Assembly: GCA_023135905.1 (NCBI GenBank)
Contig: JAGLSE010000101.1
Location: 1-38,817, forward strand
DNA: 38,817 bases
Source: Candidatus Omnitrophota bacterium
GTDB lineage: Bacteria > Omnitrophota > Gorgyraeia > Duberdicusellales > 4484-171
Direction: 5' to 3'
Shown: in pieces, positions 1 through 38,817 of the stretch
Numbering within the stretch: the stretch's first letter is position 1
Layout: each line of letters begins with the position of its first letter
The notes under the pieces: generated by a model
Database searches by the model: none
Told to the model about the DNA's origin: nothing
Seen by the model: the letters and a program-made list of their open reading frames with translations, nothing else
Position numbers and translations under genes: made by a program

Positions 1-324
1 ATTTGGTTGAAAAAATATTTTATGATACATATCAGAAAAGATTTAACCCAAAAAATTGTTTCACGATGTTAATTGGTTTTATAACCTTTTATAAATAAAG
101 AATTTATAATGGTTACTTCTAAAGCGAAACATATACAAATTTTTGGGATATCCCGATGTTTAATTGGGTCAGTGCTCGAATTTTTATTATAAATAAATAT
201 ATCGAGAATACTATTCCGAAAATTCCTCAATAATTCTTCGGGCAAAAACAGTAAAATCTAGTGGTTTTATCTGCGGCCTTTATGGGCAATCGATTTTTTT
301 TGATTTCAAAAGGAGTGTGTACAA
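1..324. other. Upstream region of the RNA helicase gene, no gene seen
   Basis: No convincing open reading frame is visible. The stretch is very AT-rich. One small stem-loop can be drawn at 152-168 (CCCGAT pairing with ATTGGG through one G-U pair). A similar but unpaired sequence occurs near 64-80. The helicase ribosome binding site (AAGGAG) lies at its 3' end. Cold-shock helicase genes often have long leaders, so part of this may be a 5' untranslated region, but no promoter can be assigned with confidence. Confidence 0.4.
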
Positions 325-1926
325 ATGGTTAAATTAGCAAAATTTAGGGCATTAGGACTATCAGATATTACCTTAAAAGCTTTAGAGAAAAAAGGTTTTG
401 AAGAACCGTCTAAAATTCAGGAAAGGATAATCCCACTATTTTTAAGTACGGATAAAGATATTGTTGGCCAAGCTCAAACTGGGACAGGAAAGACAGCTGC
501 CTTTGGTCTTCCTCTTATTGAATTGCTTAAAGAAAATTCAAAATATGTTCAAGTTTTAATACTTACACCTACTAGGGAGTTAGCAATACAAGTTGCCGAG
601 GAAATTAATTCTTTAAAAGGCAGTAAACGTTTGCAAATAGTACCGATATACGGTGGACAATCGATAGAACAGCAGCTAAGGAGACTTAAATCAGGGGTTG
701 ATATAGTAGTTGGTACTCCAGGTAGAGTTATTGATCATATAAAGAGAAAAACTTTAGTATTAAAAGATATTTCCAATATGATATTGGATGAAGCTGATGA
801 AATGCTGAATATGGGTTTCATTGATGATGTGGAAGAGATTTTGAAAAGCACTAATTCAAATAAAAGAGTTTTACTTTTTTCTGCGACAATGCCTGACAGA
901 ATTTTGAGATTAGCAGAAAAATATATGAAAAAATATGAGTTAGTAAAAGCAACTGAAGAAAAACTTACAATTAACTTAACAGATCAAATATATTTTGAAG
1001 TAAATATGGTAGATAAACTTGAAGCCTTATGCCGCATTATAGATATTGAAAATGTGTTTTACGGATTAATATTTTGTAGAACTAAAGTAGATGTTGATAC
1101 CTTAGCGAATAAGCTTATGGAAAGAGGTTATTCCGCGGAAGCTTTGCATGGAGATATTTCTCAATATCAGAGAGAACGAATATTAGATAAATTTAAGAGA
1201 CGTAAAGCTAATATTCTAGTAGCAACAGATGTAGCGGCCAGAGGAATAGATATTGTAGAATTAACGCATGTAATTAATTATTCACTGCCTCAAGATCCTG
1301 AATCATATGTTCATAGAATAGGCCGTACCGGTAGAGCGGGTAAGGAAGGAACAGCGATAACTTTTATTACGCCTTCAGAATATAGGAAATTGACTTATAT
1401 TCAGAAGTTAGCTAAAAGTAAAATTCGTAAAGAAAAAATACCTGAAATTATGGATATAATAAATTCTAAAAAATTAAGATTAAAAAAGGATATTTTAAAA
1501 GTAATTAAGGAAGGGGACTGTAGTAATTATTCTGAACTTGCATCTGAAATGCTCGTTGAGAATAAACCTGAAGAGGTATGTTCGGCACTTTTAAAACATT
1601 TCTTTCAAGAAGAGTTAGAAATCAAAAATTATAATAAAATAAGAGAAACCTCAAAAAACTCGTTTATTGATATAAAGGGTAAAACAAGGTTATTTGTAGC
1701 TTTAGGGAAGATGGATGGAATGAGTCCCAGGAGATTAGTTGATTTTATAAAAAATAAAGTTCATGTGGATGATAGAAAAATTAATGATGTTCAGATATTT
1801 GATAAATTTTCTTTTATTAATGTTCCTTTTGAAGAAGCAGAAATTATTTTAAGGTTTTTCAAAAAGGATACAAAAGGAAATAGACCTGTAGTTGTTATAG
1901 CTAAAAAAAGAAAAGATTCCAGATAG
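325..1926 (+). CDS. deaD: DEAD-box ATP-dependent RNA helicase (DeaD/CshA type)
   Basis: This enzyme unwinds RNA duplexes using ATP and would act in ribosome assembly, RNA decay or cold adaptation in the cytoplasm. All core motifs are visible in order: Q motif (GFEEPSKIQ), motif I AQTGTGKT, PTRELA, TPGR, DEAD, SAT, ARGID and HRIGRTGR. The helicase core fills roughly residues 1-370. The last 75 or so residues (TRLFVALGKMDGMSPRRLVD onward) look like the DbpA/DeaD C-terminal RNA-binding domain, which separates it from short RhlE/SrmB types. Length (533 aa) fits DeaD/CshA proteins. The ATG follows AAAGGAG at a good distance. It stands alone, ending before a repeat-like region. Confidence 0.95.
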   Translation: MVKLAKFRALGLSDITLKALEKKGFEEPSKIQERIIPLFLSTDKDIVGQAQTGTGKTAAFGLPLIELLKENSKYVQVLILTPTRELAIQVAEEINSLKGSKRLQIVPIYGGQSIEQQLRRLKSGVDIVVGTPGRVIDHIKRKTLVLKDISNMILDEADEMLNMGFIDDVEEILKSTNSNKRVLLFSATMPDRILRLAEKYMKKYELVKATEEKLTINLTDQIYFEVNMVDKLEALCRIIDIENVFYGLIFCRTKVDVDTLANKLMERGYSAEALHGDISQYQRERILDKFKRRKANILVATDVAARGIDIVELTHVINYSLPQDPESYVHRIGRTGRAGKEGTAITFITPSEYRKLTYIQKLAKSKIRKEKIPEIMDIINSKKLRLKKDILKVIKEGDCSNYSELASEMLVENKPEEVCSALLKHFFQEELEIKNYNKIRETSKNSFIDIKGKTRLFVALGKMDGMSPRRLVDFIKNKVHVDDRKINDVQIFDKFSFINVPFEEAEIILRFFKKDTKGNRPVVVIAKKRKDSR

Positions 1927-1956
1927 AATTCATTTGGAATATTTTTTTGATATGAT

Positions 1957-2096
1957 GGGACTGTTGCAAAATGCAACAATCCCTGATTACACAGATTAAT
2001 TATTGATTACAAAGATTGAAAACATTAACTTTTTTATCGGTGTAATCATTTTTTAATCGTTGAAATCAGGCGCTTATACTATTATGCAACAGCGCC
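1957..2096. repeat. MITE-like non-coding element with terminal inverted repeats
   Basis: The left end GGGACTGTTGCA and the right end TGCAACAGCGCC are inverted repeats of each other over 10 of 12 bases, enclosing about 140 bp without an ORF. The left end also forms its own hairpin (1957-1983, 12-bp arms, loop AAA). The interior carries repeated GATTACA(C/A)AGATT words. Ends reading GGnnCTGTTGCA are typical of some IS4/IS5-type insertion sequences (family knowledge), so this may be a deletion derivative or MITE. No target-site duplication is evident. A helicase terminator function for the left hairpin is an alternative. Confidence 0.5.
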
Positions 2097-2144
2097 ATTA
2101 TTTAGATCAGTTGATATTCTTAACACCTTGAGAGGAGTGAGCTT

Positions 2145-2204
2145 ATGTGCCATAATAAAAGAAGTGCGCATAGTTATCCGCTTTTTTTATCCAGAAGGAT
2201 ATAA
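2145..2204 (+). CDS. Possible 19-residue leader peptide upstream of the MATE gene
   Basis: An ATG preceded at good spacing by a strong Shine-Dalgarno sequence (GAGAGGAGTGAG) opens a 19-codon frame (MCHNKRSAHSYPLFLSRRI) ending 49 bp before the MATE start. The peptide is basic and lacks similarity I recognise. The main argument for translation is the ribosome binding site, which is better than that of the downstream gene. It could be a regulatory leader, or a chance frame beside the repeat-like element upstream. Confidence 0.25.
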   Translation: MCHNKRSAHSYPLFLSRRI

Positions 2205-2253
2205 TTTCTATAAATTCAAAATGTCTGTATTAAATTAAAAGGATTAACTGTTT

Positions 2254-3627
2254 GTGAGAGACTTTACAAAAGGTAGTATACCAAACCAATTATTTAGGTT
2301 TGCTTTACCTATAATTGCGGGAGATATTTTACAAGCACTGTATCTTGTTATTGATGCTATATGGGTGGGCCGGCTTGTAGGTCATCAGGCTTTAGCTGCA
2401 ATTTCGGCAACATTTCCGATATTTTTTTTCTTTATGGCATTTATTATTGGGTTAAGTGTAGCAACTAATATCCTTGTCGGTCAATCGTATGGGGCTAAAG
2501 ATAAAGAATTCTTATCCGAAGTTTTAAAAAACGCTTTTTTTGTAGTTTTATTTATATCAGGAATTATTTCGATATTAGCTATCATTTTCAGTTCAGATAT
2601 ACTTGAATTATTAAATACTCCAAAAAATATAAAATCTGATGCTGCGACTTATTTGGTAATTATTTCGGTAGGAATGGTTATAAAAGCTTTTTATAGCTGG
2701 TTTGCCGCAGTTTTACGAGGATTAGGCGATTCAAAGACTCCACTTTTGATATTTTTAATAACAGTAGTTATAAATATAATAATAACACCAATCCTTATTG
2801 TCGGTTTTGGACCATTTCCGAGGTTAGGCGTTGCCGGGTCAGCTTTGGGAACAGTTATTTCTTCTTTTATAGGATTATTTCTAGGGTATGTTCTATTGAT
2901 AAAGAAAAATCATTTTTTAAATTTGAGTAAATGGAAATTAAAATTGGATTATTTAATTGTAAAAAAAATAGTTAGTATTGCAACGCCGGTTTCATTCCAT
3001 ATTATGGTTCGATCTATTAGCTGGATAGCTATAATAGCACTTGTAAACAGATTTGGGGCTCATTTGACAGCGGCTTATGGAATAGGTTCACGAGTCGATA
3101 TGTTTGTCTTTTTGCCAGCACTTTCTATTTGTATAGCTACTTCTTCGATGACAGCACAAAATGTTGGAGCAAAAAAATTTAAACGAGTCTCTCAGATTCT
3201 AATTTGGGCAATAGGTTTTTCTTTTAGTTATTCACTGATATTATTTATGTTAGTCAATATGTTCCCATATCATATTGCGAAAATGTTTAGCAGTAATTTA
3301 ATAGTAATAAACAGTACTGTAGAATATTTAAGTATAATAAGTTTAACTTATTTTTTATTTGCCTTTGTATTATCAGTACAAGGAATAATTACTGGAGTAG
3401 GAGATACTCATTATCTTATGGGGTTTACAGTCATATCTATGCTAGTAGTTAGGATACCATTAGCTTATTTTTTAGGCGGACATACTCAGCTTAAGGAAAA
3501 TGGGATTTGGATAGCTATTCTTTTTAGTGTTTTGGTAGCTTTAATTTTAAATTTTGGGTATTATCTTTCAGGTAGATGGAAACGAAGAATAGTTATTCAT
3601 GATTTTTCATGTATAGAGAATATTTAA
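2254..3627 (+). CDS. MATE family Na+/H+-coupled multidrug exporter
   Basis: This integral membrane antiporter exports cationic drugs or metabolites in exchange for Na+ or H+. The 457-aa length and about twelve hydrophobic segments fit the family, and the N-terminal sequence (NQLFRFALPIIAGDILQALY, then DAIWVGRLVG) and GLGDSKTPLLIF in the first half are characteristic of NorM/DinF-type MatE proteins. The start is GTG with AAAAGGA about ten bases upstream. It is a single-gene unit, possibly controlled by the short leader frame upstream. The substrate cannot be predicted from sequence. Confidence 0.9.
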   Translation: MRDFTKGSIPNQLFRFALPIIAGDILQALYLVIDAIWVGRLVGHQALAAISATFPIFFFFMAFIIGLSVATNILVGQSYGAKDKEFLSEVLKNAFFVVLFISGIISILAIIFSSDILELLNTPKNIKSDAATYLVIISVGMVIKAFYSWFAAVLRGLGDSKTPLLIFLITVVINIIITPILIVGFGPFPRLGVAGSALGTVISSFIGLFLGYVLLIKKNHFLNLSKWKLKLDYLIVKKIVSIATPVSFHIMVRSISWIAIIALVNRFGAHLTAAYGIGSRVDMFVFLPALSICIATSSMTAQNVGAKKFKRVSQILIWAIGFSFSYSLILFMLVNMFPYHIAKMFSSNLIVINSTVEYLSIISLTYFLFAFVLSVQGIITGVGDTHYLMGFTVISMLVVRIPLAYFLGGHTQLKENGIWIAILFSVLVALILNFGYYLSGRWKRRIVIHDFSCIENI

Positions 3628-3794
3628 TGTAATTATGTTCTATAAAATAATTTTGATAACATTGTTGAACAGTGAGAAGCGGATTATATTGTTTTGTGAA
3701 TAGACGATTTATTGTCCTAAAAGAAGAAGATTAATAATTTTATTATAGGGACAATTATCAATCAGAAGCAATTGGAAACAAATATCGACAATAT

Positions 3795-4271
3795 ATGATA
3801 AAATTGAATGAAATATATATGGATTTAGCTATTAAAGAAGCTAATAAAAACTTTAAAAAGCTAGAAGGCGGACCGTTTGGAGCGTGTATTATAAAAGAGG
3901 ATCAAATAATTGCTATTGCGCGAAATACTGTTTTAAGAGGCGATGCTACTTGTCACGCTGAAATAAATGCGATTAGAAAAGCCTCTAAAAAAACTAAAAC
4001 ATTTGATTTGTCCGGTTGTGTTATTTATTCTACTACTGAACCTTGCCCGATGTGTTTTAGTGCGATACATTGGGCAAAAATAAATATAGTAGTTTATGGT
4101 ACAACTATTTTTGACGCCAAAAAAGCAGGATTTAATGAATTAACAATTTCAAGTAATAGAATGAAAACGTTAGGCAACTGTTCAATGGAGATTTACTCTA
4201 AATTTAAGAATGAACAATGTAAGAAACTTTTAAAAAAATGGACATTGCTAGAGAATAAAATGGTATACTAA
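3795..4271 (+). CDS. guaD: Guanine deaminase-like zinc deaminase (CDA fold)
   Basis: This cytosolic zinc hydrolase most likely converts guanine to xanthine for purine salvage. The zinc and catalytic residues of the cytidine/deoxycytidylate deaminase fold are visible: CHAEINAI (His ligand and catalytic Glu) and PCPMC (two Cys ligands). GGPFGACI near residues 26-33 and the downstream WAKINIVVYGTT segment resemble Bacillus GuaD. The 158-aa length also fits GuaD rather than tRNA adenosine deaminase TadA, which is the main alternative. No clear Shine-Dalgarno sequence is seen. A second ATG occurs five codons in. It lies 24 bp upstream of the NYN gene, so the two may be cotranscribed. Confidence 0.72.
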   Translation: MIKLNEIYMDLAIKEANKNFKKLEGGPFGACIIKEDQIIAIARNTVLRGDATCHAEINAIRKASKKTKTFDLSGCVIYSTTEPCPMCFSAIHWAKINIVVYGTTIFDAKKAGFNELTISSNRMKTLGNCSMEIYSKFKNEQCKKLLKKWTLLENKMVY

Positions 4272-4307
4272 TTAAAAGAATAAATATATTTAGTAATGGA
4301 GAAAAAA

Positions 4308-4856
4308 ATGAATAGAATAATGATTTTTATTGATGCAGAATACGCGGTTCAAAAGATGAAAGAAATAAGAGGCAAGAAAAGACCTGTTCGAAGAAAAGAT
4401 ATTAAATGGAAAAATTTAATAAGATGGATAACCGGAAGAAGGACCTTAGTGAGGTGTTGTTATTACTCTTCAGAATTTAGCAAAGATGAGAATCCTCAGA
4501 CTTTTAATGACCAACATGAATATTTCAAAAATCTTAAAATTGAAATACCGTATTTCCAGGTGAAGTTAGGCCGATTAGTTCATGTTTCTGGCGGATGGAT
4601 ACAAAAAGGTGTTGATGTTAAGATTTCTTTAGATATGTTCTCCAAGGCAGTAGGTAATCAATATGATACGGCCGCACTTGTTACAGGCGATTCGGACTTT
4701 GTTGAAGTCATAGGTGAAGTTCGAGAGCATTATGGTAAACATGTCGAACTTTATACCTTTGACAATTCAATACATGAGGCACTTATGCTTGCTCCAGACA
4801 GGCATGCTATAATCACTTCTCAAATTGGGGATAGATTTAAGTTTTGGGAAGAATAG
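4308..4856 (+). CDS. NYN-domain (LabA/DUF88-like) predicted ribonuclease
   Basis: NYN proteins have a PIN-like fold and are predicted metal-dependent ribonucleases. Visible acidic motifs are FIDAEY at the N terminus, GVDVKISLDM in the middle and VTGDSDF near residue 128, the typical arrangement of metal-binding aspartates. The end of the domain (VELYTFDNSIHEALMLAPDR) matches the family. I chose the ATG at 4308 because GGAGAAAA is positioned for it; an ATG four codons earlier (4296) overlaps that ribosome binding site. The protein is rich in basic residues near residues 15-45, which may bind RNA. No partner antitoxin is next to it. Target RNA is unknown. Confidence 0.8.
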   Translation: MNRIMIFIDAEYAVQKMKEIRGKKRPVRRKDIKWKNLIRWITGRRTLVRCCYYSSEFSKDENPQTFNDQHEYFKNLKIEIPYFQVKLGRLVHVSGGWIQKGVDVKISLDMFSKAVGNQYDTAALVTGDSDFVEVIGEVREHYGKHVELYTFDNSIHEALMLAPDRHAIITSQIGDRFKFWEE

Positions 4857-4879
4857 ATAATGATTTTTTGAATCTTGAT

Positions 4880-5518
4880 TTATAATAAATAAATTTCTTT
4901 ATTTATTTTATAAAAATGGCAAAGTTTTGATAGAACACATTCCCCACATTTTTGGTTTTTTGCGGTACATATTGTTCGGCCGTGATGAATTATCAGATTA
5001 TTGAGTATACCCCATTCTTTTTTAGGCAGTAAAGACATAAGATCTTTTTCGATTTTATCTGGATTAGTGTTGATAGTTAGCCCTAATCTTTGGCTGATTC
5101 TTTTTACATGGGTATCTACAGCAATACCTTCTATTTTGTTAAATCCATGAAAAAGTATGATATTGGCAGTTTTTCTCGCTACACCGGGAAGGGTTATTAA
5201 TTTGTCCATAGATTCCGGAATTTTACCGTTGAATACAGATAATATTTTCTTTGAAGTATTTATTATATTTTTTGCTTTATTATGATAAAATCCGACAGAA
5301 TTAATAGCAGCCTCAAAGATTCTTAAATCAGCAGTCGCATAATCATTAACAGTTTTATATTTTTTAAAAAGTAATTTAGTAACAATATTAACCTGTTTGT
5401 CAGTGCACTGGGCTGAAAGAATAGTCGCGACTAATAATTCTAAAGTATTATTAAAATTTAAAGATATTTTTGGTGAAGGATATTGGTTTTTAAGAAGATC
5501 GAGTATTTTAGATTTCAT
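4880..5518 (-). CDS. nth: Endonuclease III (DNA glycosylase/AP lyase)
   Basis: This base-excision repair enzyme removes oxidised pyrimidines and nicks abasic sites. The helix-hairpin-helix LPGVARKTAN contains the catalytic Lys, and VDTHVKRI carries the catalytic Asp. The C-terminal cysteines (CTAKNQKCGECVLSKLC) have the spacing of the 4Fe-4S cluster loop. The 212-aa length is normal. It follows ispH on the same strand after 44 bp and probably shares its transcript; it converges with the NYN gene, 23 bp from its end. Its Shine-Dalgarno sequence is weak. Confidence 0.95.
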   Translation of the reverse strand: MKSKILDLLKNQYPSPKISLNFNNTLELLVATILSAQCTDKQVNIVTKLLFKKYKTVNDYATADLRIFEAAINSVGFYHNKAKNIINTSKKILSVFNGKIPESMDKLITLPGVARKTANIILFHGFNKIEGIAVDTHVKRISQRLGLTINTNPDKIEKDLMSLLPKKEWGILNNLIIHHGRTICTAKNQKCGECVLSKLCHFYKINKEIYLL

Positions 5519-5562
5519 TAATTTTTAATATTTTATGAATAAAAAATTTGCAGTTATTTTTT

Positions 5563-6393
5563 TTATTTGATTTTCGATAAATACTCAATAATCTCATTTG
5601 TAGTCTTATCGGGAGTTGAGGCTCCGGCAGTTATACCTACCGTCTGTATATTTTTAAACCAAGTTCTTTTTATATCGGAGAGAGAATTTATCCAATAGCT
5701 TTTTTTATTTAGACTTTTGGAGATTTCAAAAAGACGGTGAGTATTGGCGCTTGTCTTTGAACCGATAATAATCATGGCATCATTTTTTAAAGGAAGCACT
5801 TTTATTTCTTTTTGTTTAATTCTGGTAGGTTGGCATATGGTATTAAAAATTTTAACTTGTTTTATATTTTTTTTTAAAAATTTTATTAAAAATAAAGTTT
5901 TTTCAAAATTTTGAGTTGATTGAACGACAATCGTAGCTTTTTTTATTTTATTTATCGGAATATCATCAATACTTTGAATAACAAGTGATTTGTTTTTTAG
6001 CTGGCCCATTATGCCTTTAACTTCATCATGTTTGTTATCACCAATAATGATGATTGAATAACCGTTTTGTTCGGCCTCTTTGGCTATTTTATGAATTTCT
6101 TTAACCATAGGACATGTTGCATCAATAATTTTATAGCCTAAACTAATTGCTTTTTTAAAGGTTTTTGAAGCTGCCCCATGAGCTCTAATTAAAAGAGTCC
6201 TATCCTTAGCTTTTCGTAACTGTTTAATTTTTTTAATTCCTAATTGATTTATGGTTTTAACGACATCTTCATTATGAACAATATCACCGAGCATACACAC
6301 TTGATGGTTCTTTTTTAAAGCATTTTGAGCTATATCTAAAGCCCTTTTTACTCCGAAACAAAAGCCTGCAGATTTTGCTAAGGTTATTTTCAT
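5563..6393 (-). CDS. ispH: 4-hydroxy-3-methylbut-2-enyl diphosphate reductase (LytB/IspH)
   Basis: This iron-sulfur enzyme performs the last step of the MEP pathway, giving IPP and DMAPP. The three conserved cluster-binding cysteines are visible in AGFCFGVKRA, DATCPMV and NTICQPTR, and SKTSANTHRLFEIS and GITAGASTPD are the usual substrate-binding segments. The ATG at 6393 gives MKITLAKSAGFCFGV, the family's normal start; an upstream in-frame TTG at 6408 adds five residues and is less likely. It heads a probable two-gene unit with nth. At about 276 aa it is close to the usual length. Confidence 0.96.
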   Translation of the reverse strand: MKITLAKSAGFCFGVKRALDIAQNALKKNHQVCMLGDIVHNEDVVKTINQLGIKKIKQLRKAKDRTLLIRAHGAASKTFKKAISLGYKIIDATCPMVKEIHKIAKEAEQNGYSIIIIGDNKHDEVKGIMGQLKNKSLVIQSIDDIPINKIKKATIVVQSTQNFEKTLFLIKFLKKNIKQVKIFNTICQPTRIKQKEIKVLPLKNDAMIIIGSKTSANTHRLFEISKSLNKKSYWINSLSDIKRTWFKNIQTVGITAGASTPDKTTNEIIEYLSKIK

Positions 6394-6408
6394 TGTTATT
6401 TTTACCAA

Positions 6409-6915
6409 ATAATTATTTAAATTCTATCAATATATTTATCATTAATTATTTTACACAGATATAGGGATAAGACAATCATAAAAAACAAGATAGAAAAAAT
6501 TGGTTTAATGGTGATTGGTTCAATAGTTTCAGCCAGAGGCTGATCAGCCTTCGGCTGAAATAGGAGATTGGTTAAATGGGTTAAAAGAGAGAGAAGAAGA
6601 TAAAAACGTATTGCGTAAAAAAAATAAGAGAAAAAATAAAAATATCGTAGGGTACGGGCATGCCCGTACAGTAAATAAAGACAAGACAAATAGATTAATT
6701 TACAAAATCATGTTTTTTATAAGACAATTTCAGTATAATATGGAATGATAAATACCGTAGACAGTGCTTGTTTTTGTCCGAGACAGAGCCTTTATGTCAT
6801 ATGTTTATCATATATTTTGCTAACGCAGTATGTTATATGATTGGTTTAAAGAAAAGAAAAATATAGAAAAGAGACTGAAGACCATTTGCAATTGATTATA
6901 GGCCTATATTGTTTT
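6409..6915. other. Intergenic region with stem-loops and an 18-bp palindrome
   Basis: A low-complexity frame on the minus strand here lacks family features and I do not call it a gene. Two adjacent stem-loops share the same arms, TCAGCC/GGCTGA (6529-6543 and 6544-6558). GTACGGGCATGCCCGTAC at 6652-6669 is a perfect 18-bp palindrome, GC-rich in an AT-rich setting. These resemble dispersed extragenic palindromes. The promoter of the ispH-nth unit should also lie here but I cannot place it. Confidence 0.5.
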
Positions 6916-7082
6916 AATCAATGAGACTTAGATTTTACGGAGAAAAATCTGTAGTCGAATTGATCCTGAGCAAGTAAAACTAGTCGAAGGATCTTGAGTT
7001 TAATTCCCCGCAGTTTACTGCGGAAAAGTTATTTAGGGGAAACCTTTGTTACCCCGTAGCTCTTGCTGCGGGGTAGTTGATT
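6916..7082. repeat. Structured dispersed repeat, copy A (intact)
   Basis: This 167-bp non-coding unit has a second copy at 23216-23608. It begins AATCAA and ends TTGATT, short terminal inverted repeats. Inside are hairpins AGATTTT/AAAATCT (about 6930-6950), GATCCT/AGGATC (about 6962-6992), CCGCAG-TTTA-CTGCGG (7008-7023) and the GC-rich hairpin beginning ACCCCG near 7050 and ending CGGGGT near 7074. About 90% of the left 131 bases match copy B, and the CCGC(A/G)G hairpin changes by a compensatory pair. This is the gap upstream of tatA. Confidence 0.75.
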
Positions 7083-7288
7083 CTTTTTGAATTGTATATT
7101 ATAAAGAATTAACCAATTTTGTGCAATCATTGACGCAATTATTGATTGATATTGGTAGAGTTTAAAGTAAAATAAAGATAGGTATAGGATATGAATAATA
7201 TCAGTAAATTAATATTTATTTATAAAAATTGATTTTGGCATCAGGAAAAGAAGGATTTTTACAAAAGACTTTAACCTAAGGAGGAAAA

Positions 7289-7480
7289 ATGTTGAGATTT
7301 GGAATGAGTGAATTAATAGTTATTCTTCTTATAGCATTATTATTTTTTGGGTCTACAAAGTTACCTCAGGTTGCTAAAGCTTTAGGCCGGTCAATAAAAG
7401 AATTTAAGAAAGGGGCTAAAGAGGTGAAAGATGAGATTGAGGAAGAAACTGATGATGAGGACGAGAAGAAAAAAACTTAA
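7289..7480 (+). CDS. tatA: Twin-arginine translocase subunit TatA
   Basis: TatA multimers form the translocation pathway for folded proteins with twin-arginine signals. The 63-aa protein shows a short N-terminal segment, one membrane helix (ELIVILLIALLFFGS), the FG hinge, the amphipathic helix (KLPQVAKALGRSIKEFKKG) and a charged acidic/lysine tail, the standard TatA plan. An AAGGAGG ribosome binding site precedes the ATG. tatC starts 20 bp downstream, so the pair makes a minimal TatAC system with no separate TatB in the window. Confidence 0.96.
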   Translation: MLRFGMSELIVILLIALLFFGSTKLPQVAKALGRSIKEFKKGAKEVKDEIEEETDDEDEKKKT

Positions 7481-7500
7481 TTTCTAATTTATTATTATTA

Positions 7501-8220
7501 ATGGAGATCGATAATAAAGTTACACTAGTACAGCATTTGGATGAATTAAGGGGTTGCATACTTAAATCTGTGGTCTGTTTTGTACTGTGCTCGATAGTAG
7601 TTTCAACTAGTGCTCAAAGTATAATAGCCTTTTTTGCTATACCCGTCGGTAAACTGATATTTATAACACCTCAAGAAGCCTTTGTCGCCAACGTAAAGAT
7701 TGCTCTTTTTATCGGGTTTTTTATTTCTACGCCGTTTATTCTTTATCAGATATGGAAATTTATTTCGTTAGGGTTGTTACCTAAAGAGAAAAGATATGTT
7801 TATATTTTTTGTCCAATATCATTGATTTTTTTTATTTTAGGAGTTTTATTCGGTTATTTTGTCATTGTGCCGATAAGCATGAATTTTTTGTTGGGATTTT
7901 CAACTGACATAATTATCCCAATGATAACTGTAGACAAATATCTTTCTTTTCTATTTACTTTATCTTTTTCTTTTGCTTTAGTTTTTCAATTGCCGATAGT
8001 ACTTATATATTTAACAAAAATTGGGATAATAACACCTAATCAATTAAGAAAACGGAGAAGAGAAGCCATTGTAGTAATTTTTGTGGTAGCTGCAATAGTA
8101 ACACCACCGGATATGGTTACTCAAATCTTGATGGCAATTCCGCTTATTTTCCTTTATGAAATAGGGATAATATTTTCCAAATTAGCTTATAAGAAAAAGA
8201 AACTAATAAAGAGATTTTAA
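7501..8220 (+). CDS. tatC: Twin-arginine translocase subunit TatC
   Basis: TatC recognises twin-arginine signal peptides and nucleates the translocase. The 239-aa protein begins with the family's HLDELR motif, contains TPFILYQIWKFISLGLLPKE (with the conserved Glu at the periplasmic loop end), and has six hydrophobic segments ending in a lysine-rich tail. In HLDELRxR the second Arg is replaced by Gly-Cys, a small deviation. It follows tatA by 20 bp without an obvious Shine-Dalgarno sequence, so translation may depend on tatA. No Tat substrate is evident in this window. Confidence 0.96.
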   Translation: MEIDNKVTLVQHLDELRGCILKSVVCFVLCSIVVSTSAQSIIAFFAIPVGKLIFITPQEAFVANVKIALFIGFFISTPFILYQIWKFISLGLLPKEKRYVYIFCPISLIFFILGVLFGYFVIVPISMNFLLGFSTDIIIPMITVDKYLSFLFTLSFSFALVFQLPIVLIYLTKIGIITPNQLRKRRREAIVVIFVVAAIVTPPDMVTQILMAIPLIFLYEIGIIFSKLAYKKKKLIKRF

Positions 8221-8265
8221 GTGTTTTTTATCATTAATTATATAAAAAATATTTTTTTTGAGATG

Positions 8266-8297
8266 TTGACAAAAGTAAACATTATCAATACTATAAT
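8266..8297 (+). promoter_or_regulatory. Probable sigma-70 promoter of the receiver-AraC gene
   Basis: A perfect TTGACA at 8266-8271 is followed after 17 bases by TACTAT (8289-8294), overlapping a TATAAT (8292-8297) at 20 bases. The 17-base option is preferred for spacing. The regulator start codon lies about 55 bp further on. Confidence 0.6.
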
Positions 8298-8353
8298 AGT
8301 AGTATAGATATCTAAAATCTTATGAATTAGATAAAATTTAAGGTTTAATAAAG

Positions 8354-9097
8354 ATGCTTAAAAATATTTTGTTAGTTGATGATGATAATCTATTTCGCGA
8401 AGGGTTTATTGAGTGTTTTGATGGTTTAGGTATAATAGAAGCATCTAGCGGTGAAGAAGCTTTAGAGATTTTGTTAAAACCTAATGATATAGATTTAGTT
8501 ATACTTGATGTAAATATGTCAGGTATAAATGGAATTGAGACATTAAAGAAAATAAATAAAATGATAGGCGCACCTTCAATTATAATCTTGACTGGACATA
8601 GTTCCACGGATGTGGCAATAGAAGCTCTTAGGGGACATGCGGATGATTATATTGAAAAACCTTGCGATATAGACAAAACTAGGGAAATTATTAAAAATAT
8701 TTTAGATAAAAGAAGCGAGAATAAGGGGATAATAACAAATGGTTTAGAAGCGAAAATAGAGAAAGTGAAACATTTTTTAGAAAGAAATTGTTCTAAAAGA
8801 GTTCATTTAGAAGATGCTGCAGATTTAGTATTTCTAAGTCCAAAATATTTAAGCCGAGTATTTAAACAATTTGTAGGAATGGACTTTACTGATTATAGGT
8901 TATTAAAGAAAATAGATTTGGCTAAAGAATTGTTACTAAACCCTAACTATAATATAAATCAGGTTGCAGAGAAACTAGGATACCAAAATTCGGAATCATT
9001 TTCGCGGCAATTTAAAAAATTCATCACTCTTACTCCTACACAATTTTGCCGTAAAATGGCAAGAAAAAATAAAAAACGTAATAAATCTAAAGGATAA
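8354..9097 (+). CDS. Response regulator: receiver domain fused to AraC-type HTH
   Basis: This is a DNA-binding transcription factor controlled by phosphorylation. Residues 1-120 form a receiver domain with the acidic pair in LVDDD, phospho-acceptor Asp in LVILDVNM, the ILTGH threonine and the EKP lysine. Residues about 140-235 contain two AraC/XylS helix-turn-helix units (AADLVFLSPKYLSRVFKQF and VAEKLGYQNSESFSRQFKKF). It resembles YesN-type regulators, although 247 aa is short for that group. No kinase gene adjoins it; the kinase at 10337 is the nearest candidate. A plausible sigma-70 promoter lies upstream. Confidence 0.9.
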   Translation: MLKNILLVDDDNLFREGFIECFDGLGIIEASSGEEALEILLKPNDIDLVILDVNMSGINGIETLKKINKMIGAPSIIILTGHSSTDVAIEALRGHADDYIEKPCDIDKTREIIKNILDKRSENKGIITNGLEAKIEKVKHFLERNCSKRVHLEDAADLVFLSPKYLSRVFKQFVGMDFTDYRLLKKIDLAKELLLNPNYNINQVAEKLGYQNSESFSRQFKKFITLTPTQFCRKMARKNKKRNKSKG

Positions 9098-9171
9098 AAT
9101 CTTTACATATTCAGAAAAATTATGTTGATGAAAACATCCATTTATCGTTTATTTAATCCTTTTTGAAATAT

Positions 9172-9287
9172 CTAAGTCATTGATTTTATCCCCTGCACTA
9201 AATATCGGGTAAACTTTCTTTGAAAGTTGACCCGAACTCAGGGTGTTTTCCTGCCTGCCGGCAGGCAGGAATTCGAGCTATAGGTTT
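9172..9287. repeat. Direct repeat, copy 1 (carries a palindrome insertion)
   Basis: This copy aligns with 9407-9502 with four substitutions over 96 bases and no gap other than 20 extra bases at 9250-9269. Both copies contain a hairpin, GGGTAAACTTTC/GAAAGTTGACCC, with one mismatched pair. The whole gap 9098-9652 has no credible gene; a hairpin with 9-bp perfect arms (CTCAAAAAT/ATTTTTGAG, 9344-9368) lies between the copies. Confidence 0.85.
9250..9269. repeat. 20-bp perfect GC-rich palindrome inserted in a direct repeat
   Basis: CCTGCCTGCCGGCAGGCAGG equals its own reverse complement. Copy 2 of the surrounding repeat reads straight through (GTGTTTTAATTCGAG), so the palindrome is either a precise insertion in copy 1 or a precise loss from copy 2. 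No target duplication is seen. Confidence 0.85.
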
Positions 9288-9406
9288 ACAGCCGTGCATT
9301 TTCTCGAAGAGAAAATTCCCCGGACTGTTAACACTGGGACCTGCTCAAAAATGTGAAAGATTTTTGAGTTATACAATGGTTCAAGTACAGATTTTATTCT
9401 AAAAAC

Positions 9407-9502
9407 CTAAGTCATTGATTTTACCCCCTGCGCTAAATATCGGGTAAACTTTCTTTGAAAGTTGACCCGAACTCCGGGTGTTTTAATTCGAGCTACAGGT
9501 TT
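9407..9502. repeat. Direct repeat, copy 2 (uninterrupted)
   Basis: This is the 96-bp partner of 9172-9287. It also contains the hairpin ACCCG-aactc-CGGGT, which is one pair stronger than in copy 1. It lies upstream of the single-domain receiver gene. No promoter is evident within it. Confidence 0.85.
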
Positions 9503-9652
9503 TTCTTTGAAAAACCTAAGTCTCATTAAGGGGAAATAGGTCAGAATAAAGAGGAAGTAGCCCATTCACATTGATTCTTCTATTGGTATAATAAAAGAAA
9601 AGGAAACTAGACAAAGTGCAAAAAAAATAAATTCATAAAAAGGGGCTTTAAA

Positions 9653-10027
9653 ATGGCTGGTGAAAAAATTATGATAGTTGATGATGATATTGAGTTTTTA
9701 TCTCAGTTGAAAGAAATAATTCAACTGAGTGGTTATTATCCTATTGTAACTTATGATAGTTCTAGTGTTTTAAGTTTTGCAAGAAAAATGGAACCTGATG
9801 TGATTTTGCTTGATCTTCGAATGGATAATGTAGATGGATACGAGGTTGCAGAATGTTTACAGCATTTTCCGGAAACAGCTAAAATTCCTATCATTGCTAT
9901 GACAGGTTTCTATGATGAGAAAAAGTATAATCAGCATATAAAAAATTGCAATATGAAGGCTTGTTTAGAAAAACCTTTTTATCCATTAGATATTATTGGT
10001 CAAATTGAAAATATATTATCAAATTAA
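9653..10027 (+). CDS. Stand-alone receiver (CheY/Spo0F-like) protein
   Basis: The protein is only a phosphoacceptor domain: MIVDDD, LLDLRM with the acceptor Asp near residue 52, MTGF and the EKP lysine are all present in 124 aa. With no output domain, it probably passes phosphate to or from a kinase, or binds a partner protein. AAAAGGGG precedes the ATG. A stem-loop follows the gene, and the histidine kinase gene comes next. Whether that kinase phosphorylates it cannot be told from sequence. Confidence 0.92.
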   Translation: MAGEKIMIVDDDIEFLSQLKEIIQLSGYYPIVTYDSSSVLSFARKMEPDVILLDLRMDNVDGYEVAECLQHFPETAKIPIIAMTGFYDEKKYNQHIKNCNMKACLEKPFYPLDIIGQIENILSN

Positions 10028-10078
10028 TTAAATTGATCAACATTTTTATATTAGGAATATTGGAAATGGTTACTTGGA

Positions 10079-10104
10079 CACTTGCCAGTTTTGACTGGTA
10101 AGTG
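10079..10104 (+). terminator. Stem-loop after the receiver gene, terminator-like
   Basis: CACTTGCCAGT pairs with ACTGGTAAGTG through one G-U pair around a TTTG loop, giving an 11-bp stem. It is followed by GCCCCCCTTTT, a weak T tract, so intrinsic termination is plausible but not certain. It might instead be another member of the dispersed stem-loops in this window. Confidence 0.45.
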
Positions 10105-10336
10105 GCCCCCCTTTTAAAATGAAATAATTTTTCTCAATAAATAAGTTATTCTTGGAGAGGGAAACCTAGATATTTCTTAACCTTTTATCTAATTTTCAAA
10201 AACTATTGGAGAAAAGTTATTATGTCGGGATTCTTGACATTAGTGTCTATTTATGTTACATATATATACACATTAAATGTTGCTGGGAGGCGACTACATA
10301 GGTTTTTTCTATCTATTAGGGGGTTACAATAAAATA

Positions 10337-11617
10337 ATGAGATCAGGGATAATTTTAAATCTAGATAACAATACTAAAACTGATATATTTCAAAATGCTT
10401 TCTCTTCGGATAGTATGGAAAAAGAAGCTCTAGATTTATTTAAAGATTTACTTTTTGAGGATTTATCATTATGCATGAAAGCTGCCGGAGCTATGTCAGG
10501 ATCGATATTCCTTTTTGATAAAGATCAAAATGAATTGGTTTTAGCAATTGCTAAAAATTCTAATCATATTAATTTAGAGGGTTCACGTAAAAAGTTAGGA
10601 GAAGGTATCTCAGGTAAGGTTGCTCTGGAAAGAAGGCCATTGTTGGTAAAAGATATTGAGAATGAGATTTTTTATTATGATACTCCAAAATATGACCATT
10701 ATCAGTCTAAATCTTTTTTATCTATTCCTTTAGAATATTCAGGGGATCTTATAGGTGTTGTTAATATAACGGATAAATCTACAGGTATTCCTTTTAATGA
10801 TGAGGATCTACTTAGAGTTTTGAATATATCTAAGTATTTAGGTATATCAATTGCCAGCCTTAATAATTTTTTAGAAAAACAAAAGTTGTTAGTTAATAGT
10901 TTAACAAGAGAAATCGAAACATTAAAAGACTCAATGAATCAATCAAAAAAGTTTTCATCTTTAGGTAAACTTGTTGGTAATTTTGTGCATGAGATAAATA
11001 ATCCCTTAGATGGGATAATCCGTTATATTAACTTAACTTTGAATTGTTTAGATGATAAAGAAGTCGCTAAAAAATATTTATCAGAAACAAAAGAAGGTTT
11101 GAGTAGAATTACAGTACTTGTAAGGTCTTTATTAGATTTTTGTTGGAGTCTTACTCCTCAAAAAAGGAAAATTGATATAAACAGGTCTATTGAAGAAGTT
11201 TTATATCTTTTTAAAAATAATACTATGCTGCATAATATTGTTACCGATAAAAAATTCGCGTTAAATTTACCTAAAGTTGTTGATAGCGGATTAAAAATAG
11301 TTTTTACTAATATAATAAAAAATGCCTATCATTCAATGAAAGAGAAAGGTGGTGTTTTGACGATTGAAACATCCTTAAAAAAAAATTATTTAGAATTTAG
11401 ATTTAGTGATACCGGAATTGGAATACCTGCGAATATTCAGGGAAAGATATTTGATCCTTTTTTTACAACAAAGAGAATGGGTGAAGGCACAGGTCTTGGG
11501 TTAGCTATAACTAAAGAAATTATAGAGAATTATAACGGAAAAGTTGAGTTGATTAGTAAAGAGAATGAAGGCGCCACTTTTATTATTCAAATTCCTTTTA
11601 TTAAGGAGTCTGTATAA
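10337..11617 (+). CDS. Soluble GAF-domain sensor histidine kinase
   Basis: This kinase probably drives the NtrC-type activator that follows it after 40 bp. Residues about 40-175 form a GAF sensor domain. The phospho-acceptor His is near residue 218 in FVHEINNPLDG. The ATPase domain shows an N box (TNIIKNAYHSM), DTGIGIP and GEGTGLGLAITKEI. No membrane segment is seen, so the signal is intracellular. I prefer the ATG at 10337 (MRSGIILNL), since an upstream ATG at 10277 adds a glycine/aromatic stretch unlike the family; the choice is not certain. In function it resembles the kinase PrsK of XrtA loci, but lacks that protein's membrane region. Confidence 0.88.
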   Translation: MRSGIILNLDNNTKTDIFQNAFSSDSMEKEALDLFKDLLFEDLSLCMKAAGAMSGSIFLFDKDQNELVLAIAKNSNHINLEGSRKKLGEGISGKVALERRPLLVKDIENEIFYYDTPKYDHYQSKSFLSIPLEYSGDLIGVVNITDKSTGIPFNDEDLLRVLNISKYLGISIASLNNFLEKQKLLVNSLTREIETLKDSMNQSKKFSSLGKLVGNFVHEINNPLDGIIRYINLTLNCLDDKEVAKKYLSETKEGLSRITVLVRSLLDFCWSLTPQKRKIDINRSIEEVLYLFKNNTMLHNIVTDKKFALNLPKVVDSGLKIVFTNIIKNAYHSMKEKGGVLTIETSLKKNYLEFRFSDTGIGIPANIQGKIFDPFFTTKRMGEGTGLGLAITKEIIENYNGKVELISKENEGATFIIQIPFIKESV

Positions 11618-11657
11618 AATAATTTTGATAATATAATATTTTTTAATTTTATAATTT

Positions 11658-13049
11658 ATGAATAAAAATAAATATATTTTAGTAGTTGACGATGAACCCT
11701 TAACAAGAGAATCATTGTGTGAAATTCTTAGAATAGAAGGATATAAAGTTAATCAGGCATCTGATGGAGAAGAAGCCTTAGAACTTATTAAAAAAAATCG
11801 GCCGGAAATAATTGTAACCGATTTGAAAATGCCGAAAGTTGATGGATTAACATTATTAAGAAAGGTAAAATTGAAATATCCGGATATAGCTGTAGTTTTA
11901 TCGACAGGTTATGGTTCAATAGAGACAGCTGTAAAAGCTATGAAAGAAGGAGCCTTTGATTATGTTACTAAACCTATAATTGATAATGAAATAAAGATTA
12001 TAATTCAAAGAATTTATAACCAAAAATTAATTATAGATGAAAACATAGAATTAAAACAGAGACTTGCTCTTAATAATCGTACTACATTTCATAAAATAAT
12101 CGGGCAAAACCAAGGTATGCAGCGAATATATAATTTAATTGAATCAGTTGCCCCGACGAATGCTACAGTTTTGATACAGGGAGAAAGCGGAACCGGAAAA
12201 CGTTTGATTGCTCACGCTTTACACCATAGCGATGATAATAGAAAAGATAAACCTTTTGTTGAAGTTAGTTGTGGGGCTTTACCTGAGAATTTATTGGAAA
12301 GTGAACTCTTTGGTCACGTCAAAGGTTCTTTTACTAGTGCTGTAAAGGATAGAAAAGGAAGATTTGAGACAGCGAATGGAGGAACAATATTCCTTGATGA
12401 AATTGATGCTTTTAGCCCTCAGTTACAGGTTAAGCTGTTGAAAGTTTTACAAGAAGGTGATTTTGAAATGGTCGGTGATTCAAAAACTTTACATGTAGAC
12501 GTTAGAGTTATTGCGGCGACTAATCAAAATTTAAAAAAACTTATTGAACAAAAACTTTTTCGGGAAGATTTATATTATCGGTTACATGTAATTCCTATAG
12601 ACGTACCGCCTTTAAGGGAAAGAAAAGATGATATTGGTTTATTAGTTGAATATTTTTTAGAAGAATTTTCTAAAAAAAATAAAAATAGAAAATTCGATAA
12701 AATATCCGAAGAAGCTAAAAATATTTTATTTTCTTATAACTGGCCGGGTAATGTTAGAGAGTTAGAGAATATTATGGAGAGAGCCATGATATTATGTAAA
12801 GGTAATTCAATTGAAAAAGAGGATTTTCCTGATTTTTTACAAGAATTACAAGTACCCACATCAGTACTTAAACAAGGCAAAAAATTATATCTTAAAGAAG
12901 CTCTGAAAATTTCAGAAGTAGCAATTATAAAAGACGCTTTAAATCAATGTAGGGGGAACCGTAAAAAAGTTTCAGAGCTTTTAGGTATAAATCGAACAAC
13001 TTTGTACAATAAAATGAAAGAGTTCAAAATGTTGGATTTTGGAGAATAA
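11658..13049 (+). CDS. NtrC-family sigma-54-dependent response regulator
   Basis: This activator uses ATP hydrolysis to open sigma-54 promoters after phosphorylation. The receiver domain has its acceptor Asp at residue 55 (TDLKMPK). The AAA+ domain has Walker A GESGTGKR at 175-182, and Walker B GGTIFLDEID at 241-250. The sigma-54 contact loop is GSFTSA (223-228) instead of the canonical GAFTGA. A Fis-type helix-turn-helix (ALNQCRGNRKKVSELLGINR) ends the 463-aa protein. It sits between the kinase and rpoN genes and upstream of a sigma-54-driven polysaccharide locus, the arrangement of PrsR in XrtA systems. Confidence 0.95.
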   Translation: MNKNKYILVVDDEPLTRESLCEILRIEGYKVNQASDGEEALELIKKNRPEIIVTDLKMPKVDGLTLLRKVKLKYPDIAVVLSTGYGSIETAVKAMKEGAFDYVTKPIIDNEIKIIIQRIYNQKLIIDENIELKQRLALNNRTTFHKIIGQNQGMQRIYNLIESVAPTNATVLIQGESGTGKRLIAHALHHSDDNRKDKPFVEVSCGALPENLLESELFGHVKGSFTSAVKDRKGRFETANGGTIFLDEIDAFSPQLQVKLLKVLQEGDFEMVGDSKTLHVDVRVIAATNQNLKKLIEQKLFREDLYYRLHVIPIDVPPLRERKDDIGLLVEYFLEEFSKKNKNRKFDKISEEAKNILFSYNWPGNVRELENIMERAMILCKGNSIEKEDFPDFLQELQVPTSVLKQGKKLYLKEALKISEVAIIKDALNQCRGNRKKVSELLGINRTTLYNKMKEFKMLDFGE

Positions 13050-13095
13050 ATTAGAATATATATGTTTTTTTTGATAGATAAACGGTGAGAATAAA

Positions 13096-14565
13096 ATGAA
13101 ATTAAGACAGTCTCAAAAATTAACTCAAGCATTATCTTTGACTCCTCATATGAAACAATCGTTGCATGTTTTGCAGCTTCCTTTGATGGAGTTGAAAGAA
13201 TATATTGAAGCGGAAAGTTCTGAAAATCCTTTATTGGAAGTTGAAAAAATTTATGAATCAGAACCTGATACGATAAAACAGATGGAAAATGTTTTTAAAC
13301 GTCAAAAAGATTGGACAGAGTATCCTTTAGGCAGCTCTTTAAATGATATTCAAAAAAAACGTGATTATATGGAAAGTCTTATAACAAACAAAATAACATT
13401 AGAAGACCATCTTTTAAAACAATTGAGAATGCTTGTCTTATCTGAACGAAAATATAAAATTGCTGAATCAATAGTTACTAATTTAGATGATAATGGTTAT
13501 TTGAGTTCAAGTATAGATGAAATCGTTAATGTTTTGAATAAAACTATTTTTAATGAACAACGATTGACTAAAAAGGAAGCAGAAAAAGTTTTATATATGG
13601 TTCATAATTTTGAACCTGTAGGTATTGGAGCCAGGAATCTGAAAGAATGTCTTCTAATTCAATTAAGATTTAGAAAATTGGAAAAATCTTTGGCTTATAA
13701 AATTGTAAAAAATTATCTTTCGTGTCTTGCAAAAAATAATCTTAAACAAATTGCTAAAAAAATTGAGGTGGATATAACGGATATTTATAATGCTAAAAAA
13801 TTAATTTCTACTTTAGAACCAAAACCTGGTAGAGAATATGATTCATCAAATACTCAAGAATTAGGTTCCCCATTACCAGATGTAATTTTAGAGAAAATAG
13901 AGGGACGTTACGAGGTTATAGTTAACACGAATATATTGCCTAAACTAAAAATCAGCTCTTACTATTTAAACCTTTTCAAGTCTGGGAAGGTTTGTGATGA
14001 AACAAAAAAATTTATACAAGATAAAGCAAAAGCAACTTTAGGTTTGATAAAAGCAATTTCTCAACGTGAGGATACTATTAGAAAAATAGCGCAATGTCTT
14101 GTAGCTATACAAAAAGATTTTTTTGATCATAATGATAGATCATTACTTAAACCACTAACATTAAAAGATGTAGCAAAAATTGTAGATCGAAATGAATCAA
14201 CTGTATGTAGGGTTGTTAATAAAAAATATATGCTTACACCTTGCGGCATGTTTAAATTTAATTATTTTTTCACTACAGCCTTAAAAAGTTTAGAAGGTGA
14301 AAAGATTTCTCAAGAATACGTCAAACATCAAATAATTGATATAATAGAGAGTGAGAATAAAGAAAAACCATTTAGAGACACCGAAATATCGGATAATTTA
14401 AAGGCCAAAGGGATTATATTAGCCCGTAGAACAGTAGCTAAATATAGGGAAGATCTAAAGATATCCCCACATAATATACGCAAAATTATGATAGATCGTA
14501 AAAGTCTGAAAAAATTAATAACTAACGATCCAAAATTTAAAGCAGCACAACTGCAAAAAATTTAA
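13096..14565 (+). CDS. rpoN: RNA polymerase sigma-54 factor
   Basis: RpoN directs polymerase to -24/-12 promoters and needs an AAA+ activator such as the one encoded just upstream. The N-terminal region has the activator-interacting Gln/Leu-rich sequence (LRQSQKLTQALSLTPHMKQS), followed by the core-binding domain. The C terminus has the helix-turn-helix around VAKIVDRNESTVCRVVNKKY and the RpoN box ARRTVAKYRE. Length, 489 aa, is normal. It starts 46 bp after the activator gene, so kinase, activator and sigma factor probably form one unit. A 7-bp stem (14651-14673) downstream may be a weak terminator. Confidence 0.97.
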   Translation: MKLRQSQKLTQALSLTPHMKQSLHVLQLPLMELKEYIEAESSENPLLEVEKIYESEPDTIKQMENVFKRQKDWTEYPLGSSLNDIQKKRDYMESLITNKITLEDHLLKQLRMLVLSERKYKIAESIVTNLDDNGYLSSSIDEIVNVLNKTIFNEQRLTKKEAEKVLYMVHNFEPVGIGARNLKECLLIQLRFRKLEKSLAYKIVKNYLSCLAKNNLKQIAKKIEVDITDIYNAKKLISTLEPKPGREYDSSNTQELGSPLPDVILEKIEGRYEVIVNTNILPKLKISSYYLNLFKSGKVCDETKKFIQDKAKATLGLIKAISQREDTIRKIAQCLVAIQKDFFDHNDRSLLKPLTLKDVAKIVDRNESTVCRVVNKKYMLTPCGMFKFNYFFTTALKSLEGEKISQEYVKHQIIDIIESENKEKPFRDTEISDNLKAKGIILARRTVAKYREDLKISPHNIRKIMIDRKSLKKLITNDPKFKAAQLQKI

Positions 14566-14742
14566 ATATAATAGTGCAAACTACCAACCAATCTGTGTCT
14601 AAAAAAATAAACATCCCGTCGAATAGTTAAACTCTACAAATAAAGGAAAAGATAAAGGATAATAGTCTTTATCGTTGATTTTTGTATTTTTATGATAAAA
14701 TATGATATATTTTTCAACATTAATAAAACATTTAATTATGAC
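14566..14742. other. First part of the rpoN to polysaccharide-locus gap
   Basis: The 475-bp gap between rpoN and the small HTH gene has no convincing gene. This first part contains one imperfect terminator-like stem (GATAAAG/CTTTATC, 14651-14673) followed by a T-rich stretch. The remaining part holds the regulatory sites listed separately. Confidence 0.5.
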
Positions 14743-14756
14743 TGTAAACGCTTACA
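14743..14756. promoter_or_regulatory. Candidate activator-binding site upstream of the sigma-54 promoter
   Basis: TGTAAACGCTTACA is palindromic at 12 of 14 positions and lies about 80 bp upstream of the -24 element, the normal range for an NtrC-type enhancer site. The half-site TGTAAACG recurs in the stem at 14884-14907. Assignment to the activator at 11658 is an inference from position. Confidence 0.4.
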
Positions 14757-14834
14757 AAAACTTTTAAAATAATATTTAATATAAAGTTTTACTTATCAAT
14801 ATGTTAGGAAAAGTTTTTTAAAAGGATTTAATAA

Positions 14835-14850
14835 TGGCATTAAAAATGCT
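14835..14850 (+). promoter_or_regulatory. Sigma-54 (-24/-12) promoter of the polysaccharide locus
   Basis: TGGCATTAAAAATGCT places GG and GC with exactly the ten-base interval of the sigma-54 consensus (TGGCAC-N5-TTGC). Only the TGGCAC last base and the first T of TTGC differ. Transcription would begin near 14862, about 180 bp before the small HTH gene. The kinase, activator and RpoN genes directly upstream support the call. Confidence 0.68.
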
Positions 14851-14883
14851 TAATAATACAATCTCGGACAGACTAGGACATAT

Positions 14884-14907
14884 GTTTACAAGCAATGGCT
14901 TGTAAAC
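14884..14907. promoter_or_regulatory. Perfect 10-bp stem-loop in the predicted leader
   Basis: GTTTACAAGC and GCTTGTAAAC are perfect inverted repeats around AATG. The site lies just downstream of the predicted transcript start and would be in the leader RNA. It has no T tract, so it is not a plain terminator. It could be an operator (it contains TGTAAACG, as does the upstream site) or an RNA structure. Confidence 0.5.
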
Positions 14908-15040
14908 GGTCGATAGATGATAGTCAATAGTCAATCAAATACAAAGAACAAATGAATTATAATTTTAAAAAAAATAAAGAACCGTATATAAGGTAAAGAA
15001 TAAATATTAGGTAACAAATAAAGATTAGGAATTTTAGTTT

Positions 15041-15262
15041 ATGTTTGATGAAAGTAATAGATTAACAATAACACAAAGTGCGAGGATAATAGGGGTAGTT
15101 CCTAAAACTATTATTCGTTGGGAAAACTCTGGCAAAGTAAGAAAAGCTAAAAGAGATTGGCGTAATTGGCGGGTTTATTCATCTAAGGATATTGATGACC
15201 TCAAAAAGTTCAAATTTTCTGAGTATAGTGTTGAAGATATAAAAATGGAGGATTTTAAATGA
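15041..15262 (+). CDS. Small MerR/excisionase-type HTH protein
   Basis: This 73-aa protein is little more than a MerR-like winged helix-turn-helix: TITQSARIIGVVPKTIIRWE forms the recognition unit and WRNWRVYSSKDIDDLKKF is the typical wing and end. It has no effector domain. As the first gene behind the sigma-54 promoter, overlapping the export gene by four bases (ATGA), it may feed back on this locus. The DNA target is unknown. Confidence 0.8.
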   Translation: MFDESNRLTITQSARIIGVVPKTIIRWENSGKVRKAKRDWRNWRVYSSKDIDDLKKFKFSEYSVEDIKMEDFK

Positions 15263-16002
15263 GATATTTAAAGATTTTTTTATTAGTTTTATTTTTTGGA
15301 GTAACCCTTTTATTTAGTAATTCTGGGCAAGTTTATTCCCAAACAAATAATGTGGTAGTAACACCTGCTGCGTCTTCGCAAAGTAATCAATCGATAACGG
15401 GTGAATTCATGGAAGGGAATACTACTTATACCTTAGGTAAAGGGGATGTTGTAAATATAACCGTAAGAGAACAAGAAGAATTTAGTGGACAATTTGTAAT
15501 CGGGCCGGATGGGAATATTCAATATACATATGTCGGCGACGTAAAAGCTGAAGGATTAGATAAAAATCAGCTTAAAGAAGAAATAACTAGAAAATTAGAA
15601 AAATTTATAAAGATACCGGAAGTAAGTGTAATTATAGCCGCATATCGTAGTAAATTTATCTATATGTTAGGTGAAGTAGGCAGACCAGGTAAATATCCTA
15701 TGTCAGGAGATGCAATTAAGTTAAGAGATGCTATTGTTGCCTCGGGCCTTCCTACTAGAGATGCCGCCTTAAGAAGGGTATGGGTTATTAAACCTGGATA
15801 TACTAAAAAGGTTGTGGCTAAAAAGGTAGATATATACAAGCTTCTTTATAAGGGTGATCTTAATCAAGATGTTATGTTGGAACCGGGCGATTTAGTCGTG
15901 GTATCATCCACTGTTCCAAGTGAAATAAATAGGGCATTAACAAATTTACTTTCACCAATAACCAGGGCTGCGGTAGTTCAAGAGTTATTAGATACTTATT
16001 AA
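15259..16002 (+). CDS. Polysaccharide export protein (Wza-like, SLBB domain)
   Basis: The protein would form or contribute to the outer-membrane/periplasmic channel exporting the polysaccharide. An N-terminal signal peptide (hydrophobic about residues 5-22, then QVYSQ) is followed by a Poly_export domain (YTLGKGDVVNITVREQEEFS) and an SLBB domain (FIYMLGEVGRPGKYPMSGDA). I see no lipobox cysteine, unlike Wza itself, so it is probably not a lipoprotein. At 247 aa it is the short type found in XrtA-associated loci. Its start overlaps the HTH gene stop, and the Wzz-like gene follows immediately. Confidence 0.88.
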   Translation: MRYLKIFLLVLFFGVTLLFSNSGQVYSQTNNVVVTPAASSQSNQSITGEFMEGNTTYTLGKGDVVNITVREQEEFSGQFVIGPDGNIQYTYVGDVKAEGLDKNQLKEEITRKLEKFIKIPEVSVIIAAYRSKFIYMLGEVGRPGKYPMSGDAIKLRDAIVASGLPTRDAALRRVWVIKPGYTKKVVAKKVDIYKLLYKGDLNQDVMLEPGDLVVVSSTVPSEINRALTNLLSPITRAAVVQELLDTY

Positions 16003-16017
16003 ATTTTGGAGGAAATA

Positions 16018-17421
16018 GTGCAAGAAAACAAAATAAATTTCGATATTCATCAATATATTAGAATAGTTATAAGAAGAAAGTGGTTTTTGATGATACCTTT
16101 TTTTCTTCTTTTCATTTCTTTTACTGTGGGAAGTTTTTTCTTACCTAAATTATATGTAGCTAAAGCAGTGATTTTAATAGAAGATAAAAAGGTAGTGAAC
16201 CCTCTGTTACAAAACTTGGCAGTTTCAACTACGGTTCAAAGCCGGTTGGGCGCCTTAAGAGAAGAAATTTTGTCTTGGCCGAGACTTTTCCAATTAGTTG
16301 AAAAAATGGAATTAAATAAAGATGTTAAAGGCGCTTTGGAATTAGAAAGACTTATTGTTGGAATTAAAAAGAATATAAACCTTAAAATGCGGTCTAACGA
16401 AGTGATTACTATTTCTTATATGAGCCAAGACCCTAAAAATACTCAAGACTTGGTTAATACTTTATGTGATATTTTGATAAATAGAAATATAAATTCTCAA
16501 ACTGAGGATACGTCTTCTGCTATAGATTTTATAAATCAGCAGTTGGAAAAGTATAAAGAAAAATTGGAACAAGCCGAAACAGATTTGAGAAAATTTAAAG
16601 AAGTATATGGTTTGGGTATGATAACTGATGTTACGGCATCTTTGGGTAAAAATAATGAAGTAAATGCTTTAGGTTCAACTATATTTCAAATCAATAAAAC
16701 GATTTCAGCTCAAGAAGCGGAGTTAGTAATGGCATCCATAGATTGTACTGACGAGCATCCTCGAATAAAAACTTTTAAATCCGATATTAAAGCTTTAAAA
16801 GATAAACGCAATAAATATATTAAAGAAGTCTCTGATAAAGCAGGTGTTGATTCAGATGTTTATACGAATATTGCAGATTCATATCCCCGGCAACAAGAAG
16901 AACTTTCACGCCTTAATCGCGATAAAGCTATTAATGAAAAGATTTATGCTATGTTTTTAGAACGGTTAGAAACAGCAAATATTACCGAACAGCTGGATAA
17001 TTCTGAAAACCGTACCAAGATAAGAGTAATAGAACCGGCACGGTTTCCTTTAAAACCGGTTAAACCAAATAAAATAAAAATAAGTTTTTTAGGGTTGATT
17101 TTTGGTTTAATGATAGGTGGAGGGCTTGTTTATGTTATGGAATATACTGATTCATCATTCAAAACCGAAGAAGATTTGAAACATTACTTGGATATCCCTG
17201 TTTTTGGTGCAATCTCAAAGATAATTACAAAGGATGAAAAAAAGAAAAGCAAAAAGAAAAACGTAAAAGTTTTATTTAGAATTTTTTTATTTGCGGTCGT
17301 AATCATGGGAGTGGTGTTATGTTTTATTCATTGGCCAATTTTAAAGGAACCATTAAGTCTAATGTTTCAAAAAATGTTTCAAAAAATTGTTCAAATAATT
17401 AATAATTGGAGAAGTAGGTAG
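16018..17421 (+). CDS. Wzz/GumC-type polysaccharide chain-length determinant
   Basis: This inner-membrane co-polymerase sets polymer length and couples synthesis to the export channel. A cytoplasmic N terminus leads to membrane segment 1 (about residues 25-45), a long periplasmic region with coiled coil (QQLEKYKEKLEQAETDLRKF), and segment 2 followed by EYTDSSFKTEEDLKHYLDIP. A third hydrophobic segment near the C terminus is extra. No kinase domain is fused; the kinase is encoded separately at 18464. I chose the GTG at 16018, five bases after GGAGG; an upstream TTG at 16006 overlaps that ribosome binding site. Confidence 0.92.
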   Translation: MQENKINFDIHQYIRIVIRRKWFLMIPFFLLFISFTVGSFFLPKLYVAKAVILIEDKKVVNPLLQNLAVSTTVQSRLGALREEILSWPRLFQLVEKMELNKDVKGALELERLIVGIKKNINLKMRSNEVITISYMSQDPKNTQDLVNTLCDILINRNINSQTEDTSSAIDFINQQLEKYKEKLEQAETDLRKFKEVYGLGMITDVTASLGKNNEVNALGSTIFQINKTISAQEAELVMASIDCTDEHPRIKTFKSDIKALKDKRNKYIKEVSDKAGVDSDVYTNIADSYPRQQEELSRLNRDKAINEKIYAMFLERLETANITEQLDNSENRTKIRVIEPARFPLKPVKPNKIKISFLGLIFGLMIGGGLVYVMEYTDSSFKTEEDLKHYLDIPVFGAISKIITKDEKKKSKKKNVKVLFRIFLFAVVIMGVVLCFIHWPILKEPLSLMFQKMFQKIVQIINNWRSR

Positions 17422-17490
17422 TTTTGATGGCAGATTTTGAAATATTAAAATAAGTAAATATTTTAGTATATAAAGGTGAAAATATAAACT

Positions 17491-18363
17491 ATGTATGAGC
17501 AATTTTATAATTTAAATGAGAAGCCTTTCAGCGTAACACCTGATACTAAATTTTTCTTTTCAAGTGAGAAACATCAGGAAGCTTTAAGCAGTTTGATTTA
17601 TGCAATAGAAGATAGAAAAGGTTTCGCTGTTATAACAGGTGAAATTGGTTCTGGGAAGACGACAGTTTGGCATGCTCTATTAAATAATTTAGGTAAAAGT
17701 ACTAAAGTCGCGCTTATTACTAATACTCATCTTACCCAAAAACAAGTTATCATTGCAATTTTGGAAGAATTTGATATAGACTATAAAGTAAATTGGCCGA
17801 AAATAAAACTTCTTAGTAAGCTAAATAGTTTTTTGTTAGAACAAATAGCTATTGGTTTTAATATAGTAGTTATTATTGATGAAGCTCAAAATCTTTCACC
17901 TAAAGTTTTGGAAGAGGTAAGGATGCTTTCTAATCTTGAAACCGAAAAAGAAAAATTAATTCAAATAATTCTTATGGGACAGCCGGAATTAAGAGATATC
18001 CTTTTGAAAAAAGAACTTGAACAATTACGTCAACGAATTGCAATGTTTTATCATATATCTCCTTTAGATTATAATGAAACAAAAGAATATATAGAACATC
18101 GGTTAAAAATTGCCGGCGCAAATGGAAATATAATATTTGAAGATTCGGCATTAGAGTCGATATATATAAGTTCTGGCGGCATTCCCAGAAGGATAAACTT
18201 TATTTGTGATAGATCTATGCTTAGCGGATTTTTAAGAGATCAGAATAATATTGATAAGAAAATAATAGTTGAAGCGGTAACTGAAATTGATTGTATTTTA
18301 GATTATAAACCTAAGTTGGTTTTGTCAGATGAACTTTCTTGTGAGAGAACTAAAAGTTTATAG
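17491..18363 (+). CDS. AAA ATPase of the ExeA/GspA and XrtA-locus type
   Basis: The protein begins MYEQFYNLNEKPFSVTPDTK, the hallmark of the ExeA/GspA and PEP-CTERM-locus ATPases. Walker A is GEIGSGKTT (residues 50-58), Walker B is VVIIDEAQ (126-133), and a sensor/arginine region follows (LEQLRQRIAMFYHISPL, GGIPRRINFICDR). ExeA works with ExeB to assemble the secretin of type II secretion in Aeromonas; the homologues in polysaccharide loci are of unproven role. Here it lies between chain-length and kinase genes and 8 kb from a type II operon, so it could serve either. Confidence 0.88.
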   Translation: MYEQFYNLNEKPFSVTPDTKFFFSSEKHQEALSSLIYAIEDRKGFAVITGEIGSGKTTVWHALLNNLGKSTKVALITNTHLTQKQVIIAILEEFDIDYKVNWPKIKLLSKLNSFLLEQIAIGFNIVVIIDEAQNLSPKVLEEVRMLSNLETEKEKLIQIILMGQPELRDILLKKELEQLRQRIAMFYHISPLDYNETKEYIEHRLKIAGANGNIIFEDSALESIYISSGGIPRRINFICDRSMLSGFLRDQNNIDKKIIVEAVTEIDCILDYKPKLVLSDELSCERTKSL

Positions 18364-18463
18364 ATGGTATATTGAATAATAAATATTTATTTTTAAAATA
18401 AACCTTAGAGCTATAGAATAGCTCATCAATTCATATTGAGGCATAATAATTAAGGAGGGAACT

Positions 18464-19399
18464 GTGGGTAAAATTAATGACGCTTTAAAAAAAATTGAAG
18501 AAGAAAGATCAAAAATAAAACAATCGATAAATAAACAGTCAACTTTGGAAACTGAACAAAATAATTGTTCCTCTGAATTTCAGAAGTTTGATAAAGACAT
18601 TTTTATAACAAGCGATAAACTAAACAGTATTCCAAAACTGAATATATTAAAACCGGATGATTCATCAGGAATTGACCAACGGGTTGTAACTTATTATGAT
18701 TATTCCTCTCCCATATCAGAGCAATACCGGATGTTAAGAAGCAATGTTAAATCTTATTTTAAAAATAGGACAAGTACAGCTAAAATAACCATGAGTAAAC
18801 CTTCTTCCGGTCCAAAAATATTTACTATAAGCAGCAGTCTTCAAGGAGAAGGCAAAACAGTTACTTCGGTAAATTTAGCTATAGCCTTAGCTAAAGATTT
18901 GGATACAAAGGTTTTATTGATAGACGCGGATTTAAGGAACGGGTGTGTCCATAAATTACTTAATGTAAACAATAAGCCCGGGTTATCGGACATTTTAACT
19001 AATAAATATGATTATAGTGTTGGAGTTCATCCTACTCAGATTCGCAATCTATATGTTATTCCTAGAGGAGAAACTCAAGAACATCCGACTGAACTGCTAG
19101 GCTCAAAAAAGATGAATATGGTTTTAGAACAAATAAAAAATGAATCGATAGACTATGTGATAATTGATACTCCTCCGGTTGTTCATTTCACTGACGCTTC
19201 TATTATTGGCGCAAAAACGTCTGGTATTCTTTTTGTGGTACAATCTCAAAAGACACAAAACCAGGTTATCAATAGGGCAAGAGATGTTATGAATAGAACT
19301 CATACCAAACTGTTAGGATTTGTTCTTACTCAAACTGAACATTATGTTGATAATTTCTATGGAGACTATAATTACAATGGGAAAACGAAAAATAATTAA
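18464..19399 (+). CDS. BY-type tyrosine autokinase (CpsD/Wzc-C family)
   Basis: Bacterial tyrosine kinases of this family regulate polymerisation by cyclic autophosphorylation with the Wzz-like partner. The three signature motifs are present: Walker A SLQGEGKT (residues 125-132), Walker A' LLIDADLR (151-158) and Walker B YVIIDTPP (231-238). The C-terminal tail has tyrosines at 294, 299, 302 and 304, the expected autophosphorylation cluster. The start is GTG after AAGGAGG. The first 20 residues (GKINDALKKIEEER) form a motif also found at the start of GspB/ExeB-like proteins and of the coiled-coil protein at 21633. An interrupted stem-loop (18408-18424) lies upstream. Confidence 0.92.
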   Translation: MGKINDALKKIEEERSKIKQSINKQSTLETEQNNCSSEFQKFDKDIFITSDKLNSIPKLNILKPDDSSGIDQRVVTYYDYSSPISEQYRMLRSNVKSYFKNRTSTAKITMSKPSSGPKIFTISSSLQGEGKTVTSVNLAIALAKDLDTKVLLIDADLRNGCVHKLLNVNNKPGLSDILTNKYDYSVGVHPTQIRNLYVIPRGETQEHPTELLGSKKMNMVLEQIKNESIDYVIIDTPPVVHFTDASIIGAKTSGILFVVQSQKTQNQVINRARDVMNRTHTKLLGFVLTQTEHYVDNFYGDYNYNGKTKNN

Positions 19400-19496
19400 T
19401 TATTCAAAAAAATATTGGATGAGAATTAAATATATTTTTGCGGTCTTTACGGCAGATATAATTATTATTAACTGAATTATATCATAGGAGAGTAAA

Positions 19497-20903
19497 GTGA
19501 AAATGGAAGGTTTTATTAATGGTTTTTTTGGGACTGACGGAATCAGGGGAACACCTGGTGAATATCCTCTAACTGACGGAATGATTTTTAAAATCGGCAT
19601 TAGTATTGCAAAATTTGTTCATTATAAAGGAGAAAATAAAGAAGCGCCTAAAGTTATTATCGGAAGAGACTGCCGATTAAAAGGAAAACGTATTGAATCA
19701 ATATTAACAGATGCAATTACTTTTTATGGTATTGACGTATTATTAGCGGATATTATTACTACGCCGGGAGTGTCATACTTAGTAATAGACGGTGATGCTG
19801 ATATGGGGATTATGATTTCATCTTCCCATAGTAATTCTCATGAAAATGGGATAAAGCTTTTTAACGCGAAAGGTTTTAAACTTTTACGTTCAGAAGAAGA
19901 GTGGATTGAGTATATTATTTTTAACAGTATTATAAATTTTCCAAATGGTACGCAGATACAAGATAAAGGTAAAGTTAATGTTTTACGCGGGGCTCAATCA
20001 AAATATAGCAATTTTCTTATGTCAACAGTAAGAGGACTAAATTTAAAAAATATAACAATAGGTTTAGATTGCGGTTGGGGAGCTGCATCACAAATAGCAC
20101 CTAAAGTTTTAGAAGACTTGGGAGCAAAAGTTACAGTAATGAATGATAGACCTTTAGGGGGTAATGCAACTCTGGGCGGAGGAGTTAATACTTCTTATTT
20201 GCAAAAATTAACAATTAAACCTAAAATTAATATGGGGATAGCTTTTGATGGAGATGCTGATAGAGTCTTATTAGTTGATGAAAAAAATAATATTTTAGAC
20301 GGAGATACTATATTGGCTATAATTGCAAATTACCTTATAACTAAAGATAAATTACCAAAAAATACAATCGTTTCGACTATAATGAGTAATAATGGTTTGA
20401 AAAAATCATTAAAAAAACATAGCGGGCATGTTATAAGTACTAAAGTCGGTGATAAATATATATTAGATAAATTGATTAAAGAGGGTTTGATTTTAGGGGG
20501 AGAACAATCAGGTAAACTTATATTTTTAGATTATCTGCCTACCTCGGACGGATTAATCACGGCATTACAAATACTTAAAATTTTAATAGAATCAGAATTA
20601 ACATTGAGTGAATTGGCAAAATGTATAGAGAAAACACCTCAAGTTATAATTGATGTTCCGGTTCGAGAAAAAAAATCATTTGCCTCAATTCCTAAAATTG
20701 CAGAAAGCTTAGATTTGTTTAAGTCTCAATTAAGGGATAAAGGGCGGATAGTATTAAGATATTCAGGGACAAAATCATTAGTTAGAGTAATGGTTGAAGG
20801 GAAAAAACAAATAATGATCGAAAACATAGCAAACTCACTTGCAGCTCAAATTAAAAAAGAGATAGGAAGAACTTTAAATGGAGATAATGGGATTCGGTAT
20901 TGA
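19497..20903 (+). CDS. glmM: Phosphoglucosamine mutase
   Basis: GlmM interconverts glucosamine-6-phosphate and glucosamine-1-phosphate on the route to UDP-GlcNAc. The protein opens with FFGTDGIRG; the metal site is AFDGDADRV; the sugar-binding loop GEQSGKLIFLDYLPTSDGL is specific to GlmM. The active serine is probably residue 110 in ISSSHSNSHENGIK, which departs from the usual ISASHNP. The phosphate loop reads RYSGTKSLVRVM instead of RxSGTEPxxRVM. These changes are unusual but the fold and other sites are kept. The GTG start follows AGGAG. It lies in the polysaccharide locus rather than with folP or other common neighbours. Confidence 0.9.
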   Translation: MKMEGFINGFFGTDGIRGTPGEYPLTDGMIFKIGISIAKFVHYKGENKEAPKVIIGRDCRLKGKRIESILTDAITFYGIDVLLADIITTPGVSYLVIDGDADMGIMISSSHSNSHENGIKLFNAKGFKLLRSEEEWIEYIIFNSIINFPNGTQIQDKGKVNVLRGAQSKYSNFLMSTVRGLNLKNITIGLDCGWGAASQIAPKVLEDLGAKVTVMNDRPLGGNATLGGGVNTSYLQKLTIKPKINMGIAFDGDADRVLLVDEKNNILDGDTILAIIANYLITKDKLPKNTIVSTIMSNNGLKKSLKKHSGHVISTKVGDKYILDKLIKEGLILGGEQSGKLIFLDYLPTSDGLITALQILKILIESELTLSELAKCIEKTPQVIIDVPVREKKSFASIPKIAESLDLFKSQLRDKGRIVLRYSGTKSLVRVMVEGKKQIMIENIANSLAAQIKKEIGRTLNGDNGIRY

Positions 20904-20979
20904 AATATATAGAGATTTGTATTACGCCTTAAATTTAGTATCATAAAAATAATTAAATAATTTTAAAAAGGATATATAT

Positions 20980-21540
20980 ATGAAAGAACAAACAATTTTT
21001 CAAGAAAAATCAAACCTTGTGAGGTACAAAGACATCATAAAAGAAAGTGATTCCTTTGGTACTTTATCGCCTAAGGCCATATTTGCAGAAGAAAAAGATA
21101 TCAATATCACCGATAATCTTTTTAAAGATAAGATAAATAATGATTTTGAGGATTTTATACCTAATTACAAATTTTCTATACATAAAGCTTTAAACTCAAT
21201 GTTCAACAGCATGAAATACGCGTTAGAAGGATTGAAATATATACTTAAAACAGAAATTAATATACGTATTCATTTATTAGCAGGGTTCGCGGTAATTTTA
21301 GCGGCATGCTATTTAAAAGTTACAAGTATTGAAATGATAATACTATTGTTTTCGATAATCTCAGTTATAGTTACAGAGATAATAAATACAGCATTAGAAA
21401 TAAGTTTAGATATAGTAAATGGAACAAAATTTAATTATGGAGTAAAAATAGCTAAAGATATCATAGCCTCGGCTGTTTTATTAACTGCTATCAATGCCGC
21501 TATTGTAGGTATTATTATATTTGGTAAATACATAATATAA
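20980..21540 (+). CDS. dgkA: DgkA-type diacylglycerol/undecaprenol kinase with N-terminal extension
   Basis: The enzyme phosphorylates diacylglycerol or undecaprenol in the inner membrane; in a polysaccharide locus an undecaprenol role is attractive but unproven. The last 115 residues show the family plan: FNSMKYALEGLKYILKTE, two hydrophobic helices, EIINTALE (catalytic motif) and AKDIIASAVLLTA, then a final helix. The first 65 or so residues are an extra hydrophilic stretch, so at 186 aa the protein is longer than the usual 120-140. No alternative start with a good ribosome binding site is seen within that stretch. Confidence 0.88.
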   Translation: MKEQTIFQEKSNLVRYKDIIKESDSFGTLSPKAIFAEEKDINITDNLFKDKINNDFEDFIPNYKFSIHKALNSMFNSMKYALEGLKYILKTEINIRIHLLAGFAVILAACYLKVTSIEMIILLFSIISVIVTEIINTALEISLDIVNGTKFNYGVKIAKDIIASAVLLTAINAAIVGIIIFGKYII

Positions 21541-21632
21541 AATTTTATATTATTAAAGGTAATAGATGATATTTGAATTTAGTTTTGGACAATAGACTAA
21601 ATATCATGTTGGCAAAAAAAGTGAGGTGAACT

Positions 21633-22247
21633 ATGAGCGGCATTTACGATTCATTAAATAATGTAGAAAAAGAAAAATTGAAAAGAGGTGAATTTATTGA
21701 GAAATCTAATACCGGTGATGATATAAAAAAGTCATTAGTTGAAATAAAGGGTTCAAATAGAAAAAAAATAAATTTGATACCAATTATGATATTTTCATTG
21801 CTTTTTGTTATTCTAATCATTGTTAATATTATATTTTATAATCAGCAGAAACAGAATGATTCAAATATAAATCAAGCATTCTTGAAATTTCAAGAAATAG
21901 AAAATAGTATTAATGAAACTAATCAACAAGTTTCCATAATCTCGAATAATTTTAGTAATATAGAGAGTAATTTGGAAAGTGTAAAAACAAATTTAGACAA
22001 TGTTGGACGTATCGTTGATGTTTCAAGGTTAACATTAGTAAAGTTTGATTCAAGAATGTCATATTTGGAAAGAGATAACGCAAATAGAAAAATTGCTATT
22101 GATGATATAACAAAAAGAGGAGACCAGTTATTAAAAAAATATTCAGAATTGAGAGTTAACCTGGAAAAATTTAAATATCTTTTACGTAAATCAGAAGAAG
22201 TTACGTTAGAACCAATAATAGTAACAGGTGAGATGAAAGTAAATTAA
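21633..22247 (+). CDS. Single-pass membrane protein with periplasmic coiled coil, unknown function
   Basis: I do not recognise a named family over the whole protein. Residues 1-19 (MSGIYDSLNNVEKEK) resemble the N-terminal motif of GspB/ExeB-like proteins and of the tyrosine kinase in this locus. A membrane helix follows (about residues 50-68, LIPIMIFSLLFVILIIVNII), then about 110 residues of heptad-rich, Asn/Ser-rich coiled coil and a short tail. Bases 21856-22083 of this gene, which cover the coiled coil, are copied at 23351-23578. The gene starts after GTGAGGTG at 21621-21628 and lies between dgkA and a nucleotidyltransferase gene, suggesting a role in assembly of the polysaccharide machinery. 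Confidence 0.75.
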   Translation: MSGIYDSLNNVEKEKLKRGEFIEKSNTGDDIKKSLVEIKGSNRKKINLIPIMIFSLLFVILIIVNIIFYNQQKQNDSNINQAFLKFQEIENSINETNQQVSIISNNFSNIESNLESVKTNLDNVGRIVDVSRLTLVKFDSRMSYLERDNANRKIAIDDITKRGDQLLKKYSELRVNLEKFKYLLRKSEEVTLEPIIVTGEMKVN

Positions 22248-22321
22248 TCATTATAAGGTAGAATTTAAAGATAGATTAAAAATAAAAATAACTAATTTGA
22301 AATAAATAGGATTAAATACAG

Positions 22322-23056
22322 ATGAAAAGTGTTATTTTATGTGCCGGTTATGGTGTTAGGATGTATCCGTTAACAACAGATATGGCGAAACCTTTATTAC
22401 CAATTAGGGGTAAACCAATTATTGAATATATTATTAATAAAATTCAAAAAGTTGAAAGAATGGATGAGATATTTATCGTTAGTAACGATAAATTCTTTAA
22501 CCAATTTAATAAATGGCTGAATAATTATCCAAATACTATTTCTATTAAACTTATAAATGATGGAACTAATACCGAGAAAGAACAATTAGGTGCTGTTAAA
22601 GATTTAGAATTAGTTATAGACAAAAAAAACATTGAGGATGATTTATTAGTTGTTGGCGGTGATAACTTATTTTCTTTTGCTTTATCTGATTTTATAAAAT
22701 ATTCAATGAATATAACACCTAAACCTTTAATTGGAGTTTATGACTTTTGTGATAAAGCAAAACAAAATAAATTTGGTAAAGTAAATTTAAATGATAACAA
22801 TCAAATAATTGATTTTAATGAAAAATTATCTAATTCTAAAAATGCAAATTTAGTAGCAATGTGTCTTTATTTTTTGCCAAAACAGACGTTACCACTAATT
22901 AAAAAATATCTATCTATATACAATGATAATGGAAGTATTGGCAATTATATAAAATGGCTATCAAAAAATAATGAAGTACATGCTTTTGAATTTCAAGGGG
23001 ATTGGTTTAATATTAATGATATGGACATGTATACTGAGGCAGTCTGTTCCTTTTGA
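22322..23056 (+). CDS. Sugar-phosphate nucleotidyltransferase
   Basis: The protein makes a nucleotide-activated sugar from NTP and a sugar 1-phosphate. MKSVILCAGYGVRMYPLTTD is the nucleotide-binding signature (GxGxRxxPLT) and MAKPLLPIRGKPIIEY the adjoining sugar-phosphate part; VVGGDN is the Mg-binding segment and DWFNIN(D) near the end matches the RmlA/GalU-like fold. At 244 aa it has only the catalytic domain and no LbH acetyltransferase, so it is not GlmU. The sugar cannot be inferred. It is the last gene before the gap with repeat copy B. Confidence 0.88.
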   Translation: MKSVILCAGYGVRMYPLTTDMAKPLLPIRGKPIIEYIINKIQKVERMDEIFIVSNDKFFNQFNKWLNNYPNTISIKLINDGTNTEKEQLGAVKDLELVIDKKNIEDDLLVVGGDNLFSFALSDFIKYSMNITPKPLIGVYDFCDKAKQNKFGKVNLNDNNQIIDFNEKLSNSKNANLVAMCLYFLPKQTLPLIKKYLSIYNDNGSIGNYIKWLSKNNEVHAFEFQGDWFNINDMDMYTEAVCSF

Positions 23057-23215
23057 TTTTGAGTTTTATATTTTTTTGAAGGAATGAAATGATTTTTTGT
23101 GTTAAAGGATATTATCATTTAGAATGAAACAATTCTTTTGCCTAATAAGGTCCGCTGCAAAAAAAAATAGCAATAAGTTTAAGTTTTTTTTTGATATTTG
23201 AATTTATTAAAGGTT

Positions 23216-23608
23216 AATCAATGAGACGTAGATTTTCCGAAGAAAAATCTGTAGTCGAATTGATCCTGAGCGAGTAAAACGAGTCGAAGGCTCTCGGGCT
23301 TAATTCCCCGCGGTATACCGCGGAAAAGATATTTAGGGGAAACCTTCTATATGATTCAAATATAAATCAATCATTAGTGAAATTTCAAGAAATAGAAAAT
23401 AGTATTAATGAAACTAATCAACAAGTTTCCATAATCTCGAATAATTTTAGTAACATAGAGAGTAATTTGGAAAGTGTAAAAACAAATTTAGACAATGTTG
23501 GACGTATCGTTGGTGTTTCAAGGTTAACATTAGTAAAGTTTGATTCAAGAATGTCATATTTGGAAAGAGATAACGCAACCCCGTAGCTTGCTGAGGGGGG
23601 AGTTGATT
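23216..23608. repeat. Structured dispersed repeat, copy B, split by a gene-fragment insertion
   Basis: This copy begins AATCAA and ends TTGATT like copy A (6916-7082). Removing 23351-23578 leaves 165 bases, against 167 in copy A. The hairpin at 23308-23323, CCGCGG-TATA-CCGCGG, is a perfect palindrome and differs from copy A by an A-T to G-C compensatory pair. The insertion lies between the GGGGAAACCTT segment and the final GC-rich hairpin. The gap 23057-23681 otherwise has no gene. Confidence 0.8.
23351..23578 (+). pseudogene. Duplicated internal fragment of the coiled-coil gene 21633-22247
   Basis: These 228 bases match 21856-22083 with five substitutions and no indel (about 98% identity). 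The fragment has neither the start, the membrane helix nor the end of the parent gene. It can be read from ATG 23377 for about 69 codons, but no ribosome binding site suits it, so I treat it as a gene fragment rather than a gene. Its ends lie inside repeat copy B. Confidence 0.85.
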
Positions 23609-23681
23609 TTTTAAATGCATTTTTACTTAAAAAGATTGTAGTTGTATAACGCGATACTTGATAAAAATTAAGGAGATAAAC

Positions 23682-24638
23682 ATGAAAGTATTAGTAACAG
23701 GAGGAGCAGGATTTATAGGTTCACATATAGTTGAGAGATTATTAAAAGAAGGGAATAGTGTAGTTGTTTTAGACAATTTTTCATCCGGCAAGGAATCTAA
23801 CCTTTCTTTCGTTTCTGATTATGCATCTTCAGCTGTAAGCTTTCAGATGATTAGAGGAGATATTATTAATTATGAAGATTGTCTTAAAGCATGTAGAGGT
23901 ATAGATTGGATAACTCATCAGGCAGCATTAAGGAGTGTTCCTAAATCTATGGAAGCTCCTCATAGTTATAATGCCGTTAATATAGACGGTACTTTAAATA
24001 TTTTAGAAGCCGCTAAAGAGTGTGGAGTTAAAAGAGTTGTTATTGCTTCATCAAGTTCAGTTTACGGAGATACAGATCAATTTCCTGAAAGTGAATCAGC
24101 ATATCCTTTACTAATTTCGCCATATGCTTTATCAAAACTGGCTGGCGAATTTTATTGCCGTATATTTTCAGAAAATTTTGGGTTAGAAACGGTAGCTTTA
24201 AGGTATTTCAATGTATTTGGTCCCAGACAAGCCTTAGATGATGAATACGCGGTAGTTATACCAAAGTTTATAACTTCTATTTTGAATGATGAGAGACCTC
24301 CTATCTTTGGTAACGGTAAACAATCAAGAGATTTTACTTATATTGATAACGTGGTAGAAGCAAATTTATTGGCAGGAACAGTTGAAGGTGTATCTGGAGA
24401 AGTTTTTAATGTGGCTAACGGATGTGATAATTCAGTTTTAGAGCTTGTACAGGAGATAAATAAAATTCTAGGTAAATCAATAGAACCTGAATTCTTACCA
24501 CTCCGTAAAGGCGATGTTTTAAAGACTTTAGCTGATGTAACTAAATTAAAAGAAAAGTTAGGTTTCAAGACTTTAGTTAATTTTGAAGAAGGATTACAAC
24601 GAACAGTTGAATACTTTAAAACAGCGAACTCAGCTTAA
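23682..24638 (+). CDS. NAD-dependent UDP-sugar 4-epimerase (TviC/WbpP-like)
   Basis: This extended-SDR enzyme probably interconverts UDP-GlcNAc/GalNAc or their acid forms. The NAD-binding motif is GGAGFIGS (residues 7-14), and the catalytic pair is YALSK (Tyr148, Lys152) with SSSSVYGD upstream. NVFGPRQ and RDFTYIDNVVEAN are typical of the group. The ATG at 23682 follows AAGGAGATAAAC; a TTG at 23658 is in frame but precedes that ribosome binding site. With the TviB-like dehydrogenase downstream it suggests UDP-GalNAcA synthesis. Exact substrate is inferred. A 20-bp tandem duplication spans its stop codon. Confidence 0.9.
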   Translation: MKVLVTGGAGFIGSHIVERLLKEGNSVVVLDNFSSGKESNLSFVSDYASSAVSFQMIRGDIINYEDCLKACRGIDWITHQAALRSVPKSMEAPHSYNAVNIDGTLNILEAAKECGVKRVVIASSSSVYGDTDQFPESESAYPLLISPYALSKLAGEFYCRIFSENFGLETVALRYFNVFGPRQALDDEYAVVIPKFITSILNDERPPIFGNGKQSRDFTYIDNVVEANLLAGTVEGVSGEVFNVANGCDNSVLELVQEINKILGKSIEPEFLPLRKGDVLKTLADVTKLKEKLGFKTLVNFEEGLQRTVEYFKTANSA

Positions 24639-24671
24639 ATAGGGAGACGTTAGCTTAAATAGGGGGACGTT
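24632..24671. repeat. 20-bp tandem duplication over the epimerase stop codon
   Basis: AGCTTAAATAGG(G/A)GACGTT-type units lie at 24632-24651 and 24652-24671 with one substitution between them. The first contains the epimerase TAA. It looks like replication slippage. Confidence 0.8.
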
Positions 24672-25142
24672 GATAAGTTCATAAGTTTGTTAGTAAAAGT
24701 GTTAAGGGGTAAGACCTCGAAATAAGGAAAAAGGTTAAAGTTGGGATACGGGAGAACGGAGACCGAAGACAGGAAAAAAGGAAAAAGTTGAAAAAGCTCA
24801 TAGCTCTTTGTACTTAGGAAAAACTAAATAAACGTAATGACGTAACGAAGTATAGACGTGAAGAAGGAAATATATTTTGCTATCGCAAAATGAAATTAAT
24901 AGAAATTAGTTCACTGCGTTCACGAAATTATAGAAAAAGGGCTAGAGGAGAAAGAAAAGAAGAAGATTAGGCGACGTATAGACGTGAAAAATAAAAAACC
25001 AAAGAAAAAAAGAAGAAAAGAAATATAAAATAGTGTAGGGGCGAATGGTTGTTCGTTAAAGAATGATAAAATAATATAAATTTCATAAAACAAATATAGA
25101 TTAGAATTTTAATAAAAGTTTTTTTCAATAGGAGTAAAATAT
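24672..25142. other. Gap between epimerase and dehydrogenase genes, no gene seen
   Basis: No convincing gene is visible. The stretch is purine-rich and contains TATAGACGTGAA twice (24851-24862 and 24977-24988), a stem-loop ATTTTGC-TATC-GCAAAAT (24874-24891), and a GTAGGGGCGAA motif near 25033 like those at the ends of dispersed bacterial repeats. AATAGGAG before 25143 is the ribosome binding site of the dehydrogenase gene. Confidence 0.5.
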
Positions 25143-26483
25143 ATGAGTATTTTGGAAAAATTAAAAGATAAAGAATCAAAACTAGCAGTAGTTGGCCTTG
25201 GTTATGTCGGATTACCGTTAGCTGTTGAATTTGGTAAAGTAGTTGAGACTATCGGTTTTGATTTGAATTCAAAACGGGTAGCAGAATTAAAAAATAATAT
25301 TGATCATAATGATGAGACTACAGCAAAAGATTTAAAATCTGCAAAATTTATTGAATTTACAAATAACCCTGAAAAATTAAAAGAAGCCCAATGTATAATC
25401 GTGGCAGTGCCGACCCCAATATCAAAGAATAAACAACCGGATTTATCTTGTCTTGAAAACGCGTCCAGGATTGTCGGAGAAAATTTAATGAGAGGTTCAA
25501 TAATAGTTTTTGAATCAACAGTTTATCCTGGAGTAACCGAAGATATTTGTGTGCCTATATTAGAGAAAACTTCAGGACTTAAATATATGGATGATTTTAA
25601 AGTGGGTTATTCACCGGAAAGAATAAATCCCGGGGATAAAGAACATACAGTTAGAAAAATATTAAAAGTTGTATCTGGATGTGATAAAGAAAGCTTAGAA
25701 CAAATTGCGGAAATCTACGAGTTAGTTATAGATGTCGGAGTATATAAAGCAGAATCAATTAAATGTGCGGAAGCAGCAAAAGTAATAGAAAATACCCAAC
25801 GAGATTTAAATATTGCTTTGATGAACGAACTTTCGATTATTTTTAATAAAATGGGAATAGATACATTAAGCGTTTTAGAAGCTGCCGGAACAAAATGGAA
25901 TTTTATTAAAATGAGACCAGGACTAGTTGGAGGACATTGTATTGGAGTAGACCCTTATTATTTAACTTATAAAGCCGAAGAAATAGGGTATCAACCTCAG
26001 GTTATTTTGTCTGGTCGGAGAATAAATGATGGAATGGGTAAATATATAGCCGAACAGACAGTTAAAAAACTTATTGAAGAGGGCGATACCGTGAAAGGCT
26101 CAAAGATTATAGTTTTCGGAATTACGTTTAAAGAAAATGTGTCTGATATTCGTAATTCACGAGTAATAGATATAATAACTGAATTAAAAGAATATGGAAT
26201 AAATGTAATTATTTGTGACCCTTTAGCTGATAAAGATCAAGTTGAACATGAATATGGCATAGAGTTAACTGATTATAATCCGGATATACAAGCTAATGGA
26301 ATAATTATCGCTGTAAACCATGATAATTTTAAACAAATTCTGACAGTACAAATAATTAAAAAACATCTAAATGTTCGAAGCGAAACGACGAACATCTCCA
26401 GTAAAGGTATTGTTATAGATATCAAAGGAATTTTTCATCCGACGGTTTTTGAAAATACCGGATTATTATATTGGAGATTGTGA
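25143..26483 (+). CDS. tviB: UDP-GlcNAc/GalNAc-type nucleotide sugar dehydrogenase (TviB-like)
   Basis: The enzyme oxidises a UDP-HexNAc at C6 to the uronic acid using NAD. The N terminus ([20 protein letters not shown]) is the Rossmann motif, VPTPI and ESTVYPG follow, and the catalytic Cys is residue 266 in [31 protein letters not shown] and [17 protein letters not shown] closely recall TviB of Vi antigen synthesis and WbpO. Length, 446 aa, is a little longer than TviB. It is the last clear polysaccharide gene before the type II secretion operon. Confidence 0.92.
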
Positions 26484-26593
26484 AAAATTAATAACTCCCC
26501 TTTTATCTAAAACACATTTTTTATTCAGATGCGGGTTTGGATTATGGTTTAAATAATAATGGTTATAAATTCTTATAAGAAAGGTTATAAATT

Positions 26594-28288
26594 GTGAAAA
26601 AGGCGTTTGTGAAAGATCGGTTAATCGGTGAAATATTATTAGAGAAAAGTATTGTTACAGCTGAACAGCTTAAACTTGCCTTAGATGTTCAAAAAGAAAA
26701 AGGCGGATATCTTTGCTCAATCATAATCGAGTTAAGATTTGCCCAACCTCAGGAAGTATTAAAAATTTTGTCCTGCCAGCTAAATGTACCATATTTTGAA
26801 TTAGAAAATACAAAAATAGATGAGAAGGTAATAGAAAAGGTTCCCGTTAGAATCGCACTGTATTATAAATTGATGCCTTATAAATTTGAAAACGGAGAGT
26901 TGTCTGTTGTATTAGAAGATCCATTGGATATACATAAGCTAGATGATCTAAGGTTGCTTTTAGATACAGATATTTTAGTTTATTTAAGTTATAAAAAGGA
27001 CATTTTGGACACTATACAGAAATACTATGGAGTAGGAGCAGATATCTTAGATGAAATTATGGCTAGACCGGATGTAGAGAAAAAGATTAAAGGTAGAGCT
27101 TCAATTATAAAAGATTTAGAATCATCAGGTGACGATGCTTCAATTGTTAAGTTTGTAAATCAAATTTTTACTCAAGCTGTTGAAGATAGTGTTACAGATA
27201 TACATATTGAACCGTTTGAGAATGAAACTAAAATACGTTTCCGTATAGACGGATTTTTATATGAAGTGCCAATACCGGAATCAATAAAATTATTTCATCA
27301 ATCAATTATTTCTAGAATTAAGATTTTGTCTAATTTAGATATTGCTGAACACAGATTGCCCCAAGACGGCAGGATGGCAATAAGAATAAAAGGTGAAGAG
27401 ATAGAATTTAGAGTTTCTATTTTGCCGTCTTATTTTGGCGAATCTGTTCAAATTAGAATTTTAAGTAAAAAATCATTTTTAGATTCGGCTAATTTGGGTT
27501 TATCAGAAGAAGCTCTTAAGAAAGTGGAATTTTTAGTGGATAAACCCCATGGAATAGTTTTTGTGACCGGTCCAACAGGGAGCGGGAAAACTACCAGTCT
27601 TTATGCATTTTTAAATAAAAAGAATCGGTCTGAGGTTAAGATAATTACCACTGAAGACCCAGTAGAATATCAGATAAGAGGTATAATCCAGATCCCGATA
27701 CATACAAAGATCGGGTTAACCTTTGCTGAAGGGTTAAGGTCTATATTAAGACATGACCCTGATATAATAATGGTTGGTGAAGTTCGTGATCCTGAAACAG
27801 CAGAGATTACTATTCGTTCCTCTATGACTGGTCATTTAGTCTTCTCAACGCTTCATACTAACGATGCTTCTAGTGCTCCTACTCGTCTTATTGATATGGG
27901 CATAGAACCTTTTTTAGTCGCGTCATCTATTGAAGGTATAATTGCTCAGAGATTGGTAAGAGTATTATGTCCTAAATGTAAGAATAAAGTTAAAGTTAAG
28001 AGTTCTTTTTTTAATGAGGAAGATTTTAATATTAAAGAGGATATTATTGAAGTTTTTGAGAGTAAGGGGTGTCCAGACTGCCGGTTTACCGGATTTAGAG
28101 GTAGGACTGCTATCTTTGAAATATTAGTCGTTAACGATGAAATTAGAGGATTGATTTTTGAAAGGGTTACTAGTCAAGTTATCAAGAAAAAGGCTTTGTC
28201 TTATGGAATGGAAACATTGCGTAAAGATGGATTAAGAAAAGTTTTAAATGGTATTACGACTTTAAGTGAAGTTATGCGGGTAACGTAA
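26594..28288 (+). CDS. gspE: Type II secretion ATPase GspE
   Basis: GspE powers pseudopilus assembly at the inner membrane. An N-terminal T2SSE domain (residues 1-150) is followed by the AAA-type motor: Walker A GPTGSGKT (326-333), Asp box ITTEDPVEY (351-359), Walker B DPDIIMVGEVRD (388-399) and His-box STLHTND (418-424). Cysteines 459, 462, 493 and 496 (CPKC...CPDC) form the zinc site typical of GspE. GTG start with AAAGG upstream. It heads a co-directional operon with tight spacing. Confidence 0.94.
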   Translation: MKKAFVKDRLIGEILLEKSIVTAEQLKLALDVQKEKGGYLCSIIIELRFAQPQEVLKILSCQLNVPYFELENTKIDEKVIEKVPVRIALYYKLMPYKFENGELSVVLEDPLDIHKLDDLRLLLDTDILVYLSYKKDILDTIQKYYGVGADILDEIMARPDVEKKIKGRASIIKDLESSGDDASIVKFVNQIFTQAVEDSVTDIHIEPFENETKIRFRIDGFLYEVPIPESIKLFHQSIISRIKILSNLDIAEHRLPQDGRMAIRIKGEEIEFRVSILPSYFGESVQIRILSKKSFLDSANLGLSEEALKKVEFLVDKPHGIVFVTGPTGSGKTTSLYAFLNKKNRSEVKIITTEDPVEYQIRGIIQIPIHTKIGLTFAEGLRSILRHDPDIIMVGEVRDPETAEITIRSSMTGHLVFSTLHTNDASSAPTRLIDMGIEPFLVASSIEGIIAQRLVRVLCPKCKNKVKVKSSFFNEEDFNIKEDIIEVFESKGCPDCRFTGFRGRTAIFEILVVNDEIRGLIFERVTSQVIKKKALSYGMETLRKDGLRKVLNGITTLSEVMRVT

Positions 28289-28317
28289 TTTTAAATTTAT
28301 GGTTTAATTTATGAATA

Positions 28318-29508
28318 ATGAGTTTATTTGTTTATAAAGCAAAAAAAGGAATTGATGAATTTTTGGATGGGCAGATTGAAGCTTCAACCAAACAAGAAGC
28401 TTTATCAAAAGTTGATTCTTTAGGCCTTTTTTTAATTTCGATTGAGGAAAAGAAATTATTTTCTAAAAATCCTGACAAGGTATACTTAAAAGAAATATTA
28501 GAGTTTACCAATCAATTATCAGTGCTGATGAATTCGGGGTCAACTCTTGTAAATTCACTCAATACATTAATTATTGAAACCGAGCAACCTCGTCTTAACC
28601 CGTTAATTATAAATATAGTATCTGGGGTAAAAGAAGGAAACTCTTTTTCTCAAACTTTGAAGAATTATCCTAAAATTTTTTCTGAATTGTATGTTTCTTT
28701 AGTCGAGGTAGGTGAAACAAGCGGAACGTTAGGTGAAAATTTGATGCGAATAGGAGAGTTTCTTGAAGAAGAGTTAGATTTTAAAACTAATCTAGTCTCT
28801 ATTGCAACCTACCCTCTTTTAATTTTAACTGTTGGATTTTTAACTGTATTAGTTTTACTTAAATTTGTTATACCAAAATTAGTAGATATTTTCCAAGAGA
28901 TAGAACAGACATTACCTGTGTCAACCGCCTGTCTTGTTTATATTTCAGGTATTTTTTCTAAATATTGGTATGTTTTTATAGGTTTAATGGTGCTTTTTGT
29001 TTTTGGGATTAAAAAATATTTTCAAAACGCGAAGAATAAATTGAAATGGGACCGACATAAATTGAGTATAACTGTAATCGGGGGTGTTTTAAAAAAAATT
29101 GAAATCGGCAGGTTAGCCAGAACATTAGCAATACTGTTAAAAAACGGCGTATCTATTTCCCGGGCACTTGTGATATTAGAATTTACAACCCCTAATCTTA
29201 TTTTTCGTCAAGCTATATGTGAAATTAAGGGGCAGATAAATGAAGGGGCATCTTTGAATTCAGCTATGAAGAATACAGGTGTTTTCCCTATGGGATTTAT
29301 AAATGCTGTTACTGTAGGAGAAGATAGTGGAATCTTAGGGGAAGTATTGGAATCTCTTTCTCTTTCTTATAAAAAAGATATTGATAGAAAAATTAAAAAT
29401 TTAATGACTATATTAGAGCCTTTGTTAATAATAGGGTTAGGTTTAATCATAGGGTTTGTTGTTCTTTCAATGTTATTGCCTATATTTAAGATTGATTTTA
29501 ATTTTTAA
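28318..29508 (+). CDS. gspF: Type II secretion inner-membrane platform protein GspF
   Basis: GspF anchors the assembly platform in the inner membrane. The protein (396 aa) starts SLFVYKAKK and contains the repeated T2SSF domain (residues about 55-180 and 260-385) with long hydrophobic segments near residues 155-185, 208-225 and 365-392; VGETSGTLGENLMRIG and VGEDSGILGEVLESLS mark the two repeats. It lies 29 bp after gspE. The same plan is found in PilC of type IV pili, but gspG, gspK and gspL downstream favour type II secretion. Confidence 0.93.
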   Translation: MSLFVYKAKKGIDEFLDGQIEASTKQEALSKVDSLGLFLISIEEKKLFSKNPDKVYLKEILEFTNQLSVLMNSGSTLVNSLNTLIIETEQPRLNPLIINIVSGVKEGNSFSQTLKNYPKIFSELYVSLVEVGETSGTLGENLMRIGEFLEEELDFKTNLVSIATYPLLILTVGFLTVLVLLKFVIPKLVDIFQEIEQTLPVSTACLVYISGIFSKYWYVFIGLMVLFVFGIKKYFQNAKNKLKWDRHKLSITVIGGVLKKIEIGRLARTLAILLKNGVSISRALVILEFTTPNLIFRQAICEIKGQINEGASLNSAMKNTGVFPMGFINAVTVGEDSGILGEVLESLSLSYKKDIDRKIKNLMTILEPLLIIGLGLIIGFVVLSMLLPIFKIDFNF

Positions 29509-29542
29509 TATTTTTTTATGATTTTTATAAAGGGAGGAGTTA

Positions 29543-29929
29543 ATGAAAAAAGGATTTACTTTAGTTGAGTTGATGTTAGTTGTTATTATTATAGGAGTTT
29601 TAGCCTCTTTAGTTATTCCTCAGTTATCAGGGAAGGCCGAACGCGCTAGAAAAATAGCGGCAAAAGCGGATATAGAAGCTAATATCTCATCAGCCTTGGC
29701 TTTATATGAAATGGATATTGGTGAATATCCTCAAAGATTGGAAGATCTAGTTTCAGATTCATCAGACGAAAATGGGAGCGGTCCGTACCTTAAAAAAGTT
29801 CCGAAAGATCCTTGGGGAAATCTATATTATTACAAGTATCCCGCTGATCATAATAAAACTTATGATTTGTCATCTTCAGGAAGGGATAAAACATTAGGTA
29901 ATGAAGATGATATTAATAATTGGGAATAA
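29543..29929 (+). CDS. gspG: Major pseudopilin GspG
   Basis: The main subunit of the pseudopilus is made as a prepilin with a very short leader (MKKG) and cleavage before Phe, FTLVELMLVVIIIGVLASLV, with the Glu5 needed for assembly. The C-terminal half contains DPWGNLYYYKYPADHNKTYD and SSGRDKTLGNEDDINNW, the calcium-binding loop of GspG. AGGGAGG precedes the ATG. 128 aa is the usual size. Confidence 0.95.
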   Translation: MKKGFTLVELMLVVIIIGVLASLVIPQLSGKAERARKIAAKADIEANISSALALYEMDIGEYPQRLEDLVSDSSDENGSGPYLKKVPKDPWGNLYYYKYPADHNKTYDLSSSGRDKTLGNEDDINNWE

Positions 29930-29939
29930 ATAGGACAAA

Positions 29940-30437
29940 ATGGAGAAGGATAAATATTCAATTATAAAACGCGGATTCTGCGGTTTAAAACAGGCATTTA
30001 CTCTTTTAGAACTTTTACTTATTATTTTAATAATTTCAGTTGTTTTAAGTACCAGTCTACCTCTTATTAGAATAAATGTGAAAAATATGGAGTTTAAAAT
30101 ATTTATAAATAAAACATATCTTTTCTTGGATTACGCAAAAGTTCAGGCAGTTCTTAAAAATATTATTTTCAGTGTCAGGTTTAATATGAAAGACAACAAA
30201 ATTTATTTGCTGGCAAAAGGTAAAAATGAAGACCAAAAAACTTTAGAAATTAATGTTCCTAAAAATATATATATTAGATTTGATAACGAAGATCTTCTTT
30301 TTTATCCTGACGGAACATTCCAGGAATTTAAAATAGATATTTTTGATAAAAACAAACGAAACACCATAATTTCAAGCAGCGGGTTTGATGGAAAGATAAA
30401 TGTGATAAAAAAGGCGGAAGACTTTGCTATCTTATGA
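29940..30437 (+). CDS. gspH: Minor pseudopilin, GspH-like
   Basis: A longer leader (residues 1-19, about MEKDKYSIIKRGFCGLKQA) precedes FTLLELLLIILIISVVLSTS, which retains Glu5. The residue before the cleavage site is Ala, not the usual Gly. The rest is a beta-rich domain (YLFLDYAKVQAVLKN, FYPDGTFQEFKIDIFD) that fits GspH/FimT. It starts 10 bp after gspG and precedes gspI-like. GspH versus another minor pseudopilin is judged mainly from order. Confidence 0.75.
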   Translation: MEKDKYSIIKRGFCGLKQAFTLLELLLIILIISVVLSTSLPLIRINVKNMEFKIFINKTYLFLDYAKVQAVLKNIIFSVRFNMKDNKIYLLAKGKNEDQKTLEINVPKNIYIRFDNEDLLFYPDGTFQEFKIDIFDKNKRNTIISSSGFDGKINVIKKAEDFAIL

Positions 30438-30465
30438 ATTATAATTTTTTACCGCAAAATAGAAT

Positions 30466-30837
30466 ATGAATAAAAAAAAAGGGATTCTTTTATTTGAAGT
30501 CGCTTTTGTAGGGTTATTGGCTTCTATATTATCCCTTTTTATTTTTAGAGCCTACGGGCTATTTATAAAATCGGGAATAAAATGTTTGGAATACTCTCAA
30601 TTGATAAGCCTCGCTGAAAAAAAAGTATGGGATATACAAAAGAATAATAGTAAAGATGGAATTGTCGCGGATCTTGATAGGATAAATGGAAATGATAAAT
30701 CTCCTTTCACTTGGCGGTTAGATTTAGAGGCTACTGATTATGAAAACTTAAAAAAAGGTATTCTAACTGTTGCCAGAGCTGACAAAAAGAAAATGTTTTA
30801 TGATACTGTGATATTTTTGAGGGTTAAAGAAGAATGA
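30466..30837 (+). CDS. gspI: Minor pseudopilin, GspI-like
   Basis: A leader of five residues ending KKKG is followed by ILLFEVAFVGLLASILSLFI, a prepilin-type membrane helix with Glu5. At 123 aa it has the size of GspI, and its C-terminal domain (TWRLDLEATDYENLKKGILT) agrees with a GspI-like minor pseudopilin. Its end overlaps the gspJ start in ATGA. It would help form the pseudopilus tip with GspJ and GspK. The gspI name rests on order and size. Confidence 0.72.
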   Translation: MNKKKGILLFEVAFVGLLASILSLFIFRAYGLFIKSGIKCLEYSQLISLAEKKVWDIQKNNSKDGIVADLDRINGNDKSPFTWRLDLEATDYENLKKGILTVARADKKKMFYDTVIFLRVKEE

Positions 30838-31418
30838 ATAGAAGAATGAATAAAGGTTTGACCTTGATAGAGATGTTAGCGGCAGTGACTATTTTTTCTG
30901 TGCTTTCGGTAAGTATGTATTTACTTTTAAATACCGGGATTTCAGTGCGAAAAAAAATAGAATCAAGAGGAGCTCAAATCTTGAATATAAATTTGAAATT
31001 AGATAAACTTTCACAGGAGATAAGAAATATTGTTTTTTTTTCTGAGAATGACTCAAGGTTTAAGGGAAATGAATTAAATATTGAGTTTTATACTCTTTTA
31101 TTCGATTACAATACACATTCTCCTAAAATTACAAAAATCAATTATTTTTTTAATCAAGGGGTTTTATCAAAGAAAACAGAAATTCCTTTTAAAGAACAAA
31201 ATTTCAAAGAATATGGTTTTATTGAGGGGCTCGAAAAAATCAATTTTTCTTATTTTACGGGTAACGGTAATGATGAAGATGCGTTTCAAAATAAATGGGA
31301 AAATATCAAAAAATTACCTAAAGGAATAAAAATAAATCTATTATATAAAGATAAGTCCGGGAAAAAAACTTTTTTTGAAAAATATGTTTTAATATCCAGA
31401 CACGATGAATTTAGATAG
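30834..31418 (+). CDS. gspJ: Minor pseudopilin GspJ
   Basis: The leader MNRRMNKG precedes LTLIEMLAAVTIFSVLSVSM with Glu5, followed by LLLNTGISVRKKIESRG, a sequence shape characteristic of GspJ. The rest is a beta-sheet-rich domain of 150 residues (KINYFFNQGVLSKKTE, INLLYKDKSGKK). At 194 aa the size fits. Translation is probably coupled to gspI through the ATGA overlap. Confidence 0.83.
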   Translation: MNRRMNKGLTLIEMLAAVTIFSVLSVSMYLLLNTGISVRKKIESRGAQILNINLKLDKLSQEIRNIVFFSENDSRFKGNELNIEFYTLLFDYNTHSPKITKINYFFNQGVLSKKTEIPFKEQNFKEYGFIEGLEKINFSYFTGNGNDEDAFQNKWENIKKLPKGIKINLLYKDKSGKKTFFEKYVLISRHDEFR

Positions 31419-31444
31419 GGATTTTAGGAATTGATTTAAATTAT

Positions 31445-32287
31445 ATGAGGAGAAACGGGTTTTTTATTATTTTTTTTTTATGGGTTTTTATTCTTCTATC
31501 CATTTTTTGTTTTGGGTTGGGGTTCAGAACATATCTTGAGGTTAAGAAAACTAAACTTTTATTAAATAGATCCAGAGCTTATTTTTTAGCTTCATCCGGT
31601 GTTAGATTAGCAAGTGTTATCCTAGATAAGGATGATACCGATATTGATGCTTTATTCGATAATTGGGCAGGATTAGTAGAGAAAAAAGTGATTTTTATGC
31701 ATCCGAAAAATGAAGGAAAAATTTTGTTAAGAATCGAAGACGAATCAGCCCGTGTAAATATTAACAAAATGGATAGTACAATTATTGGAAAATTATTTAA
31801 ATATTTGGAGATAAATGATTGGGAAGTAAAAGCTAATTGCGTATTAGATTACATTGATAGTAATAACCAGGCAGATCAATTAAATTCATTTGATTCGGAT
31901 AAAGACGTAAAAAACTCCAGTATATCGGTTCCGGAAGAATTAATGATGGTTAAAAATTTTTCTTCCGAGGATTATAAAAAAATTAAAGATTATATAACGG
32001 TTTTTACACCTGATAATAAAATAAATATAAATACCGCTAAAAAAGAAGTATTGGAGGTATTGCTTGATTCTGATAAAAAAGAGGATGTTTTTGGTGTCAG
32101 ATTTAATGAAAATTCCCAAAAAAAATTCTATACCGGCGATATGATTTTGCCGGATTCGCAAATGTTTAAAGTGTCTTCAAATGTTTTTCGTGTAACAATT
32201 GACGCGGAGGTTGATGAAATTAAAAAAAAAGTTACATGCATAATTAAAAGAGATTCAAATGAAATTTTGTATTGGAATGAAGAATAA
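31445..32287 (+). CDS. gspK: Minor pseudopilin GspK (tip protein)
   Basis: GspK caps the pseudopilus. After MRRNG the hydrophobic helix FFIIFFLWVFILLSIFCFGL lacks Glu5, as expected for GspK. RAYFLASSGVRLA is characteristic, and the inserted helical domain includes ESARVNINKMD and KININTAKKEVLEVL, the helix-hairpin-helix-like part of GspK. 280 aa is somewhat short for the family. Its 3' end overlaps the start of gspL. Confidence 0.87.
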   Translation: MRRNGFFIIFFLWVFILLSIFCFGLGFRTYLEVKKTKLLLNRSRAYFLASSGVRLASVILDKDDTDIDALFDNWAGLVEKKVIFMHPKNEGKILLRIEDESARVNINKMDSTIIGKLFKYLEINDWEVKANCVLDYIDSNNQADQLNSFDSDKDVKNSSISVPEELMMVKNFSSEDYKKIKDYITVFTPDNKININTAKKEVLEVLLDSDKKEDVFGVRFNENSQKKFYTGDMILPDSQMFKVSSNVFRVTIDAEVDEIKKKVTCIIKRDSNEILYWNEE

Positions 32288-33707
32288 TAAAAAAAACAAT
32301 TCAATTTTTAATGACAGGGTTATCACTCCAAAAAAGGGTGGTAAAAACACATTAATTTTGGAATTAGGTAAATTTAAGGTAAAAACCTGCAATCTTATTC
32401 AATTTAAACGAAATACCATGATTTCCGATATGAATGTTTTTGAGTTCGCCCATCAAGTTTCGATAAAAGATTTGGAAGATATTTATGCAAAACTTATAGA
32501 GATAAAACCCGACAATCTTTTTGTCTCCATTCATCGGTCATTTTTCTTGAGGCGACTGTTGAAAATACCATCTCGGGATAAAGTCGAAATAAAAAAAATG
32601 TTGCCATTCCAGCTGTCTAAAGTAGTCCCGCACTTTTTAGATGAAGTTATCTATGATTTTTCTTTGGTAAGCACCAATGAAAAATTCTCAAATGTCGAAA
32701 TTTTTTTTATTAAACATAAAAAGATCGTTGATTTGATTAAATTATTTAAAAAATACAAAACAATTCCGGATTATATTACTATGAGTAGTTGCGGATTAAA
32801 TAATTGGTTAAATTTTCAATATAAAATATTAAAAGAAAACATTTCTTATCCTATAGCATTGATTGATATTGACTGCAGCGTGGGTGAATTTTTGGTTATT
32901 AATGAAAAAGGAATTATTTTTACACGGGCATTTAATTTTTTAGATGATAAACAACTATTAGAAGAAGTTGATCATACCAAGAAAATTTTTGAAAAAGAGT
33001 GGGGAGACACCAAATTTGATAAAACTATTTTTACAGGTATAAAAAATAAATATTTATTAGAGAAAATCAATAAGGGTGAGATTTTGTATATAAAATGTTC
33101 AGATAATTTTTCGATAACTGAAAAGTGTAAAGAAATTGTTTCCTATAAGGCATCTTTGGCTTCTATTTTAGGATTATCTGTGCAGAATATATTGCCTTTA
33201 CTTGAATTTTCTCCACAATCTGTTTGTATTAAAAGAAAAAAAATAGAGAATAGAAAAAAAAATTTGCAGATTGGAGTTATTTTTATCGAAATTCTTTTGA
33301 TTATTGCTACGTTTTTTGGACGTTATCTTTATGACAAAATCAATTATTTGAATTTATTAAATACTAAATTGGAAGGGATTCAGGTTGAAGCTGATTTGTT
33401 AGATGAGGTATCTGATAAGTTTAAAGTAGTTGGTAAGAAATTTATAGGTACAGTTTCTTATTCGGAAATTTTGCATAGTATTATTTCAACAATACCTAAA
33501 GAGAGTAAACTAACAGTTTTAGAATTCAACGATGACGGTAAATTTTTTATAAAAGGATATTCGAGTAATATTTCAAATATTTTTGATATGGTAACCGTTT
33601 TAAATTATTCTAAAATTTTTAAAAATGTAAAAGTTAAATATGCCTCGAAGATTAAATCGAATAATTTAGGGGCAGTTGAATTTTATATTAACGGTGATTG
33701 CGATTAA
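32277..33707 (+). CDS. gspL: GspL, inner-membrane scaffold of type II secretion
   Basis: GspL has an actin-like cytoplasmic domain that binds GspE and a periplasmic ferredoxin-like domain. Here an N-terminal part of about 320 residues (ILELGKFKVKTCN, AVALID-like ALIDIDCSVGEFLVI) resembles GspL/PilM, and a membrane helix (IGVIFIEILLIIATFFG) is followed by a coiled and ferredoxin-like part similar to PilN. Two in-frame starts exist: ATG 32277 (11-base overlap with gspK) and ATG 32259 (29-base overlap). I favour 32277 but cannot settle it. Confidence 0.8.
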   Translation: MKNNKKNNSIFNDRVITPKKGGKNTLILELGKFKVKTCNLIQFKRNTMISDMNVFEFAHQVSIKDLEDIYAKLIEIKPDNLFVSIHRSFFLRRLLKIPSRDKVEIKKMLPFQLSKVVPHFLDEVIYDFSLVSTNEKFSNVEIFFIKHKKIVDLIKLFKKYKTIPDYITMSSCGLNNWLNFQYKILKENISYPIALIDIDCSVGEFLVINEKGIIFTRAFNFLDDKQLLEEVDHTKKIFEKEWGDTKFDKTIFTGIKNKYLLEKINKGEILYIKCSDNFSITEKCKEIVSYKASLASILGLSVQNILPLLEFSPQSVCIKRKKIENRKKNLQIGVIFIEILLIIATFFGRYLYDKINYLNLLNTKLEGIQVEADLLDEVSDKFKVVGKKFIGTVSYSEILHSIISTIPKESKLTVLEFNDDGKFFIKGYSSNISNIFDMVTVLNYSKIFKNVKVKYASKIKSNNLGAVEFYINGDCD

Positions 33708-33729
33708 ATACAAAAGATAATAAGTAAAA

Positions 33730-34272
33730 ATGCAAAAACAGAAAAAAAGAAAATTTTCTAAAAGAGAACAAAAGATTATATACTTTACGTCTTTGCTAAT
33801 CTTATTAATTTTAGTTATAAAAAATATTATTATACCGGTAAGTCAAAAAATACGAGAAATTAATCGAGATATTGATAAAAAAACACTACTCTTAAATAGA
33901 TACGTTAGTTTGATAAGTCAAGGTGAAAACATGGTTTCCTTATATGAAAATTATATAGGATCTTTAAAAACCGAGGATAGAACCGAGGACGAAGTAATTG
34001 CGAAGTTATATTCTGAGATAGAAAAAACAGCTAAAACCTTTAATTTAGTTATTGAAAATATTCAATCTCTCCCTACGAAAATAAAGAATGACAAGAAAGA
34101 AGCTTTTTTAGAGGTAGAATTTGACGGTGATTTTGGTTCAATTTTTCAATTTATTAATCAATTGGAGAATTTACCATTATTTATTAAAGTGTTTTCCTGT
34201 AAATTATTTATTCAGTCAGGGAAGAATAATGGGTTAAGATGTAAAATAACTTTTTCTAAATTATTTTTTTAA
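33730..34272 (+). CDS. gspM: GspM/PilO-like inner-membrane protein
   Basis: A short basic N terminus (KQKKRKFSKREQKIIY) leads into one membrane helix (FTSLLILLILVIKNIIIPV), followed by a coiled segment (REINRDIDKKTLLLNRY) and a ferredoxin-like periplasmic domain (ENIQSLPTKIKNDKKEAFLEVEF-type strands). This is the GspM/PilO plan, and it sits next to gspL, its known partner. Length is 180 aa. The name rests on architecture and position since primary sequence is poorly conserved. Confidence 0.78.
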   Translation: MQKQKKRKFSKREQKIIYFTSLLILLILVIKNIIIPVSQKIREINRDIDKKTLLLNRYVSLISQGENMVSLYENYIGSLKTEDRTEDEVIAKLYSEIEKTAKTFNLVIENIQSLPTKIKNDKKEAFLEVEFDGDFGSIFQFINQLENLPLFIKVFSCKLFIQSGKNNGLRCKITFSKLFF

Positions 34273-34319
34273 AATTTTATTAATATTTGGAATTTGTAAA
34301 AATGAGTTTTATATAAACA

Positions 34320-34775
34320 ATGGTCAGTCTATTAAGAAATTTTTTGTTTTTTGTGTTGATATTCTCTCTATTATATGTATTTTTATCTAAAAAATATATT
34401 TTCGTGGAGGATACCTCGCAGAAAACTTCGGATTCGTTAATTAATTTGGATATAGGTAATAGAAGGGAGAAAAATTATAGTTCATTCCTGAAGGAAATTA
34501 AAAACAAAGAAGTCTTTGTATTACCTAAAATTGATAATAAATTTAAAACTCCTATTGTTAATAAAGATGAACTAAACAAAATAAAAGATAATTTGCGTTT
34601 AGTTGGAATAATTTCCGAAGGGACCTATAAGGTAATAATCGAAGACATAAGGATAAAAAAAACTTTTTATATTAAAGAGGAAGACGTTTTTCTAGAAAAA
34701 ATTAAAGTAATCAAAATAGGTAATAACTCGGTTATTTTGAATTGTTTTGGTGAAGAATTTGAGCTTTATTTATAA
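34320..34775 (+). CDS. gspC: GspC-like inner-membrane protein with HR domain
   Basis: GspC links the inner-membrane platform to the secretin. This 151-aa protein has one N-terminal membrane helix (FLFFVLIFSLLYVFLS) and a C-terminal small beta domain (LRLVGIISEGTYKVIIED ... NNSVILNCFGEEFELYL) that matches the homology-region/PilP fold. It lacks a PDZ or coiled-coil end. It precedes the secretin gene by 67 bp. The call is based on architecture and position. Confidence 0.65.
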   Translation: MVSLLRNFLFFVLIFSLLYVFLSKKYIFVEDTSQKTSDSLINLDIGNRREKNYSSFLKEIKNKEVFVLPKIDNKFKTPIVNKDELNKIKDNLRLVGIISEGTYKVIIEDIRIKKTFYIKEEDVFLEKIKVIKIGNNSVILNCFGEEFELYL

Positions 34776-34842
34776 TTTTTTTTTAGTTGTATAAGGCTTA
34801 AGGAAATAAATATTTATTAATTTAAGTAAAAAAGGATTAGTT

Positions 34843-36453
34843 ATGCATATTAAAAAAAATGTCAGTTTTTTTGTAGTATCGTTTTTTATATTGGGTATAG
34901 CATTTTCACAAACAAACGATAATGGAACATTTTCTAATCCTTATAATAAGGAAACTAATAATTTTATTAAGAAATCAGAGAAAGATAATCTAATTTCTAT
35001 AGATGCCAAGGATATAAGTGTTATAGATATATTGAAGATTTTAAACGATAAAGGAAATTTCAACCTTTCTATTAGCGGAAATGTTAAAGGTCCCGTAACA
35101 GTATTTTTAAAAGATGTTGAAGTTTGGGATGCTTTAGAAATAGTTTTTGCATCGGCAAATTTAGCATACGTTGAAAAAAAAGGTGTTATTAATATTATGA
35201 CAGGAAGAGACTATGAGTTGCAATATGGAGAAAAGTTTTGGGATAAACGAAAACTTATGACTTATAATTTGCAATATGCTAAAGCAGTAAAAGTTAAAGA
35301 ATTGCTTTTACAGATGGCTTCTAAAATTGGTAAAATTGTTGTTGATTTGCCAACAAACACAGTAGTTATTCTTGATATACCGTCTAATATTGAGCAAATG
35401 ATAGAAGTATTAAAGGAAATAGATAGACCGTTAGCAACGAAAGTTTTTGAACTTAATTATTTATTAGTTGAAGATATCGAACAAAATATAGCCGAAATGC
35501 TTAATAAAGACATTGGTAATGTAAAAGGGGATAAATCTTCTAATAAACTAGTAGTTACCGATTATCCCGATAAATTGGCACAAATTGAAAAAATGTTAAT
35601 TGCTTTTGATGAAAAGCCGCTTCAGGTTTTAATTAATGCTAAAATTTTGGAAATAAAGCCTTCAAAAGAATTTCATTCTGGAATAAATTGGGATTATTGG
35701 ATAAATAAATATTTCAGAATAAAAGGTTCTTTTAGCATATCGAGTTCCTCAACGAGTAAACTCTCGTTTGGAACTATCGGGTTAGGAGATGTTAACAATG
35801 TCGGTGAATATAGTAGTATAGTAGAGTTTTTAGAGGTTTTTGGAGACACTAAAATCCTTTCTAGTCCCCGCATTTTAGCCTTAAATAATCAGGAAGCTAA
35901 GATTCTTGTAGGTACGAAAGATGTCTATATTACATCTTCGGTTTCTGAACTCGGAGACTCAGCTGTTACAACTCAGACTGTAAATTTTGTAGATGTGGGA
36001 GTTAAATTATATGTTACGCCTAGAATTAATCGAGAAGGTTATATTATTTTAAAGATAAAACCTGAAATAAGTTCTTCTCAGAGAGAAGTTATTAAAACCG
36101 CAAATACAGAAACAGAAATACCGATAGTCACTACATCAGAAGCGGAAACATCGGTTATTGTCCGTGACGGTGTCAGTATAATTATTGGGGGATTGAGAAA
36201 GATAACCAGAGATAAACAAAAAAAACAAATTCCGATTTTAGGAAGCATTCCAATATTAGGTATTCCATTTCGAAGTAAAAAAGATGAATGGTCAAAAAAT
36301 GAACTAGTTATCGTATTAACCCCCCAAATAGTATCAGGAGACATTTCCATAGAAAACGAGCTTATAGAAAGGATTGAAAAGAAAATGAATAATGAATCAA
36401 ATAACCAAATAGATGAAAGAGAAATTATTTCAGAATTGAAAAATGCTTTTTGA
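34843..36453 (+). CDS. gspD: Type II secretion outer-membrane secretin GspD
   Basis: Secretins form the outer-membrane gate. A signal peptide (residues 1-22, ending AFSQ) is followed by an N0/STN domain (ISVIDILKILNDKGNFNLSI), two N-domains (MTYNLQYAKAVKVKELLLQM, FELNYLLVEDIEQNIAEML, each about 70 residues) and the C-terminal secretin core with KKQIPILGSIPILGIPFRSK and NELVIVLTPQIV. No lipobox is seen. At 536 aa it is a short secretin. It is last in the operon and is followed by transposon remnants, not more gsp genes; gspO is not in the window. Confidence 0.93.
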   Translation: MHIKKNVSFFVVSFFILGIAFSQTNDNGTFSNPYNKETNNFIKKSEKDNLISIDAKDISVIDILKILNDKGNFNLSISGNVKGPVTVFLKDVEVWDALEIVFASANLAYVEKKGVINIMTGRDYELQYGEKFWDKRKLMTYNLQYAKAVKVKELLLQMASKIGKIVVDLPTNTVVILDIPSNIEQMIEVLKEIDRPLATKVFELNYLLVEDIEQNIAEMLNKDIGNVKGDKSSNKLVVTDYPDKLAQIEKMLIAFDEKPLQVLINAKILEIKPSKEFHSGINWDYWINKYFRIKGSFSISSSSTSKLSFGTIGLGDVNNVGEYSSIVEFLEVFGDTKILSSPRILALNNQEAKILVGTKDVYITSSVSELGDSAVTTQTVNFVDVGVKLYVTPRINREGYIILKIKPEISSSQREVIKTANTETEIPIVTTSEAETSVIVRDGVSIIIGGLRKITRDKQKKQIPILGSIPILGIPFRSKKDEWSKNELVIVLTPQIVSGDISIENELIERIEKKMNNESNNQIDEREIISELKNAF

Positions 36454-36488
36454 TGGATTAAGGATAAAGGAAAATAATATGCCATAAA

Positions 36489-36692
36489 GTGTTACCTATC
36501 TATTGTACTCTAAACACACAAGTGTCCGCCCCTACAAAATTATCGTTATCGTCTATTATAAAACGCGTTAAATTATTAACAACAAAAAATTACATTGATG
36601 GCCTAAAAAATCATAATTGGCAACCATTCAACAAACGTCTTTGGGAACGTTCCTTCCCTGACCATATAATTCGCAACGACAAATCATTGTAA
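36489..36692 (+). pseudogene. C-terminal remnant of an IS200-like/REP-associated (RAYT) Y1 transposase
   Basis: RAYT enzymes are single-strand transposases linked to dispersed palindromic repeats. The frame contains LSSIIKRVKLLTTKNYIDGL and NKRLWERSFPDHIIRNDKSL, matching the C-terminal end of Y1 transposases (W.R.F..HIIR...). The catalytic HUH motif and the family's usual continuation after DKSL are both missing, so only a fragment of about 60 residues is left. It lies between gspD and the group II intron. The ends of the fragment are approximate. Confidence 0.7.
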
Positions 36693-36823
36693 TATTGGTA
36701 AAGTCGGAGAAGGTGATGGAGTTTGATTAATTGATAAGTTGACAAAAAAACAACTTAATTAAAGAAATTATTCTAAGGCAAGCGCTATTAGATTATCTAG
36801 TTTGCGATAAACATATAGGTGTT

Positions 36824-38486
36824 GTGCGACAATTATAATTGCCGGTCGGAAAAAATAGTTGACGTTATACACTGATGCTTGGTGAGACAATCACTATTCT
36901 GGTAGTAATACCAGGAAATACAGTATCAGAAGTCAGCAGAGGTCATAGTAGTCCCGCCATGGCGGGATGAAGGACTGAACTTAAATTTAAGGAATAAGGA
37001 ATTCAAGTTGTGAGTAAGATTCGAACCGCAGATAAGAAAGCTGAAATGCTTGAAGCAATGGTCAAAGAAATAGACGGAATCTATGAGGAAGACTATATGT
37101 GTGGAGAATCTGCATTGACGAGAGAAGAACCTATCCCTGAGTTTTCAACGCACATCGAGCAAATGGTTGAGAGAGAGAATATGCAAAAGGCATATCAAAG
37201 AGTAATGCGGAACAAAGGAACAGCAGGCATTGATAAGATGCAGGTAAGTGATTTAAAGCCGTATCTTGATAAGCATTGGACACGAATCAAATAGGAATTG
37301 TTGAAAGGAGACTATCAACCGCAACCAGTAAGAGTTGTATATATCCCAAAAGTAAATGGAGGAAAAAGACAGCTTGGCATTCCGACGGTGGTTGATAGAT
37401 TGATTCAACAAGCCTTAAACCAGGTGTTAAGTTCGATATTTGATGCAGAGTTTTCAGAATCTAGTTATGGGTTCAGGGCAGGCAAGAATGTACAAAAGGC
37501 AATCAAGCAGGCGCAAGAATACCAGGCAGAAGGAAGACGATGGGTTGTTGATATTGACTTGGCACAATTCTTTGATGAAGTCAATCAGGACAGATTAATG
37601 TCTCGGGTATCTAGGAGAATAAAAGACTGGAAGATTGTAAGTCTTATTCGAAGATACTTAAGGACTGGAGTTATGATTGACGGAGTTCAAACACTGAGGA
37701 TGAAAGGAACTCCTCAAGGAAGCCCACTTTCGCCGTTATTGTCTAATATTGTTTTGGATGAATTAGACAAAGAGTTGGAAAGACGAATGCTCAAATTTTG
37801 CCGGTATGCAGATGACTGTAATATTTATGTCAGAAGCAAGAAGGCTGGAGACCGAGTTATGAATTCGTTGAGGGGTTTTATTGAGGATAAACTCAAGCTT
37901 AAGGTGAATGAAAAGAAGAGTGTTGTGAGCCGTCCTTGGAAACAAACGTTTCTTGGATATTCATTTACATCAAATACGAAATCTAAAATACGAGTTCCAA
38001 AAGAAACTGTTAAAAGATTGCGTGTGAAGCTGAAGCGACTTTTTCGCGTAGGACGCGAGAGAAATCTTGGGAGATTTATAATAGATTATCTTGTTCCTGT
38101 TTTGCGAGGATGGATAAGTTATTTTAAACTTGCAGAAGTGAAGAAGTTTGCTGAGGAGTTGGATGAATGGATACGACGCCGATTGAGATTGATAATATGG
38201 CGTCAATGGAAACGTCGATGGCGAAGACTCAAAGGCTTGATAAAAGCTGGTCTTACAAAGGAAAATGCAGCTAGGTCGGCATTTAATGGTCGAGGTTCGT
38301 GGTGGAATGCAGGTGCTAGGCATATGAATTTTGCTTTTCGAAAGAAATATTTTGAGAAGTTAGGATTAATCTCATTGCTTGATAGACTAAAGAAACTTAG
38401 AGAACAATAAATTTAAGAACCGCCGTGTACGGAACCGTACGCACGGTGGTGTGGGAGGACGGCGGAAGTGATTCCGCCTCCTACCC
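36824..38486 (+). mobile_element. Group II intron carrying a reverse transcriptase ORF
   Basis: The 5' end reads GTGCGAC (36824-36830). Domain V is at 38417-38450: a 34-nt hairpin with lower stem ACCGCCGTG/CACGGTGGT, a two-base CG bulge, upper stem TACG/CGTA and loop GAAC. A domain VI-like hairpin (GGCGGAA/TTCCGCC) follows, with the 3' end near CTACCC (about 38483-38486). A 16-bp palindrome (36952-36967) is located in the ORF-proximal part. The exact ends are uncertain by a few bases, and the intron's lineage class cannot be fixed. Confidence 0.8.
37010..38410 (+). pseudogene. ltrA: Group II intron reverse transcriptase/maturase, broken by one in-frame TAG
   Basis: The GTG at 37010 opens a frame that is interrupted only by TAG at 37292-37294 (between TRIK and ELLKGDYQPQPV), then continues in the same frame to 38410. 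RT motifs are otherwise intact: IPKVNGGKRQLGIPTVVDR, YGFRAGKN, VVDIDLAQFFDEV, GTPQGSPLSPLL and the catalytic YADD. The maturase domain ends WWNAGARHMNFAFRKKYFEKLG. No HNH endonuclease domain follows. The stop should abolish full-length protein, unless readthrough occurs; the rest shows no decay, so the change is recent or tolerated. Confidence 0.88.
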
Positions 38487-38567
38487 AATTTAAACCAGTT
38501 GAGGATTTCTGATTAGTTTTAAAAGTATTTTTAATAATTATTTATGCATAATGGGAATGTGGTATTT

Positions 38568-38579
38568 CGCAACAGTCCC
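38568..38579. repeat. Lone insertion-element-like end
   Basis: CGCAACAGTCCC is the reverse complement of the left end of the element at 1957 (GGGACTGTTGCA) at 11 of 12 bases. No matching partner is visible nearby, so it may be a solo end of a decayed element. The gap 38487-38794 has no other gene or element besides the promoter listed. Confidence 0.35.
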
Positions 38580-38722
38580 TCTAAACAAATGATTCACATG
38601 ATATTACCCCAGTTTGGATATTTTTATGACCTTAAAACTTAATTATGAGGATGATGCTTATGTTTATTAACTCTTGGTCAGTAATTAAAGAATAAATATA
38701 AAAAATATTTACAATTATCCAC

Positions 38723-38751
38723 TTGACAATATATCTGTTAAATGCTATATT
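38723..38751 (+). promoter_or_regulatory. Sigma-70 promoter with operator-like GTTAAC repeats
   Basis: TTGACA (38723-38728) and TATATT (38746-38751) are separated by 17 bases. Downstream, GTTAAC-A-GTTAAC (38760-38772) is a nearly symmetrical pair of palindromic half-sites just before the ribosome binding site. It could bind a repressor of the gene that follows. Confidence 0.75.
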
Positions 38752-38794
38752 GTTCGTAGGTTAACAGTTAACAAGATAACGAAGGAGGTTGATT

Positions 38795-38817
38795 ATGTCA
38801 TTAGCAAAAGAAATAGG
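38795..38817 (+). CDS. Start of a gene cut by the window end
   Basis: ATG at 38795 follows GAAGGAGG at good spacing and gives MSLAKEI before the window ends. The promoter and operator-like repeats upstream suggest a separately regulated gene. Seven residues are too few to name a family. Confidence 0.6.

Follow-up and report, generated by a model that had tools for sequence, protein, structure and literature searches.

A coding-gene fragment copied into a REP/BIME-like palindromic repeat close to its source

The present analysis describes a fragment of a coding gene that has been copied into the middle of a palindromic repeat, in a window (the whole stretch of DNA analysed, 38,817 nucleotides, contig C4) of a 1.66-Mb genome in 150 contigs (G000). 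Judged from the sequence, this templated insertion into a REP-like repeat appears to be real, well bounded and partly datable. The non-coding copy (23351-23578, plus strand) matches a source segment at 21856-22083, plus strand, inside a gene for a small membrane protein of 204 aa with a coiled coil (21633-22247, plus strand), and the two are identical at 223 of 228 positions, with no indels and five substitutions (gene/copy: 21876 G/T, 21881 C/A, 21882 T/G, 21959 T/C and 22018 A/G). A BLAST search with the fragment against the whole genome (E 3e-109) returned these two segments only. The host, repeat copy B, is split into a left part with three hairpin regions and a GTAG motif (23214-23350, plus strand) and a right part comprising the terminal hairpin CCCCGTAGC..GCTGAGGGG and then the AGTTGATT end (23579-23608, plus strand). 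The copied fragment abuts the terminal hairpin at its 5' foot.

Both bounds are fixed by 38 other full-length copies, in which the uninterrupted sequence at the insertion point is CTTCGATA^CCCCGTAG and in all of which CTTCGATA runs straight into (C)CCCCGTAGC, with slight variation in the number of Cs. The consensus junction reads CTTCGATA^CCCC, and the 228th matched base, an A, is assignable to the element. Because the consensus carries an A before the Cs that is missing from copy B once 228 nt are taken out, the net insert is 227 bp, with one A common to either junction and therefore ambiguous at each; this refines the 228 bp of the preliminary description and accounts for its count of 165 versus 167 bases for the element. 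Beyond that single A there was neither target loss nor target duplication at the insertion. The segment is absent from the 38 full-length copies, so that repeats of this family do not normally contain it, and the left and right parts of copy B are both closest to the same copy, c12, which identifies them as parts of one element and not of unrelated ones; the earlier claims that coding DNA lies in the middle of the repeat and that the flanks rejoin as one repeat are borne out on both counts. Among the copies in this genome, copy B is the sole one with a non-repeat insert, and the whole-genome search located the combination of repeat and insert at this one place. There was no meaningful open reading frame and no terminator-like site in the copied fragment; promoter-like matches numbered 10 against 4.4 in shuffles, which in AT-rich DNA was not counted as evidence. 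We saw no indication that the fragment has any function, or that the repeat moves pieces of genes about the genome.

The repeat itself has a palindromic consensus of 168 nt and about 45–50 copies in the genome. With up to three mismatches allowed, the left-core pattern matched 43 times, the middle pattern 46 times and the right-end pattern 32 times, and the reversed control gave no match; the window holds one further, uninterrupted copy, copy A, at 6913-7082, plus strand. Every other copy with the left core runs through to the right end without a break, has an internal deletion (those on C129 and at C73:29155 have no right end) or stops at a contig edge. In the 38-copy alignment the hairpin AGATTTTTC..GAAAAATCT is followed by GTAG, as is the terminal hairpin, and the consensus ends in terminal inverted repeats (AATCAA...TTGATT); inspection of the 38 copies by eye found no shared flanking direct repeat that would indicate a target-site duplication. 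Related sequence occurs in 23 of the 37 genomes of the bacterial family, shorter units (positions ~1-51 and 84-168) stand alone in related genera, and isolated terminal hairpins of the family were found on C145 and C72, and on C232 of the congeneric genome, G001. Structured RNA of a known kind was considered and set aside, the Rfam matches being group II intron parts only. Under the criteria for GTAG-type REPs and BIMEs (PMC2817692, PMC3733652) the repeat conforms in its copy number, palindromes and GTAG motif and in the presence of RAYT genes in the genome; we use the qualified name REP/BIME-like because paired inverted REPs around a RAYT gene were not clearly seen. Three open-frame Y1_Tnp (RAYT-type) genes scored over the cut-off, one on C111 and two on C23. 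One of those on C23 has two left units of the repeat family on one side only, and that on C111 has none within its locus. On C23 (locus L104) the RAYT genes are the minus-strand ORFs 740-1303 and 2883-3422, and at least the second has in-frame REP-like palindromes inside its coding sequence.

Several further observations concern the repeat and its relatives. The first 94 nt occur at 95% identity in a genome of another genus (G021:C143:141-234, L140), while the same repeat in the congeneric genome reaches only ~76–81%, which may reflect horizontal transfer of the repeat module. Within the window, 9166-9249 and 9401-9484 form a palindromic mosaic of a related repeat type, a pair of 84 nt at 94% identity, beside an incomplete, inverted copy of the first hairpin unit. 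A copy in the sister genome (L119/L138), with 50 nt inserted in the loop of its first hairpin, was at first taken as a second capture and proved to be a nested repeat: the 50 nt are a small palindromic dispersed sequence that matches at 46 of 50 positions upstream of rph in G001 and has related sequence on C148 of G000. This copy lies at L138 ~1470-1560, which corresponds to G001 C125:~2050-2110. A repeat copy in G020 with CCTGCCTGCCGGCAGGCAGG inside it was likewise rejected as another capture, being again a nested palindrome.

Comparison with G001, the sole congeneric genome compared, allows the event to be placed in time. The gene order there is the same (DAGK-like, coiled-coil gene, nucleotidyltransferase, epimerase), and the spacer of ~100 bp between nucleotidyltransferase and epimerase (locus L087) has neither repeat nor insert, so that both were most simply gained on the window's lineage. 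The element of copy B departs from the consensus at 13 of 167 positions, including six substitutions private to it, and at most two to three of the five differences in the insert fall on the copy side, two of 228 being used for the test. By Fisher's test the contrast between 13/167 and 2/228 gives p 0.0006, where the age of the element is measured against the consensus and may include differences already present on arrival, and for private changes alone (6/167 against 2/228) p is 0.075, which is not significant. These data favour, and do not settle conclusively, an order in which the repeat came first and the insert later, and the repeat would accordingly be the older of the two at this site.

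The same genome polarizes three of the five differences between gene and copy. Where the live gene reads GCA TTC TTG and the copy TCA TTA GTG, the ortholog of the source gene in G001 (55% protein identity) has TCA CTT GTG. The gene has therefore changed since copying at 21876 and 21882, and the copy at 22018; 21881 and 21959 were assigned to neither side. The copy keeps the older base at two sites, one of them within an adjacent AG/CT pair, from which it follows that the copying was faithful, and this counts against the behaviour of a mutagenic or diversity-generating retroelement. Error-prone copying by a reverse transcriptase was rejected since at least two of the five changes fall by polarity in the live gene, and a template/variable repeat pair of a diversity-generating retroelement was rejected since the differences are not adenine-specific and at least two are ordinary substitutions in the gene. 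The adjacent AG to CT change in the live gene turns TTAGTGAAATTTCAAGAA, retained in this imperfect form by the copy at 23374-23391, into the perfect 18-bp palindrome TTCTTGAAATTTCAAGAA (21879-21896, plus strand); by polarity against G001 the change that perfected the palindrome appears to have occurred in the gene and not in the copy. The palindrome, in the coiled-coil region, would have arisen after copying, likely by quasi-palindrome correction, and amino acids were altered. Arm correction is described as a recognised signature of template switching at quasi-palindromes in PMC7202029 and PMC8604942.

These patterns are probably best explained by local templated insertion at the foot of a hairpin in a resident repeat, through a switch of template to the nearby gene during replication or repair. 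A REP/BIME-like repeat would have settled in the nucleotidyltransferase-epimerase spacer after the split from the sister species. A strand extended from the left would stall where it enters the terminal hairpin. DNA synthesis or break repair at the 5' foot of this hairpin may later have switched to the coiled-coil gene and copied 227 bp of it faithfully, without a change of orientation, before returning to the very nucleotide that it had left; the outcome would be a non-coding fossil of the gene inside the repeat. The source lies ~1.3 kb away in the same orientation, and a random source would fall within 1.5 kb on either side with p ~0.002 in a genome of 1.66 Mb. The perfecting of the quasi-palindrome in the source gene would be an independent hairpin-type event and as such appears to count for template switching. 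Against this, the junction microhomology is 1 nt on each side, which is weak for classical microhomology-mediated switching, and the exact return requires two switches; the position at the foot of a hairpin could also be fortuitous in an element made up largely of hairpins. The preliminary description allowed for a single-strand or template-switch mechanism at the hairpin: template switching or break repair is our best guess for the agent, which we infer, and the junction signature expected of a RAYT enzyme was not seen.

A second case bears on whether such copying recurs. A 204-bp piece of a RAYT gene on C23 (L104:3107-3310) is repeated in direct orientation at L104:2678-2881 with eight substitutions and no indel (96%); the pair is 429 bp apart and stands two bases from a unit of the repeat family to which copy B belongs. 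This fragment has palindromes at both ends, GGGCGACCGGTTGGTCGCCC and GGGCGAAC..GTTCGCCCCTAC, so that recombination from REP to REP is a good alternative for it. Across the 830 kb surveyed, roughly half of the genome, direct local duplications with a length of ≥100 bp and an identity of ≥95% that are not repeat-repeat pairs numbered just two, the fragment at 23351-23578 and the RAYT piece, and both touch the same repeat family; the enrichment is suggestive only, since many of the surveyed contigs were chosen for holding the repeat. The data suggest, and do not prove, that gene-fragment copying recurs at this family. We put forward only tentatively the broader idea that hairpin-rich REP-like repeats are recurrent acceptors of faithful local copies of coding DNA, in a bacterial form of transduplication, with the structure of the repeat and not chance driving the copying.

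An alternative explanation could be strand transfer by a RAYT (Y1) enzyme that cut the single-stranded repeat and joined a strand derived from the gene, the element actively capturing coding DNA. GTAG motifs beside hairpins and the Y1_Tnp genes, one with repeat units adjoining, would suit this, and in the second case a piece of a RAYT gene lies between palindromes and beside GTAG, which agrees with REP-bounded mobilisation. The characterised TnpAREP enzymes, however, cleave CT (or CA) close to a GTAG-tagged hairpin (PMC8266576). In copy B the nearest such CT lies 2–3 nt before the start of the insert, neither source end (CAGA^ATG and CGCA^AAT) contains a CT, and the fragment has no terminal palindromes and makes a composite present in single copy. 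We consider RAYT strand transfer unlikely, and less likely than local templated insertion. What stands of the earlier proposal that coding DNA was captured by the element is a same-orientation copy ~1.3 kb from its source within one repeat; active acquisition or mobilisation is not supported, given the single copy, an insert that looks younger, and junctions with neither RAYT-type cleavage at CT nor useful microhomology.

It is less probable again that end joining at a break in the repeat picked up a random fragment, the nearness of the source then being coincidence or the result of local degradation. The nearly blunt junctions, with 1 nt in common and no target loss, would fit, but the low chance (p ~0.002) of a random origin within 1.5 kb speaks against it and the second local case at L104 points to a local source too. 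It is more doubtful still that the insertion was RNA-mediated, a fragment of the mRNA having been reverse transcribed, for example by the reverse transcriptase of a group II intron, and the cDNA joined into the repeat. A decayed RAYT-like (Y1 transposase) fragment (36504-36689, plus strand; tblastn with the genome's own RAYT proteins, E 6e-7) and a group II intron with reverse transcriptase/maturase (36894-38489, plus strand), 14 kb off, are both real, as previously noted, and the copy is sense-oriented and possibly within one transcription unit with the gene. The copy has, on the other hand, no target duplication, tail or intron boundary, and it is not error-rich, two of the five differences being gene-derived and one copy-derived; in this analysis no evidence tied either the remnant or the intron reverse transcriptase to the copying event. 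Independent insertion of two half-repeats around a pre-existing duplication of the gene fragment is very improbable, since the halves, both nearest c12, meet as in the consensus to within one base, and each end of the fragment would have had to receive its own insertion at precisely that point, even though isolated terminal hairpins of the family do exist. Misassembly of a metagenome-type genome in many contigs is hardly credible for a copy that differs from its source at five sites, partly by older bases common to G001, and shares 1 nt per junction, too little for a k-mer joining error.

The interrupted repeat, its empty sequence, a nearby source and an outgroup together provide a dated, base-resolved record of small repeats gaining foreign sequence, and the interest of the case lies in this record at the level of the base and in its possible recurrence. 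Should the link to hairpins prove general among genomes, it would reveal one way in which coding fragments come to be copied into intergenic DNA, where they could supply material for new small genes or regulators, and it would make models of template switching and of RAYT activity separable through junction statistics.

In the literature searched, of which coverage was partial and the evidence limited, there was no matching report of gene-fragment capture by bacterial REP or MITE elements. The acquisition of gene fragments by transposable elements, or transduplication, is common in plants and is represented in C. elegans by Turmoil-1 (PMC2572040). Our case resembles such Pack-type capture in that a fragment of host coding sequence lies inside a small repeat element, but it is a single locus, with no sign that element and fragment moved together, and its source is 1.3 kb off. 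The terminal inverted repeats in the consensus recall a MITE, whereas a target-site duplication was not seen in this repeat. ERIC/RU-type enterobacterial repeats and bacterial MITEs are small extragenic palindromic elements, some with variant internal structure; ours, likened to them by description, is similar in size and differs in that no target-site duplication is visible. GTAG-superfamily REP/BIME elements with their RAYTs (REPtrons) are alike in being high-copy, palindromic and mostly modular, with GTAG beside hairpins and Y1/RAYT genes in the genome, but the unit here is 168 nt long, composite and bounded by short terminal inverted repeats, and its internal gene fragment is not a described feature of REPs or BIMEs in the literature compared. 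Quasi-palindrome template-switch events involve a few to tens of bases. Such mutations in E. coli and yeast share with our case the copying of a nearby template at a hairpin-forming sequence, and the live gene carries the arm-correcting signature, but here 227 bp were copied from 1.5 kb off with a return to the same base. The type of event is a variant of known processes and not a new mobile system.
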